A stretch of DNA of 40,935 nt from Clostridia bacterium (GTDB lineage: Bacteria; Bacillota; Clostridia; Oscillospirales; Acutalibacteraceae), in contig JAGALQ010000023.1 of NCBI GenBank assembly GCA_017625095.1, forward strand, positions 1-40,935, read 5' to 3'. The position numbers were made by a program, and so were the translations under genes. The first letter of the stretch is position 1. Each line of letters begins with the position of its first letter. Under the pieces are notes generated by a model. That model made no database searches. It was not told the origin of the DNA and saw only the letters and a program-made list of their open reading frames with translations. Positions 1-40,935 of this stretch are shown piece by piece.

Positions 1-245
1 AAAAAACAAACAGCCGCACGAGAGCGGCTGCTTGAGATAGTAATGCGGTGTCAAACTTCAATGCCGACTTTTAGTCGGCGAGCCAGTAGGCGGCCCTTAT
101 AGGGCCTGTGCAAACCACCAGTTCAACTGGTGGTTATGATTATAATACAATCCTCCGTCATTGCTACGCAATGCCACCTCCTTTCAAAAGGAGGTTTAAT
201 GAGCTCCCTTTGAAGGGAGCTGTCACCGTAGGTGACTGAGGGTTG
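1..245. repeat. Array of short stem-loops, REP/MITE-like intergenic repeat
   Basis: No gene is seen here. At least six short inverted repeats follow each other: AGCCGC/GCGGCT (11-28), GCCGAC/GTCGGC (63-79), GGCCC/GGGCC (92-106), ACCACCAG/CTGGTGGT (114-134), CCTCCTTT/AAAGGAGG (about 177-195) and GCTCCCTT/AAGGGAGC followed by GTCACC/GGTGAC (about 201-234). The last block has the look of the short interspersed repeats common between genes in Clostridia. The first hairpin could end a transcript coming from outside the window. The repeat identity is recalled, not searched. Confidence 0.55.
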
Positions 246-289
246 TAAAAGCATAAAAGAAAAATCACACATAAAATAACAAATGCTGT

Positions 290-570
290 GACTTTGAACG
301 GAGCAGGCTGACGGTGATGCGCTTTGATAAATATCCGAGCGAGGGAACCGCAGGCGACAGAGAACGCCTGAAATTCAGATATCTTTAGTAACCGTTGCGG
401 TGACGGAACACACTCTTTGTGTTCCGTTAAGCCGAGCGGATTTTAATCCGTCAGTCGTAGCGGAGTGCTTGCAGCTCAAGAGTTTTTTTGGTTACTTTTG
501 TAACGAATGACAAAAGTAACTGCAACGTGACGTTGCATCCAATGCCTCAATAAATTTGAGGCATAGAAGT
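290..570. other. Non-coding stretch with clustered hairpins, no gene seen
   Basis: Several perfect inverted repeats are visible: GGAACACA/TGTGTTCC (about 405-425), GTTACTTTTGT/ACAAAAGTAAC (491-501 with 510-520), TGCAACG/CGTTGCA (521-537) and ATGCCTCAA/TTGAGGCAT (542-564). The minus-strand reading frame across 476-823 crosses these hairpins and has no convincing ribosome site, so I do not call it. The stretch could be a MITE-like repeat or a structured RNA; nothing seen decides between them. Confidence 0.4.
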
Positions 571-701
571 ACAGCGATAAAACGAGATAAGTTTGTGCAA
601 AAAAAGAGAGATATATTTTTCGGTTGCAATCCTCCGTTTTTTCAAAGGGAATTGTTAAATCAACATAGACAAAACATTTAAGTTCCGTTTGTTTTTTAGT
701 C

Positions 702-730
702 TTGAAAAAGGTACAGATATGTGTTATACA
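702..730 (+). promoter_or_regulatory. Sigma-A-like promoter for the zinc-ribbon membrane protein
   Basis: TTGAAA (702-707) and TATACA (725-730) are separated by 17 bp, 35 bp ahead of the start codon at 765. Spacing is ideal; both boxes deviate by a base or two from consensus. Confidence 0.5.
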
Positions 731-764
731 TTTTATGTAAAGATACTGTTTCTTGGAGGTTTTT

Positions 765-1481
765 ATGGGATTGATTGCAGCAAAATGCCCCCAATGCGGT
801 GGCGAGGTAACTAATGACGGCAACAGAGAGTTTATGTTCTGTACTTTTTGTGGCTCAAAGGTGATGTTCGAAAAGAAGATAGTCGAGCTTCAGGGTACGG
901 TTTCAGTAGATGGAATAGCATCGGTAAAGTCGATGGCTGACAGAGCAAATATTTTGCTTGCGAACAGAGAGTTTCAAAGAGCGGGTGAATATTTTGACAA
1001 AATCCTCGATGTGAATCCGCATTTTTCGAGAGCGTATTGGGGCTTACTTATGTGCAAAATCGGCGCAAACTCAAACGATGAGTTAATATGTAAGGCGTTG
1101 TCTGTAAATTTAACTGATTACCCTGAATATGCAAATGCGATGAAGTTTGCTAATGACGAAGAAACAGCAATGTACCAGCTTGTTACTAAAAAAATAATAG
1201 AGGAAATCAAAAGGCAACAAGAGGAAGAGAAAAAAGCTGCTGAAGAAAAAGCTGAAGTTTCCACGCTGCTTCAAAAGCTGAACTTTAAAAATTATATTCT
1301 TGCAATAGGTATCGCTGTTGATATTGTGCTTGCTTTAGTATCAATTATTTTTTTGACCGGAAAGTTGAGCTTTTTCCCCGTTGTTTTTTTGTTGATTTCT
1401 TTGGTAGCTTTAGTGTTCTTGATAAAGAAATTTATATCTAATGACAAAATAGAAAAAGAACTAAAGAAAAAACTCAAATAA
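765..1481 (+). CDS. Zinc-ribbon, tetratricopeptide-like membrane protein
   Basis: 238 residues, function unknown. A zinc ribbon opens the protein, with Cys pairs at residues 8/11 (CPQCGG) and 26/29 (CTFCGS). A helical part around 45-130 has a TPR-like stretch (FDKILDVNPHFSRAYWG). A charged coiled coil follows (about 145-165, rich in Glu and Lys), then two hydrophobic segments near 172-194 and 200-220 and a basic tail. The ATG at 765 is chosen because GGAGGT lies at 755-760; the TTG at 753 overlaps that site and is unlikely. The gene stands alone between its own promoter and a terminator. Zinc-ribbon plus TPR plus C-terminal membrane helices is a common layout in Firmicutes proteins of unknown role. 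Domain calls are by eye. Confidence 0.85.
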   Translation: MGLIAAKCPQCGGEVTNDGNREFMFCTFCGSKVMFEKKIVELQGTVSVDGIASVKSMADRANILLANREFQRAGEYFDKILDVNPHFSRAYWGLLMCKIGANSNDELICKALSVNLTDYPEYANAMKFANDEETAMYQLVTKKIIEEIKRQQEEEKKAAEEKAEVSTLLQKLNFKNYILAIGIAVDIVLALVSIIFLTGKLSFFPVVFLLISLVALVFLIKKFISNDKIEKELKKKLK

Positions 1482-1484
1482 AAT

Positions 1485-1529
1485 AAACCTCTGCAAAAGC
1501 TTTCAAGCGAAGATTTTGCGGAGGTTTTT
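1485..1529 (+). terminator. Intrinsic terminator
   Basis: AAACCTCTGCAAAA (1485-1498) pairs with TTTTGCGGAGGTTT (1514-1527), with a short T run on the 3' side. It ends the gene that stops at 1481. Confidence 0.85.
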
Positions 1530-1591
1530 GTATAAATTTTTTGAAAACATAAAGTTAAGTTCAGTAAAAAGCTATATTTTTTTGTATAGAA

Positions 1592-1635
1592 AAAGAGCGT
1601 ACTCTCCGCCGTAACGGCAGGTCAGTACGCTCTTT
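1592..1635 (-). terminator. Intrinsic terminator of the minus-strand operon
   Basis: AAAGAGCGTACT (1592-1603) pairs with AGTACGCTCTTT (1624-1635). On the minus strand the stem is followed by CTCTTTTTCT, a proper T tract. It lies 14 bp past the stop of the flavoprotein gene, so it closes the five-gene operon 7446-1649. It may also act weakly in the other direction. Confidence 0.8.
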
Positions 1636-1648
1636 GTGTTTTTTATCT

Positions 1649-2137
1649 TCAGTTTTTGGGCAACGGTCTGTGCTTTGCGGTGAATTGAGTGCACTCGATT
1701 TTGATTATGCTGACTATTGTTGTCATCTTGTCTTCAAACTCAAAATCCTTGCCCGTCTGTGTTTTCATAAGCAGTTTAAGCCCCAGCTTTTTCTGCTCAA
1801 CATCTTCAACAATTTCTGCCGTACCTCTGCCCATAAGGGATGAATAGCTCAGTCCGTATCTGCAGGCGATGTCGCCGTCAAACGGCTGCAGTGCACATTC
1901 CATCTCGATAAAAACCTTCGGGTTTTTGCGTATAACGTCGAGCTTTCTGCCGCGTATTGCGCCGTGAAGCCATACTGTCAGCTTGCCGTCTTCAAGTGTG
2001 TAGCCGTAATTCATCGGCACAACGTAGGGCTCATCACCGTCAACCATTCCGACGTGCACAATTTTTGATTCATCAAGTATGCGGATGATTTCCTGCTCGT
2101 CGGTTATCATTTTTTCTCTTCCTGTAAGTCCGTTCAT
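1649..2137 (-). CDS. NimA/pyridoxamine 5'-phosphate oxidase-like flavoprotein
   Basis: 162 residues, the usual size of this family. The pattern VHVGMVDGDEPYVVPMNYGY near the N-terminus, the following LTVWLHGA and the GRGTAEIVED segment match the split-barrel, FMN-binding proteins annotated as pyridoxamine 5'-phosphate oxidase-like or 5-nitroimidazole reductase (NimA-like). Members are cytoplasmic and bind flavin; many have no proven substrate, so nitroimidazole resistance should not be assumed. It is last in the five-gene operon, 14 bp after the lipoprotein gene. Two starts are possible: ATG at 2137 behind AAGAGGT, or the internal Met ten codons later behind AGGAAG. I keep the longer one. Confidence 0.85.
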   Translation of the reverse strand: MNGLTGREKMITDEQEIIRILDESKIVHVGMVDGDEPYVVPMNYGYTLEDGKLTVWLHGAIRGRKLDVIRKNPKVFIEMECALQPFDGDIACRYGLSYSSLMGRGTAEIVEDVEQKKLGLKLLMKTQTGKDFEFEDKMTTIVSIIKIECTQFTAKHRPLPKN

Positions 2138-2151
2138 TTTTTTATACCTCT

Positions 2152-3009
2152 TTATTCTTTAATCGGGTTTGAATATGTACCGACTTTATACTGATATTTG
2201 CCCTCTGTCGGTGCGACAAGGTTTGCAAATGCGCTGTCGCAATCCTCTTCCGATACGTATTTGTTGTTTATAATCCAATAGTAAAGCGTGTCGTTCTTCT
2301 GGGTGCAGAGCGGAGTCGCCTCCTTTATTTTTTCTGCTTTTTCAGCAGAAACGTCATAAGCCGCGTTGAGATAGTTGGAGCTGATATGTGTCTGATTTGA
2401 AAGAGTGGCTCCGTTGAGAGAATGAATGATTACGTAGTCCTTTCCTGCTCCTGAGCTGTCTCTTTTTTCTCCGTCGGTTATAAGAACGTGTCTGTTGCTT
2501 TTTTTGTCATATCTTATGTCAAAGATGTCACCGCCGTCTGAGCCGCCGCTGTAGCTGACGTTGCCGATTGCTACGGGTTCATCGTTTATGATTGTGTATA
2601 CAATACTCTGAGAAGCATATCCGTGCACACCCGATTCCTTGGTGTTTATCAGCTTGAGAACAAGCTCGTGAACGTCATCGTCATTAAGGTCAATAAGGCA
2701 GTAGTTGACGTTGACGTAGTATCGGTTCATATTTTCGGTGCGGCTCTTAAGCTCACCGTTTCTTAGAAATTTTTTGTATATTTCAGCGTCTCTTTCACGT
2801 GCCTCGCTGTCGGGGTCGGTTGTCTCTTCCGGTTCGCTTGTTTCGCCAAACGGAAGCGATTCATCCGCCATAACGGGAGCAGTGGGACTGTTTTCTGCAG
2901 CATTAACTGCGGTTGTACCGTTTTTACCGCCGTCTTTTTTTGCAAGGCATCCGCTTATGCTGAAGAGAGCACTTGCTGCAAGTAATAACGCAATAATCCT
3001 CTTTGTCAT
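2152..3009 (-). CDS. Lipoprotein of unknown function
   Basis: 285 residues. The first 21 are a lipoprotein signal peptide ending in the lipobox SISGC, so Cys21 should be lipidated and the protein anchored outside the membrane. A low-complexity Ala/Thr/Pro/Glu/Asp linker follows (about 22-75), then a globular part with repeated Tyr/Asp motifs and LIDLNDDDVHELVLK, a pattern often seen in Firmicutes exported proteins that measure or bind something unknown. It overlaps the eutH-like gene by 4 bp (ATGA), so the two are probably translationally coupled. I recognise no enzymatic motif. Confidence 0.85.
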   Translation of the reverse strand: MTKRIIALLLAASALFSISGCLAKKDGGKNGTTAVNAAENSPTAPVMADESLPFGETSEPEETTDPDSEARERDAEIYKKFLRNGELKSRTENMNRYYVNVNYCLIDLNDDDVHELVLKLINTKESGVHGYASQSIVYTIINDEPVAIGNVSYSGGSDGGDIFDIRYDKKSNRHVLITDGEKRDSSGAGKDYVIIHSLNGATLSNQTHISSNYLNAAYDVSAEKAEKIKEATPLCTQKNDTLYYWIINNKYVSEEDCDSAFANLVAPTEGKYQYKVGTYSNPIKE

Positions 3010-4094
3010 CCCTTTTGCTCCTTTTGTGTTTTGTTCATTGATTTAAACATCAGAGCTGCCGCCGCAACAGCGCAGAATCCGCTTATCAGCTTGCCTGCAA
3101 TAACTGCCCAGAGAAAGCTTTTGTCAAAAGACATTGTAAAAGCAAGATGGTCGCCGAAAACAAACGAGGCGGAAACGGCAAAAGCCATATTCATCATTCT
3201 GCCCTTTGCGTTCATTTTATCCGCCATCTCAAAGGTCGGAATGCTGTTTGCGAGCGATGATATAAGTCCGAGCACGCTCGTTTCATCAATTCCGATTTTT
3301 TTGCCTGCGGCTGTGAAAATCCTGCTGAAAATTTTTGATATTACTTTTATCAGCGGAAATACGCCTGCAAGTATTATTGCAACGTCAGCCACAATTGCGA
3401 AAGCATCCTTAATCGGGCTCATATGCGGAATCAGCGTTTTGCCCGTCAGGTGGCTGAAAATTCCTGCGGCTAAACCGACGGTGATTACAACCAGCACAAA
3501 GCTGCCGATAAGGCTGAAAATTCTGCGGCACAGGTCAGGCTTGATTGCAAGACCGATGCAGGTTATAAGCGACACAATGAGCAGCGGCAGGAGGTTGAGC
3601 ATAAGTCTGCCGAAGCCTATGCCGAGCATAAGACCCGACACGATGCAGCCTATCGGCATTGTTGCAATGCCGCAGAGTATGCCGCTGAGCACCTCTTTGT
3701 GAAACTCTTTCTTAACCATTTTAAGCGCAACGGGCACGGTGAAGCAGACCGTCGCACCGAGCATTGATGCAACAACAAGACCGTTGTAGCCGCCGAGCAC
3801 ATTGTCTGTTGCAAGCGCCTTCGAAATTGCCGCACCGCCCATATCGTTGGCAATAAAGCTGCCGATGAACGACATATCAATGCCCGTAAAAGCCGAAACG
3901 GGTGAGAAAACAGGCTCAAGCAGCTTTGCGATTGAAGGCGCAATGCAAATCATTCCAACCATCGCAAGCGAGAGCGTGCCCGATGCGATTATTCCCTTTT
4001 CAAATTCTTCGCCGATTTTCAGCTTGTTGCCGATAATTCTGTCAACAGCACCGAGCACCGCGAAAATCGCAAATATCCACTGTAAAACTTCCAT
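3006..4094 (-). CDS. eutH: EutH-family ethanolamine permease-like membrane protein
   Basis: 362 residues, close to the family length, with about ten hydrophobic segments. Family-typical features are the N-terminal LGAVDRIIGNK, the FIANDMGG stretch near residue 85, and FAVSASFVFGDHLAFT near residue 315. EutH imports ethanolamine for the cobalamin-dependent ethanolamine lyase pathway. No eutABC, microcompartment or regulator gene lies in the window, so the substrate here is open. It is third in the operon, 14 bp after the rhamnosidase and overlapping the lipoprotein gene by 4 bp. Either it is an orphan EutH feeding a pathway elsewhere, or a paralogue that moves another small molecule released alongside glycan breakdown. 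Confidence 0.85.
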   Translation of the reverse strand: MEVLQWIFAIFAVLGAVDRIIGNKLKIGEEFEKGIIASGTLSLAMVGMICIAPSIAKLLEPVFSPVSAFTGIDMSFIGSFIANDMGGAAISKALATDNVLGGYNGLVVASMLGATVCFTVPVALKMVKKEFHKEVLSGILCGIATMPIGCIVSGLMLGIGFGRLMLNLLPLLIVSLITCIGLAIKPDLCRRIFSLIGSFVLVVITVGLAAGIFSHLTGKTLIPHMSPIKDAFAIVADVAIILAGVFPLIKVISKIFSRIFTAAGKKIGIDETSVLGLISSLANSIPTFEMADKMNAKGRMMNMAFAVSASFVFGDHLAFTMSFDKSFLWAVIAGKLISGFCAVAAAALMFKSMNKTQKEQKG

Positions 4095-4108
4095 TTTCTG
4101 CTCCGGTT

Positions 4109-6211
4109 TTATTTTATCTGTACCTTGATTTCTTTCGGATGTGTAATTTTCGGCTCTTTACCCTTTTCCATTTCAACCGTTACGTTGCCGTAAGGTGTGG
4201 GCAGCTCAACCTTTGCGTGGCTCAGACCCAGCAGAGAGGGGGAGAGCGAAATCTCTTCAAACCCGGGACGTATCATTTCAAAGCCGATGAGAGCCTTGGG
4301 CAGTGACCAGAGCGGTGTGCCGCCCCAGGCATGGCTGTGGTCGAAGCTATATGTAGGCTCGGGTGCAATAAAGCCCTCAACAAGTCCTTTCGGGCATTGA
4401 GCAACGGGTGCTTTCCAGCGCTCAATAACCTTCAGCGTGTAATCCTCACGCAATCCGTTTGAGTAAATTGCCTCGAGCAGATAGTGTGCAAAATACGGCT
4501 GATAGTCGCCGGGGCACTCATCGCTCATAATTTTATGTAATATTTTATGCGCCGTTTCCTTGTCGCATACTCCGAAATAAGCAGCAAGAATATTCGACTG
4601 CTTGAGGTAATATCTCTTATCAACGTTTTCAACCATCCATTTCCAGTCGCTGAAATCGCCCTCGCTCGGTGTGTTAAGACCCTCAAAATACAGCCCCTTT
4701 TCGCTGTCAAAAAGCTGTGAGTTGATTGCCTGCTGAAGTATCTCTCTGCGGCGGATACAGTCCTGCGCAAGGGCATCTTCGCCAAGGAGAGAATAAATCT
4801 CTGCCGCAAAGCCGAGCGCACCGAAATAATAAAGATTAAGGCAGGTCTGACCGAGTGCCTTGGGCGGATGGTGCATTGAAATGCCGTCAATATAAATCCA
4901 GTCAACAAACATATAATCGGGCGGTGTTTCAATCAGACCGTTGTCGCCGATATAACCCGAAAATCTGTTAAGCAGCATTATCAGTGCGTCCTCACACTCG
5001 GTGAGCAGCTCTTTATCGCCCGTGAATTTGTATACGTCGAGCAGCATTCTCACCCAGATAAGGCTGTAGGTGGTGTGGAACATTCTGCCGTGGTTGTTGC
5101 GCAAAAGCTCCGCCGTGCGCTGTACGTCAAATTTTGCAAGGCTCATATCGCCGAATGAAAACGCAGTCATCAGCGTTTCGATATAGTAGTCACCCGTGCA
5201 GGCGAGCGGCTCGCAGTGCTTCGGGCTGTCGAGGTGAATAGTCTGTCTGCAGTATTTAAGTGTGTGTCTGCAGGTGTCGAGCACACGGTTGAGGTCCTCG
5301 TCGCTTGTGAGAGTCAGAGCTTCTTTATCAACGGGCAGGCAGGTCGCAATAAAGCCGATTTCAATTTCGGCTTCTTCGTCCGAAAGGTTGACGAGGTCGG
5401 CAATAAGCTCACCTGCGCTGTGCATATAAAAGCCTCTGTATTCGCCATCACCTTCAAAGCATAAACTCTCTTTGTTGCCCTGCTCATCGGTTTCGCGGCA
5501 GGTGATTCGGGCGTTAATTTTTCCGTTTGCCTTTGCGTAAACATAGCCTGCATAAATTCTGTCAAGCTCAAGCTCTACGCTCTTGCTTTCGTTTGCACCG
5601 AGGGTGAATGAGCGGCTGTGCTTCTGCTCGGCTGCAACGGGAATCGGTGCTGTTTTAGTGTGCCATATGTTCTGAATTTCCTGTGCGTTTACGTATTCGT
5701 CTGCCTCAATGCCCGAATCGTATCGGCGTGAGCCGCAGTACGCACCGTTGAAGCGCACAAGCCAGGTGGAATCCGTTTGGATAATCTCCTTTGTGCCGTC
5801 GGCAAACGTCAGCTCACCGCTGAGCATAAAGCCGCCGCGACCCGAAGAAAACTCAAAGCCTCTGTCGGGCTTCATTCTCACACGTGCAAAAAATCCAATC
5901 ACGTCAGTATCCGGCTCAATTACCTTTTCGGATGAATAGAAGTTGCTGCGCGGTTTGTCATTGCTCAGAAAATCGCCGCCGGGTGAAGCGGGACCCGTTG
6001 CGCATATTTCGCCGTTGACGTAAAGCTGCAGCGCTGTGTCTGCGCTGAATCTGAGTTTTGCCGATTTGATTTTTTTGCCGAAGCTGTAATTCCTTTTGAA
6101 TTCGGCAACGGTGAACAATCCTGATTTATCCGATTCAAGGTCGCTGTAGCAGCAGGTCTGCCTGTCGGGGTATTTATCGGTCGGCAGCCAGATCCAGTTT
6201 TCACAAATCAT
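4109..6211 (-). CDS. GH78-like alpha-L-rhamnosidase, cytoplasmic
   Basis: 700 residues and no signal peptide. The N-terminal 300 residues are beta-rich (WIWLPTD start, LRFSADTALQLYVNGE), as in the accessory beta-sandwich domains of GH78. The catalytic (alpha/alpha)6 region follows. Its key segment SPKHCEPLACTGD aligns with the GH78 acidic motif; E334 is the candidate general acid and D341 a binding acid. The canonical Arg residues beside the Glu are replaced, so specificity may be shifted. The C-terminal SHAWGGTPLWSLPKAL (from H627) and PGFEEISLSP are family features. The general base could not be assigned. It probably removes terminal rhamnose from imported oligosaccharides. It lies second in the operon, 26 bp after the beta-helix gene. 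Confidence 0.85.
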   Translation of the reverse strand: MICENWIWLPTDKYPDRQTCCYSDLESDKSGLFTVAEFKRNYSFGKKIKSAKLRFSADTALQLYVNGEICATGPASPGGDFLSNDKPRSNFYSSEKVIEPDTDVIGFFARVRMKPDRGFEFSSGRGGFMLSGELTFADGTKEIIQTDSTWLVRFNGAYCGSRRYDSGIEADEYVNAQEIQNIWHTKTAPIPVAAEQKHSRSFTLGANESKSVELELDRIYAGYVYAKANGKINARITCRETDEQGNKESLCFEGDGEYRGFYMHSAGELIADLVNLSDEEAEIEIGFIATCLPVDKEALTLTSDEDLNRVLDTCRHTLKYCRQTIHLDSPKHCEPLACTGDYYIETLMTAFSFGDMSLAKFDVQRTAELLRNNHGRMFHTTYSLIWVRMLLDVYKFTGDKELLTECEDALIMLLNRFSGYIGDNGLIETPPDYMFVDWIYIDGISMHHPPKALGQTCLNLYYFGALGFAAEIYSLLGEDALAQDCIRRREILQQAINSQLFDSEKGLYFEGLNTPSEGDFSDWKWMVENVDKRYYLKQSNILAAYFGVCDKETAHKILHKIMSDECPGDYQPYFAHYLLEAIYSNGLREDYTLKVIERWKAPVAQCPKGLVEGFIAPEPTYSFDHSHAWGGTPLWSLPKALIGFEMIRPGFEEISLSPSLLGLSHAKVELPTPYGNVTVEMEKGKEPKITHPKEIKVQIK

Positions 6212-6237
6212 ACGTTTTTCTCCTTTACGGCAGGCTT

Positions 6238-7446
6238 TTAAATGAATATGTTTCTGATTATATAGATTATGTTACCCTCTTTGTAGGGGATATGAGCCAA
6301 ATCGGATACGTTGCCTGTCAGCAGGTTGTCAAACACGCCGTAGCCGCCGATTTTGCCTGCAACAAGCACCGAGTTGTTTGTGTCGTCTCTGAATCCCGTG
6401 CGGAAATTTGTTACAACCGAGTTGAATTTTCCGTCGGCTTTGAAAGCAATTTCTCTGCCGCCGCTTGCGGAGTACCAGAAACAGAAGCAGTTATCAAAAA
6501 TGCTCGATACGTTGCCCATCGTGCGGAAGCCGATGCAGAACTGATCGCTGTAGCAGAAATCATATATGTTGTTGCCGCCCTCGTCGAGAAAGCCGCAGCT
6601 GTTTTCATAATCGGTGTAATCGGAATAATAGAGCGGATGAATGTTGCGCAGTGAGTTGGAGCTGGATTTGAGGTGAACACCTGTGAAAACATTGCCTATT
6701 CTGACGTTTGTTACGGTGTTATCATAGCCCTCAATATAAATTCCTACCGAGTCTGTGCCGCCTGTGCCGATGATATTTATATTGCTCAGGTCAGCGTCGG
6801 ATGAGCCGCTGTTAGCGCCGTGTTTTATCTTGATGCCAACGGGTGTGTGCTTAATCGAAACGTTGCGTATTGCTGTTTCTCTGCCCGAATCAATGCTGAT
6901 TCCGTCTGCCTTGCCCGAGCCGTCAATTATGCCGCCTGTCAGCGAGTAATTGCTGCCGACAGTGTGGGTGTCGTTCTTCTCATCCTTGCCGCCGAGGCGT
7001 ACCATTGCTTCGTCGCTTGACCAGCTTTCCGCCGCACGGATTACAGCGTAGTTTGACAGCTGAAGGTCAACGCTCTTTGTCGGGTCAGCAGGTGTGCATA
7101 TAGGCTTGCCGATAAGGTAGATGCCGTCGGGGAAGTATATTGTGCGGTTGGGGTTTGCGTCAATTACCGCCTGAATCGCATCCGCAACGTCAGCCTTGCC
7201 GTCGTTTGAAACATAGTCTGTTACTATAACATATCCGAGTGCCGCTGAAGCCGCTCTGACAGGCTGTGCTGCCGCCTCCTCTGCAGCCTCAAGCGCCGCA
7301 TCAACATCGTTTTCCATAGCTGTGATGCTGCTGTAATCATAGCCGGGGTTGTAAACATAATTCTCTTGAGGGATAAGTGAAAAACCTGCCGCAATAACTA
7401 CAGCGGCAACAAACAAAACAGAGATTGCTTTTCTGAATTTTTTCAT
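6238..7446 (-). CDS. Exported right-handed beta-helix protein, pectate-lyase-like
   Basis: 402 residues. It begins with a basic start and a hydrophobic core (MKKFRKAISVLFVAAVVIAA), a signal peptide or membrane anchor. After an Ala/Glu linker the folded part starts at about residue 70 with DYVSNDGKADVADAIQAVID and YFPDGIYLIGKP, the N-terminal motif of the pectate_lyase_3/GH28-like beta-helix superfamily. Repeated turns rich in Asn, Gly, Ile and Val follow to the C-terminus. Catalytic residues cannot be named because these proteins may be lyases, hydrolases or binding proteins. It is first in the operon, just behind a strong promoter, and fits with the following rhamnosidase as a pectin/rhamnogalacturonan-type glycan function. 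Confidence 0.8.
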   Translation of the reverse strand: MKKFRKAISVLFVAAVVIAAGFSLIPQENYVYNPGYDYSSITAMENDVDAALEAAEEAAAQPVRAASAALGYVIVTDYVSNDGKADVADAIQAVIDANPNRTIYFPDGIYLIGKPICTPADPTKSVDLQLSNYAVIRAAESWSSDEAMVRLGGKDEKNDTHTVGSNYSLTGGIIDGSGKADGISIDSGRETAIRNVSIKHTPVGIKIKHGANSGSSDADLSNINIIGTGGTDSVGIYIEGYDNTVTNVRIGNVFTGVHLKSSSNSLRNIHPLYYSDYTDYENSCGFLDEGGNNIYDFCYSDQFCIGFRTMGNVSSIFDNCFCFWYSASGGREIAFKADGKFNSVVTNFRTGFRDDTNNSVLVAGKIGGYGVFDNLLTGNVSDLAHIPYKEGNIIYIIRNIFI

Positions 7447-7483
7447 TTTATCAACTCTTCTTCACTATAGTTTTTGGTGCAGT

Positions 7484-7504
7484 CTGTATGGTTTTTTCAT
7501 ACAG
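7484..7504 (-). promoter_or_regulatory. Operator-like inverted repeat at the operon start point
   Basis: CTGTATG (7484-7490) and CATACAG (7498-7504) form a perfect 7-bp inverted repeat with a 7-bp spacer. It overlaps the expected transcription start of the minus-strand promoter at 7509-7537, a place where a repressor could block the glycan operon. No regulator gene is adjacent. It could instead form a small hairpin in the RNA leader. Confidence 0.45.
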
Positions 7505-7508
7505 GTTG

Positions 7509-7537
7509 ATTATATCAGTATTTTATTATTAATGCAA
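7509..7537 (-). promoter_or_regulatory. Sigma-A-like promoter of the five-gene glycan operon
   Basis: On the minus strand TTGCAT (7537-7532), 17 bp, then TATAAT (7514-7509), 63 bp before the start codon of the beta-helix gene. The -10 box is perfect and preceded by TGA. Confidence 0.7.
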
Positions 7538-7605
7538 TGTATTGTTTTCGCAATTCAAGCTTTATAATCTTTATATATTAACGATAATTTCAGGGCATAA
7601 GATTT

Positions 7606-7642
7606 CCTCCTATGGCAGTTTCATAAATTCTACCATAGGAGG
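7606..7642. other. Stem-loop in intergenic DNA
   Basis: CCTCCTATGG (7606-7615) and CCATAGGAGG (7633-7642) form a perfect 10-bp stem with a 17-nt loop. On the plus strand it is followed by CTCTTTTCC, weakly terminator-like. No plus-strand gene reaches it. It lies just past the 3' end of the minus-strand HD-domain remnant and may be its old terminator. Confidence 0.4.
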
Positions 7643-7670
7643 CTCTTTTCCGTATAACAAAAACGGTATT

Positions 7671-7953
7671 TTATTTTTCGCACGCTTCCAATGTCAGCTC
7701 AATTGCATCAACAACACTTGTTATGTGATATTTCAGAATGAAAAGAATATTGGCTTCATCAGGATATCTGTCCTTGACCTGTATGAGTAACGGCAGCACA
7801 TATTCCCTTGTCTCTTCAATATAAGCTCGGAGCTTTTCTGTAGTGAATGTACCTGCCATGGTTGATAAATTATGGCAACGGTCAATCAGTTTGGTGATAG
7901 AAGCCTCTTATGTATGTGTACATTTTGTCGTGGTTAAAAGTAGATTTCTGCAT
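7671..7953 (-). pseudogene. Remnant of an HD-domain (p)ppGpp hydrolase-like gene
   Basis: A good ribosome site (AGGAGGA, complement of 7962-7968) and ATG at 7953 open a frame that stops after 23 codons at 7882. In a different frame the stretch [13 protein letters not shown] is read, then a 62-residue open frame to 7671 ([19 protein letters not shown], later ILFKLYHITS-like text). The DRCHN pattern resembles the last HD-motif helix of RelA/SpoT-type hydrolases, KxADRxHN, and the sequence after it resembles short Clostridial proteins annotated as GTP pyrophosphokinase. The N-terminal HD residues are missing. I read this as a deleted and frameshifted gene. Bases 7954-8172 upstream hold nothing I recognise. 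Confidence 0.5.
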
Positions 7954-8172
7954 TTTAAAAATCCTCCTGATTTCATAAATTAATTTTTGTTTTATCTTTT
8001 ATCATCCTTTTAAGTTATACTTCTTTTCACTGATAAGAGACTGTTCCCTTTTTTCAACAGCGAATATGTGTTATACGCTGCTTCTGTCGCAATTATATAA
8101 TGTAACAGATATCGGATTTTGCAATTGTTTCCGTGTGAAGTTCTATCGTAATTCTTAATGCCGATTTAAATA

Positions 8173-8201
8173 TTGAATTTTAATTTTCACTGTGATACTA
8201 T
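8173..8201 (+). promoter_or_regulatory. Candidate promoter of the kinase-NACHT cassette
   Basis: TTGAAT (8173-8178), 17 bp, TACTAT (8196-8201), 39 bp before the ATG at 8240, which has AGGAGG ahead of it. Confidence 0.5.
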
Positions 8202-8239
8202 TAATTTAATCAGCATATTACGGCATAGGAGGTTATAAT

Positions 8240-9397
8240 ATGGAAAATAAAATGACGGAACTTTCTGCTGCAATGTATAACAAGGCTGTGTATGATAACA
8301 TGACGGTAAGCAATGCTGTTGCGATGCTCAGGCAATGTACCGATTTCAGAACACTCAGCCAGAAAATAAATGCTTTTTCAAAAGGGCGCGACGTAAAAAA
8401 AGTTCTTATTGACGGATTATGCGAAAACCATCCCGATGCCAACCGCGACACCGTAAGCCGCAAGGTAAGAAACTGGCTTAACGATTGCCAGAATACACTT
8501 CACAAAGAGGATGCTATAGAGCTTTGCTTTGTTCTCGGACTCACTCTTGATGAAAGTGAAAATTTTGTTGCTATGATATGCGAAGAATTTCTTCATTGGA
8601 GAAACCTTGATGAAATACCGTATATTTTTGCTCTTTCAAAAAACATGAGCTACAGACAGGCTGTTGAGCTTCACGATAGAATTAAAGATACCATCGCTGA
8701 AGATGTCAGCAATAATTTATCGGATGACTCTTTCACAGACATTGTGAAAAATGAAATTAAAAACATAGAAAATGAAACGGAGCTTGTCAATTATATTGTA
8801 AATGCAAAACACAGGCTCGGAAGTCTGCATAACACTGCATACGAACTTTTCAGCACAATGATGAATACACTTGAAAGACCGGAAACAGAGCTGGTTGATG
8901 ATGACGACTATTTTCCGGAAACAGAAAATTATTCCGTAGGCAAAATTGTGCAGGCGTATATGCACAGAGAAGATATACCTGAATTTGAAGATAACAAAAA
9001 GAAAAATCTGTATTCTGCTTTGCAGAGAAGTGTTTTAAATAACTGGCCTAATGAAACTGCTCTTTCGCGCATAAAAAACAGACATGCTGATGTAACACGA
9101 AAAGTTCTTATTCTGCTTTTCCTTGCCACATACGATGCGGACAACTATATCTCAATAGATGAAGAAAATGAGGACGATTACCTCTATCCCGAATACGGAT
9201 ACGAACAATCAAAGGATCAGACATTCAAAGAATTTTATACAAATATGAATATATTGCTTGAAAGCAGCGGCTTCAAAACACTTGATCCCCGCGCGCCGTT
9301 TGACTGGATAGTTATTTTCTGTATGTGCGTGGAAGATATATATGATATAGACGGCAGATTCTCGGATTTTCTCCAAACCTTATTCTCCGCTGAATAA
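8240..9397 (+). CDS. Helical, DNA-binding-like protein before the kinase-NACHT gene
   Basis: 385 residues, soluble, no signal peptide. Residues about 25-110 look like a helix-turn-helix plus helical cap: TDFRTLSQKINAF, then DANRDTVSRKVRNWL and DAIELCFVLGLTLDESENF, reminiscent of repressor-type folds that count helices around a small domain. The SRKVRNWL segment resembles a recognition helix. The rest is helical and acidic (DDDDYFPETE near 220, EENEDDYLYPE near 310). I do not recognise a named family, though I recall similar proteins near Clostridial kinases. It lies 84 bp ahead of the kinase-NACHT gene on the same strand with an 11-bp inverted repeat between. It could regulate the cassette, or be a substrate or partner of the kinase. 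Confidence 0.8.
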   Translation: MENKMTELSAAMYNKAVYDNMTVSNAVAMLRQCTDFRTLSQKINAFSKGRDVKKVLIDGLCENHPDANRDTVSRKVRNWLNDCQNTLHKEDAIELCFVLGLTLDESENFVAMICEEFLHWRNLDEIPYIFALSKNMSYRQAVELHDRIKDTIAEDVSNNLSDDSFTDIVKNEIKNIENETELVNYIVNAKHRLGSLHNTAYELFSTMMNTLERPETELVDDDDYFPETENYSVGKIVQAYMHREDIPEFEDNKKKNLYSALQRSVLNNWPNETALSRIKNRHADVTRKVLILLFLATYDADNYISIDEENEDDYLYPEYGYEQSKDQTFKEFYTNMNILLESSGFKTLDPRAPFDWIVIFCMCVEDIYDIDGRFSDFLQTLFSAE

Positions 9398-9416
9398 AAC
9401 GGAAACTGTTTTCAAA

Positions 9417-9467
9417 TTTGTTTTGTCCGATATAGTATCATTTAGTTGCAAAAAGTGACAAAACAAA
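9417..9467 (+). promoter_or_regulatory. 11-bp inverted repeat before the kinase-NACHT gene
   Basis: TTTGTTTTGTC (9417-9427) and GACAAAACAAA (9457-9467) are perfect complements separated by 29 bp. It begins 20 bp after the preceding stop codon and ends 14 bp before the kinase start. It may be a long-looped RNA hairpin, or two half-sites for a dimeric regulator; the upstream protein is a candidate. Confidence 0.5.
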
Positions 9468-9481
9468 AGTGAGGATAATTT

Positions 9482-12391
9482 ATGGATAACAGAATATATT
9501 TAAATTGCGGTGAACATCTTGATTTTCCGGGTATGGAATGCGAGATTGAAACAGTCATCGGCAAAGGATCAAATGCAATTGTATATCTCGGCCGTTACGA
9601 AGACTCCCTTAACAAAGGGTTATTTCACTATGTGTTGATAAAGGAATTATTCCCGTTTCATCCCGAAAATCTTGTTTACAGAAACGAAGATAAATCTGTA
9701 AGCGTGTCCGAAAAAGGAAAAGAATTCTTTGAACTGCAGAAGATAAGCTTTGAACGCGGAAATGAAATTCATTTACGTCTGCTTGAAAAACACCCCGATA
9801 AAATCAGCTCAAACATCAATACTTTCCGTAAAAACGGAACCTTTTACAGCGTTATCGGTTTTGATGCAGGTAAATCCCTTGATAAAACAAGTCTGCATAA
9901 AAACAAAAACATAAGATATCTTGCAAAGCTAATGCTTGATATTATCGACGCTGTGGAAATTTTTCATTCTGCAGGCTATCTTCATCTTGACATAAGTCCC
10001 GATAATATTCTTGTTATCGGTGATGATAAATCATCAAGAGTATCCTTGATAGATTACAACAGTGTTCACCGTGTCGATGAATTAAAGCTGGGCACAGCGC
10101 TTTATTGCAGCATAAAAGACGGTTACACCGCCCCGGAAGTCCGTGCAGGAAATATGTCGGCAATTTCTCAGGCCTCTGATATTTATTCGGTGACATCTGT
10201 TTTCTATTGGCTTATAACAGGAAAAAGGCTTAATCTTTTTCAGAGCCTGTGTAAAAGACCGCCTGATGTGCGCAACTCTCCTTTGCTCAAGGAAGTTCCT
10301 GATACTGTTCTTATGCAAATTGAGCTTATTTTAAGGCGGGGTCTTGCCTCTCTGCCTGAGAGAAGATACCGTAACTGCGAACAGATAAGAAATGACTTCA
10401 CGGAGCTTTTGTCAAGAATTGACGGAACAGGAATTACCCATGCAGCCTTGTGGGAATCCTCAAAGCGAACCGTTGCAAGAATGATAAAAACCAATCCGTC
10501 TTTCCGCCATCTCGAAGAAAATAAGCTTTATCCCATACGTACCGTAACAAGTGACGGCGAAAACCTTATGATGGATAAGGCTGTTGACCTGCAGATACAA
10601 AAAGGTTCGTCTGTTATTTACGGTCCGGCAGGTATAGGTAAAACTACTGCCCTGCTGCATACCGTCTTCAACCGCAACCGTCAGTATTCACCGCTGCAGC
10701 CTGTGTTTATTTACGTTTCTCTTTTCGATTACAACAGCAGCGGAGAAAACTTTATCAAGAACCATATTCTTGAAGATCTGAAGTTCAGCAAAGATATCCG
10801 CAGCATGGAAGATGCACGTAACCGCCTTGTAAAAGTGTTGGACGAAAGCATCACGGTAAAAGGCAAAGAAACCACGGGATATGTTCTGCTCATTGACGGT
10901 TTTAATGAAGCCGGCGGTGATACTGAACCGCTGATAAAAGAAATTCTGTCCTTGGCAGGATTAAAGGGCGTGTCGGTTATTGTCACAACAAGAGGAACGG
11001 GAGATTTGCTTGCGTTCGATTCTCTTGAATTAGCACCGCTTACAGAGCCTGATATTATTGACATACTTTCAGGATATTCTCTCGCTTATCCCGATTCCGA
11101 AAATATAAGAGAGCTTCTCAGAACACCGCTTATGCTTTCGGTTTTCTGCAAAGCGGCTCTCAATAATCATAAACAAATCCTATGCGACAGCGCCGATGAC
11201 CTTCTTCGCGAATACCTTTCGGGACTTTGCGAAAAAGAGAATCTTATGATGCCTGAAGAAACGATGCATAACTGGACGGTTGATGCAGCCGTTAACTTTG
11301 TTCTGCCTTGCATTTGTGCAACGATTTCCGATAAAAACAAAGTTATAACAGACGAAGACCTTCTGAAAACCGTAAAAAAATGCTTCAGGCTTCTCACTTC
11401 TTCGCGTCTCAACCGCATATTCCCCCAATACATTGGTCACAGCGATGATATAAGAAACAACGCCGAAACAGCTGACCAATGGTATGGAATGGTTGTTATT
11501 GATATTCTATGGCGTAAAATGGGTCTTCTGATAAAAGAACCGGGCAGAGGCTATAAGCTGATGCATCAGCTTGTGCAGGAACATCTGCTCGGATCATACC
11601 AATATATCAATAAGTGCATAAAGAAACAAAATATTATAATTTCAGCTGCTTGCGCTTCGGTTTTGGCCGTTGTTGTTTCGCTGCTTATAATATTGATTAA
11701 ACCTGACCCGTACGATACGGAACTGGCAAAAAGCTATCTTGATTCACTGGTTGTTTCCCAGGTTCAGACAGGTGAAGAAATAGCCTGCCTGAAAGAATTG
11801 TCTGAAGCTGATTCAACAGATACCGATGACTTTAATTTTACTCATTTTCTTTTGAAGCAGAGTCTGGACCTTCACACAAGCATCATATCCGGCGGTGCTG
11901 CGGGAAGCGCTGCCATGGCTGAACAGATTTATGAGGAAATGGCAGGCACGGGAAAGGTTATGCCGTGGTCAGGAGAAGAAATAAATGAAACTCATGTTGC
12001 ATATCTTTTCGCTCTGGGCGAAGAAGTAAGCAAAAGCTACGGTCTTTACGCTGAAATACTGAGTTATCTTAACGATAACAAAGATGCGGAGGAGGCATAC
12101 GGAGAAAGCTTCCGCAAACTTCTGAGAGAAAAAATTTCGGCAGATGCTGCTTTAAGTGATGCGCTTTTTTATTCAACATGTAATGTGCATCTTTCCGAAA
12201 TGGAGAAAACTGATCCGAAATCGTATCAATATTACTGGCTTACATTATCCGGATATGCGGATTTAAGTGATATTGAGCCGGAGCAGCCTGATGCTGCCGC
12301 AATAGAAAAACTCAGGAATGACAGCAAAGCGGCATTTGATGAGCTTGAGTCTTCAGAGCTTATAACAATATACAAGAGGGTGAAAGTATGA
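9482..12391 (+). CDS. Ser/Thr kinase-NACHT NTPase-transmembrane fusion
   Basis: 969 residues in four parts. (1) A eukaryote-like protein kinase, about 20-310: glycine loop IGKGSNAIV (26-34), Lys54 in LIKE, catalytic loop HLDISPDN (H168, D170, N175), metal loop DYN (191-193) in place of DFG, and TAPEV in the activation segment. Key catalytic residues are present, so it may be active. (2) A NACHT/STAND NTPase, about 340-700: Walker A GPAGIGKT (381-388), Walker B LLIDGFNEA with D472 and E476, sensor VTTRGT. (3) One membrane helix, about 718-740, after Lys-rich KCIKKQ, so the N-terminus should be inside. (4) A helical domain of about 230 residues predicted outside. The downstream lipoprotein starts within its stop codon (4-bp overlap). 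Kinase and NACHT modules occur in immunity and signalling proteins. This order with an outside domain suggests outside-in sensing, which is inference. Confidence 0.88.
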   Translation: MDNRIYLNCGEHLDFPGMECEIETVIGKGSNAIVYLGRYEDSLNKGLFHYVLIKELFPFHPENLVYRNEDKSVSVSEKGKEFFELQKISFERGNEIHLRLLEKHPDKISSNINTFRKNGTFYSVIGFDAGKSLDKTSLHKNKNIRYLAKLMLDIIDAVEIFHSAGYLHLDISPDNILVIGDDKSSRVSLIDYNSVHRVDELKLGTALYCSIKDGYTAPEVRAGNMSAISQASDIYSVTSVFYWLITGKRLNLFQSLCKRPPDVRNSPLLKEVPDTVLMQIELILRRGLASLPERRYRNCEQIRNDFTELLSRIDGTGITHAALWESSKRTVARMIKTNPSFRHLEENKLYPIRTVTSDGENLMMDKAVDLQIQKGSSVIYGPAGIGKTTALLHTVFNRNRQYSPLQPVFIYVSLFDYNSSGENFIKNHILEDLKFSKDIRSMEDARNRLVKVLDESITVKGKETTGYVLLIDGFNEAGGDTEPLIKEILSLAGLKGVSVIVTTRGTGDLLAFDSLELAPLTEPDIIDILSGYSLAYPDSENIRELLRTPLMLSVFCKAALNNHKQILCDSADDLLREYLSGLCEKENLMMPEETMHNWTVDAAVNFVLPCICATISDKNKVITDEDLLKTVKKCFRLLTSSRLNRIFPQYIGHSDDIRNNAETADQWYGMVVIDILWRKMGLLIKEPGRGYKLMHQLVQEHLLGSYQYINKCIKKQNIIISAACASVLAVVVSLLIILIKPDPYDTELAKSYLDSLVVSQVQTGEEIACLKELSEADSTDTDDFNFTHFLLKQSLDLHTSIISGGAAGSAAMAEQIYEEMAGTGKVMPWSGEEINETHVAYLFALGEEVSKSYGLYAEILSYLNDNKDAEEAYGESFRKLLREKISADAALSDALFYSTCNVHLSEMEKTDPKSYQYYWLTLSGYADLSDIEPEQPDAAAIEKLRNDSKAAFDELESSELITIYKRVKV

Positions 12392-13563
12392 GAAAAATTC
12401 TGAGTTTTTTTATGGTAATGGTATTGGCGCTGTCTTTAGTTGCATGCGGGACAAATAATAATCCTGCAAAAAATGTTGAGTTCGACGGTAAGGATGAAAT
12501 TTTAAAAGCCTGGTCTGAATATCTGAAGGTTAATGAAAAAGAACTTTCTTCAATCAGATGGGGCGTAACATACATAAAGACTTTATGTGAAAAACCAGAT
12601 GCGGCAAACTACAGACGAGCTTTGGCTGCAGCTGAAGCTGTAGGTGCAACGATAAAAAATATCGAAGTGCCGGATTTGAAAATTTCAGATGAAGCTTTTG
12701 CGGCTGCGGTAAAATCAGGTGTAGATTTATCTTTCATCAAAACTGAGTTTTCGGGTTTGGAAACAAGCCTTTACAGCGATGCAGAGCTCTGGGAAAGCTT
12801 GTCCCGTGATATTTCAACAGAATCTTTCTGGTCATACGGAACGGAATATCTCGAAAATACAGCCGATATTCAGTTGCGTCAGGCACAGGTGAACAGTAAT
12901 AATCTCCGATACACTACAAATTATATTCTTCTTATGCTGGGAGAAAGCAGCTTTATACCTGATATATGTAAAGATTGTTCTACTGTTTTCGGTCAAGATA
13001 ACAGCTTTATAAAAACCACCGCTGAGGTTGAGGAGAAAATGTCAGCTTCACTTGATGAATTGGAAGAATGCATCTCTGACTATGCAAAAATCGAAAGTAT
13101 TCAGAATGCCAATCTCTCCGTTATCACCAAAGCTGTATCCACTCACGATTACAGCGAGGTTTATTCTGCAGCGCTGCCATGGGGCAAAGAAACAGATGTT
13201 ATTCCTATGCCCAATTGGAGCGTTTTGCCGGTTTTCTACAGTTATACAACGGATTCTTCCGATGAAATACATTGGACAACTGTAGGTGATGACCTTACAA
13301 ATATACCCAGCCTGTATGTTACTTTTGACAAAACAGCCAAAGATGATTTTGTAAGTTACGTGGAAATGCTTAACTCAGTCGGATATGAACTGATTTCCGG
13401 AAGCGGCAGCTATGACGGCGCTGAGCCGATGAATCTTGTTTTCAAAAAAGGCAACACGGAGTTTTCTGTTGATTGGGATGATAACGCGGCTACAATTCTT
13501 ATTATAGATGCCGATGTTGCAGTCTGTCCCCTATGGTATTTTGTATATCTTCATAATAACTAA
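12388..13563 (+). CDS. Lipoprotein coupled to the kinase-NACHT protein
   Basis: 391 residues. A signal peptide ends in lipobox LVAC with Cys20, so the mature protein should be anchored on the outer face of the membrane. The first 250 residues are helical (KAWSEYLKVNEKELSSIRW, then an Ala-rich helix). The last 120 are mixed and may be a small alpha/beta domain (PSLYVTFDKTAKDDFVSYVE, NLVFKKGNTEFSVDWDD). No enzyme motif is seen. The ATG overlaps the stop of the kinase gene (ATGA), a strong sign of coupled synthesis and of a physical partnership with the outside domain of that protein. A ligand-binding or inhibitor role is plausible but not shown. Confidence 0.87.
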   Translation: MRKILSFFMVMVLALSLVACGTNNNPAKNVEFDGKDEILKAWSEYLKVNEKELSSIRWGVTYIKTLCEKPDAANYRRALAAAEAVGATIKNIEVPDLKISDEAFAAAVKSGVDLSFIKTEFSGLETSLYSDAELWESLSRDISTESFWSYGTEYLENTADIQLRQAQVNSNNLRYTTNYILLMLGESSFIPDICKDCSTVFGQDNSFIKTTAEVEEKMSASLDELEECISDYAKIESIQNANLSVITKAVSTHDYSEVYSAALPWGKETDVIPMPNWSVLPVFYSYTTDSSDEIHWTTVGDDLTNIPSLYVTFDKTAKDDFVSYVEMLNSVGYELISGSGSYDGAEPMNLVFKKGNTEFSVDWDDNAATILIIDADVAVCPLWYFVYLHNN

Positions 13564-13583
13564 TACTTAATTCCAAAGGTTTT

Positions 13584-13622
13584 ATACCCTATCTGTGTAA
13601 AAACAGACAGGGTATTTTTTTT
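13584..13622 (+). terminator. Intrinsic terminator of the kinase-NACHT cassette
   Basis: ATACCCTATCTGT (13584-13596) pairs with ACAGACAGGGTAT (13603-13615) apart from one A/C mismatch and is followed by eight T. A second small hairpin, ACGGTTT/AAACCGT (13655-13676), lies beyond it. The rest of the gap to 13842 shows nothing else certain. Confidence 0.9.
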
Positions 13623-13842
13623 GCCCGGAAACCGTCTGCAAAAAAACAGATTTCACGGTTTATATAATAAAACCGTAATCAACGCACCGACGGAAACAAT
13701 AAGCAAAAACAAAAATGCTGATTGATTATAATCAAATTACAGTAAACAAACAGCACTTCAGAAAAGCGGAAACGAAATGAAAAATCCGTAAGCACCGTTT
13801 GTTTATAATAAAATCACAAAAAAATTTCAGGAGGAAAACAAA

Positions 13843-14244
13843 ATGACAAACATTTACAAACTCAACGGACGCACAGTAAAGGACGCAGCAAAGTTCACCT
13901 GCAGATTTCTCGAAGATAACGAGAATATGGAAACACAGTGCCTTACATCTCTTGATGATGAAATCTTTATCCAGGCACGGGCAAGACACGGCAAGTACAA
14001 GCAGATCCTCGGTCTTGATAAGGCTCTTTCGGTTAAGTTCAATCCAATCGGTAACGATTACTTCTCCGTAGAAATCGGCGAAGCAAAATGGGCAGACAAA
14101 GGCGTTGCCCTCGCAACATCCTGGTTCGTATTCTGGCCCCTTGCAGTAACTTCAGGCATCGGAATCTATAAGCAGAAGTCTCTGCCCGGCAAGATCATCA
14201 GAGAACTCTCAACAGCTTTCATCCCTGAACGCAAGCTTAACTGA
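13843..14244 (+). CDS. Small membrane-associated protein of unknown function
   Basis: 133 residues. The N-terminal 90 residues are soluble and mixed alpha/beta (YKLNGRTVKDAAKFTCRFLE, EIFIQARARHGKYKQIL). A Trp/Phe-rich hydrophobic segment, ALATSWFVFWPLAVTSGIGI, lies near 96-115, followed by a basic tail. A strong AGGAGG sits at 13831-13836. Codons favour ATC, AAG, CGC and CTC more than in the neighbouring cassette, which suggests high expression. A TATAAT at 13804-13809 may be its -10 box, but no good -35 box is visible. Function unknown. Confidence 0.8.
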   Translation: MTNIYKLNGRTVKDAAKFTCRFLEDNENMETQCLTSLDDEIFIQARARHGKYKQILGLDKALSVKFNPIGNDYFSVEIGEAKWADKGVALATSWFVFWPLAVTSGIGIYKQKSLPGKIIRELSTAFIPERKLN

Positions 14245-14324
14245 TTAACGAATATTTAAAAGGAGTTTAAAACCGTACTTACAACATACACAGTAAAATA
14301 ATAACAGTTAGCTTGAACCTAAAC

Positions 14325-14364
14325 ATCCCCCGAAGTCCTTGATATTCCAAGGATTTCGGGGGAT
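14325..14364. repeat. GH3-flanking stem-loop, copy 1
   Basis: ATCCCCCGAAGTCCTTG (14326-14341 region) pairs with CAAGGATTTCGGGGGAT (to 14364) with a 6-nt loop. No T tract follows. A near-identical hairpin is found at 16832-16865, beyond the GH3 gene. The rest of 14245-14491 shows no gene. Confidence 0.7.
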
Positions 14365-14491
14365 AAGCACATATATACGGATATGATAAAAGACCATATG
14401 TTTCATTGTCACCGATAGCCGAAATGATTGCAAGAAAAATTTTTTCCGCTGTCTCCCGTAATACCGATTATAAAGGCGAAGAAAACAGATA

Positions 14492-14520
14492 TTGACTAAA
14501 TCAGTGATAGGTGTCATTAT
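14492..14520 (+). promoter_or_regulatory. Promoter of the GH3 gene
   Basis: TTGACT (14492-14497), 17 bp, CATTAT (14515-14520). The TTG of this -35 box happens to be in frame with the GH3 gene and could be mistaken for its start. Confidence 0.55.
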
Positions 14521-14575
14521 AATATTATACTGTTTACATCCGTCATATTCGCAGTTGACAAAGGAGAAAAGCTTT

Positions 14576-16756
14576 ATGAACAAAACACCGACTCAGAGAG
14601 CAGAGAAATTACTTGCCGAACTTACTCTTGAAGAAAAACTCTGTCAGCTTTCCTGTCAGATGCTGTACCCTATCCGAGGGGATTATGAAGAAAGACGCCT
14701 TTATAAAATGGGTAATTTCCGCAACCCCGGTCACTTTATACATGAGCAAAGGGGTACAGCTGTTGAGCCTGATGAGGTGACGGATGCAATTAACCGCGAT
14801 GTACGGCTCAGTATGCAGTCCAATTCACACGGCATTCCGCCTATTGAGCACGGTGAAGCGCTCCATGGTGCGCAGTGGGGTATGGCAACCTGCTTCCCTC
14901 AGCCTATAGGTATGGCATCAACCTTTGATGATGAGCTTGTTGAAGCTATTGGCGATGTTATCGGCAAAGAATGTGCTGTTGTCGGTGTCAGACAGGCGCT
15001 TACACCGGTTGTTAATGTTGTGCGCGATTGCCGCTGGGGAAGAACAATCGAAACTTTCGGTGAGGATGTTCTGATTAATTCCAATATGGGTGCTGCAATC
15101 TGCCGCGGTCTGCAGAAAAACGGAGTTATTGCCACACCGAAGCACTATGCGGATAATTATTCCTACGGTGGAAGGGATTCCAACGTTTCCGATACAAGCG
15201 AGCGAACAATGCGTGAGGTTTATCTGAAACCCTTTGAAAAGTGCATCAAAGATGGTGGCGCCATGTCGGTTATGGCTGCATATAACAGTTGGGACGGCAT
15301 ACCCTGCACCTGCAACGGGTATCTTCTCAACGATATACTCCGCGGCGAATGGGGCTTTGAGGGCTTTGTCGTGTCCGATTACAATTCCGTTTACGGTGTG
15401 AGTGGGGCACACAGACTCTTTGATGAGGTATGGAAGGCACAGGCAGCCAGCCTTAAAGCGGGGCTGGATATTGATCTGCCGCAGAATTCTGTTGAAAAAT
15501 TGAGAACGGCTTATAATGAAGGCATGATAACCGAAGAAGATATTGACCGTGCACTTTTGCGCGTGCTTAAAGCAAAATTTGCCATAGGTCTTATGGATAA
15601 ACCCTTTGCTGACCGCGATGAGGCAAAGCGCCTTGTGCGTTGCAGCGAGCATAAAATGCTTGCGCTTGAAGCTGCCCGCCGTGCAATGGTTTTACTTAAA
15701 AATGACGGTGTGCTGCCGCTGAGCAGAGAGAAAATCAGAAAGCTTGCTGTTTTCGGTATGGGTGCAGATGAGGTTCCGCTCGGTAAAAATTATTCCGGTC
15801 CGTTTGAGTTTGATTGGACGGCAGAGGATGCAAAAACACCGCTGCAATATCTTCGAGAATATCTTAAAGGTTATGCCGAGGTTATTTATGCCGATGATGA
15901 ACATATTGAGCATCTTGCTGCTGAGTGTGATGCCGCATTGTATTTTACAACTGTTGTAGAAGGCGAGGGTATGGACCGCTCGGATATACGTCTTCCCGGT
16001 GTCACACACAAGGTGCAGCAGAATGAAAACGCAGTTATTGTCGGAAAATTTGAAATGGAAGTTACTACCAACCAGGAAGAAAGTATCTGCAGAATGACTG
16101 CTGCAAATAAAAATTCTGCCGTTGTTCTTTTCAACGGTTCACCGATTGATATTAGTGCGTGGGAAAACGGCTGCGGTGCCGTGCTTGAAGCGTGGTATCC
16201 CGGCGAGCAGGGTGCTCAGGCAATTTGCGAGATTCTGTTCGGCGAAATCAGCCCGAGCGGAAAGTTACCCATAACTTTCCCGAAAACTGTCGGTCAGCTG
16301 CCTCTTTTTTATTCTGTGAAACCTTCGGGCAGAGGCTACGGATATGTTGAAAATGATGGCTCACCTCGCTATCCCTTTGGCTACGGTATGAGCTATACGA
16401 GCTTTGCTCTTGATAATTTTGAGTGCATCAATAACGGCGACAGCCTTAATATTAAGCTTACGGTGGAGAACACCGGAGAATACGACGGCGCTGAGGTTGT
16501 TCAGATTTACCTTGCAGGTATTTACTGTGACGTTGTTATGCCGATTCAGGAGCTTAAAGCATATAAGCGTGTTGAGCTTGAAAAAGGAGAAAAGGCTCAG
16601 CTTGATATATGCGTTCCCAATGAGGCGTTTCTTTATTATGACAGAAAAATGTCTTATGGTATGCATAACGGCGATTACACCGTGCAGATAGGCACTTCCT
16701 GCAAAGATATTCACAAAACCTTTGCGGTAAAAGTACGCGAGGGTAAAATTATATAA
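14576..16756 (+). CDS. GH3 beta-glucosidase/beta-xylosidase, cytoplasmic
   Basis: 726 residues from the ATG at 14576, with AAGGAG at 14561-14566. The longer frame from TTG 14492 is rejected because that codon lies in the -35 box. The order is a GH3 TIM-barrel domain (about 1-330), an alpha/beta-sandwich domain (about 370-570) and a fibronectin-III-like domain (about 600-700). The nucleophile is D268 in GFVVSDYNS. KHYADNY, GRDSNVSDTSERTMREVY and YNSWDGIPCTCN are substrate-pocket motifs of GH3. The length and the C-terminal domain fit the beta-glucosidase/xylosidase subgroup. There is no signal peptide, so it should act on imported oligosaccharides. It is monocistronic and flanked by two copies of one hairpin. 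Confidence 0.92.
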   Translation: MNKTPTQRAEKLLAELTLEEKLCQLSCQMLYPIRGDYEERRLYKMGNFRNPGHFIHEQRGTAVEPDEVTDAINRDVRLSMQSNSHGIPPIEHGEALHGAQWGMATCFPQPIGMASTFDDELVEAIGDVIGKECAVVGVRQALTPVVNVVRDCRWGRTIETFGEDVLINSNMGAAICRGLQKNGVIATPKHYADNYSYGGRDSNVSDTSERTMREVYLKPFEKCIKDGGAMSVMAAYNSWDGIPCTCNGYLLNDILRGEWGFEGFVVSDYNSVYGVSGAHRLFDEVWKAQAASLKAGLDIDLPQNSVEKLRTAYNEGMITEEDIDRALLRVLKAKFAIGLMDKPFADRDEAKRLVRCSEHKMLALEAARRAMVLLKNDGVLPLSREKIRKLAVFGMGADEVPLGKNYSGPFEFDWTAEDAKTPLQYLREYLKGYAEVIYADDEHIEHLAAECDAALYFTTVVEGEGMDRSDIRLPGVTHKVQQNENAVIVGKFEMEVTTNQEESICRMTAANKNSAVVLFNGSPIDISAWENGCGAVLEAWYPGEQGAQAICEILFGEISPSGKLPITFPKTVGQLPLFYSVKPSGRGYGYVENDGSPRYPFGYGMSYTSFALDNFECINNGDSLNIKLTVENTGEYDGAEVVQIYLAGIYCDVVMPIQELKAYKRVELEKGEKAQLDICVPNEAFLYYDRKMSYGMHNGDYTVQIGTSCKDIHKTFAVKVREGKII

Positions 16757-16831
16757 GATTTATCTGAACGCTGTCCGATGTGATAAATTTATAAAAAACA
16801 GTACGGTTTTAGGACGCTTGATCAAAAATAT

Positions 16832-16865
16832 CCCCGAAATCCTTGACAAATCAAGGACTTCGGGG
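16832..16865. repeat. GH3-flanking stem-loop, copy 2, possible terminator
   Basis: CCCCGAAATCCTTGA (16832-16846) pairs with TCAAGGACTTCGGGG (16851-16865) with one G-T wobble and a CAAA loop, followed by TTTGTTG. It lies 75 bp past the GH3 stop codon and matches the arm sequence of the hairpin at 14326-14364. The gap 16757-17033 holds nothing else I recognise. Confidence 0.7.
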
Positions 16866-17033
16866 TTTGTTGCTATCTGCCCACCGAAAATATCGTCGCG
16901 CTGCTCGCTTGGAGTGCTTAATTTTGCTTATATTCCGGCTAATGATCACACTCACTTAAGTTTATACTGTATTTTCAGTATCACTGCCGGTATAAAGTGA
17001 TCCTACTGTCTTTTACCTGTTTGTGCATATTTG

Positions 17034-17062
17034 TTGACAGAGAAAAGCTATGGCTGTATAAT
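17034..17062 (+). promoter_or_regulatory. Consensus promoter of the first ABC exporter operon
   Basis: TTGACA (17034-17039), 17 bp, TATAAT (17057-17062): a perfect match. The start codon is 36 bp downstream, so the leader is short. Confidence 0.85.
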
Positions 17063-17097
17063 TTCCTATAATAAAAATTAATTTCGGAGCTTCAGGT

Positions 17098-18813
17098 ATG
17101 AAACGAATTCTATTGTATCTCAGGCCTTTTCGCCTGCGTATGCTTTTCGGCTTTTTAATCAAGGTCACGGGCACTATGGCGGAGCTTGTTTTACCGTACA
17201 TTTTAACATATATACTCGAGGATGTAATCACCGAACTCAACGTCGGCAAGGTTGTCGGCTACGGTGGAGCTATGGTGTTTTTTTCTATTGTCGCGTGTCT
17301 TGGAAATATCATTGCAAACCGTATGGCAGCGAGGGTTACGACAAACTTCTCAAAGGCGATGCGAAAGGAGCTTTTTGAAAAAACGCTCTATCTTTCGTCG
17401 GCTGATACCGATGCGTTTACGATTCCTTCGCTTGAATCCCGAATCACAACTGATACGTATAACGTTCATAACTTTATCGGCATGATGCAAAGAATGGGTG
17501 TCAGAGCACCTATCCTGCTTCTCGGCGGAATCTCGCTCACGCTTATTATGGATCGCGTACTGGCTCTTGTTATGATTGCGACTCTGCCGATAATCTTCAT
17601 AACGGTTTATGGCATTTCCCGAAAGGGTGTGCCGCTTTATACCCGTGTGCAGAAGTCGGTCGACAGTATGGTACGTGTTGCAAGAGAGGATACACAGGGA
17701 ATCAGAGTTATAAAAGCTCTTTCAAAGAATGAACACGAAAACCGCAGATACGACAAGGTCAATGCTGAGCTTTCCGGGCAGGAAAGACACGCCGGCACGA
17801 TTATGGGTATAGTCAACCCATCAATGACACTTCTTATGAATCTCGGTATTGCCGCCGTTGTTGCGGTTGCGGCACTCAGAGTGGATAAGGGCTTGTCCTC
17901 ACCTGCAACGGTTATTGCTTTTATGCAGTATTTCACCCTTATTTCTATGGCGATGATGTCGCTTTCAAGAATGTTTGTTATGTATACAAAGTGTGCGGCT
18001 TCTGCCAACCGAATTGCAGAAGTGCTCGACACTCCCGATAAGTTCGATGTTGTCGAAGATAACGGTGAAAACGACGGTATACATATCGAATTTGACAACG
18101 TATCGTTCTCTTATTTAGGTAAAAAGAACAATGTTCAGAATATTTCGCTCTCACTCAAAAAAGGCGAAAGACTCGGCATCATCGGTGCAACGGGCAGCGG
18201 TAAATCAACCTTTATAAAGCTGTTGCTGCGTTTTTATGAGCCCGATTCGGGTGAAATTCGGATAAACGGCAAAAACATTAAGTCCTACAGCCGTGAACAG
18301 CTGACATCAATGTTCGGTGTAGCGCTGCAGAATGATTTCATTTATGTCGACACAATCGAGGAAAACATCCGCTTTGGCAGAGATGTATCAAAGGAAGATA
18401 TAATCAAAGCGGCAAAGACCGCGCAGGCACACGATTTTTTAACCGCCACGGCTGACGGATATTCACATATGCTTTCTTCAAAGGGAACAAATCTTTCCGG
18501 AGGACAGAGGCAGAGAGTACTTATCGCACGTGCGATTGCATCCAACCCCGAAATACTTATTCTTGACGATTCTTCATCTGCACTTGACTACAAAACCGAT
18601 GCGAATCTTCGAAAAGCACTTGACGATAATATGTCAGATTCAACGGTTATTACCGTCGCACAGAGAGTAAGCTCGGTCAAAAACTGCGACCATATCATCG
18701 TGATTGAAGACGGTCAGGTTATCGGTCAGGGCAAGCACGAGCACCTGCTCGAAAACTGTGCCGAATACCGTGAAATAAGCGAATCCCAGATGGGAGGTGC
18801 CTTTGTTGAGTAA
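17098..18813 (+). CDS. ABC exporter half-transporter, degenerate-site subunit
   Basis: 571 residues: a six-helix membrane domain (about 1-310) and a C-terminal ATPase. Walker A is GATGSGKST (363-371) and the signature is an intact LSGGQ (466-470). Walker B ends D490-D491, with Asp in the place of the catalytic Glu. The switch residue is Q522 (VAQRVSS) in place of His. It therefore supplies a good signature loop but cannot catalyse well at its own Walker site. This is the known pattern of heterodimeric type IV exporters (multidrug class). A GGAG at 17086-17089 precedes the ATG. The next gene overlaps its 3' end and encodes the complementary subunit. Substrate unknown; drug or peptide export is likely. 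Confidence 0.93.
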   Translation: MKRILLYLRPFRLRMLFGFLIKVTGTMAELVLPYILTYILEDVITELNVGKVVGYGGAMVFFSIVACLGNIIANRMAARVTTNFSKAMRKELFEKTLYLSSADTDAFTIPSLESRITTDTYNVHNFIGMMQRMGVRAPILLLGGISLTLIMDRVLALVMIATLPIIFITVYGISRKGVPLYTRVQKSVDSMVRVAREDTQGIRVIKALSKNEHENRRYDKVNAELSGQERHAGTIMGIVNPSMTLLMNLGIAAVVAVAALRVDKGLSSPATVIAFMQYFTLISMAMMSLSRMFVMYTKCAASANRIAEVLDTPDKFDVVEDNGENDGIHIEFDNVSFSYLGKKNNVQNISLSLKKGERLGIIGATGSGKSTFIKLLLRFYEPDSGEIRINGKNIKSYSREQLTSMFGVALQNDFIYVDTIEENIRFGRDVSKEDIIKAAKTAQAHDFLTATADGYSHMLSSKGTNLSGGQRQRVLIARAIASNPEILILDDSSSALDYKTDANLRKALDDNMSDSTVITVAQRVSSVKNCDHIIVIEDGQVIGQGKHEHLLENCAEYREISESQMGGAFVE

Positions 18814-20608
18814 ATCTAAAGAAAACAATACAGTTCACAAAAGAGACAACAAAGGCATTATGATAAGGCTCGGCAGGTATGTAATCAGCCAGTGGCATCT
18901 GTTTATCCCTGCGGTCATTTTTACTTTGCTGTCAAATCAGCTTTCCTTGCTCGGCCCGCGTTATTCGGGTGCGGCTATTGATGCAATCGAATCCGTATCG
19001 GGTGTGGATTATCCCGTCGTGTGGGAAAATGTTATCAAAATGATAATCTGCTACGCAGCATCTGCCGTTCTTTCCTACGTTCTTGCGGTTGTTATGATTC
19101 ACCTGAGTCAGAAAATTACCTATAAAATGAGAAAAGAGCTTTTTGAAAAGCTCAACACTCTGCCTGTGGGATATTTTGACACTCATTCAACGGGTGATAT
19201 AATCAGCCACCTGTCATACGATATCGACACCATCAACAGCACACTTTCGCACGACCTGGTACAGGTAATGACGAGCGTTTATACGGTTGTCGGTTCGCTT
19301 ATATTTATGTGGCAGATTTCAAAGGTAATGCTGCTGATCTTTGTTTTCACGGTTCCCGTTTCAATTATATTCACCCGTTACCGTTCAAAAAAGGTAAGAC
19401 CCCTGTTCCGTGCAAGGTCGAAGAAATACGGTGAGCTTAACGGCTACGCGGAAGAAATGCTTTCGGGAGCAAGAACAATCGAAGCCTATGGAAGACAGGA
19501 TGTAATTTCGGCACGCTTTAATGACCGCAACGAGGATGCGATGAACGCCTACTATAATGCGGAATACAATGCGGCATTGCTGTTCCCGACAATCAATCTT
19601 ATCAACAATATTTCGATTGCGCTGGTGGCAATCTTCGGCGGAATTCTGTATATGTATTCGCAAAGCGGAACGGTTGCTGCAGGTACAATGTTCTTTATCT
19701 CACTCGGCGGTGTTGCACAGTTCGTTCAGTATTCCCGCAAGTTTGCAGGACCTATCAATGAATTTTCAAATATCCTGCACGAATTCCAGTCCGCTTTTTC
19801 TGCCGCGGAACGCGTTTTCAGAATATTGGACGAAGAGCCTGAGCCTCTCGACCTGCCTGACGCAAAGGACTTGAAGGAAGTAGAAGGCTATGCTGAGCTC
19901 GATGATATAACATTCGGTTACACTCCCGAAAAAACAATTCTCAAAAATGTTTCGGTCACCGCATCAAAAGGTCAGACCGTTGCAATAGTAGGCCCGACGG
20001 GTGCAGGTAAGACAACGATTATCAATCTGCTTATGAGGTTTTATGACCCGCAGTCGGGAGAGATTCGTATCGACTCAAACCCGGCACTTAAAATAAAACG
20101 CTCGGATTTACGACTTGCGTTTACTATGGTTCTGCAGGACACGTGGCTTTTCTACGGCACGGTTTATGACAACATCGTATACGGAAAAGAGAACGCTACA
20201 ATGGAGCAGGTAAAAGCGGCAGCCAAGGCAGCTAAGATTGATTCTTACATCGAAAGTCTGCCCGACGGCTATAATACCGTACTTTCCGATGACGGTGTAA
20301 ATATCTCCAAGGGTCAACGGCAGCTCATTACGATTGCCCGCGCGTTCCTCTCGGATGCCCCAATGCTGATTCTCGACGAAGCGACATCAAATGTCGACTC
20401 AAGAACAGAGATTCAGATTCAGAGTGCGATGAACGATCTTATGGAAGGACGCACCTGCTTTGTTATCGCGCACCGTCTTTCGACGATACAGAATGCCGAC
20501 ACGATTCTTGTTGTCAGAGACGGCGAAATCACCGAGCAGGGCACTCACGACGAACTAATAAAGCTCGGCGGATTTTACAGTACCCTCTACAACTCACAGT
20601 TTTCATAA
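18806..20608 (+). CDS. ABC exporter half-transporter, catalytic subunit
   Basis: 600 residues from a TTG start at 18806. GGGAGGT (18792-18798) is 7 nt ahead, while the GTG at 18797 lies inside that site and is rejected. It overlaps the preceding gene by 8 bp. The membrane domain runs about 20-330. Walker A is GPTGAGKT (396-403), Walker B ends D524-E525 with the catalytic Glu, and the switch His is H556. The signature loop is degraded to NISKGQ (499-504). With the LSGGQ of its partner it completes one working ATP site; its own SKGQ faces the dead site. The pair is an asymmetric heterodimeric exporter. Confidence 0.93.
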   Translation: MSKSKENNTVHKRDNKGIMIRLGRYVISQWHLFIPAVIFTLLSNQLSLLGPRYSGAAIDAIESVSGVDYPVVWENVIKMIICYAASAVLSYVLAVVMIHLSQKITYKMRKELFEKLNTLPVGYFDTHSTGDIISHLSYDIDTINSTLSHDLVQVMTSVYTVVGSLIFMWQISKVMLLIFVFTVPVSIIFTRYRSKKVRPLFRARSKKYGELNGYAEEMLSGARTIEAYGRQDVISARFNDRNEDAMNAYYNAEYNAALLFPTINLINNISIALVAIFGGILYMYSQSGTVAAGTMFFISLGGVAQFVQYSRKFAGPINEFSNILHEFQSAFSAAERVFRILDEEPEPLDLPDAKDLKEVEGYAELDDITFGYTPEKTILKNVSVTASKGQTVAIVGPTGAGKTTIINLLMRFYDPQSGEIRIDSNPALKIKRSDLRLAFTMVLQDTWLFYGTVYDNIVYGKENATMEQVKAAAKAAKIDSYIESLPDGYNTVLSDDGVNISKGQRQLITIARAFLSDAPMLILDEATSNVDSRTEIQIQSAMNDLMEGRTCFVIAHRLSTIQNADTILVVRDGEITEQGTHDELIKLGGFYSTLYNSQFS

Positions 20609-20657
20609 TTTCTCTCGGTTATAGTCCTTTTTAAACTGCAACCTTGCTTTAAAACAA

Positions 20658-20691
20658 AACCACCCGAAAACCTGATGGCTTTCGGGTGGTT
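20658..20691 (+). terminator. Terminator-like hairpin after the ABC operon
   Basis: AACCACCCGAAA (20658-20669) pairs with TTTCGGGTGGTT (20680-20691), followed by GAACTTTT. The T tract is poor but position and stem length fit. Confidence 0.7.
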
Positions 20692-20805
20692 GAACTTTTA
20701 CGATATTATGCCCACTCTGTCATCTGTAGCTTTTCAGAGCAGTTTTTCTATGCTTTATGGCATAAATATTATCATAATTATATCAAAAGAAACAACTGAA
20801 AAATC

Positions 20806-20839
20806 GAGTATTAAAATTTTTAGTACGATTTTAGTACTC
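20806..20839. promoter_or_regulatory. Inverted repeat upstream of the GH3 remnant
   Basis: GAGTATTAAAAT (20806-20817) and ATTTTAGTACTC (20828-20839) are complementary except at one position, with a 10-bp spacer. The block also contains the direct repeat TTTTAGTAC. It lies about 58 bp upstream of the promoter at 20897 and could be an old regulatory site of the lost glycosidase gene. Confidence 0.4.
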
Positions 20840-20896
20840 TCAAGGGAATAGAATCAGTATAAATTACTTTTAAATTTATCTTCATCTTTATTGTTA

Positions 20897-20925
20897 TTGA
20901 GTTTATTAAAAATCTAATATATACT
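20897..20925 (+). promoter_or_regulatory. Promoter of the GH3 remnant
   Basis: TTGAGT (20897-20902), 17 bp, TATACT (20920-20925), about 30 bp ahead of the ATG at 20955. Confidence 0.55.
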
Positions 20926-20954
20926 TTATTTATCATCGCAAGGGAGGTCTTTAT

Positions 20955-21218
20955 ATGGCAAAAGCTCAGGCAAGACAGAAAGCAAAAGAATTAGTTGCAA
21001 AGATGACGGTTGAGGAAAGACTTTCCCAGCTTGTATATAATTCACCCGCAATCGAAAGACTCGGCATTGATGAATATAACTGGTGGAACGAAGGCTCACA
21101 CGGTGTTGCAAGAGCGGGCACGGCAACCGTATTTCCTCACGCAATTGCAATCAACAAAACACTTTTGCACAATCGGCAAAAACGGTTGACAAATTATTTC
21201 TATATTGCTACAATGTAA
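20955..21218 (+). pseudogene. 5' remnant of a GH3 beta-glucosidase/xylosidase gene
   Basis: An AGGGAGGT ribosome site and ATG at 20955 open an 87-codon frame. Residues 1 to about 64 match the start of a GH3 enzyme (LVAKMTVEERLSQLVYNSP, YNWWNEGSHGVARAGTATVF, PHAIAI). In intact relatives the frame would go on for about 650 more residues. Here it loses similarity after about base 21147 and stops at 21218. The 3' junction carries a new consensus promoter. This is a deletion or insertion scar; the peptide alone cannot be an enzyme. The GH3 gene at 14576 is of a different subtype (no WWNE motif), so this was not a simple tandem copy. Confidence 0.8.
21186..21214 (+). promoter_or_regulatory. Promoter of the leader/GNAT unit
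   Basis: TTGACA (21186-21191), 17 bp, TACAAT (21209-21214). It lies inside the 3' part of the GH3 remnant and drives the small open frame at 21247. Confidence 0.75.
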
Positions 21219-21246
21219 AAAAATTATTGAAAGGCAGGTGGACAAA

Positions 21247-21315
21247 ATGACAATGTATTATCTTACTCATTCAAAATCTTATATAAAATCAGATGTTGTT
21301 TTGTCCGCAATATAG
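21247..21315 (+). CDS. Putative 22-residue leader peptide
   Basis: The frame from ATG 21247 encodes MTMYYLTHSKSYIKSDVVLS plus Ala-Ile and a stop at 21313-21315. AAGGCAGGTGG stands just ahead of it. It starts about 26 nt after the expected transcription start and is followed 28 bp later by an intrinsic terminator and then by the GNAT gene. That order, promoter, short peptide, terminator, enzyme, is the layout of ribosome-mediated attenuation. No competing antiterminator could be drawn with confidence, so the role is inference. It could also be a chance frame. Confidence 0.4.
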   Translation: MTMYYLTHSKSYIKSDVVLSAI

Positions 21316-21342
21316 CTATATTTATATAGATTTTTATTTCGG

Positions 21343-21380
21343 AACTCCTCTGATTTTATTTCAGGGGAGTTTTTTGTTTT
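21343..21380 (+). terminator. Intrinsic terminator or attenuator before the GNAT gene
   Basis: AACTCCTCTGA (21343-21353) pairs with TCAGGGGAGTT (21361-21371), with one mismatch or wobble, and runs into TTTTTTGTTTTTT. It ends 15 bp before the GNAT start codon, so the gene can only be transcribed from the promoter at 21186 by reading through it. Confidence 0.8.
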
Positions 21381-21394
21381 TTGGAGAGATTGCA

Positions 21395-21889
21395 ATGATA
21401 TCATTAAGAGTAACAACAATTGAAGATGTTGATATTTTAACTGCTATTCAGCAAAAGGCTTTTCTTCCGCTTTATGAAAAATATCACGATGCCGGAAATC
21501 CGTGCTTGAGAGATGAAAGAGATATAATTTGCAGATTAAACAATCCTAAATTTATATACTTAACGATTCTTTCAGACGGAAAAATTGTCGGTGGCATTTT
21601 GTACAGAATCAAAGGCTCAACACCGTTTGTAAAGAGGCTTGGCTTGGGCAAGTATTATCTCGGCAGAGTATACATTGCACCCGAATATCAGAATAAAGGT
21701 ATTGCAGCCGAAGCGTTATTGCAATCGGAAAAGTATTTAAAAAGACCAAGAAAAATATATGTTGATTTTCCTGAAGATTTGGATAAAAACAGAAAATGCT
21801 ACATGAAATGCGGTTATACCGATACAGGCAAAAGGTTCGAAACAGAGCCGGGATTAATTCTTGCCTGTTATGAAAAATCAACCCGATAA
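21395..21889 (+). CDS. GNAT-family N-acetyltransferase
   Basis: 164 residues from the ATG at 21395, with GGAGAG ahead; the longer upstream frame runs through a terminator and is rejected. The GNAT core is visible: an N-terminal helix after ISLRVTTIEDVDIL, strand LTILSDGKIVGGILYR, strand YYLGRVYIAPEYQNKGIAAEAL with the acetyl-CoA loop (QNKGIAA), and the C-terminal KCYMKCGYTDTGKR. It transfers an acetyl group from acetyl-CoA to an amine; the substrate is unknown. The possible attenuation ahead of it suggests induction, perhaps by an inhibitor of translation. The two-component system follows 23 bp later. Confidence 0.85.
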   Translation: MISLRVTTIEDVDILTAIQQKAFLPLYEKYHDAGNPCLRDERDIICRLNNPKFIYLTILSDGKIVGGILYRIKGSTPFVKRLGLGKYYLGRVYIAPEYQNKGIAAEALLQSEKYLKRPRKIYVDFPEDLDKNRKCYMKCGYTDTGKRFETEPGLILACYEKSTR

Positions 21890-21912
21890 CAAAATTAAAT
21901 TGAGAGGGAAAT

Positions 21913-22623
21913 ATGAAAATCTGTATATGTGATGACGACTCATTTACCAAAAGAGAAATCAGAAGTCTGCTTGAAAACTTTGCAGAGTCTGAAGAAGGCT
22001 TCGATGTTTCTGATTTCTCTTGCGGTGAGGATCTGATTGAATACTACAACAGCGGCAACGGCTTTGATATTGTTTTTCTTGATATAGAAATGAAAGGCAT
22101 GAACGGAATTGAAGCAGCCGAAACCATAAAATGTATTGCGCCCGAAACAATTATTGTTTTTGTTTCGAGTCATCCGAACTATGTTTTTGATGCATTCAGA
22201 ATTGAAGCGCTGCATTTTCTGGTCAAGCCTGTTAAGAAAGATGAATTTGCCGAAGTTTTCACAAGAGCTATGAAGAAATACACAGCTGTAAACGCAAGCG
22301 TTGTCCTGAAGTGGGAAAGCACAAGGAACAAAATCAGAATCAGCAATATCAGCTATGTTGAAGGCTATCGCAGACATCTGAGTGTTCATACGGCTAACGG
22401 TGTTTATGAAGCCGTAGGCAAAATTTCCGAGATTTATGATGCGCTCAGACCTCACGGCTTTGTCCGCGTGCATCAGGGATTTATTGTTAATATGAACTAC
22501 ATAAAAAACTTCAATACAAATGAGGTTGAACTGACCGACGGCTCAAAGGTTGCAGTCAGTGTCAGAAAAAAACAGGAGGCCTTAAAGGCTTACGATATTT
22601 TTATAAGAAAGTGGGGCTGGTAA
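21913..22623 (+). CDS. LytTR-family response regulator (AgrA-like)
   Basis: 236 residues. The receiver domain (1-120) has the acidic pocket D7-D9 (ICDDDS), phosphoacceptor D57 (VFLDIEMKGMNG) and K105 (LVKPVKK). The LytTR DNA-binding domain (about 135-236) shows ISYVEGYRRHLSVHT and HGFVRVHQGFIVNMNYI. Such regulators bind imperfect direct repeats about two helical turns apart and activate peptide- or antibiotic-related genes. The GAGAGGGAAAT ribosome site is ahead of the ATG. The kinase gene follows after one base, so the pair is coupled. The ABC genes downstream are the likely target. Confidence 0.93.
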   Translation: MKICICDDDSFTKREIRSLLENFAESEEGFDVSDFSCGEDLIEYYNSGNGFDIVFLDIEMKGMNGIEAAETIKCIAPETIIVFVSSHPNYVFDAFRIEALHFLVKPVKKDEFAEVFTRAMKKYTAVNASVVLKWESTRNKIRISNISYVEGYRRHLSVHTANGVYEAVGKISEIYDALRPHGFVRVHQGFIVNMNYIKNFNTNEVELTDGSKVAVSVRKKQEALKAYDIFIRKWGW

Positions 22624-22624
22624 A

Positions 22625-23920
22625 ATGGTAAGAATAATTGCATATTTCCTGTTTGCTTGTTTTGAGATTTATACAATGGATATACTTTTTTCCAACCTTT
22701 CAAAAAGAAAACTAAAGGGCATACAACTCGCTGTATTTATGATTATTGCAATAACAGTCAATACCGTTGTTTCATATTTCTTTGCGGGTACGGGTGCGAT
22801 GCTGCTTGGATTGGGAGTTGTTACGGCATTTGTTTTTGCTCTTGTTTACAGAGTAAAAGTGCATTTTGCCATTATCAGCAGTGTTCTTTTTGTTATGATT
22901 CAGGCAGGTGCAGAAACAATAGTAACTCTTTTGAGCGGAATGCTTATGGGCAAAGAGTCTCTTGATTTTCTTCAGAATGATGAAGTCTTTCTCGGAATGG
23001 GACTTATATGCAAATTCTTTGCGTTTTTCCTCATCTTCTTTGTTTCAAAGAAATTAGGCAAAATTGACCTTGGAATTTCCGGCGGTCTTTCAGCAATGCT
23101 CATAATTCAGCCGATAGCAACAGTTTTTGTTACTCTCGTTATATGCAAATGCACATATGAACTTGAAAGCATTCCTGCGATTTTGTTCTCTGCGGTTGCA
23201 ATTCTTATGATTGCCGCAAACTTAATTACCCTCTTTCTTATTTACAGACAAAAGGACTATGTTGAATCAAAGACAAAGCTCGGCTTTGCCAATGAACAAA
23301 TCAAAAATCAGCTCGCTCACTATGAGGAGCTTTATCGCTACCAAAGCGAAATCCGCGCATTCAGACATGATATAAAAAACAAACTGCTCTCCGTTTCGGG
23401 CCTTCTTGCCGACGGTCAGGTTGATGCCGCCGTTGAAGCAATAAAGGGTGAAGCGGATTTTCTCGACGAAGCCAACAGCTCGGTTATAAATTCGGGCAAT
23501 CCTGCTGTTGATGCCGTTTTGCAGTCAAAGCTTGCCGTTGCGGAAAGCAAAGGCATAACGCTTGAGTTTTCTGTTAAGATTTCGGATAAAATTAATGTCG
23601 ATCTGCTTGAGCTCGGTGTGCTTATCGGCAACGCTCTCGATAATGCAATTGAAGCAGCTCAGGCACTTAAATGCAGCACAGAAAGAACTGTTTTTGCACG
23701 CATTATAACTATGGGCGGCAGAATAGTTATATCCGTTGAGAATCCCGTTGAAGCCGATGTTGACACAAAGCATATCGGTACCGCAAAGGCTGACAAGCTC
23801 AACCACGGCTACGGACTCAAGAGCATGAAAACAATTGCTCAGAAATATGATGGCGATGTTTTTGTTTCCTGCGAGGGAAATATTTTTACAACAAGCATCA
23901 ATATAGGGCAACGAGAATAA
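22625..23920 (+). CDS. GHKL sensor histidine kinase (AgrC-like)
   Basis: 431 residues. About six membrane helices fill residues 1-205, the usual peptide-sensing part of AgrC/VirS-type kinases. A coiled coil leads to the phosphoacceptor H248 (FRHDIKNKLLSVSG). The ATPase domain has an N box with N336, D339 and N340 (GNALDNAIEAA) and a G box at 394-398 (HGYGL). It should phosphorylate the response regulator encoded one base upstream. No agrB or agrD-like gene, and no precursor peptide, is visible nearby, so the signal may be an external peptide or an antibiotic acting at the membrane. Confidence 0.93.
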   Translation: MVRIIAYFLFACFEIYTMDILFSNLSKRKLKGIQLAVFMIIAITVNTVVSYFFAGTGAMLLGLGVVTAFVFALVYRVKVHFAIISSVLFVMIQAGAETIVTLLSGMLMGKESLDFLQNDEVFLGMGLICKFFAFFLIFFVSKKLGKIDLGISGGLSAMLIIQPIATVFVTLVICKCTYELESIPAILFSAVAILMIAANLITLFLIYRQKDYVESKTKLGFANEQIKNQLAHYEELYRYQSEIRAFRHDIKNKLLSVSGLLADGQVDAAVEAIKGEADFLDEANSSVINSGNPAVDAVLQSKLAVAESKGITLEFSVKISDKINVDLLELGVLIGNALDNAIEAAQALKCSTERTVFARIITMGGRIVISVENPVEADVDTKHIGTAKADKLNHGYGLKSMKTIAQKYDGDVFVSCEGNIFTTSINIGQRE

Positions 23921-24179
23921 TTCGAACCTGCCCAAAACTAATCTTTTGGGTTCTTTCCGACGTTTCGGGTTTGAAAGGCATCAGCCTTCCTGCACCCTCA
24001 CCATTCAAAAAACACGGTTCGTATTATACTCATTGCCCTAAGCAACACTTTTGAACATTAAAAAGACACTATTGCAGAACATATTTCAATCGTTTGTTTT
24101 TTCAATTATCATTAATGCTGAAGCAGCGGAGGCTTGTCTTCCGCTGCTGTTATTTTGCACATTAAGGAGGGAAACTTTC
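23921..24179 (+). other. Intergenic control region with hairpin before the ABC genes
   Basis: There is no plus-strand ATG frame of use here, so no hidden precursor peptide. TTTTGGGTTC (about 23944-23953) and TTTCGGGTTT (23963-23972) are similar direct repeats 19 bp apart, a weak candidate for a LytTR site. A TATTAT (24022-24027) could be a -10 box without a good -35, as expected for an activated promoter. AGCAGCGGA (24122-24130) pairs with TCCGCTGCT (24140-24148), followed by GTTATTTTG, possibly an attenuator. Confidence 0.35.
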
Positions 24180-24422
24180 ATGAAAAGTTTAGTAGTTATA
24201 TTTTTTATATCCGCAGGCATTCTCTTTGTTTCAGGAGTTTTCGCCTGCTGCATAAGAATCAAAAATAAAGCATTCAGTAATTTAGGTGTATGGTTGATTA
24301 TTACAGGCGCCCTTAAGGCAGTATGCGGACTTATTGCTATAAGTGATCCTGTGTTTTCAATTATCAGCATTATAGTTGGTCTGGCAGTAATAAGCGCCGC
24401 AAAGTACTTATTAGATAATTAA
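24180..24422 (+). CDS. Small membrane protein before the ABC pair
   Basis: 80 residues with three hydrophobic segments: about 4-22 (VVIFFISAGILFVSGVFA), 33-53 (LGVWLIITGALKAVCGLIAI) and 56-74 (VFSIISIIVGLAVISAA). The ATG at 24180 follows AAGGAGG; the upstream TTG frame is rejected because it crosses the hairpin. It is 14 bp ahead of the first ABC gene and in the same operon. It could be an accessory or immunity-type subunit of the exporter, but no family is recognised. Confidence 0.7.
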   Translation: MKSLVVIFFISAGILFVSGVFACCIRIKNKAFSNLGVWLIITGALKAVCGLIAISDPVFSIISIIVGLAVISAAKYLLDN

Positions 24423-24436
24423 GGAGATGAGTAAAA

Positions 24437-26254
24437 TTGAGTTCAAAACGAAAGGAATATAATTATTTTAACAATCTTAAATTTATGCTCAGGGAGCATT
24501 GGAGTTTTGATAAATCCTATGTGCTCCTGCAAATCGGTCTGACACCGCTGGGTGCATTGACATCGGTTGTTGCGGCATATCTGCCCAAAATAGTTCTCGA
24601 CTGCGTTGAGAGCAGATCCGAAATTTCCGATCTGCTTATAAAGGTCGGTGTTATGTCAGCCGTACTTATTGTTTTCAGTTATTTGCAGGGCGTTTTGCAG
24701 AACAAAAGCTGGACGGGAAGAATGCTTGCCCGCGATATATTGCTCCACAGGCTTATCTGCAACAAAGTAATGAGCATGGACTATAACAACTATACCTATA
24801 ACGAAACCCGTGTTCTGCGAGAAAAAGCGTGGAATGCAATTCATGGCTGGGATGGCAGCGTTGCAAGGTTTATTGAGCTTAACTGTACCGCCGCATCATC
24901 ATTTTTCGGCTTTTCGGCCTTTACGGCAATTATCGTTGACTGTAATCCTTGGTTTATTCCCATCCTTATTCTTTGCTACGGAATCAGTATGCTGGGGTGG
25001 ATGATATTCCAGAAATGGAAGGACAAAATGAAGGACAAGGTTGCGGAAATCTTCCTTCGTTTGCACTATGTGACATACCGTTCAAAGGATTTTTCAAACG
25101 CTAAAGATGTGCGTATTTACAATATGTCCGACTTCCTTATGAAGAAAATCGACAAGCATCTTGACGATGCGAACGGATGGAACATTCTTCGCAACAACGG
25201 CCATTATTTCAACTGTATGCTTGAAGATGTTTTCAAGTTCGGTGTGAGCATTGCTGCTTATATTTATCTGATTCACCTCAAGCTCAATTCCGATATGACT
25301 CTCGGTGACTTTTCGCTTTACTTCGGTGCGATAACCGGTTTCGGTCAGTGGCTTGCAAGGCTCGTTGATTCAATTTCGGAAATCATTTCGGGCGCACACA
25401 ATGTAAGTGATTTCAGAAGCTTTCTTGATATTGAAGATAAGATGAACAAAGGCAAGGGTGAAAAGCTTCCTTGCGGCAATGAGCTGCCCTGCGCAATCGA
25501 GCTTAAAAACCTTACCTTTTCATATGATGAAGCCGAAAAGCCTTCCGTTGACAACCTTTCGCTTAAAATCAATAAGGGTGAAAGAATTGCCGTTGTCGGT
25601 GTTAACGGTGCAGGTAAATCAACCCTTGTAAAGCTGATATGCGGACTTTTCATTCCTCAGGATGGTCAGGTGCTCATTAACGGCGTTGACAGCCGACTTT
25701 TCAACCGTGACGAATATTATGAGCTTTTCTCAACTCTGTTTCAGGATTGTTCGCTGTTGCCTGCAACAGTTGCAAAGAACATTGCACTCTGCGAAGAAAA
25801 CAAAATAGACCGTGACAGACTCCGCGAATGTATGCGTCTTGCAGGAATACTTGATAAGGTTGAGAGCCTGCCGCAGAAAGAAAACACTCTGCTTGTGCGT
25901 GAGGTCCACGAGGGTGCGGTTGCGTTTTCGGGCGGTGAGCTTCAGCGGCTTCTGCTTGCAAGGGCACTTTACAAGGATGCTCCGATAATCATCCTTGACG
26001 AGCCGACTGCTGCGCTTGACCCTATAGCAGAAAACGATATGTACCTCAAATACAGCGAGCTGACTAAGGACAAAACCGCAATTTACATATCTCACAGACT
26101 TTCCTCAACCCGATTCTGCGACAGAATCATTCTTCTTGACGATGCCAAAATTGCCGAAACGGGTACACACGAGGAGCTGCTCGCACTTGGCGGAAAGTAT
26201 GCCGAAATGTTTGAAACTCAGAGCAAATATTACAGAGAGGAGGCGGTAGTATGA
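24437..26254 (+). CDS. ABC exporter, fused membrane and ATPase domains (first of pair)
   Basis: 605 residues from a TTG start with AAGGAG ahead. A six-helix membrane domain spans about 30-340. The ATPase has Walker A GVNGAGKS (388-395), signature FSGGE (497-501), Walker B D521-E522 and switch H553. All catalytic residues are intact, unlike the exporter at 17098. The SGGE signature and the ISHRLSS switch region match exporters often found with LytTR regulators in Clostridia. It lacks a C39 peptidase domain, so it would not mature a double-glycine peptide. It overlaps the next ABC gene by 4 bp. Substrate unknown; a peptide or an antimicrobial is likely, given the two-component system. Confidence 0.92.
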   Translation: MSSKRKEYNYFNNLKFMLREHWSFDKSYVLLQIGLTPLGALTSVVAAYLPKIVLDCVESRSEISDLLIKVGVMSAVLIVFSYLQGVLQNKSWTGRMLARDILLHRLICNKVMSMDYNNYTYNETRVLREKAWNAIHGWDGSVARFIELNCTAASSFFGFSAFTAIIVDCNPWFIPILILCYGISMLGWMIFQKWKDKMKDKVAEIFLRLHYVTYRSKDFSNAKDVRIYNMSDFLMKKIDKHLDDANGWNILRNNGHYFNCMLEDVFKFGVSIAAYIYLIHLKLNSDMTLGDFSLYFGAITGFGQWLARLVDSISEIISGAHNVSDFRSFLDIEDKMNKGKGEKLPCGNELPCAIELKNLTFSYDEAEKPSVDNLSLKINKGERIAVVGVNGAGKSTLVKLICGLFIPQDGQVLINGVDSRLFNRDEYYELFSTLFQDCSLLPATVAKNIALCEENKIDRDRLRECMRLAGILDKVESLPQKENTLLVREVHEGAVAFSGGELQRLLLARALYKDAPIIILDEPTAALDPIAENDMYLKYSELTKDKTAIYISHRLSSTRFCDRIILLDDAKIAETGTHEELLALGGKYAEMFETQSKYYREEAVV

Positions 26255-28128
26255 AAAAGTTTTTCAGTGACCTGAAAGAGGATTTTGGGATAATCAGACA
26301 AGGTCTGAAACTTGTTAAAATATATCTCGGCAAAAACTATTTTTCGCTAAACCTTATTGTCAAAATCCTCCGTGCCGTGTCACCGTATATCACAATTTAC
26401 TGCACGGGTCTTATTATCACCGCACTGACTCAAAAGCAGAGCTTTGAGCAGATTCTGGTTTACGTGCTGGTTGCAACCGTTTCAACGCTTATAATTGATA
26501 TAATCATCCGTACCGTCAACCGAAAGGCTCTTATAATGCTCAACAGCTGTTGGGAAAAGCATGCTGCTCTTCTCTCACGAAAAGCGCTTGAGCTTGACTA
26601 TGCCAAGGCTGAAAGCTCCTCTGTTCAGGAGCTGCGAGGCAAGATAGAAGAAAACGCAAACAACGGTAACGGTCTTACGTGGGTTGCCGAATGTGTAGCC
26701 GAAATGATAGCCTGCGTCTTCTCGATTATCGTTGCAATTGTTATGATTTCGGGTATGGTTTTCAGCAGGTCGCAAACACCTCTCAGCGGTTTTATGGCTT
26801 TTGTTGATTCACCTTTGTTTGCCGTCAGCCTTATCGCTTTTTCTGTTGTTGTTATTGCTGTTTCTGTCAGATACCACGGGCTCAGCGAGAAAAAACAGTT
26901 CAATATTTTTAACCGCGCCGTCAAATTTAATCCTATTCTTGAGTATTATAATCAGAAATATCTCAACGAAAACGAAAGCGGCAAGGACGTCAGAATCTTT
27001 AATGTAAGGGGACTGATCAACGAGGAAATAGAAGAAAAAATCCACAACCCGATATCAAAAATGAGGAAAGAGGTTTTCAGAGTCTGGTCTACCATAGGTC
27101 AGATAAGTACGGTTTCCGCAAACCTGCTGGGCGGTCTTGTTTATATCTTTGTCGGTCTTAAAGCACTTGCAGGTGCTTTCGGCGCAGGCAAGGTTGTTGA
27201 ATATTACGGTGCCATAACAAAGCTGATTTCCGCCTGTACCGATATTGCAGGCAATGCCGGATATCTGAGGGCAAACAATGCTCAGTTAAAGCAGGAAATC
27301 GAATATCTGAACCTTGTTTCGGATATGGAAAACGGAACAAGAACGGTTGAAGACATTGACCCGGAAAATGCTGTTTTTGAGTTTCACAATGTTTCGTTCG
27401 CCTATCCCGAAACCGAGCCGCTGATTCTGAAAAACTTCAGTATGAAAATTGAGTCGGGCGAGCGTCTTGCGGTCGTCGGTATGAACGGCAGCGGTAAATC
27501 AACAATGATAAAGCTCCTTTGCCGTCTTTATGACCCGACCGAAGGCAGAATCACTCTCAACGGCATTGACATTCGTGAGTTTGACTATGCCGAATACTTA
27601 AAACTTTTTGCAATTGTTTTTCAGGATTTCAAGCTTCTTGCGTTTCCCGTGGGCGAAAATGTTGCCTGCTCTGATGAATACGACGAAGAAAGAGTATGGC
27701 AATGCCTTGAAATGGCAGGTGTAAAAGACAGAGTTGAGGAATTTCCGAAAAAGCTCAGGCAGTCAATCTACAAGCTCTATGAAAAAGACGGAATTGACCT
27801 TTCCGGCGGTGAAGAACAGAAAATTGCAATTGCAAGAGCGCTCTATAAGGATGCGCCGTTTGTCATTCTTGATGAACCTACCGCTGCACTCGATCCGATT
27901 GCCGAAAGCGAAATATATTCGCGCTTCAACGATATTGCAGGCAATAAAACAACCGTCTATATTTCTCACAGGCTTTCCTCCTGCCGCTTCTGCAGCAGAA
28001 TAATTGTTTTCGATAACGGCTCGGTTATTCAGGAAGGCACCCACGAAGAACTCCTCGAAAATCCGAACGGCAAATACAGCGAGCTCTGGAACGCACAGGC
28101 ACAGTATTATGCCGAAAGTGAAGCATAA
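26251..28128 (+). CDS. ABC exporter, fused membrane and ATPase domains (second of pair)
   Basis: 625 residues. The ATG overlaps the stop of the preceding ABC gene, with GAGAGGAGG as ribosome site. The membrane domain spans about 40-345. The ATPase has Walker A GMNGSGKS (410-417), signature LSGGE (517-521), Walker B D541-E542 and switch H573. Both subunits have complete sites, so the likely complex is a heterodimer with two working ATP sites. It resembles its neighbour in the ATPase half (EPTAALDPIAE in both), which points to an old duplication. Confidence 0.92.
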   Translation: MKKFFSDLKEDFGIIRQGLKLVKIYLGKNYFSLNLIVKILRAVSPYITIYCTGLIITALTQKQSFEQILVYVLVATVSTLIIDIIIRTVNRKALIMLNSCWEKHAALLSRKALELDYAKAESSSVQELRGKIEENANNGNGLTWVAECVAEMIACVFSIIVAIVMISGMVFSRSQTPLSGFMAFVDSPLFAVSLIAFSVVVIAVSVRYHGLSEKKQFNIFNRAVKFNPILEYYNQKYLNENESGKDVRIFNVRGLINEEIEEKIHNPISKMRKEVFRVWSTIGQISTVSANLLGGLVYIFVGLKALAGAFGAGKVVEYYGAITKLISACTDIAGNAGYLRANNAQLKQEIEYLNLVSDMENGTRTVEDIDPENAVFEFHNVSFAYPETEPLILKNFSMKIESGERLAVVGMNGSGKSTMIKLLCRLYDPTEGRITLNGIDIREFDYAEYLKLFAIVFQDFKLLAFPVGENVACSDEYDEERVWQCLEMAGVKDRVEEFPKKLRQSIYKLYEKDGIDLSGGEEQKIAIARALYKDAPFVILDEPTAALDPIAESEIYSRFNDIAGNKTTVYISHRLSSCRFCSRIIVFDNGSVIQEGTHEELLENPNGKYSELWNAQAQYYAESEA

Positions 28129-28132
28129 AAAT

Positions 28133-28159
28133 TCACCTCAACCGCTTCGGTTGGGGTGA
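28133..28159 (+). terminator. Terminator-like hairpin without T tract
   Basis: TCACCTCAACC (28133-28143) pairs with GGTTGGGGTGA (28149-28159) around a GCTTC loop, with one T-G wobble. It is placed just after the ABC operon, but the following ATATTGCG is not T-rich. Confidence 0.5.
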
Positions 28160-28161
28160 TA

Positions 28162-28190
28162 TTGCGTTGCAGATATAAGTGGTGTATAAT
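28162..28190 (+). promoter_or_regulatory. Promoter of the methyltransferase gene group
   Basis: TTGCGT (28162-28167), 17 bp, TATAAT (28185-28190), 29 bp before the ATG at 28220, which has AAGGAG ahead. Confidence 0.65.
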
Positions 28191-28219
28191 AAAATCGTTT
28201 AAAGAATTAAGGAGTAATT

Positions 28220-28963
28220 ATGAGCAGACAAAACATATTTGACAATGAAACATTTTTCAATGGCTACAAGGCTCTGCGTGAGAGCGATTGCAACGCTAAC
28301 GATCTGATTGAACAGCCGGCTATGCGTAAACTTCTGCCGGATCTGAACGGCAAATCAGTTCTTGATCTGGGCTGCGGATACGGTCATAACTGTGTTGATT
28401 TTGTAGGCTTAGGTGCGGCAAGGGTAGTCGGCATTGATATATCCGAAAAGATGCTTGCCGTTGCCGAAAAAGAATCCGCCGATGCAAAAATAGAATACCG
28501 CAATATGAGTATGACGGATATTTCAACGCTCAACGAAAAATTTGATTTTTTGTACAGCTCACTCGCTTTTCATTATGTCAGGGATTTTGATGCTTTTGCA
28601 AAAGATATGCATTCTGTTCTCAATGCAAGCGGTCAGCTTTTGTTTTCGCAGGAACATCCGATTATAACCGCTACTGTTGACGGCGCAGGGCATTTCAACA
28701 AGGATGAAAACGGAAACAGAATTTCATATACGTTTTCAAACTACAATCAATCGGGAGAACGAAAAATCCATTGGTATGTTGACGGCGTCGTGAAATATCA
28801 CCGCACGTTCAGCGATATTATTACTGCCCTTGCCAAAGCAGGCTTTGTGATTGAAGAAGTGTGCGAACCCGTACCCGAAGAATGGGCAATTCAAAAACTA
28901 CCGACATTGGCTAAGGAATATATCAAACCAAACTTTTTGATTGTTAAAGCAAGAAAGGCATAA
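28220..28963 (+). CDS. SAM-dependent class I methyltransferase
   Basis: 247 residues, cytoplasmic. Motif I is VLDLGCGYGHN (about 46-56), the motif II acidic residue is in VVGIDIS, and the motif IV region is FDFLYSSLAFHYVRDF. Such proteins are usually annotated as ubiquinone/menaquinone-type or generic small-molecule methyltransferases; the acceptor cannot be told from sequence. It heads a run of short genes with 6- to 10-bp gaps (second methyltransferase, GNAT, phosphatase), probably one transcript from the promoter at 28162. Confidence 0.85.
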   Translation: MSRQNIFDNETFFNGYKALRESDCNANDLIEQPAMRKLLPDLNGKSVLDLGCGYGHNCVDFVGLGAARVVGIDISEKMLAVAEKESADAKIEYRNMSMTDISTLNEKFDFLYSSLAFHYVRDFDAFAKDMHSVLNASGQLLFSQEHPIITATVDGAGHFNKDENGNRISYTFSNYNQSGERKIHWYVDGVVKYHRTFSDIITALAKAGFVIEEVCEPVPEEWAIQKLPTLAKEYIKPNFLIVKARKA

Positions 28964-28969
28964 GAAGAA

Positions 28970-29728
28970 ATGATTGACTACACTAAAATAAATTCTGAAA
29001 CTTGGGATTCGTGGGCGGATGAAGGTTGCGAATACACCCTGCCCATAAGTCACGAAGAATACGAGAAAATTACTGCTGATAATTTTTCGGTTATTCTTAC
29101 TCCTTGCATTGCCGTTCCTCACGAATGGTTTGGTGATTTGAAAGGTAAAAGAGTGTTGGGACTTGCAAGCGGCGGCGGTCAGCAGATGCCCGCGCTTTCA
29201 AAACTCGGTGCAGAATGTACCGTGTTTGATTATTCCGATAAACAGCTTGAAGCAGAGAAAATGGTGTCCGAAAGAGAAGGATACAGCATTACGATCATCA
29301 AAGGTGATATGTCAAAAACGCTTCCTTTTGAAGATGAAAGCTTTGATTTGATTTTTCATCCCGTTTCAAACAACTATGTTGAAGATGTTTATCACGTCTG
29401 GAACGAGTGTTACCGTGTGCTTAAAAAAGGTGGCAGGCTGCTTTCGGGTCTTGATAACGGTATCGACTATTTGTTTGAAGAAGGTGAACCGTTGAAAGTG
29501 GTTAATCCATTGCCGTTCAATCCTCTCAAAATGCCGAAAGAACGACTTGACGCAATGATCGCAAACGGTGACGGCGTTCAGTTCAGCCACACTCTCGATG
29601 AACAAATCGGCGGTCAGCTTAAAGCAGGATTTACACTCAAAGCATTATACGAAGACCGTGACGGAGAAGACGGAAATATAATCGGTAAATATTATCCGCA
29701 GTATATTGCTACATTTGCGGTGAAATAA
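28970..29728 (+). CDS. SAM-dependent class I methyltransferase
   Basis: 252 residues. Motif I is VLGLASGGGQQM (about 62-73), then ECTVFDYSDKQL (SAM ribose-binding acid) and SFDLIFHPVSNNYVEDV. The start INSETWDSWADEG is typical of a Firmicutes group annotated as class I methyltransferases of unknown acceptor. It begins 6 bp after the previous gene and is 9 bp ahead of the GNAT gene. The two methyltransferases share little outside motif I, so they are not a recent duplication. Confidence 0.85.
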   Translation: MIDYTKINSETWDSWADEGCEYTLPISHEEYEKITADNFSVILTPCIAVPHEWFGDLKGKRVLGLASGGGQQMPALSKLGAECTVFDYSDKQLEAEKMVSEREGYSITIIKGDMSKTLPFEDESFDLIFHPVSNNYVEDVYHVWNECYRVLKKGGRLLSGLDNGIDYLFEEGEPLKVVNPLPFNPLKMPKERLDAMIANGDGVQFSHTLDEQIGGQLKAGFTLKALYEDRDGEDGNIIGKYYPQYIATFAVK

Positions 29729-29737
29729 GGTGATTTT

Positions 29738-30217
29738 GTGATAATCCAAGTTGAAAACAAGGAACAATTGAATATTTGTCTTGAAATAATCCGTAGCAGT
29801 TTCATAACGGTTGCGAAGGAATTCGATTTGACTGAAAACAATTGTCCTTCACACACTGCATTTATGACTATTGATAAACTTGAAAAACAGTTTGATGATA
29901 ACAGACCGATGTTTCTGTTTTATCAAGATGCTGTTCCTGTCGGTTATTTTTCTCTTGCAAAGTGCAATTCTGATGAATGGGAACTTAACAACCTCGCAGT
30001 ATTTCCTGAATATCGTCATTTGGGTATTGGCAAGGCAATGGTTGATTATGCTGTTACAATGGTTAAAAACTACGGTGGAAATAAAATATCAATCGGAATA
30101 ATTGAAGAAAACACAAGATTAAAAGAATGGTATTTGAAGCTTGGTTTTAAACATATTTCAACACGTAAGTTTGAGCATTTACCATTTACAGTTGGATTTA
30201 TGGAGTTGGAGGTTTGA
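29738..30217 (+). CDS. GNAT-family N-acetyltransferase
   Basis: 159 residues from a GTG start preceded by TAAGGTGA. The GNAT core is clear: strand PVGYFSLAKC, strand WELNNLAVFPEYRHLGIGKAM with the acetyl-CoA loop (RHLGIGKA), and the C-terminal LKEWYLKLGFKHISTRKF. The substrate is unknown; the FEHLPFTVGFMELE ending occurs in related Firmicutes acetyltransferases. It ends two bases before the next ATG, in the same operon. Confidence 0.88.
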   Translation: MIIQVENKEQLNICLEIIRSSFITVAKEFDLTENNCPSHTAFMTIDKLEKQFDDNRPMFLFYQDAVPVGYFSLAKCNSDEWELNNLAVFPEYRHLGIGKAMVDYAVTMVKNYGGNKISIGIIEENTRLKEWYLKLGFKHISTRKFEHLPFTVGFMELEV

Positions 30218-30219
30218 CA

Positions 30220-30789
30220 ATGACAAAAGTTTATTTCGTCAGACACGCTGAACCGAATTATAATAACCGTGATGATCTGTCAAGAGAACTGTCCGCCAAA
30301 GGAATGGTTGACAGAGAACTTGTAACGCAGTTTTTGTCGGATAAAAATATTGAGGTCGTTTTATCAAGTCCATTTAAAAGAGCATTTGATACTGTTGTAC
30401 ACTTTGCCGACAGTAAAGGTTTAAACATAGAAATCATCGATGATTTCAGAGAACGCAAGGTGGATAGCATCTGGATTGAGGATTTTGTATCTTTCAGCAA
30501 AGCTCAATGGGATGATTTTGATTATAAATTGTCTGACGGTGAAAGCTTAAATGAGGTTCAGAGCAGAAATATTTCTGCGTTGAATAGCGTTCTTGAAAAA
30601 TATGAAGGCAAAAACATTGCAGTCGGCAGTCACGGCACTGCTTTGAGTACAATAATCAACTATTATGATAAATCATTCGGATATGAAGATTTTGAGAAAA
30701 TACGCACCGTTATGCCTTGGATTGTTGAATTTACCTTTCAAAATGACGAATGTATTTTAATAAAATATGTTGATTTGTTTTCGCTTTAA
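30220..30789 (+). CDS. Histidine phosphatase family protein
   Basis: 189 residues from the ATG at 30220, with GGAGGT at 30208-30213; the TTG at 30214 is rejected. The N-terminal VYFVRHAEPNYNN carries the phosphohistidine motif (RHAE in place of RHGE), SPFKRAFDT supplies the second Arg, and GSHGTALSTI the second catalytic His. It is related to phosphoglycerate mutase-like phosphatases acting on small phosphometabolites. It is the last gene of the short operon. Confidence 0.88.
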   Translation: MTKVYFVRHAEPNYNNRDDLSRELSAKGMVDRELVTQFLSDKNIEVVLSSPFKRAFDTVVHFADSKGLNIEIIDDFRERKVDSIWIEDFVSFSKAQWDDFDYKLSDGESLNEVQSRNISALNSVLEKYEGKNIAVGSHGTALSTIINYYDKSFGYEDFEKIRTVMPWIVEFTFQNDECILIKYVDLFSL

Positions 30790-30820
30790 TCAAAATCATT
30801 TCTGTTAAGGAGATGACCTT

Positions 30821-31186
30821 ATGTATAAATCCGAATTCTGCGAAGTGCATTACGAAGAAAACTACAATGTAGTATTTGTGAAATGGAAAAAGTTTTGTTC
30901 TTTTGATAACTACCGTGAGCCTCTTTACTATGCACTTGAAATAATCAAAAAACACAAGTGCGACTACGTTGCCGATACACGCACGGGTTTTGAAAACCAT
31001 CCCGACGATACAAAATGGGTTGCAGATGTTTTTATGCCGACAGCGGCAGAATACGGATGCAAAACAATATGGTTCATCATTGATAAAGAAAACTCTTTGA
31101 AAGAAGAACTTGAAGGGCAAGAAGGCGATTCCTCCGACAAAATTGCATTCAGATATATTTACAGTTTGTATGAGGTTATGAAATAA
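30821..31186 (+). CDS. Conserved small protein, possible STAS-like fold
   Basis: 121 residues, soluble. The pattern of strand (NVVFVKWKKFC), long helix (REPLYYALEIIKKHK), strand (CDYVADTRTG), helix (DDTKWVADVFMPTAAEY) and strand (TIWFIIDK) looks like a STAS/SpoIIAA-like alpha/beta fold. No catalytic motif is seen. AAGGAG precedes the ATG. Function unknown. Confidence 0.75.
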   Translation: MYKSEFCEVHYEENYNVVFVKWKKFCSFDNYREPLYYALEIIKKHKCDYVADTRTGFENHPDDTKWVADVFMPTAAEYGCKTIWFIIDKENSLKEELEGQEGDSSDKIAFRYIYSLYEVMK

Positions 31187-31189
31187 AAC

Positions 31190-31215
31190 AACCGAGAAGC
31201 ATCAGCCTCTCGGTT
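31190..31215. terminator. Bidirectional terminator between convergent genes
   Basis: AACCGAGA (31190-31197) pairs with TCTCGGTT (31208-31215). It sits between the plus-strand gene ending at 31186 and the minus-strand toxin gene ending at 31222. On the minus strand it is followed by GTTTTATTT. Confidence 0.7.
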
Positions 31216-31221
31216 AACAAA

Positions 31222-31536
31222 TTATTTGAGCAGCCATCCGTAATCCTGACGGCAGTCGATACAATAATCAACATAAACGGTTTTATCAACAATCTGATAT
31301 ATCAACATATATCGTTTACCAAACACAATATATCTGTATTGATGTTTGGGTATGTATGACCCCGAAAGCCACGGACATCTGTTAGGTATATTCTGTAAAG
31401 AGGATGCTGTTTCTTGAAAATCCTCAACAAGTTTTTCTGCCGCAGTCGGACTGACTTTAGCTAAAAATGCAACATGGGAAACCAACATTTTCTTTGCTTT
31501 TTCGGATACTATTACGGAATAAAAATCATTATCCAT
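31222..31536 (-). CDS. ParE/RelE-family toxin
   Basis: 104 residues. The layout FYSVIVSEKAKKMLVSHVAF, then helices, then YRYIVFGKRYMLIYQIVDKTVYVDYCIDCRQD matches the type II RelE/ParE toxin fold: two N-terminal helices packed on a beta-sheet, with a C-terminal VDYCIDCRQDYGWL strand. Such toxins cut ribosome-bound mRNA (RelE) or poison gyrase (ParE); which applies cannot be told. Its start overlaps the antitoxin gene by 8 bp, the usual arrangement. Confidence 0.87.
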   Translation of the reverse strand: MDNDFYSVIVSEKAKKMLVSHVAFLAKVSPTAAEKLVEDFQETASSLQNIPNRCPWLSGSYIPKHQYRYIVFGKRYMLIYQIVDKTVYVDYCIDCRQDYGWLLK

Positions 31537-31804
31537 TATAAGCCTCCGAAATTGCTGTTTTCATAGCCAAAGCAACATCATCGACAGAGTAGCCTATTTC
31601 ACCGTTTATTCTCGCTTCCTCTACCGCAAGAAGCTCCTCGCGGAGTGCAAGCATTTTCTCACGCCTTGTGAATGCATCGATATCCATAACAACCAAATCA
31701 CCCTCACCGTTTTTGGTAAGATAAATCGGTTCTCCGGTTTTTTTGCAAATCTCTGCAATTTCGTTATAGTTCTGCCTTATTGCTGCTGACGGGCGAATGT
31801 TCAT
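31529..31804 (-). CDS. Phd/YefM-family antitoxin
   Basis: 91 residues from the ATG at 31804, with AAGGAG 9 nt ahead (complement of 31814-31819); the TTG three codons upstream is less likely. The N-terminus MNIRPSAAIRQNYNEIAEIC and PIYLTKNGEGDLVVMDIDAF is the Phd/YefM DNA-binding fold. The C-terminal helices should wrap the toxin. It normally represses its own promoter together with the toxin. Confidence 0.9.
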   Translation of the reverse strand: MNIRPSAAIRQNYNEIAEICKKTGEPIYLTKNGEGDLVVMDIDAFTRREKMLALREELLAVEEARINGEIGYSVDDVALAMKTAISEAYNG

Positions 31805-31838
31805 AAATCTCAACTCCTTGTAGCGTTATTCTAACTAA

Positions 31839-31867
31839 ATTATATATAAAATATGCTATTATGTCAA
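31839..31867 (-). promoter_or_regulatory. Consensus promoter of the toxin-antitoxin operon
   Basis: On the minus strand TTGACA (31867-31862), 17 bp, TATAAT (31844-31839): perfect boxes, 34 bp before the antitoxin ATG. Confidence 0.85.
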
Positions 31868-31894
31868 TAATCAAATTAATGGTAGGTGATAATT

Positions 31895-32035
31895 TTGCAA
31901 ATTAGAGTGATGACTGCTGATGATTATGATTCCGTAGCAAAGCTATGGATAAGTTCAAGCGGTATAGGTGTTAATCCCGACGATTCAAAAGAAAACATTT
32001 CAAAATATCTCCAAAGAAATCCTATAATTGTATAA
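31895..32035 (+). pseudogene. N-terminal fragment of a GNAT acetyltransferase
   Basis: A GGTAGGTGAT ribosome site and TTG at 31895 open 46 codons: IRVMTADDYDSVAKLWISSS, then GIGVNPDDSKENISKYLQRN and PIIV before the stop at 32033-32035. That is the first helix and strand of a GNAT protein (about 150 residues expected). The acetyl-CoA loop and C-terminal half are absent; unrelated, more AT-rich DNA follows. I read it as a truncated gene marking the edge of an insertion or deletion. Confidence 0.7.
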
Positions 32036-32083
32036 GTTGATCATTCTATTTAACAACAAAAAAGCAATAACGAGGAGAAATAT

Positions 32084-32656
32084 ATGGATAATAAAACTGC
32101 TTTAATGAACGAAAAAATAGTTTCAATATACGAAAATATTTATAATAATGAGTTGGATTGGAAAAGAAGTTTAGATGATAAATTTTCTTCACGATTAACG
32201 CTTTTAGTTGCAATAACAACAGCAAGTTTTGTGATTTTCACAACAGTATTTTTCCCCGATTCAGATAATTTGGAATGTATACAATACAACAAGCAAATAT
32301 TGTGTAAGATTTTATCATTGTTGTCGGTAACGCTTTTACTTTGTCTGTGCTGTTCATTTTACAAATGCTTTTTTAGAGCAAAAAAGAATTATAAAGTTAT
32401 GCCAACGGTAGATATTCGAATGTTCCATTTTTATATTCATAAAAACAATCTATGTGGAACAAAAGATGAACAAGATTTATATAATTATTTAAATGATTCA
32501 TACCAATTTTGCGCATATACAAACGCCAACATAAATAGCAAAAGAGAAAGTGCGCTAATCATATTTGACAATATTGCTTCTATTTCTTTTGTGCTCTTAA
32601 TAGTTACATATGTTCTTATGGTGCGTTTTGGATATTCAATAAGTTGGATATTTTAA
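32084..32656 (+). CDS. Membrane protein of unknown function
   Basis: 190 residues, AT-rich codon use. Hydrophobic segments lie at about 39-57 (TLLVAITTASFVIFTTVFF), 72-93 (LCKILSLLSVTLLLCLCCSF) and 163-182 (ASISFVLLIVTYVLMVRFGY). A soluble loop of about 65 residues separates the second and third. The N-terminal helix with ELDWKRSLDDKFSSR before the first membrane helix recalls SLATT-type or other effector-like membrane proteins, but the match is only by layout. GAGGAG precedes the ATG. A 38-codon gene follows 18 bp downstream, before a shared terminator. Confidence 0.75.
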   Translation: MDNKTALMNEKIVSIYENIYNNELDWKRSLDDKFSSRLTLLVAITTASFVIFTTVFFPDSDNLECIQYNKQILCKILSLLSVTLLLCLCCSFYKCFFRAKKNYKVMPTVDIRMFHFYIHKNNLCGTKDEQDLYNYLNDSYQFCAYTNANINSKRESALIIFDNIASISFVLLIVTYVLMVRFGYSISWIF

Positions 32657-32674
32657 TAGAAAGGAGATAAACAA

Positions 32675-32791
32675 ATGATTAGCAATAAACACAAGTTGTT
32701 TTGCGGCGGCGGTGGAGAAACACGTTCACCAAATTCCAAAACTGGCAATAAGCCTCCTAAGCCAATAAAACCAAAAGATAAACAAAAATAA
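32675..32791 (+). CDS. 38-residue Pro/Lys-rich peptide gene
   Basis: AAGGAG (32661-32666) and ATG at 32675 open 38 codons ending at TAA 32789-32791. The peptide starts MISNKHKLFCGGGGETRSPN and ends in a Lys/Pro-rich tail (KPPKPIKPKDKQK). A GGGG run and the basic, proline-rich tail predict an unfolded peptide, perhaps binding nucleic acid, membrane or the neighbouring protein. The strong ribosome site, the 18-bp spacing and the terminator right behind it support a real gene. No family is known to me. Confidence 0.6.
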   Translation: MISNKHKLFCGGGGETRSPNSKTGNKPPKPIKPKDKQK

Positions 32792-32797
32792 AAAGTA

Positions 32798-32835
32798 TAA
32801 GAGCTAACTGACTTGAAAAAATCAGTTAGCTCTTA
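32798..32835 (+). terminator. Intrinsic terminator
   Basis: TAAGAGCTAACTGA (32798-32811) pairs perfectly with TCAGTTAGCTCTTA (32822-32835). It ends the membrane protein/peptide unit just before the attachment region. Confidence 0.85.
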
Positions 32836-32860
32836 TCAATTTTAAGAAAATCTAAAAAAT

Positions 32861-32882
32861 GTTGTCACAACGTTGTCACGAA
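32861..32882. repeat. Integrase-arm-like tandem repeat left of the left core
   Basis: GTTGTCACAAC (32861-32871) and GTTGTCACGAA (32872-32882) are direct repeats with an 11-bp period, 87 bp from repeat start to core end. The right end has the same arrangement (GTGTTATCAAA twice, 40846-40867, 90 bp to core end). Such repeats next to cores are typical arm sites for the N-terminal domain of tyrosine integrases. Here they lie outside the element. Confidence 0.5.
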
Positions 32883-32934
32883 GTTTAGAAAAGCTTTACA
32901 AACGGGTATTCTGCGTGGGTTTTGATTTTATTGT

Positions 32935-32947
32935 ATTATTCCCACTC
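32935..32947. repeat. Left attachment core (direct repeat with 40923-40935)
   Basis: ATTATTCCCACTC, identical over 13 bp to the right core. Sequence to the right (GGAATAAATTAAAC) belongs to the element; sequence to the left has its own arm-like repeats. Confidence 0.8.
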
Positions 32948-33034
32948 GGAATAAATTAAACTACTTTGTTTAGAAATTCCGCATGTGGATACTTTGGTTT
33001 CTTTGATTACACCTATTATCTCTATTATCTGCAG
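32936..33034 (-). CDS. Candidate 32-codon frame ending in the left core
   Basis: Behind GGAGG (complement of 33042-33046) a frame beginning with CTG at 33034 reads LQIIEIIGVIKETKVSTCGI and goes on to end SEWE-stop, with the stop inside the attachment core. A sigma-A-like promoter at 33141-33169 points into it. A CTG start is rare, so this may be non-coding. The shared EWE-stop ending is the same frame in which a guaA-like gene ends at the other core. Confidence 0.25.
   Translation of the reverse strand: MQIIEIIGVIKETKVSTCGISKQSSLIYSEWE
32956..32973. promoter_or_regulatory. Repressor operator beside the left core
   Basis: TTAAAC-TACTTT-GTTTAG has the same half-sites and 6-bp spacer as the operators at 40049-40140 in the repressor control region. 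It starts 9 bp inside the element from the left core, so the repressor may act on the attachment site or on the transcript crossing it. Confidence 0.6.
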
Positions 33035-33140
33035 TGACCACCCTCCACAGGACAGAATTTATCAGAATGTTATCAGTGTTGATAATTGCAGTCACGCACA
33101 GTGGATTGTATGTCGTGCAAAATTATTCTGTTGCGATAAG

Positions 33141-33186
33141 ATTGTACCATATCCAAAACCATTTGTCAACACTTTAAAGTGGTAAA
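33141..33186 (-). promoter_or_regulatory. Promoter block A (minus strand, toward the left core)
   Basis: Minus-strand TTGACA (33169-33164), 17 bp, TACAAT (33146-33141). The upstream block, TGTCAACACTTTAAAG-T-GGTAAA on the plus strand (33164-33186), matches promoter block B at 35571-35593 at 22 of 23 positions and contains the palindrome ACTTTAAAGT. The transcript would run through 33134-32948. The remaining gap to 33332 shows no gene. Confidence 0.7.
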
Positions 33187-33332
33187 ATATAATGCGTATA
33201 ACTTGTATTTAAACGCATGGTATTAAATAGTCAGACCAATATTTTCTTTTACATATTCCCGACCATTGTTTTCTGACAACATATCCGTTTACAGAATCAG
33301 TTTTTATACGGTTAATTACAATGAAAAAGTGA

Positions 33333-33905
33333 TTACTCGGCTTCTTCTAATCCATCATTTGAAGCGTCACCATTATTTGATGTTTTCTTAGATTGATTAA
33401 TTCTAATGAGTTCTTGCATAACTGAAATCAGCTTTTTAGAATTAAAAATTTTATATATTAATTCTTCAAGTTCTTCACGGGTTGCACAAGATAAAACATA
33501 TCCGGAACTGCCTGTTGAAATGCTTCTTGCAACACTTTCCTCAAGGATAATGTTGACAGGGTAATTGGATGTATCATATTTTACGAAGAATACTCTATAC
33601 TTATATTTATCGTACTCAGGCGTATAAATATAACACTCAAATTTATGTGTTTCTTGTCCTATTTTGCCCAAATCATTTTGTATATCTATCTCCTTGTCAG
33701 ATGTACCTAATGACAGGGCTAAAGCCGAGAGACCAGTTTTGGTATATGACATTACGTGTCCGCTATAAACAGCAACATTTCCGCGAATGATTCCTTTGGT
33801 CTCTTCGGATAATTCGGATAATATTTCGGAAATCACTATTTCTGGTGCGGTTAAATCGATATCGGTAAAGTCCAATTTCTCGCTGATGTTTAATTTATTT
33901 TCCAT
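33333..33905 (-). CDS. Partner protein of the EEP-fold enzyme, unknown family
   Basis: 190 residues from the ATG at 33905, with AGGAGG 9 nt ahead (complement of 33915-33920); the frame start 24 bp upstream is rejected. The protein is soluble. Its N-terminus has an acidic helix (PEIVISEILSELSEETKGII), then a beta-rich middle (GNVAVYSGHVMSYTKTGLSA, YKYRVFFVKYDTSNYPVNII), then a Ser/Gly loop and the helix TREELEELIYKIFNSKKLIS, and a disordered acidic tail. It begins one base after the stop of the EEP gene, so the two are cotranscribed and probably act together. I recognise no family. A regulator, an inhibitor or the sensor of the nuclease are all open. Confidence 0.8.
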   Translation of the reverse strand: MENKLNISEKLDFTDIDLTAPEIVISEILSELSEETKGIIRGNVAVYSGHVMSYTKTGLSALALSLGTSDKEIDIQNDLGKIGQETHKFECYIYTPEYDKYKYRVFFVKYDTSNYPVNIILEESVARSISTGSSGYVLSCATREELEELIYKIFNSKKLISVMQELIRINQSKKTSNNGDASNDGLEEAE

Positions 33906-33906
33906 A

Positions 33907-34704
33907 TCAAAAATCCTCCTGTATTTCAAAAATAATTGGCAAATGATCGCTAATAGTTTTGTTCGGATGTCCTTTTGAATCTAATAGATATTTTGAGTGT
34001 GTTTCAGTAATTATTTTTAAACTATCGTCTATAAATCTTTCTCTTAATGCTGGTCTAATAATAACCTGATCATAAAGATTCCAGTATGTATTTATTGAAC
34101 CGCTGTTATTATGATAATATGTACCATAGGGTTGCTCAATATCTCCAAGGAAACGCCACATAGGATTATAAAACATTGCATATTCATTACCTGCAACCTT
34201 TCTTGTCCTTCGTTTAGTTTCTTCATATATTGGTAAACTATGAAAATACCGAGCATCAAGACAACTTAAATCATAAGGATTAATATTAAAATCGCCAACT
34301 ATAATTGTGTTTTCTGATTCTAAGTCTTTTTCAACGGTACATATTTCCCGAATTAACTGCTCAATCATTATTTCTCTTTGGGCTTGGTGGTCTGAGTAAA
34401 TTTTGCTGTTTAAATGTGTGCAACACAATATATCTTTCCCGTTAATAATTTGTATAGTTGAGTGATCGCAATCGAACCTCATTTCGACATTACTAACAGT
34501 TCCAATTATTGTAATACGTTCACAACAACTATTATATCTCTGCATAGTTATTCCGTACTGTAGCCTTAAAGAACTCAATAAATCATCTGAATTTGCAGTG
34601 TATTCAGCCAAAACAACAATAGAAGCATTGTTTTCAGCGATAAGTTCACCAATTGTTGGGTTTATATTTGTGTTCTTGTGTGTGTTCCAAAATAGAACTT
34701 TCAA
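33907..34704 (-). CDS. Endonuclease/exonuclease/phosphatase (EEP) fold protein
   Basis: 265 residues from a TTG start at 34704 behind AAGGAGGT. The EEP motifs appear in order: FWNT (metal-site Asn), VLAEY (metal-binding Glu), a THLN motif near residue 95, GDFNINPYD (catalytic Asp/Asn), YDQVIIRP, and the C-terminal ISDHLPIIFE with the catalytic Asp-His. All expected catalytic residues of the DNase I-like fold are present. Substrates in this family range from DNA and RNA to phosphoinositides and nucleotides, so the target is open. It is cargo in a mobile element with a cotranscribed partner, which is typical of defence modules; that role is inference. Confidence 0.87.
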   Translation of the reverse strand: MKVLFWNTHKNTNINPTIGELIAENNASIVVLAEYTANSDDLLSSLRLQYGITMQRYNSCCERITIIGTVSNVEMRFDCDHSTIQIINGKDILCCTHLNSKIYSDHQAQREIMIEQLIREICTVEKDLESENTIIVGDFNINPYDLSCLDARYFHSLPIYEETKRRTRKVAGNEYAMFYNPMWRFLGDIEQPYGTYYHNNSGSINTYWNLYDQVIIRPALRERFIDDSLKIITETHSKYLLDSKGHPNKTISDHLPIIFEIQEDF

Positions 34705-34815
34705 GCCCCGATAACACCTCCTTCACATAGCGGTTGCATCTAAAGAGTTTTGGGATATTAACCGATTTTAACATATTCTTTAAATGAGGGATTGGTAAGA
34801 ATATAAATAAAACCA

Positions 34816-35049
34816 TTAGTCGTTTAATTCTCCCTCATATCTTTCTCTGATATAATCAATTTCTTCAACAATGGACAAATCAGTGTAACAACCTTCTTCT
34901 TTGAATCCGATACGTTGATATGCGTGTCCGCCGTCAACGAAACACGCACCGCAGCTACATTCAACAAAATGATGCCTGAATTTTGATTCGATTATATCTC
35001 CACAGAGATTACATTGAATAGAGTTCTTTATAATTTTTCTTGTCTTCAT
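34816..35049 (-). CDS. Small zinc-ribbon protein, phage-type
   Basis: 77 residues. CNLCGDIIESKFRHHFVECS then CGACFVDGG gives two Cys pairs of a zinc ribbon, followed by AYQRIGF and an acidic helical tail. I recall the pattern CxxCGDxIxSxxRHxFxxCxC-G from small proteins in phages and mobile elements. Ahead of the ATG only a weak AGGGTC is seen. It is 111 bp ahead of the EEP gene on the same strand; that gap holds no gene. Confidence 0.75.
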   Translation of the reverse strand: MKTRKIIKNSIQCNLCGDIIESKFRHHFVECSCGACFVDGGHAYQRIGFKEEGCYTDLSIVEEIDYIRERYEGELND

Positions 35050-35307
35050 ATATCCGACCCTATGTGCATTTCAGTTTACAATTAATTGAATATATTTTAT
35101 CATAAGAATGCCCCGTTTACAAGATAGTTTATGAGGATATAGGAATAACAGCAGAGAGAAGTTTATCTCCCTGCCGTCGTGCTTCGGTTAGTTATAAATT
35201 ATATCGTAATTTACGATTTCGGTGGTCATGTTGCGTATTGTGTCTTTCCAATGAATCCGTTTTGCTGTTAAAATATTGATACAACTAAAGCTCAACAGTA
35301 TAAAGAA

Positions 35308-35339
35308 AGCGGCTTGAAATCAAAAGATTTCAAGCCGCT
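35308..35339 (-). terminator. Minus-strand intrinsic terminator
   Basis: AGCGGCTTGAAATC (35308-35321) pairs perfectly with GATTTCAAGCCGCT (35326-35339). On the minus strand it is followed by TTCTTTATAC, so it would end a transcript from promoter block B. It separates that transcript from the zinc-ribbon gene. Confidence 0.75.
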
Positions 35340-35541
35340 AAAAACTACATTAAATTATTCCTATTCACGTAGTTTTAACATTTCGAGTTTGAAAACACAC
35401 ATAAAATAGGAGGTTCTTATGGGTGAGACTGATAAATTTAAGATTTTTGCCTAGTTGCCGTATCAATATTAGTATCACGGGGCAAAAACACAACCCCCAG
35501 CGGATTCACACCCACCTGAAACACTCTTCATTTACAATTGC
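35308..35541 (-). ncRNA. Candidate small RNA or peptide transcript between block B and its terminator
   Basis: Promoter block B (start expected near 35541) and the terminator at 35308-35339 define a transcript of about 235 nt. Near its 5' end a hairpin TTCATTT/AAATGAA is seen, and ATG at 35531 opens an 18-codon frame, MKSVSGGCESAGGCVFAP, ending at 35475. That frame has no ribosome site and would be almost leaderless. On the plus strand, ATG 35419 behind AGGAGG opens an 11-codon frame. Whether the product is RNA or peptide cannot be decided. Confidence 0.4.
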
Positions 35542-35547
35542 AAATGA

Positions 35548-35593
35548 ATTGTAGCACACAATAAAGTATATGTCAACACTTTAAAGAGGTAAA
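35548..35593 (-). promoter_or_regulatory. Promoter block B (minus strand)
   Basis: Minus-strand TTGACA (35576-35571), 17 bp, TACAAT (35553-35548), with the same upstream block (35571-35593) as promoter block A. The shared ACTTTAAAG palindromic part directly upstream of -35 suggests a common activator or repressor site. Confidence 0.7.
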
Positions 35594-35599
35594 GTTTTT

Positions 35600-36076
35600 C
35601 TATTCATCTTTTATAGATTCAAGAGCATTTTCATCAATAATTTGAGAATATAATTTTTCAGTTATTTGACGCATAATTTCACTATTGATGTCACGCATAT
35701 TACTGTATTGGACAACATCTATATTTACAACATCTGAAGGCTTTAAATCTTTATCAACTGTTTTGCAAACAAGTTTAATTTTATCTAGATAGTGTTGAGT
35801 TCTAAACTCCACATATTTGTTTTTATCTTCTGACGATAAAGGCCAAAATGCGCATTTATAACTAAATCTTGAACGCAATTCCGGAGGCAAATATTCACCG
35901 ATTTTTTCTTTCGGCATATTAGAGGTAAATACAATTATGTACTTATTTAAATCATATTCACGCCCCAAAGAATCAGTAAACTTGCCTTCTTCAAGCAATT
36001 GTAAGAAAAAATGGTATACAGATTTACTTGCTTTTTCAAACTCATCGATTAAAATTACTTTGCTACGACTATGCAT
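35600..36076 (-). pseudogene. C-terminal fragment of an AAA+ ATPase (ClpB/AAA_2 type)
   Basis: From about 36076 to the stop at 35600 the frame reads SRSKVILIDEFEKASKSVYH, then LLEEGKFTDSLGREYDLNKY, FTSNMP (sensor 1) and PPELRSRF (Arg finger region). That is Walker B (IDEFEKA) to the end of an AAA_2/ClpB-like module. The Walker A half is missing: at about 36080 the sequence passes into the relaxase gene. Codons are more AT-rich than in the relaxase. A frame continues upstream to 36190, but only as a shadow of the relaxase. The parent may have been a Clp-like or a defence ATPase. Confidence 0.7.
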
Positions 36077-36080
36077 AAGT

Positions 36081-36785
36081 TTAGCCTGCTTTTCGCATAT
36101 ATTCGTAGAAATCATCCTGCAGAACGCTGTAGGATTTTTTGAGAACGGGCTTGCCATTCTTCTGTAAAATCGGGTCGTCGTTTTCATCAACGGCAGGTTT
36201 TGAAATCCATTTTTTACTGCTGCTTACCTGCATAATTCTTTCCTTGACCGTGCCTCGTAAGCTTTCTTCCTTGCACCGTTTTGACCAGAGAATTTCTTTT
36301 TCGACAACGGGAATATACACGACGTGCAGATGATAATGGTAAACATCTTGTCCGAGCGCTTCGGACATTGCTTTGTTTCTTTCGTCGGCGTGCATGACTG
36401 CGGAGAGAATATATTCTTCACCGCCTACGATTTTTATTGCCGCTTTGTAAGCATCCTCATAGAATTTTTTTGCGAACTCGTAACCGCCGTGATTGTAAAA
36501 GTAAGCGGAGTTGACATCGAAAATAAGTTCGCCGTATTTGTTTGCATCGGGCTTCAGACCTCTTGTAGAAATGATTTTTTCTTCGAGCATTTTATTGAAA
36601 ATGTTTTCGTAAGTGTCGTTCGGTTTTTTGAAGTGAACATTGAACGGAGTCATTTCCGTGACGATATCGGAATTGACATAAGACTCTTTTTCTCGTTCGT
36701 TGTGTCGCTGAACATTGGCTATTTTTCCGTCTGCAAGATTTACATTTCGGGCGGTGACTCGGTCAACGCCGTCATTTCTTGCCAT
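36081..36785 (-). pseudogene. MobV-family relaxase, truncated at the C-terminus
   Basis: 234 residues from the ATG at 36785 (AAGGAG 11 nt ahead). The first Met of the frame at 36806 overlaps this ribosome site and is rejected. N-terminal motif ARNDGVDRVTARNVN, then PFNVHFKKPNDTYENIFNKM, and the metal-binding YHYHLHVVYIP. Such enzymes nick oriT and lead the strand in mobilization. Relatives continue past EYMRKAG for more than 150 residues; here a stop follows at once and AAA+ sequence begins. The catalytic N-terminus is complete, so it may still nick, but the element is probably impaired in transfer. The oriT candidate is just upstream. Confidence 0.75.
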
Positions 36786-36838
36786 ATAAATTTTTACTCC
36801 TTTCATCGTTTTGTATATACACTGCGAGCCACAGGGGA

Positions 36839-36858
36839 TACACTTCTGCGGAAGTGTA
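36839..36858. other. Candidate oriT hairpin
   Basis: TACACTTC-TGCG-GAAGTGTA is a perfect 8-bp inverted repeat, 54 bp upstream of the relaxase start, flanked by GAGCCACAGGGGA and ATAACCCACTATAAC. Location and form fit the oriT of MobV relaxases, which act next to a hairpin ahead of their own gene. The frame spanning 36772-37023 here is not considered coding. Confidence 0.5.
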
Positions 36859-37030
36859 ATAACCCACTATAACACTTTCATCCGTACCGTCTGCAAAGTG
36901 CCGTGGGCTGTCTGCGGACAGTGGGTTGGTTTGCGGCTCTTGCGAGAGCCTTGACGGATTTACCCCATAAATTTTTGTTGCAAATCCGTGAGCCGATGAA
37001 ACTTTCTGACCTGCATTTTTCATCAGCTCT

Positions 37031-37110
37031 GTGACGGTTATGACAGTTATGACGGTTAATTTAGTACCGCACCAAAAACTGTCATAACCGTCATTACCGT
37101 CATCCGTCAG
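37031..37110. other. Iteron-like repeats and 16-bp inverted repeat, possible origin
   Basis: Plus strand 37032-37059 has three copies of a 10-bp unit TGAC(G/A)GTTAT. The complement of the same unit recurs at 37079-37105. GACGGTTATGACAGTT (37033-37048) and AACTGTCATAACCGTC (37077-37092) form a perfect 16-bp inverted repeat. The cluster overlaps the 3' end of the RepA-like gene. It could be an origin for the excised element or a terminator-type structure. Confidence 0.5.
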
Positions 37111-38257
37111 AAGAAATCAAACTCAAATTGATGATTCTTCTGTCCGGCTTTCGGTGGTATTCGTATCGGATTTCATAATCGTTTTCGAGGGTTCCCGCAC
37201 CTATGTTCAGCTTCTTTGTCAGAGCATTCGGTGCGATATCGAGCTTTAAAATTTCTACAAGCTCCGATGCGTTACCGTTCCATTTCGGGTTATCGGTTGT
37301 GATGAACTCTGCGATTTTCAGGACTATCGGGTCGGGCGGAGATTTCCATAATTCGGTTTCTGCGTGGTCCAAATCCCAAAGAAGTTTTTCTTGATTTCTG
37401 ATGAGGTAGAGCCTCTGGTCGCATTGGTCTCTGCCGACGATGTCAAGCGTTGCCGAGCTGTCGGTACGCCGTTCTTTTTGAAGGACGAACGCACCGTCGG
37501 CACACCCGAGGATACCCGTTGTTCCCGAAATCATATCGAACTTATCCGACGCTTGCTGTTTCCTTGTGTGATGAACAATCAGCAGACAGATTTCTTTTTG
37601 GTCGGCGAATTTTTTGAGGTTGCCGACACATTCGTAATCGTTTGCGTAGCTGTAACTGTCGCCGTTGCCTTGCCTGATTTTTTGAAGAGTGTCGATGATT
37701 ATGAGCCGTGTGTCCGGATGATGATTTATAAATTCTTCGAGCTGGTCTTCAAGTCCTTCGCCGAGTTTTTTCGCCGTGATTGCGAAAAATAAATTTGCCG
37801 TTCCGTCAACTCCGAACATTCTGTTCATTCGTTTCTGCAGTCTGCGGTGGTCATCTTCAAGAGCGAGATAGAGAACTGTGCTTTGCTTCACTTCGTAGTC
37901 CCACAGCATCTGTCCTGTTGCGATGTGATAGGCAAGCTGTGCAACGAGAAATGATTTGCCGACCTTTGGCGCACCTGCAAGGATATATGTTCCTGGATAA
38001 ATAAGATTCTCTACTATTGCGGGCTTGCTTCTGTAAACCGATTCAAACAGTTCATCAAGACTTACTGTCGGCAGAAAGTTTTTGCTTGACTCTTGATTAA
38101 GTTTATGCCCCAATAAAATTAATCGGTCTTTTCTGTCTTTACTATTGATTTCTTCGGGTTCAGGTGTTATACTGTTAATAATATTTGTGGTTGGCTGTTC
38201 ACCGTCTGCGCCAACAGACGGAGTCTGAACAGTCATTTTTTTATTTGTGGAGGACAT
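37100..38257 (-). CDS. RepA-like AAA family ATPase
   Basis: 385 residues. A disordered N-terminus (1-65) is followed by a RecA-like ATPase of the AAA_25/RepA type: Walker A AGAPKVGKS (near 95), LYLALEDD, Walker B LIIIDTLQKI, and LLIVHHTRK. The C-terminal 70 residues look like a winged helix (NASELVEILKLDI, ALTKKLNIGAGTL). Such hexameric ATPases serve replication or maintenance of mobile elements. It overlaps the MobC-like gene by 17 bp. The iteron-like cluster lies at its 3' end, consistent with an origin. GGGGGAACAAG precedes the ATG. Confidence 0.85.
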   Translation of the reverse strand: MSSTNKKMTVQTPSVGADGEQPTTNIINSITPEPEEINSKDRKDRLILLGHKLNQESSKNFLPTVSLDELFESVYRSKPAIVENLIYPGTYILAGAPKVGKSFLVAQLAYHIATGQMLWDYEVKQSTVLYLALEDDHRRLQKRMNRMFGVDGTANLFFAITAKKLGEGLEDQLEEFINHHPDTRLIIIDTLQKIRQGNGDSYSYANDYECVGNLKKFADQKEICLLIVHHTRKQQASDKFDMISGTTGILGCADGAFVLQKERRTDSSATLDIVGRDQCDQRLYLIRNQEKLLWDLDHAETELWKSPPDPIVLKIAEFITTDNPKWNGNASELVEILKLDIAPNALTKKLNIGAGTLENDYEIRYEYHRKPDRRIINLSLISSDG

Positions 38258-38579
38258 CTTGTTCCCCCTTAATTCCGCCGAGAATATCGCACATCATCTT
38301 TAAAACTTCAAGCAGGTCTTTGTCAATCTGCCGACCTGCTTCAATGCGTTTCAGCTCGTGATACACCTTTGCGAAATCTTCTTTGAGTGCTTTATAAACT
38401 CTCGGATTTGGCATAACCTCAACGTCGTGGTTCGTCAGCTTCCTCGTTATATATTCCTGCTTTGACAGTCCCGAGAGCCTGACAAATTCATCGATTGTCT
38501 GTCCTTCTTCGGGCGATACTCTGAACGAAACTGTTTTGTTTCTCCAACGGTTGCGATTGTCTAAATTTTTCTCTGACAT
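38241..38579 (-). CDS. MobC-like relaxosome accessory protein
   Basis: 112 residues. The N-terminal RNKTVSFRVSPEEGQTIDEF and LSGLSKQEYITRKLTN form a ribbon-helix-helix fold typical of MobC/relaxosome proteins, followed by a long helical segment. It would bind oriT and help the relaxase. The ATG follows directly on the integrase stop codon, so it is translationally coupled, and it overlaps the next gene by 17 bp. Confidence 0.78.
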   Translation of the reverse strand: MSEKNLDNRNRWRNKTVSFRVSPEEGQTIDEFVRLSGLSKQEYITRKLTNHDVEVMPNPRVYKALKEDFAKVYHELKRIEAGRQIDKDLLEVLKMMCDILGGIKGEQDVLHK

Positions 38580-39656
38580 TTAAACATCGTTCCTTTCAAA
38601 ATTTAATTTCCTTGCCATTTCCTGTTGAGCAGAGGGGAAGAGGTGAGCGTATCTGTATGTTATTTCTATGCTCTCGTGACCGACCCGGTCAGCGATTGCA
38701 AGAGCCGAGAATCCCATATCAATCAGCAGAGAAATGTGACTGTGCCGCAAATCGTGGATTCTTATTCGCTGTATTCCGACCGCCCGTGAGCCTCGCTCAA
38801 TTTCGTTGCTCAGATATTTTTTTGATATTTTGAATATCCGTTCCGTGCTTTCGAGTCCGTAAATCATCTTCAGGTATTCCTGCATTTCTTCGCAGAGGAA
38901 ACTCGGCATTGTGATTGTTCGGTTACTCTTTTTTGTTTTGGGAGAGGTGATGATGTCCTTGCCTTTTATCCTCTGATACGACTTGTTGATTCGCACGGTT
39001 CCCTTGACGAAGTCAAAATCTTCGGCTGTCAGGGCAAGCAGCTCGCCCACACGGATACCGCACCAGTAGAGCATTTCAAAAGCGTAGAACGAAACGGGTT
39101 TATCCATTATTTCGTAAGAGAACAGCTTGTACTCATCTTTGGTCCAGAACTTCATCTCTTTTGTTTCTTCCTTGCCCATATTTCCCGCTTTTGCTGCGGG
39201 GTTGGACCGCAAATCGTAGTGCCTTACTGCGTGATTGAAAATCGCACTTAGCTGATTGTGCATCGTTTTGAGATAGGTTGCCGAGTACGGTTTCGCTTTG
39301 CTGTCACGGTATGCCAGCATTTCGTTCTGCCAGGCTATTACATCCTTGGTCGTGATCTGATTCATCGGTTTGTCTCCGAAGTAGGGGACTATTTTGTTTT
39401 CGATGATGTGTTGCTTTGTCAGCCAGGTTGTGTCTTTGAGCCTTAATTTTGTATCATTAAAATACAGCTCAACGAATGCTTTGAAGCTCATATCGAGATT
39501 TGCTTCGGACTGTTGTTTGAAGGTCAGCTCCCATTCCTGAGCCTCTTTCTTGGTTTTAAACCCTCGCTTGCATTTCTGCTTGCGTTCGCCTTTCCAGTTG
39601 GTGTATCTGAAAACCGAGTACCAAGTGCCGCTTTCTTCGTTTTTATATACCGGCAT
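38580..39656 (-). CDS. int: Tyrosine recombinase/integrase (Tn916-like)
   Basis: 358 residues. The N-terminal GTWYSVFRYTNWKGERKQKC is the arm-binding domain, residues about 55-150 the SAM-like core-binding domain (SFKAFVELYFNDTKLRL), and the catalytic domain follows with R202 (CGIRVGELL), H301 and R304 (HDLRHSHIS), H327 (VGHESIEITY) and nucleophile Y336 (RYAHL). All catalytic residues are present, so it is probably active. It should cut and join the 13-bp core. The start ATG follows the stop of the excisionase-like gene without a gap. Confidence 0.95.
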   Translation of the reverse strand: MPVYKNEESGTWYSVFRYTNWKGERKQKCKRGFKTKKEAQEWELTFKQQSEANLDMSFKAFVELYFNDTKLRLKDTTWLTKQHIIENKIVPYFGDKPMNQITTKDVIAWQNEMLAYRDSKAKPYSATYLKTMHNQLSAIFNHAVRHYDLRSNPAAKAGNMGKEETKEMKFWTKDEYKLFSYEIMDKPVSFYAFEMLYWCGIRVGELLALTAEDFDFVKGTVRINKSYQRIKGKDIITSPKTKKSNRTITMPSFLCEEMQEYLKMIYGLESTERIFKISKKYLSNEIERGSRAVGIQRIRIHDLRHSHISLLIDMGFSALAIADRVGHESIEITYRYAHLFPSAQQEMARKLNFERNDV

Positions 39657-39848
39657 TTATTCTTCAAGCTCCTTTCTGATATAGTAAAGTCTTTCATTAA
39701 AATACTGTCGGTTAACTCTACCCGTGATGGTGATATAACCCATATTGCTCAACTCTTCATTGAGCATTCTTACGATTCTGTAAGCGTAGGATATTGAGAT
39801 GTCAAGTTCTTCTGCAATATCGCTCGCTTTCATAAAGCGTTTTTCCAT
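39657..39848 (-). CDS. Excisionase-like small helix-turn-helix protein
   Basis: 63 residues from the ATG at 39848, with AAAGGAG (complement of 39860-39866) ahead; the frame's earlier ATG lies in that site. MKASDIAEELDISISYAYRI is a winged-helix/MerR-like recognition region, followed by RMLNEELSNMGYITITGRVN and a basic tail. Small proteins of this kind directly before an integrase gene are usually excisionases or regulators of excision. It is the first gene of the minus-strand operon. Confidence 0.75.
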   Translation of the reverse strand: MEKRFMKASDIAEELDISISYAYRIVRMLNEELSNMGYITITGRVNRQYFNERLYYIRKELEE

Positions 39849-40048
39849 TCTGAATTTTTCTCCTTTCAATTTATTTTTTTTATTTAGAATGGTGGTTTGC
39901 CGTTCTTCCCGAAGTTCGAGTTCCGACAGGCACTCCTCATATTTCTACGGGCGCTGTGCCGTCAGCCTTTCGGCTGCGCTCGCTCTCTTTTTTGAAAGGT
40001 CTTGGCGGTTTGTTCTCGTCGGACGGTCATTCTATTGTAGTCAGAATA

Positions 40049-40140
40049 CTAAACTAAATTGTTTAGACTATCTGTATTATACTAAACAAATCTGTTTATG
40101 TCAAGTTTTTGTGTTAACAAACTTAAACAAAACTGTTAAG
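40049..40140. promoter_or_regulatory. Divergent control region with repressor operators
   Basis: Palindromes with half-sites CTAAAC and GTTTAG and a 6-bp spacer: CTAAAC-N6-GTTTAG (40049-40066), CTAAAC-N6-GTTTAT (40082-40099) and TTAAAC-N6-GTTAAG (40123-40140). A half-site CTAAAC occurs at 40166-40171 in the rightward promoter. The second site fills the spacer of the leftward promoter exactly. A sixth related site is at 32956-32973. The repressor encoded at 40218 is the likely binder. The stretch 39867-40048 shows no gene. Confidence 0.7.
40076..40104 (-). promoter_or_regulatory. Leftward promoter for excisionase-integrase operon
   Basis: Minus-strand TTGACA (40104-40099), 17 bp, TATAAT (40081-40076): perfect boxes. 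The transcript would have a leader of about 225 nt before the excisionase-like gene. Confidence 0.8.
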
Positions 40141-40156
40141 TTTTTGTAAAAGCATA

Positions 40157-40185
40157 TTGACATTACTAAACATATTTGCTATACT
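40157..40185 (+). promoter_or_regulatory. Rightward promoter for the repressor gene
   Basis: TTGACA (40157-40162), 17 bp, TATACT (40180-40185), 33 bp ahead of the ATG at 40218. An operator half-site CTAAAC (40166-40171) lies in the spacer. Confidence 0.75.
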
Positions 40186-40217
40186 ACAGTCAAACCCGAC
40201 GAAAAGGAGTACTTAAT

Positions 40218-40712
40218 ATGGCAATCGGTGAAAGAATAAACTATTTACGCAACTATCTCGGAATGACACAGAAATATCTTGGATTGGAAATCGGATTTCC
40301 CGTTGCATCTGCCGATGTTCGTATTGCACAGTATGAAACAGGTTCAAGAACACCCAAGGCTGAAATAACGGCAGCTATTGCGGATGCACTCGGAGTTGCA
40401 CCCGAAGCGTTGAATGTTCCCGATATTGACAGCTATATCGGACTGATGCACACTCTTTTTGCATTGGAAGATATTTACGGACTGACAATAGATGAGTCTG
40501 ACGGAGAAATTTGTATTAAATTAAATAAAGAAAATAAAGATACATCTGATATTCTTCCCATGCTGTCCGCTTGGAAAGAGCAGGCGGATATGCTCAGAGC
40601 AGGAAAGATAGATATTCACGATTACAACAAATGGAGATATAATTTCCCGAAGTATGACAACACTCAGAAATGGGTGAAAATTCCTATCGACCTTTCGGAC
40701 GTACTTGAATAA
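40218..40712 (+). CDS. XRE-family transcriptional regulator (element repressor)
   Basis: 164 residues from the ATG at 40218, with AAAAGGAG ahead; the earlier TTG-like frame start lies in the promoter and is rejected. The Cro/CI helix-turn-helix is in residues about 4-62: IGERINYLRNYLGMTQKYLG, then a recognition helix region ASADVRIAQYETGSRTPKAE and ITAAIADALGVAPEALNVPD. The C-terminal half has no peptidase motif, so it is not a self-cleaving repressor. It is transcribed away from the integrase operon, across operator sites that it probably binds, and would keep the element silent. Confidence 0.87.
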   Translation: MAIGERINYLRNYLGMTQKYLGLEIGFPVASADVRIAQYETGSRTPKAEITAAIADALGVAPEALNVPDIDSYIGLMHTLFALEDIYGLTIDESDGEICIKLNKENKDTSDILPMLSAWKEQADMLRAGKIDIHDYNKWRYNFPKYDNTQKWVKIPIDLSDVLE

Positions 40713-40733
40713 GAATAAAAAAATAACGACAAA

Positions 40734-40769
40734 AAACCCTTAACCGTGATAATCCACAGTTAAGGGTTT
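40734..40769 (+). terminator. Intrinsic terminator of the repressor gene
   Basis: AAACCCTTAAC (40734-40744) pairs with GTTAAGGGTTT (40759-40769); flanking ACGAC and GTCGT extend the stem. It is followed by GTTTATT. Confidence 0.8.
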
Positions 40770-40845
40770 AGTCGTTTATTGCAGAAATTTTATGAGCTTG
40801 ATAACCTGCAAGCCAACGGGAAATCGGAATAATAACTCCCGGGTC

Positions 40846-40867
40846 GTGTTATCAAAGTGTTATCAAA
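40846..40867. repeat. Integrase-arm-like tandem repeat at the right end
   Basis: GTGTTATCAAA occurs twice in a row (40846-40856 and 40857-40867), 90 bp from repeat start to core end. It resembles the repeats at 32861-32882 in unit length, base pattern and distance to the core. Confidence 0.6.
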
Positions 40868-40922
40868 GGGATTTTCTGAACCCTGAAAGCCTTGATTTTA
40901 CTGGGGTTTGGTTCTTTGGGTA

Positions 40923-40935
40923 ATTATTCCCACTC
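40923..40935. repeat. Right attachment core (direct repeat with 32935-32947)
   Basis: ATTATTCCCACTC, the last 13 bases of the window. It is identical to the left core. Confidence 0.8.
40924..40935 (-). CDS. guaA: 3' end of a gene ending Glu-Trp-Glu, likely guaA
   Basis: Read on the minus strand from the window edge, GAG TGG GAA TAA encodes Glu-Trp-Glu and stop. GMP synthase ends in IEWE in very many Firmicutes, and guaA is a known insertion site for genomic islands. Only three codons are in the window, so the call rests on that ending and on the integration logic. Confidence 0.45.
   Translation of the reverse strand, partial: EWE

Follow-up and report, generated by a model that had tools for sequence, protein, structure and literature searches.

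A recurrent three-gene locus of Clostridia encodes a predicted membrane-anchored kinase-NACHT protein together with a helix-turn-helix protein and a lipoprotein

Three adjacent genes on a contig of a Clostridia bacterium raise the question whether a helix-turn-helix (HTH) protein, a kinase-NACHT protein and a lipoprotein form one system, and whether such a system would serve defence or another kind of signalling. The stretch of DNA that was analysed (the window, 40,935 nt) is the whole of contig C20 of genome G000 (2.46 Mb, 87% complete). The features referred to below are the following.

8240..9397, + strand: gene A, open reading frame of 385 aa, helical protein
9482..12391, + strand: gene B, open reading frame of 969 aa, kinase, NACHT, membrane helix and outside domain
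9482..10471, + strand: B residues 1-330, Hanks-type protein kinase domain with catalytic residues kept (boundary set by us)
10595..11617, + strand: B residues 372-712, NACHT STAND NTPase module (boundary set by us)
11627..11695, + strand: B residues ~716-738, membrane helix according to simple hydropathy
11696..12388, + strand: B residues ~739-969, predicted outside domain, from its position behind the membrane helix
12388..13563, + strand: gene C, open reading frame of a 391-aa lipoprotein, 4-bp overlap with B
13843..14244, + strand: ORF D, open reading frame of 133 aa, possible fourth gene

A, B and C are all encoded on the + strand, with a spacing of 84 bp between A and B and the overlap ATGA between B and C. 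Each is preceded by a Shine-Dalgarno-like stretch (A, AGGAGG at 8227-8232; B, GAGG at 9471-9474; C, GAGGG at 12376-12380). The G+C content of the three genes (38-42%) is similar to that of the rest of the window (41.6%), so that there is no sign of a recent import of the trio.

B matches the Pfam families Pkinase (5.3e-14) and NACHT (1.1e-7; 32.2 bits versus a cut-off of 26.7), both above the curated cut-offs, and NACHT is found at E ≤ 0.01 in all eight B sequences compared (Pfam). The kinase residues K54, H168, D170, N175 and D191 are invariant in an alignment of these eight sequences, as are G381, G384, G386 and K387 of Walker A and the residues D472 and E476. With the VAIK Lys, HxD, the Asn and the DFG Asp in place, B would be classed as a Hanks-type kinase, and the catalytic Asp (D191) is kept, activity being predicted from the residues. 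The NACHT domain with its Walker A and Walker B motifs likewise predicts a STAND NTPase, NACHT being the best-scoring STAND model for B. The fusion of a kinase to a STAND module, as in PknK-type kinases, is also present.

A cytoplasmic C-terminal repeat sensor is typical of STAND NTPases. No repeat family was found in B at E ≤ 1 (Pfam); a membrane helix and the outside domain occupy this place instead. The hydrophobic helix starts at about residue 716 (hydropathy) and is located at the same place in seven relatives. SNaCT is absent from the Pfam families listed for B and these seven relatives (E ≤ 0.01), and the same library found SNaCT14 in another NACHT protein (L149). No NCH family is listed in the Pfam scans of B and its relatives either, a result that is conditional on Pfam holding NCH models, and no Avs model is among the 25 of 35 PADLOC families listed for B. 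The receptor-kinase architecture of B can be assumed with high confidence.

Named kinase systems were also considered for B. The MADS kinase MAD6 (NF047741) reaches 60.6 bits versus a cut-off of 460 and covers only B residues 100-312. PADLOC matches to Mokosh and PD-T4-6 are confined to residues 21-350, the kinase part (25 of 35 families listed), and none of the 16 Pfam families that B matches at E ≤ 1 is of the HipA type.

Residues ~22-146 of A form a divergent HTH domain of the XRE (Cro/C1) type, the domain of XRE-type regulators, through which A may bind DNA. The remainder of A, about 240 residues beyond the HTH domain, is all-helical. By its sequence, C has an N-terminal signal peptide and a lipobox (LVAC), and it contains no pore, hydrolase or toxin family (Pfam, NCBIfam, PADLOC). 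Neither A nor C matches any Pfam family at E ≤ 1. A is present in one of 11 genomes of the genus and was matched in 11 of 300 genomes of the family; two of the latter matches, both weak, come from open reading frames of 1355-1371 aa that probably do not represent A. No relative of C was found in the 300 family genomes.

An earlier note on this DNA had described a three-gene cassette with a 4-bp overlap of B and C, a kinase, a NACHT module and a membrane helix in B, the residues K54, H168, D170, N175, K387, D472 and E476, a DNA-binding-like A and a lipoprotein C. The open reading frames, the Pfam matches, the hydropathy, the eight-sequence alignment, the HTH domain of A and the lipobox bear out this description throughout. 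It had also considered the kinase possibly atypical, with DYN in place of DFG. This is correct insofar as all eight sequences have Asn in place of the Gly of DFG, D191 and N193 being invariant in 8/8; it does not point to a dead kinase, since D191 is invariant.

The same order of genes is found elsewhere. At eight loci including the window, seven of which are members of a search started from A, an A relative precedes a kinase-NACHT-membrane-helix gene, and a lipoprotein gene follows B in all seven loci (window included) where the contig continues. The relatives are located in Anaeromassilibacillus sp. An172 (L114), three Lachnospiraceae MAGs (L115, L116, L117), a Hungatella MAG (L118), Clostridia RGIG1828 (L122) and Candidatus Lachnoclostridium stercoripullorum (L127). 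As L115 hardly differs from L117, the number of independent cases is lower by one. The contig of L122 ends 178 bases 3' of B. Lipoproteins of the relatives were called by signal peptide and lipobox as read from the sequences; that of L127 was at first hidden by a longer opposite frame. Intergenic spacing across the trio loci ranges from 34 to 226 bp between A and B and from -4 to 136 bp between B and the lipoprotein gene. As the gene order is maintained in the relatives, the trio exceeds a chance arrangement.

Searches started from B and from the NACHT domain gave a consistent picture. Of 300 family genomes, 289 contain a match to B, and most of those listed are confined to the kinase part. 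Below E 1e-100, two matches are found, the window genome and G106 (gene coordinates identical to L114), and A is present in both; in G106, an A relative precedes B and a gene for a 282-aa lipoprotein follows. Weaker B matches that reach into the NTPase occur in G045 and G239, both with an adjoining A relative. Of the 381 class genomes covered by the NACHT search, 14 had hits, and kinase-NACHT proteins were recognised in two of them, the window genome and G655 (corresponding to L122), both with A. Six further genomes (G127, G219, G387, G458, G506, G589; NACHT E 9.8e-6 or weaker) are outside this reading, and seven regions of the six other genomes contain no match to the A or kinase profile. NACHT proteins without a kinase match include NACHT-WD40 (L146), NACHT-SNaCT14 (L149) and two TIR-NACHT proteins, with TIR_2 just above the cut-off in L148 (3.1e-6) and below it in L147 (2.8e-4); L150-L152 are outside the Pfam scan. 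The earlier note had proposed to look for the trio in other genomes, and had named two results that would speak against it, kinase-NACHT homologues scattered without the two neighbours and an existing name for the trio. Co-occurrence was found in eight loci, with the lipoprotein in all seven continuing contigs; A accompanies B in both matches below E 1e-100 and in both kinase-NACHT genes of the NACHT search; and no named system was found in Pfam, NCBIfam, PADLOC or the literature searched. A is a regular partner of B, not an exclusive one.

A is one member of a wide clostridial family of HTH proteins that adjoin kinases, including kinases without NACHT. In the A search of named genomes, a kinase is located within 5 kb in 12 of 15 loci, seven of these being kinase-NACHT genes; A relatives near kinases without NACHT are found in L119, L121, L123, L124 and L126. 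No kinase lies within 5 kb of the A relative in L113 and L120, and the contig of L125 (4.7 kb) is too short to tell. In L113 (9950-11963), the A relative is followed by a lipoprotein of another kind and by what look like rpoB/rpoC genes. Among ten loci with short or distant A relatives, nine have a kinase in the fetched stretch. Starting from kinases, A is found within 5 kb of 8/9 P-loop kinases versus 1/20 others (Fisher p=1.8e-5), in a set of 29 kinase ORFs from 19 loci that was hand-picked from the upper part of the B search and on whose loci the A profile was partly trained. All seven P-loop kinases scanned match NACHT, NB-ARC or related NTPases, and three carry TPRs. Since many A relatives pair with kinases without an NTPase domain, the A-kinase pairing is not specific to immunity.

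The genes in the vicinity of the window trio include no defence genes. Sister systems, in which A relatives adjoin kinase-STAND genes, have other surroundings. On the Ruminococcus albus plasmid pRUMAL01, the A-like RUMAL_RS17560 and the NB-ARC kinase RS17555 are flanked by a PIN/antitoxin pair on one side and BrxL on the other, and ThiF and JAB genes lie further out. On the Butyrivibrio plasmid pCY186, a caspase-family gene is located ~3.4 kb from the A-like BPR_RS18980 and the kinase RS18975. These are the two records inspected (H3, H6) of 58 plasmid records matching B; no relative was found in the viral contigs or phage records searched. A PADLOC scan of neighbours covered 130 of 140 proteins from 17 of 19 A-kinase loci, among them L044 without a P-loop; eight proteins of the near-duplicate L117 and one each of L034 and L127 are outside it, and L096 gave none. 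The 25 of 125 families listed include BrxL (1.5e-210), HEC-05 (3e-190, L114), E1-E2, PDC-S01 (L128), the type I restriction family REase_I (L042), and Cas3c, Cas8c, Cas7c and Cas4c, which were assigned to L037 from protein starts. The control consisted of 127 neighbours of zinc-ribbon kinase loci, with some kinases still among them; its 25 listed families, of 57, are kinases together with one trypsin-like and one candidate family. In L037 (6007-19306), A and a kinase-NB-ARC gene are followed by genes for a predicted four-helix membrane protein and a lipoprotein, and the adjoining genes look like type I-C cas genes.

The individual parts of the trio proteins were compared between the loci. L115 (masked bases, near-identical to L117) is outside the A alignment and the identity comparison, and kinase and NACHT values were dropped for L117 and L118, as a faulty kinase cut also spoils the NACHT cut. 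The window A shares 28-33% identity with six relatives (z 51-75), the kinase 38-42% with four (z 66-113) and the NACHT part 26-32% with the same four (z 52-65). The window outside domain, in contrast, has no detectable relation to those of six relatives (z -1.1 to 1.4), nor does the window lipoprotein to five others (z 0.7 to 2.2); the lipoproteins compared start at their first Cys, so that those of L116 and L118 retain some surplus residues. The outside domain of L114 is related to those of four other loci (z 24-35; -0.5 for L122) and its lipoprotein to four others (z 18-30). Judged by these scores, L114-L118 and L127 have an outside-domain family and a lipoprotein family in common, the outside domain of L122 is a different one, and the window pair occupies the same places without being detectably related.

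The reading that we favour, with about an even chance of being right, is that the trio is a membrane-anchored STAND (NLR-like) receptor kinase with an HTH partner, probably engaged in defence or another conflict. That A is a direct partner of the kinase is likely: the gene pairing is observed, the contact is proposed. Defence or another conflict would be the most likely role, though here the balance is close to even. In B, the kinase takes the position that TIR has in NACHT relatives, and defence genes are found next to some sister systems, which together suggest such a role; the case is built on NACHT/STAND kinship and some sister neighbourhoods, not on the surroundings of the window.

The trio might instead be a general kinase for envelope stress or nutrient sensing with a STAND switch, comparable to PknK and MalT, in which A is a phosphorylated transcription factor and no conflict is involved. 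Both the kinase PknK and the regulator MalT are named STAND proteins, which multimerise once an inducer opens the ATP-bound form (PMC4381067; this and the other papers cited by PMC number were available as excerpts). A-type HTH proteins beside NTPase-less kinases in many class genomes, the even G+C and the absence of defence genes among the window neighbours are consistent with such a function, which we consider a serious possibility while leaning away from it. It accounts less well for the patchy occurrence in the genus (one of 11 genomes) and a decayed B fragment elsewhere in the genome, for sister systems on plasmids and for the defence genes beside them, of which none is among the 25 control families listed. 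The outside pair, not detectably related between the window and its relatives, also argues against it.

An arrangement of an HTH gene and a kinase gene is also known from toxin-antitoxin systems. In a HipBA-like system, A would repress the operon and inhibit B, and the kinase, once triggered, would phosphorylate a housekeeping target and arrest growth. The HTH domain of A and its position before the kinase gene fit this, as do 7/10 loci with short or distant A relatives in which the HTH and kinase genes lie head to head. Furthermore, phage protection is reported for DS-6, which pairs a HipA-like kinase with a partner of the DNA-binding type (DefensePredictor, PMC13092281). Like A and B, HipBA and DS-6 combine such a partner with a serine/threonine kinase (for DS-6, PMC13092281), but this kinase is of another family and has neither an NTPase nor a membrane part. 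B is of the Hanks type and matches no HipA family in Pfam (E ≤ 1), and A is about 240 residues larger than its HTH domain, so that a HipBA-like function is rather unlikely. XRE-type HTH proteins of ~140-150 aa head to head with protein kinases were seen in Clostridia in L101, L103-L107 and L109; a literature search for such pairs found nothing.

An effector role in place of a sensor role for C and the outside domain, under control of the kinase, NACHT and HTH parts, would agree with the overlap of C and B, the lipoprotein gene after B in 7/7 loci and the divergence of both outside parts of the window from those of the relatives, but is improbable, as known STAND proteins use their variable C-terminal part for sensing (the excerpt of PMC10907252 agrees) and no pore, hydrolase or toxin family is found in C.

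For the favoured receptor kinase, the following course can be proposed. B would use its outside domain, probably in concert with lipoprotein C, to sense something at the cell surface or in the envelope. By analogy with STAND proteins, sensing would release the NACHT module, with exchange of ADP for ATP and multimerisation at the membrane. This would gather the kinase domains and could activate them, their catalytic residues being kept. The kinase might then act on the HTH protein A, or be restrained by it, and the outcome would be altered transcription or a growth stop.

Neither the trio nor a kinase-NACHT membrane protein was found described in the literature searched, Pfam, NCBIfam or PADLOC. 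PknK-type kinases are soluble and combine a MalT-like STAND module with a repeat sensor, a pattern that B does not fit: B is membrane-anchored, NACHT scores best, no repeat sensor was found and the HTH domain is encoded by a separate gene. They share with B the combination of a kinase with a STAND NTPase (PMC4381067). The sister systems (pRUMAL01, pCY186, L033, L040, L042 and others) contain the same A and kinase families, the kinase being fused, as in B, to a STAND NTPase; unlike in B, no membrane helix lies behind the NTPase, and L033, L040 and L042 carry TPRs. Both plasmid systems are annotated only as hypothetical or NB-ARC proteins. TIR-NACHT proteins have a NACHT module reached by the same profile, with TIR in place of the kinase and no A gene in the stretches read.

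In bNACHT antiphage proteins, a central NACHT couples sensing to response and, as in B, is preceded by an enzymatic domain at the N-terminus and followed by a variable part at the C-terminus (PMC12169576). B has a kinase where bNACHT has a nuclease or unknown effector, and the window system has in addition a membrane helix, an outside domain and regular HTH and lipoprotein neighbours. A NACHT-metallophosphatase protein also protects against phage (DefensePredictor, PMC13092281). Kinases serve as effector domains in ternary conflict systems (PMC7159879; also PMC8195603), mostly with disrupted catalytic residues (PMC7159879), whereas B keeps them. Some NACHT-containing proteins of the multicellular bacterium Thiohalocapsa PB-PSB1 are predicted at the membrane or in the periplasm, so that outward NACHT proteins have been proposed before (PMC10907252). 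Their CLec sensor (NACHT/CLec) is diversified by a retroelement (DGR), unlike B, and no kinase-NACHT fusion with a lipoprotein and an HTH gene is described in the excerpt of that paper. Kinase-STAND fusions (PknK) and predicted membrane or periplasmic NACHT proteins (PMC10907252) are thus already known.

More tentatively, the trio may represent a class of outward-looking immune-type receptors, with a NACHT switch in a single-pass membrane kinase, an exchangeable pair of outside domain and lipoprotein and an HTH phospho-relay, that heads the large, hitherto undescribed HTH-kinase family of Clostridia. Bacteria would in that case possess an equivalent of receptor kinases joined to an NLR core. 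Most of the bacterial NLR relatives investigated to date detect phage components in the cytoplasm; with a membrane-anchored kinase, danger would be perceived at the cell surface and the signal passed on by phosphorylation. The HTH protein, as a regular partner, would offer a handle on where the signal goes, the exchanged outside pair a route to ligands, and the A family a handle on many unannotated clostridial kinase systems.

ORF D, downstream of the trio, has a second, 71% identical copy in the same genome (G000 contig C12, 13116-13514; L154, L050), and a decayed piece of B, 38 codons long and containing a stop, lies about 1 kb from this copy. ORF D is absent from the ten other genus genomes searched and has a 37% match in L109, where a short A relative and a kinase are also encoded. 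It could belong to the unit as a fourth gene, or mark the same mobile segment. Elsewhere in the window, genes for a Mob_Pre relaxase, an AAA_25 protein and a tyrosine integrase (36081-39656) form an integrative mobilisable element ~22 kb from the trio, and the region 21293-24422 resembles an agr-like cluster of two-component and peptide-processing genes beside paired ABC transporters.
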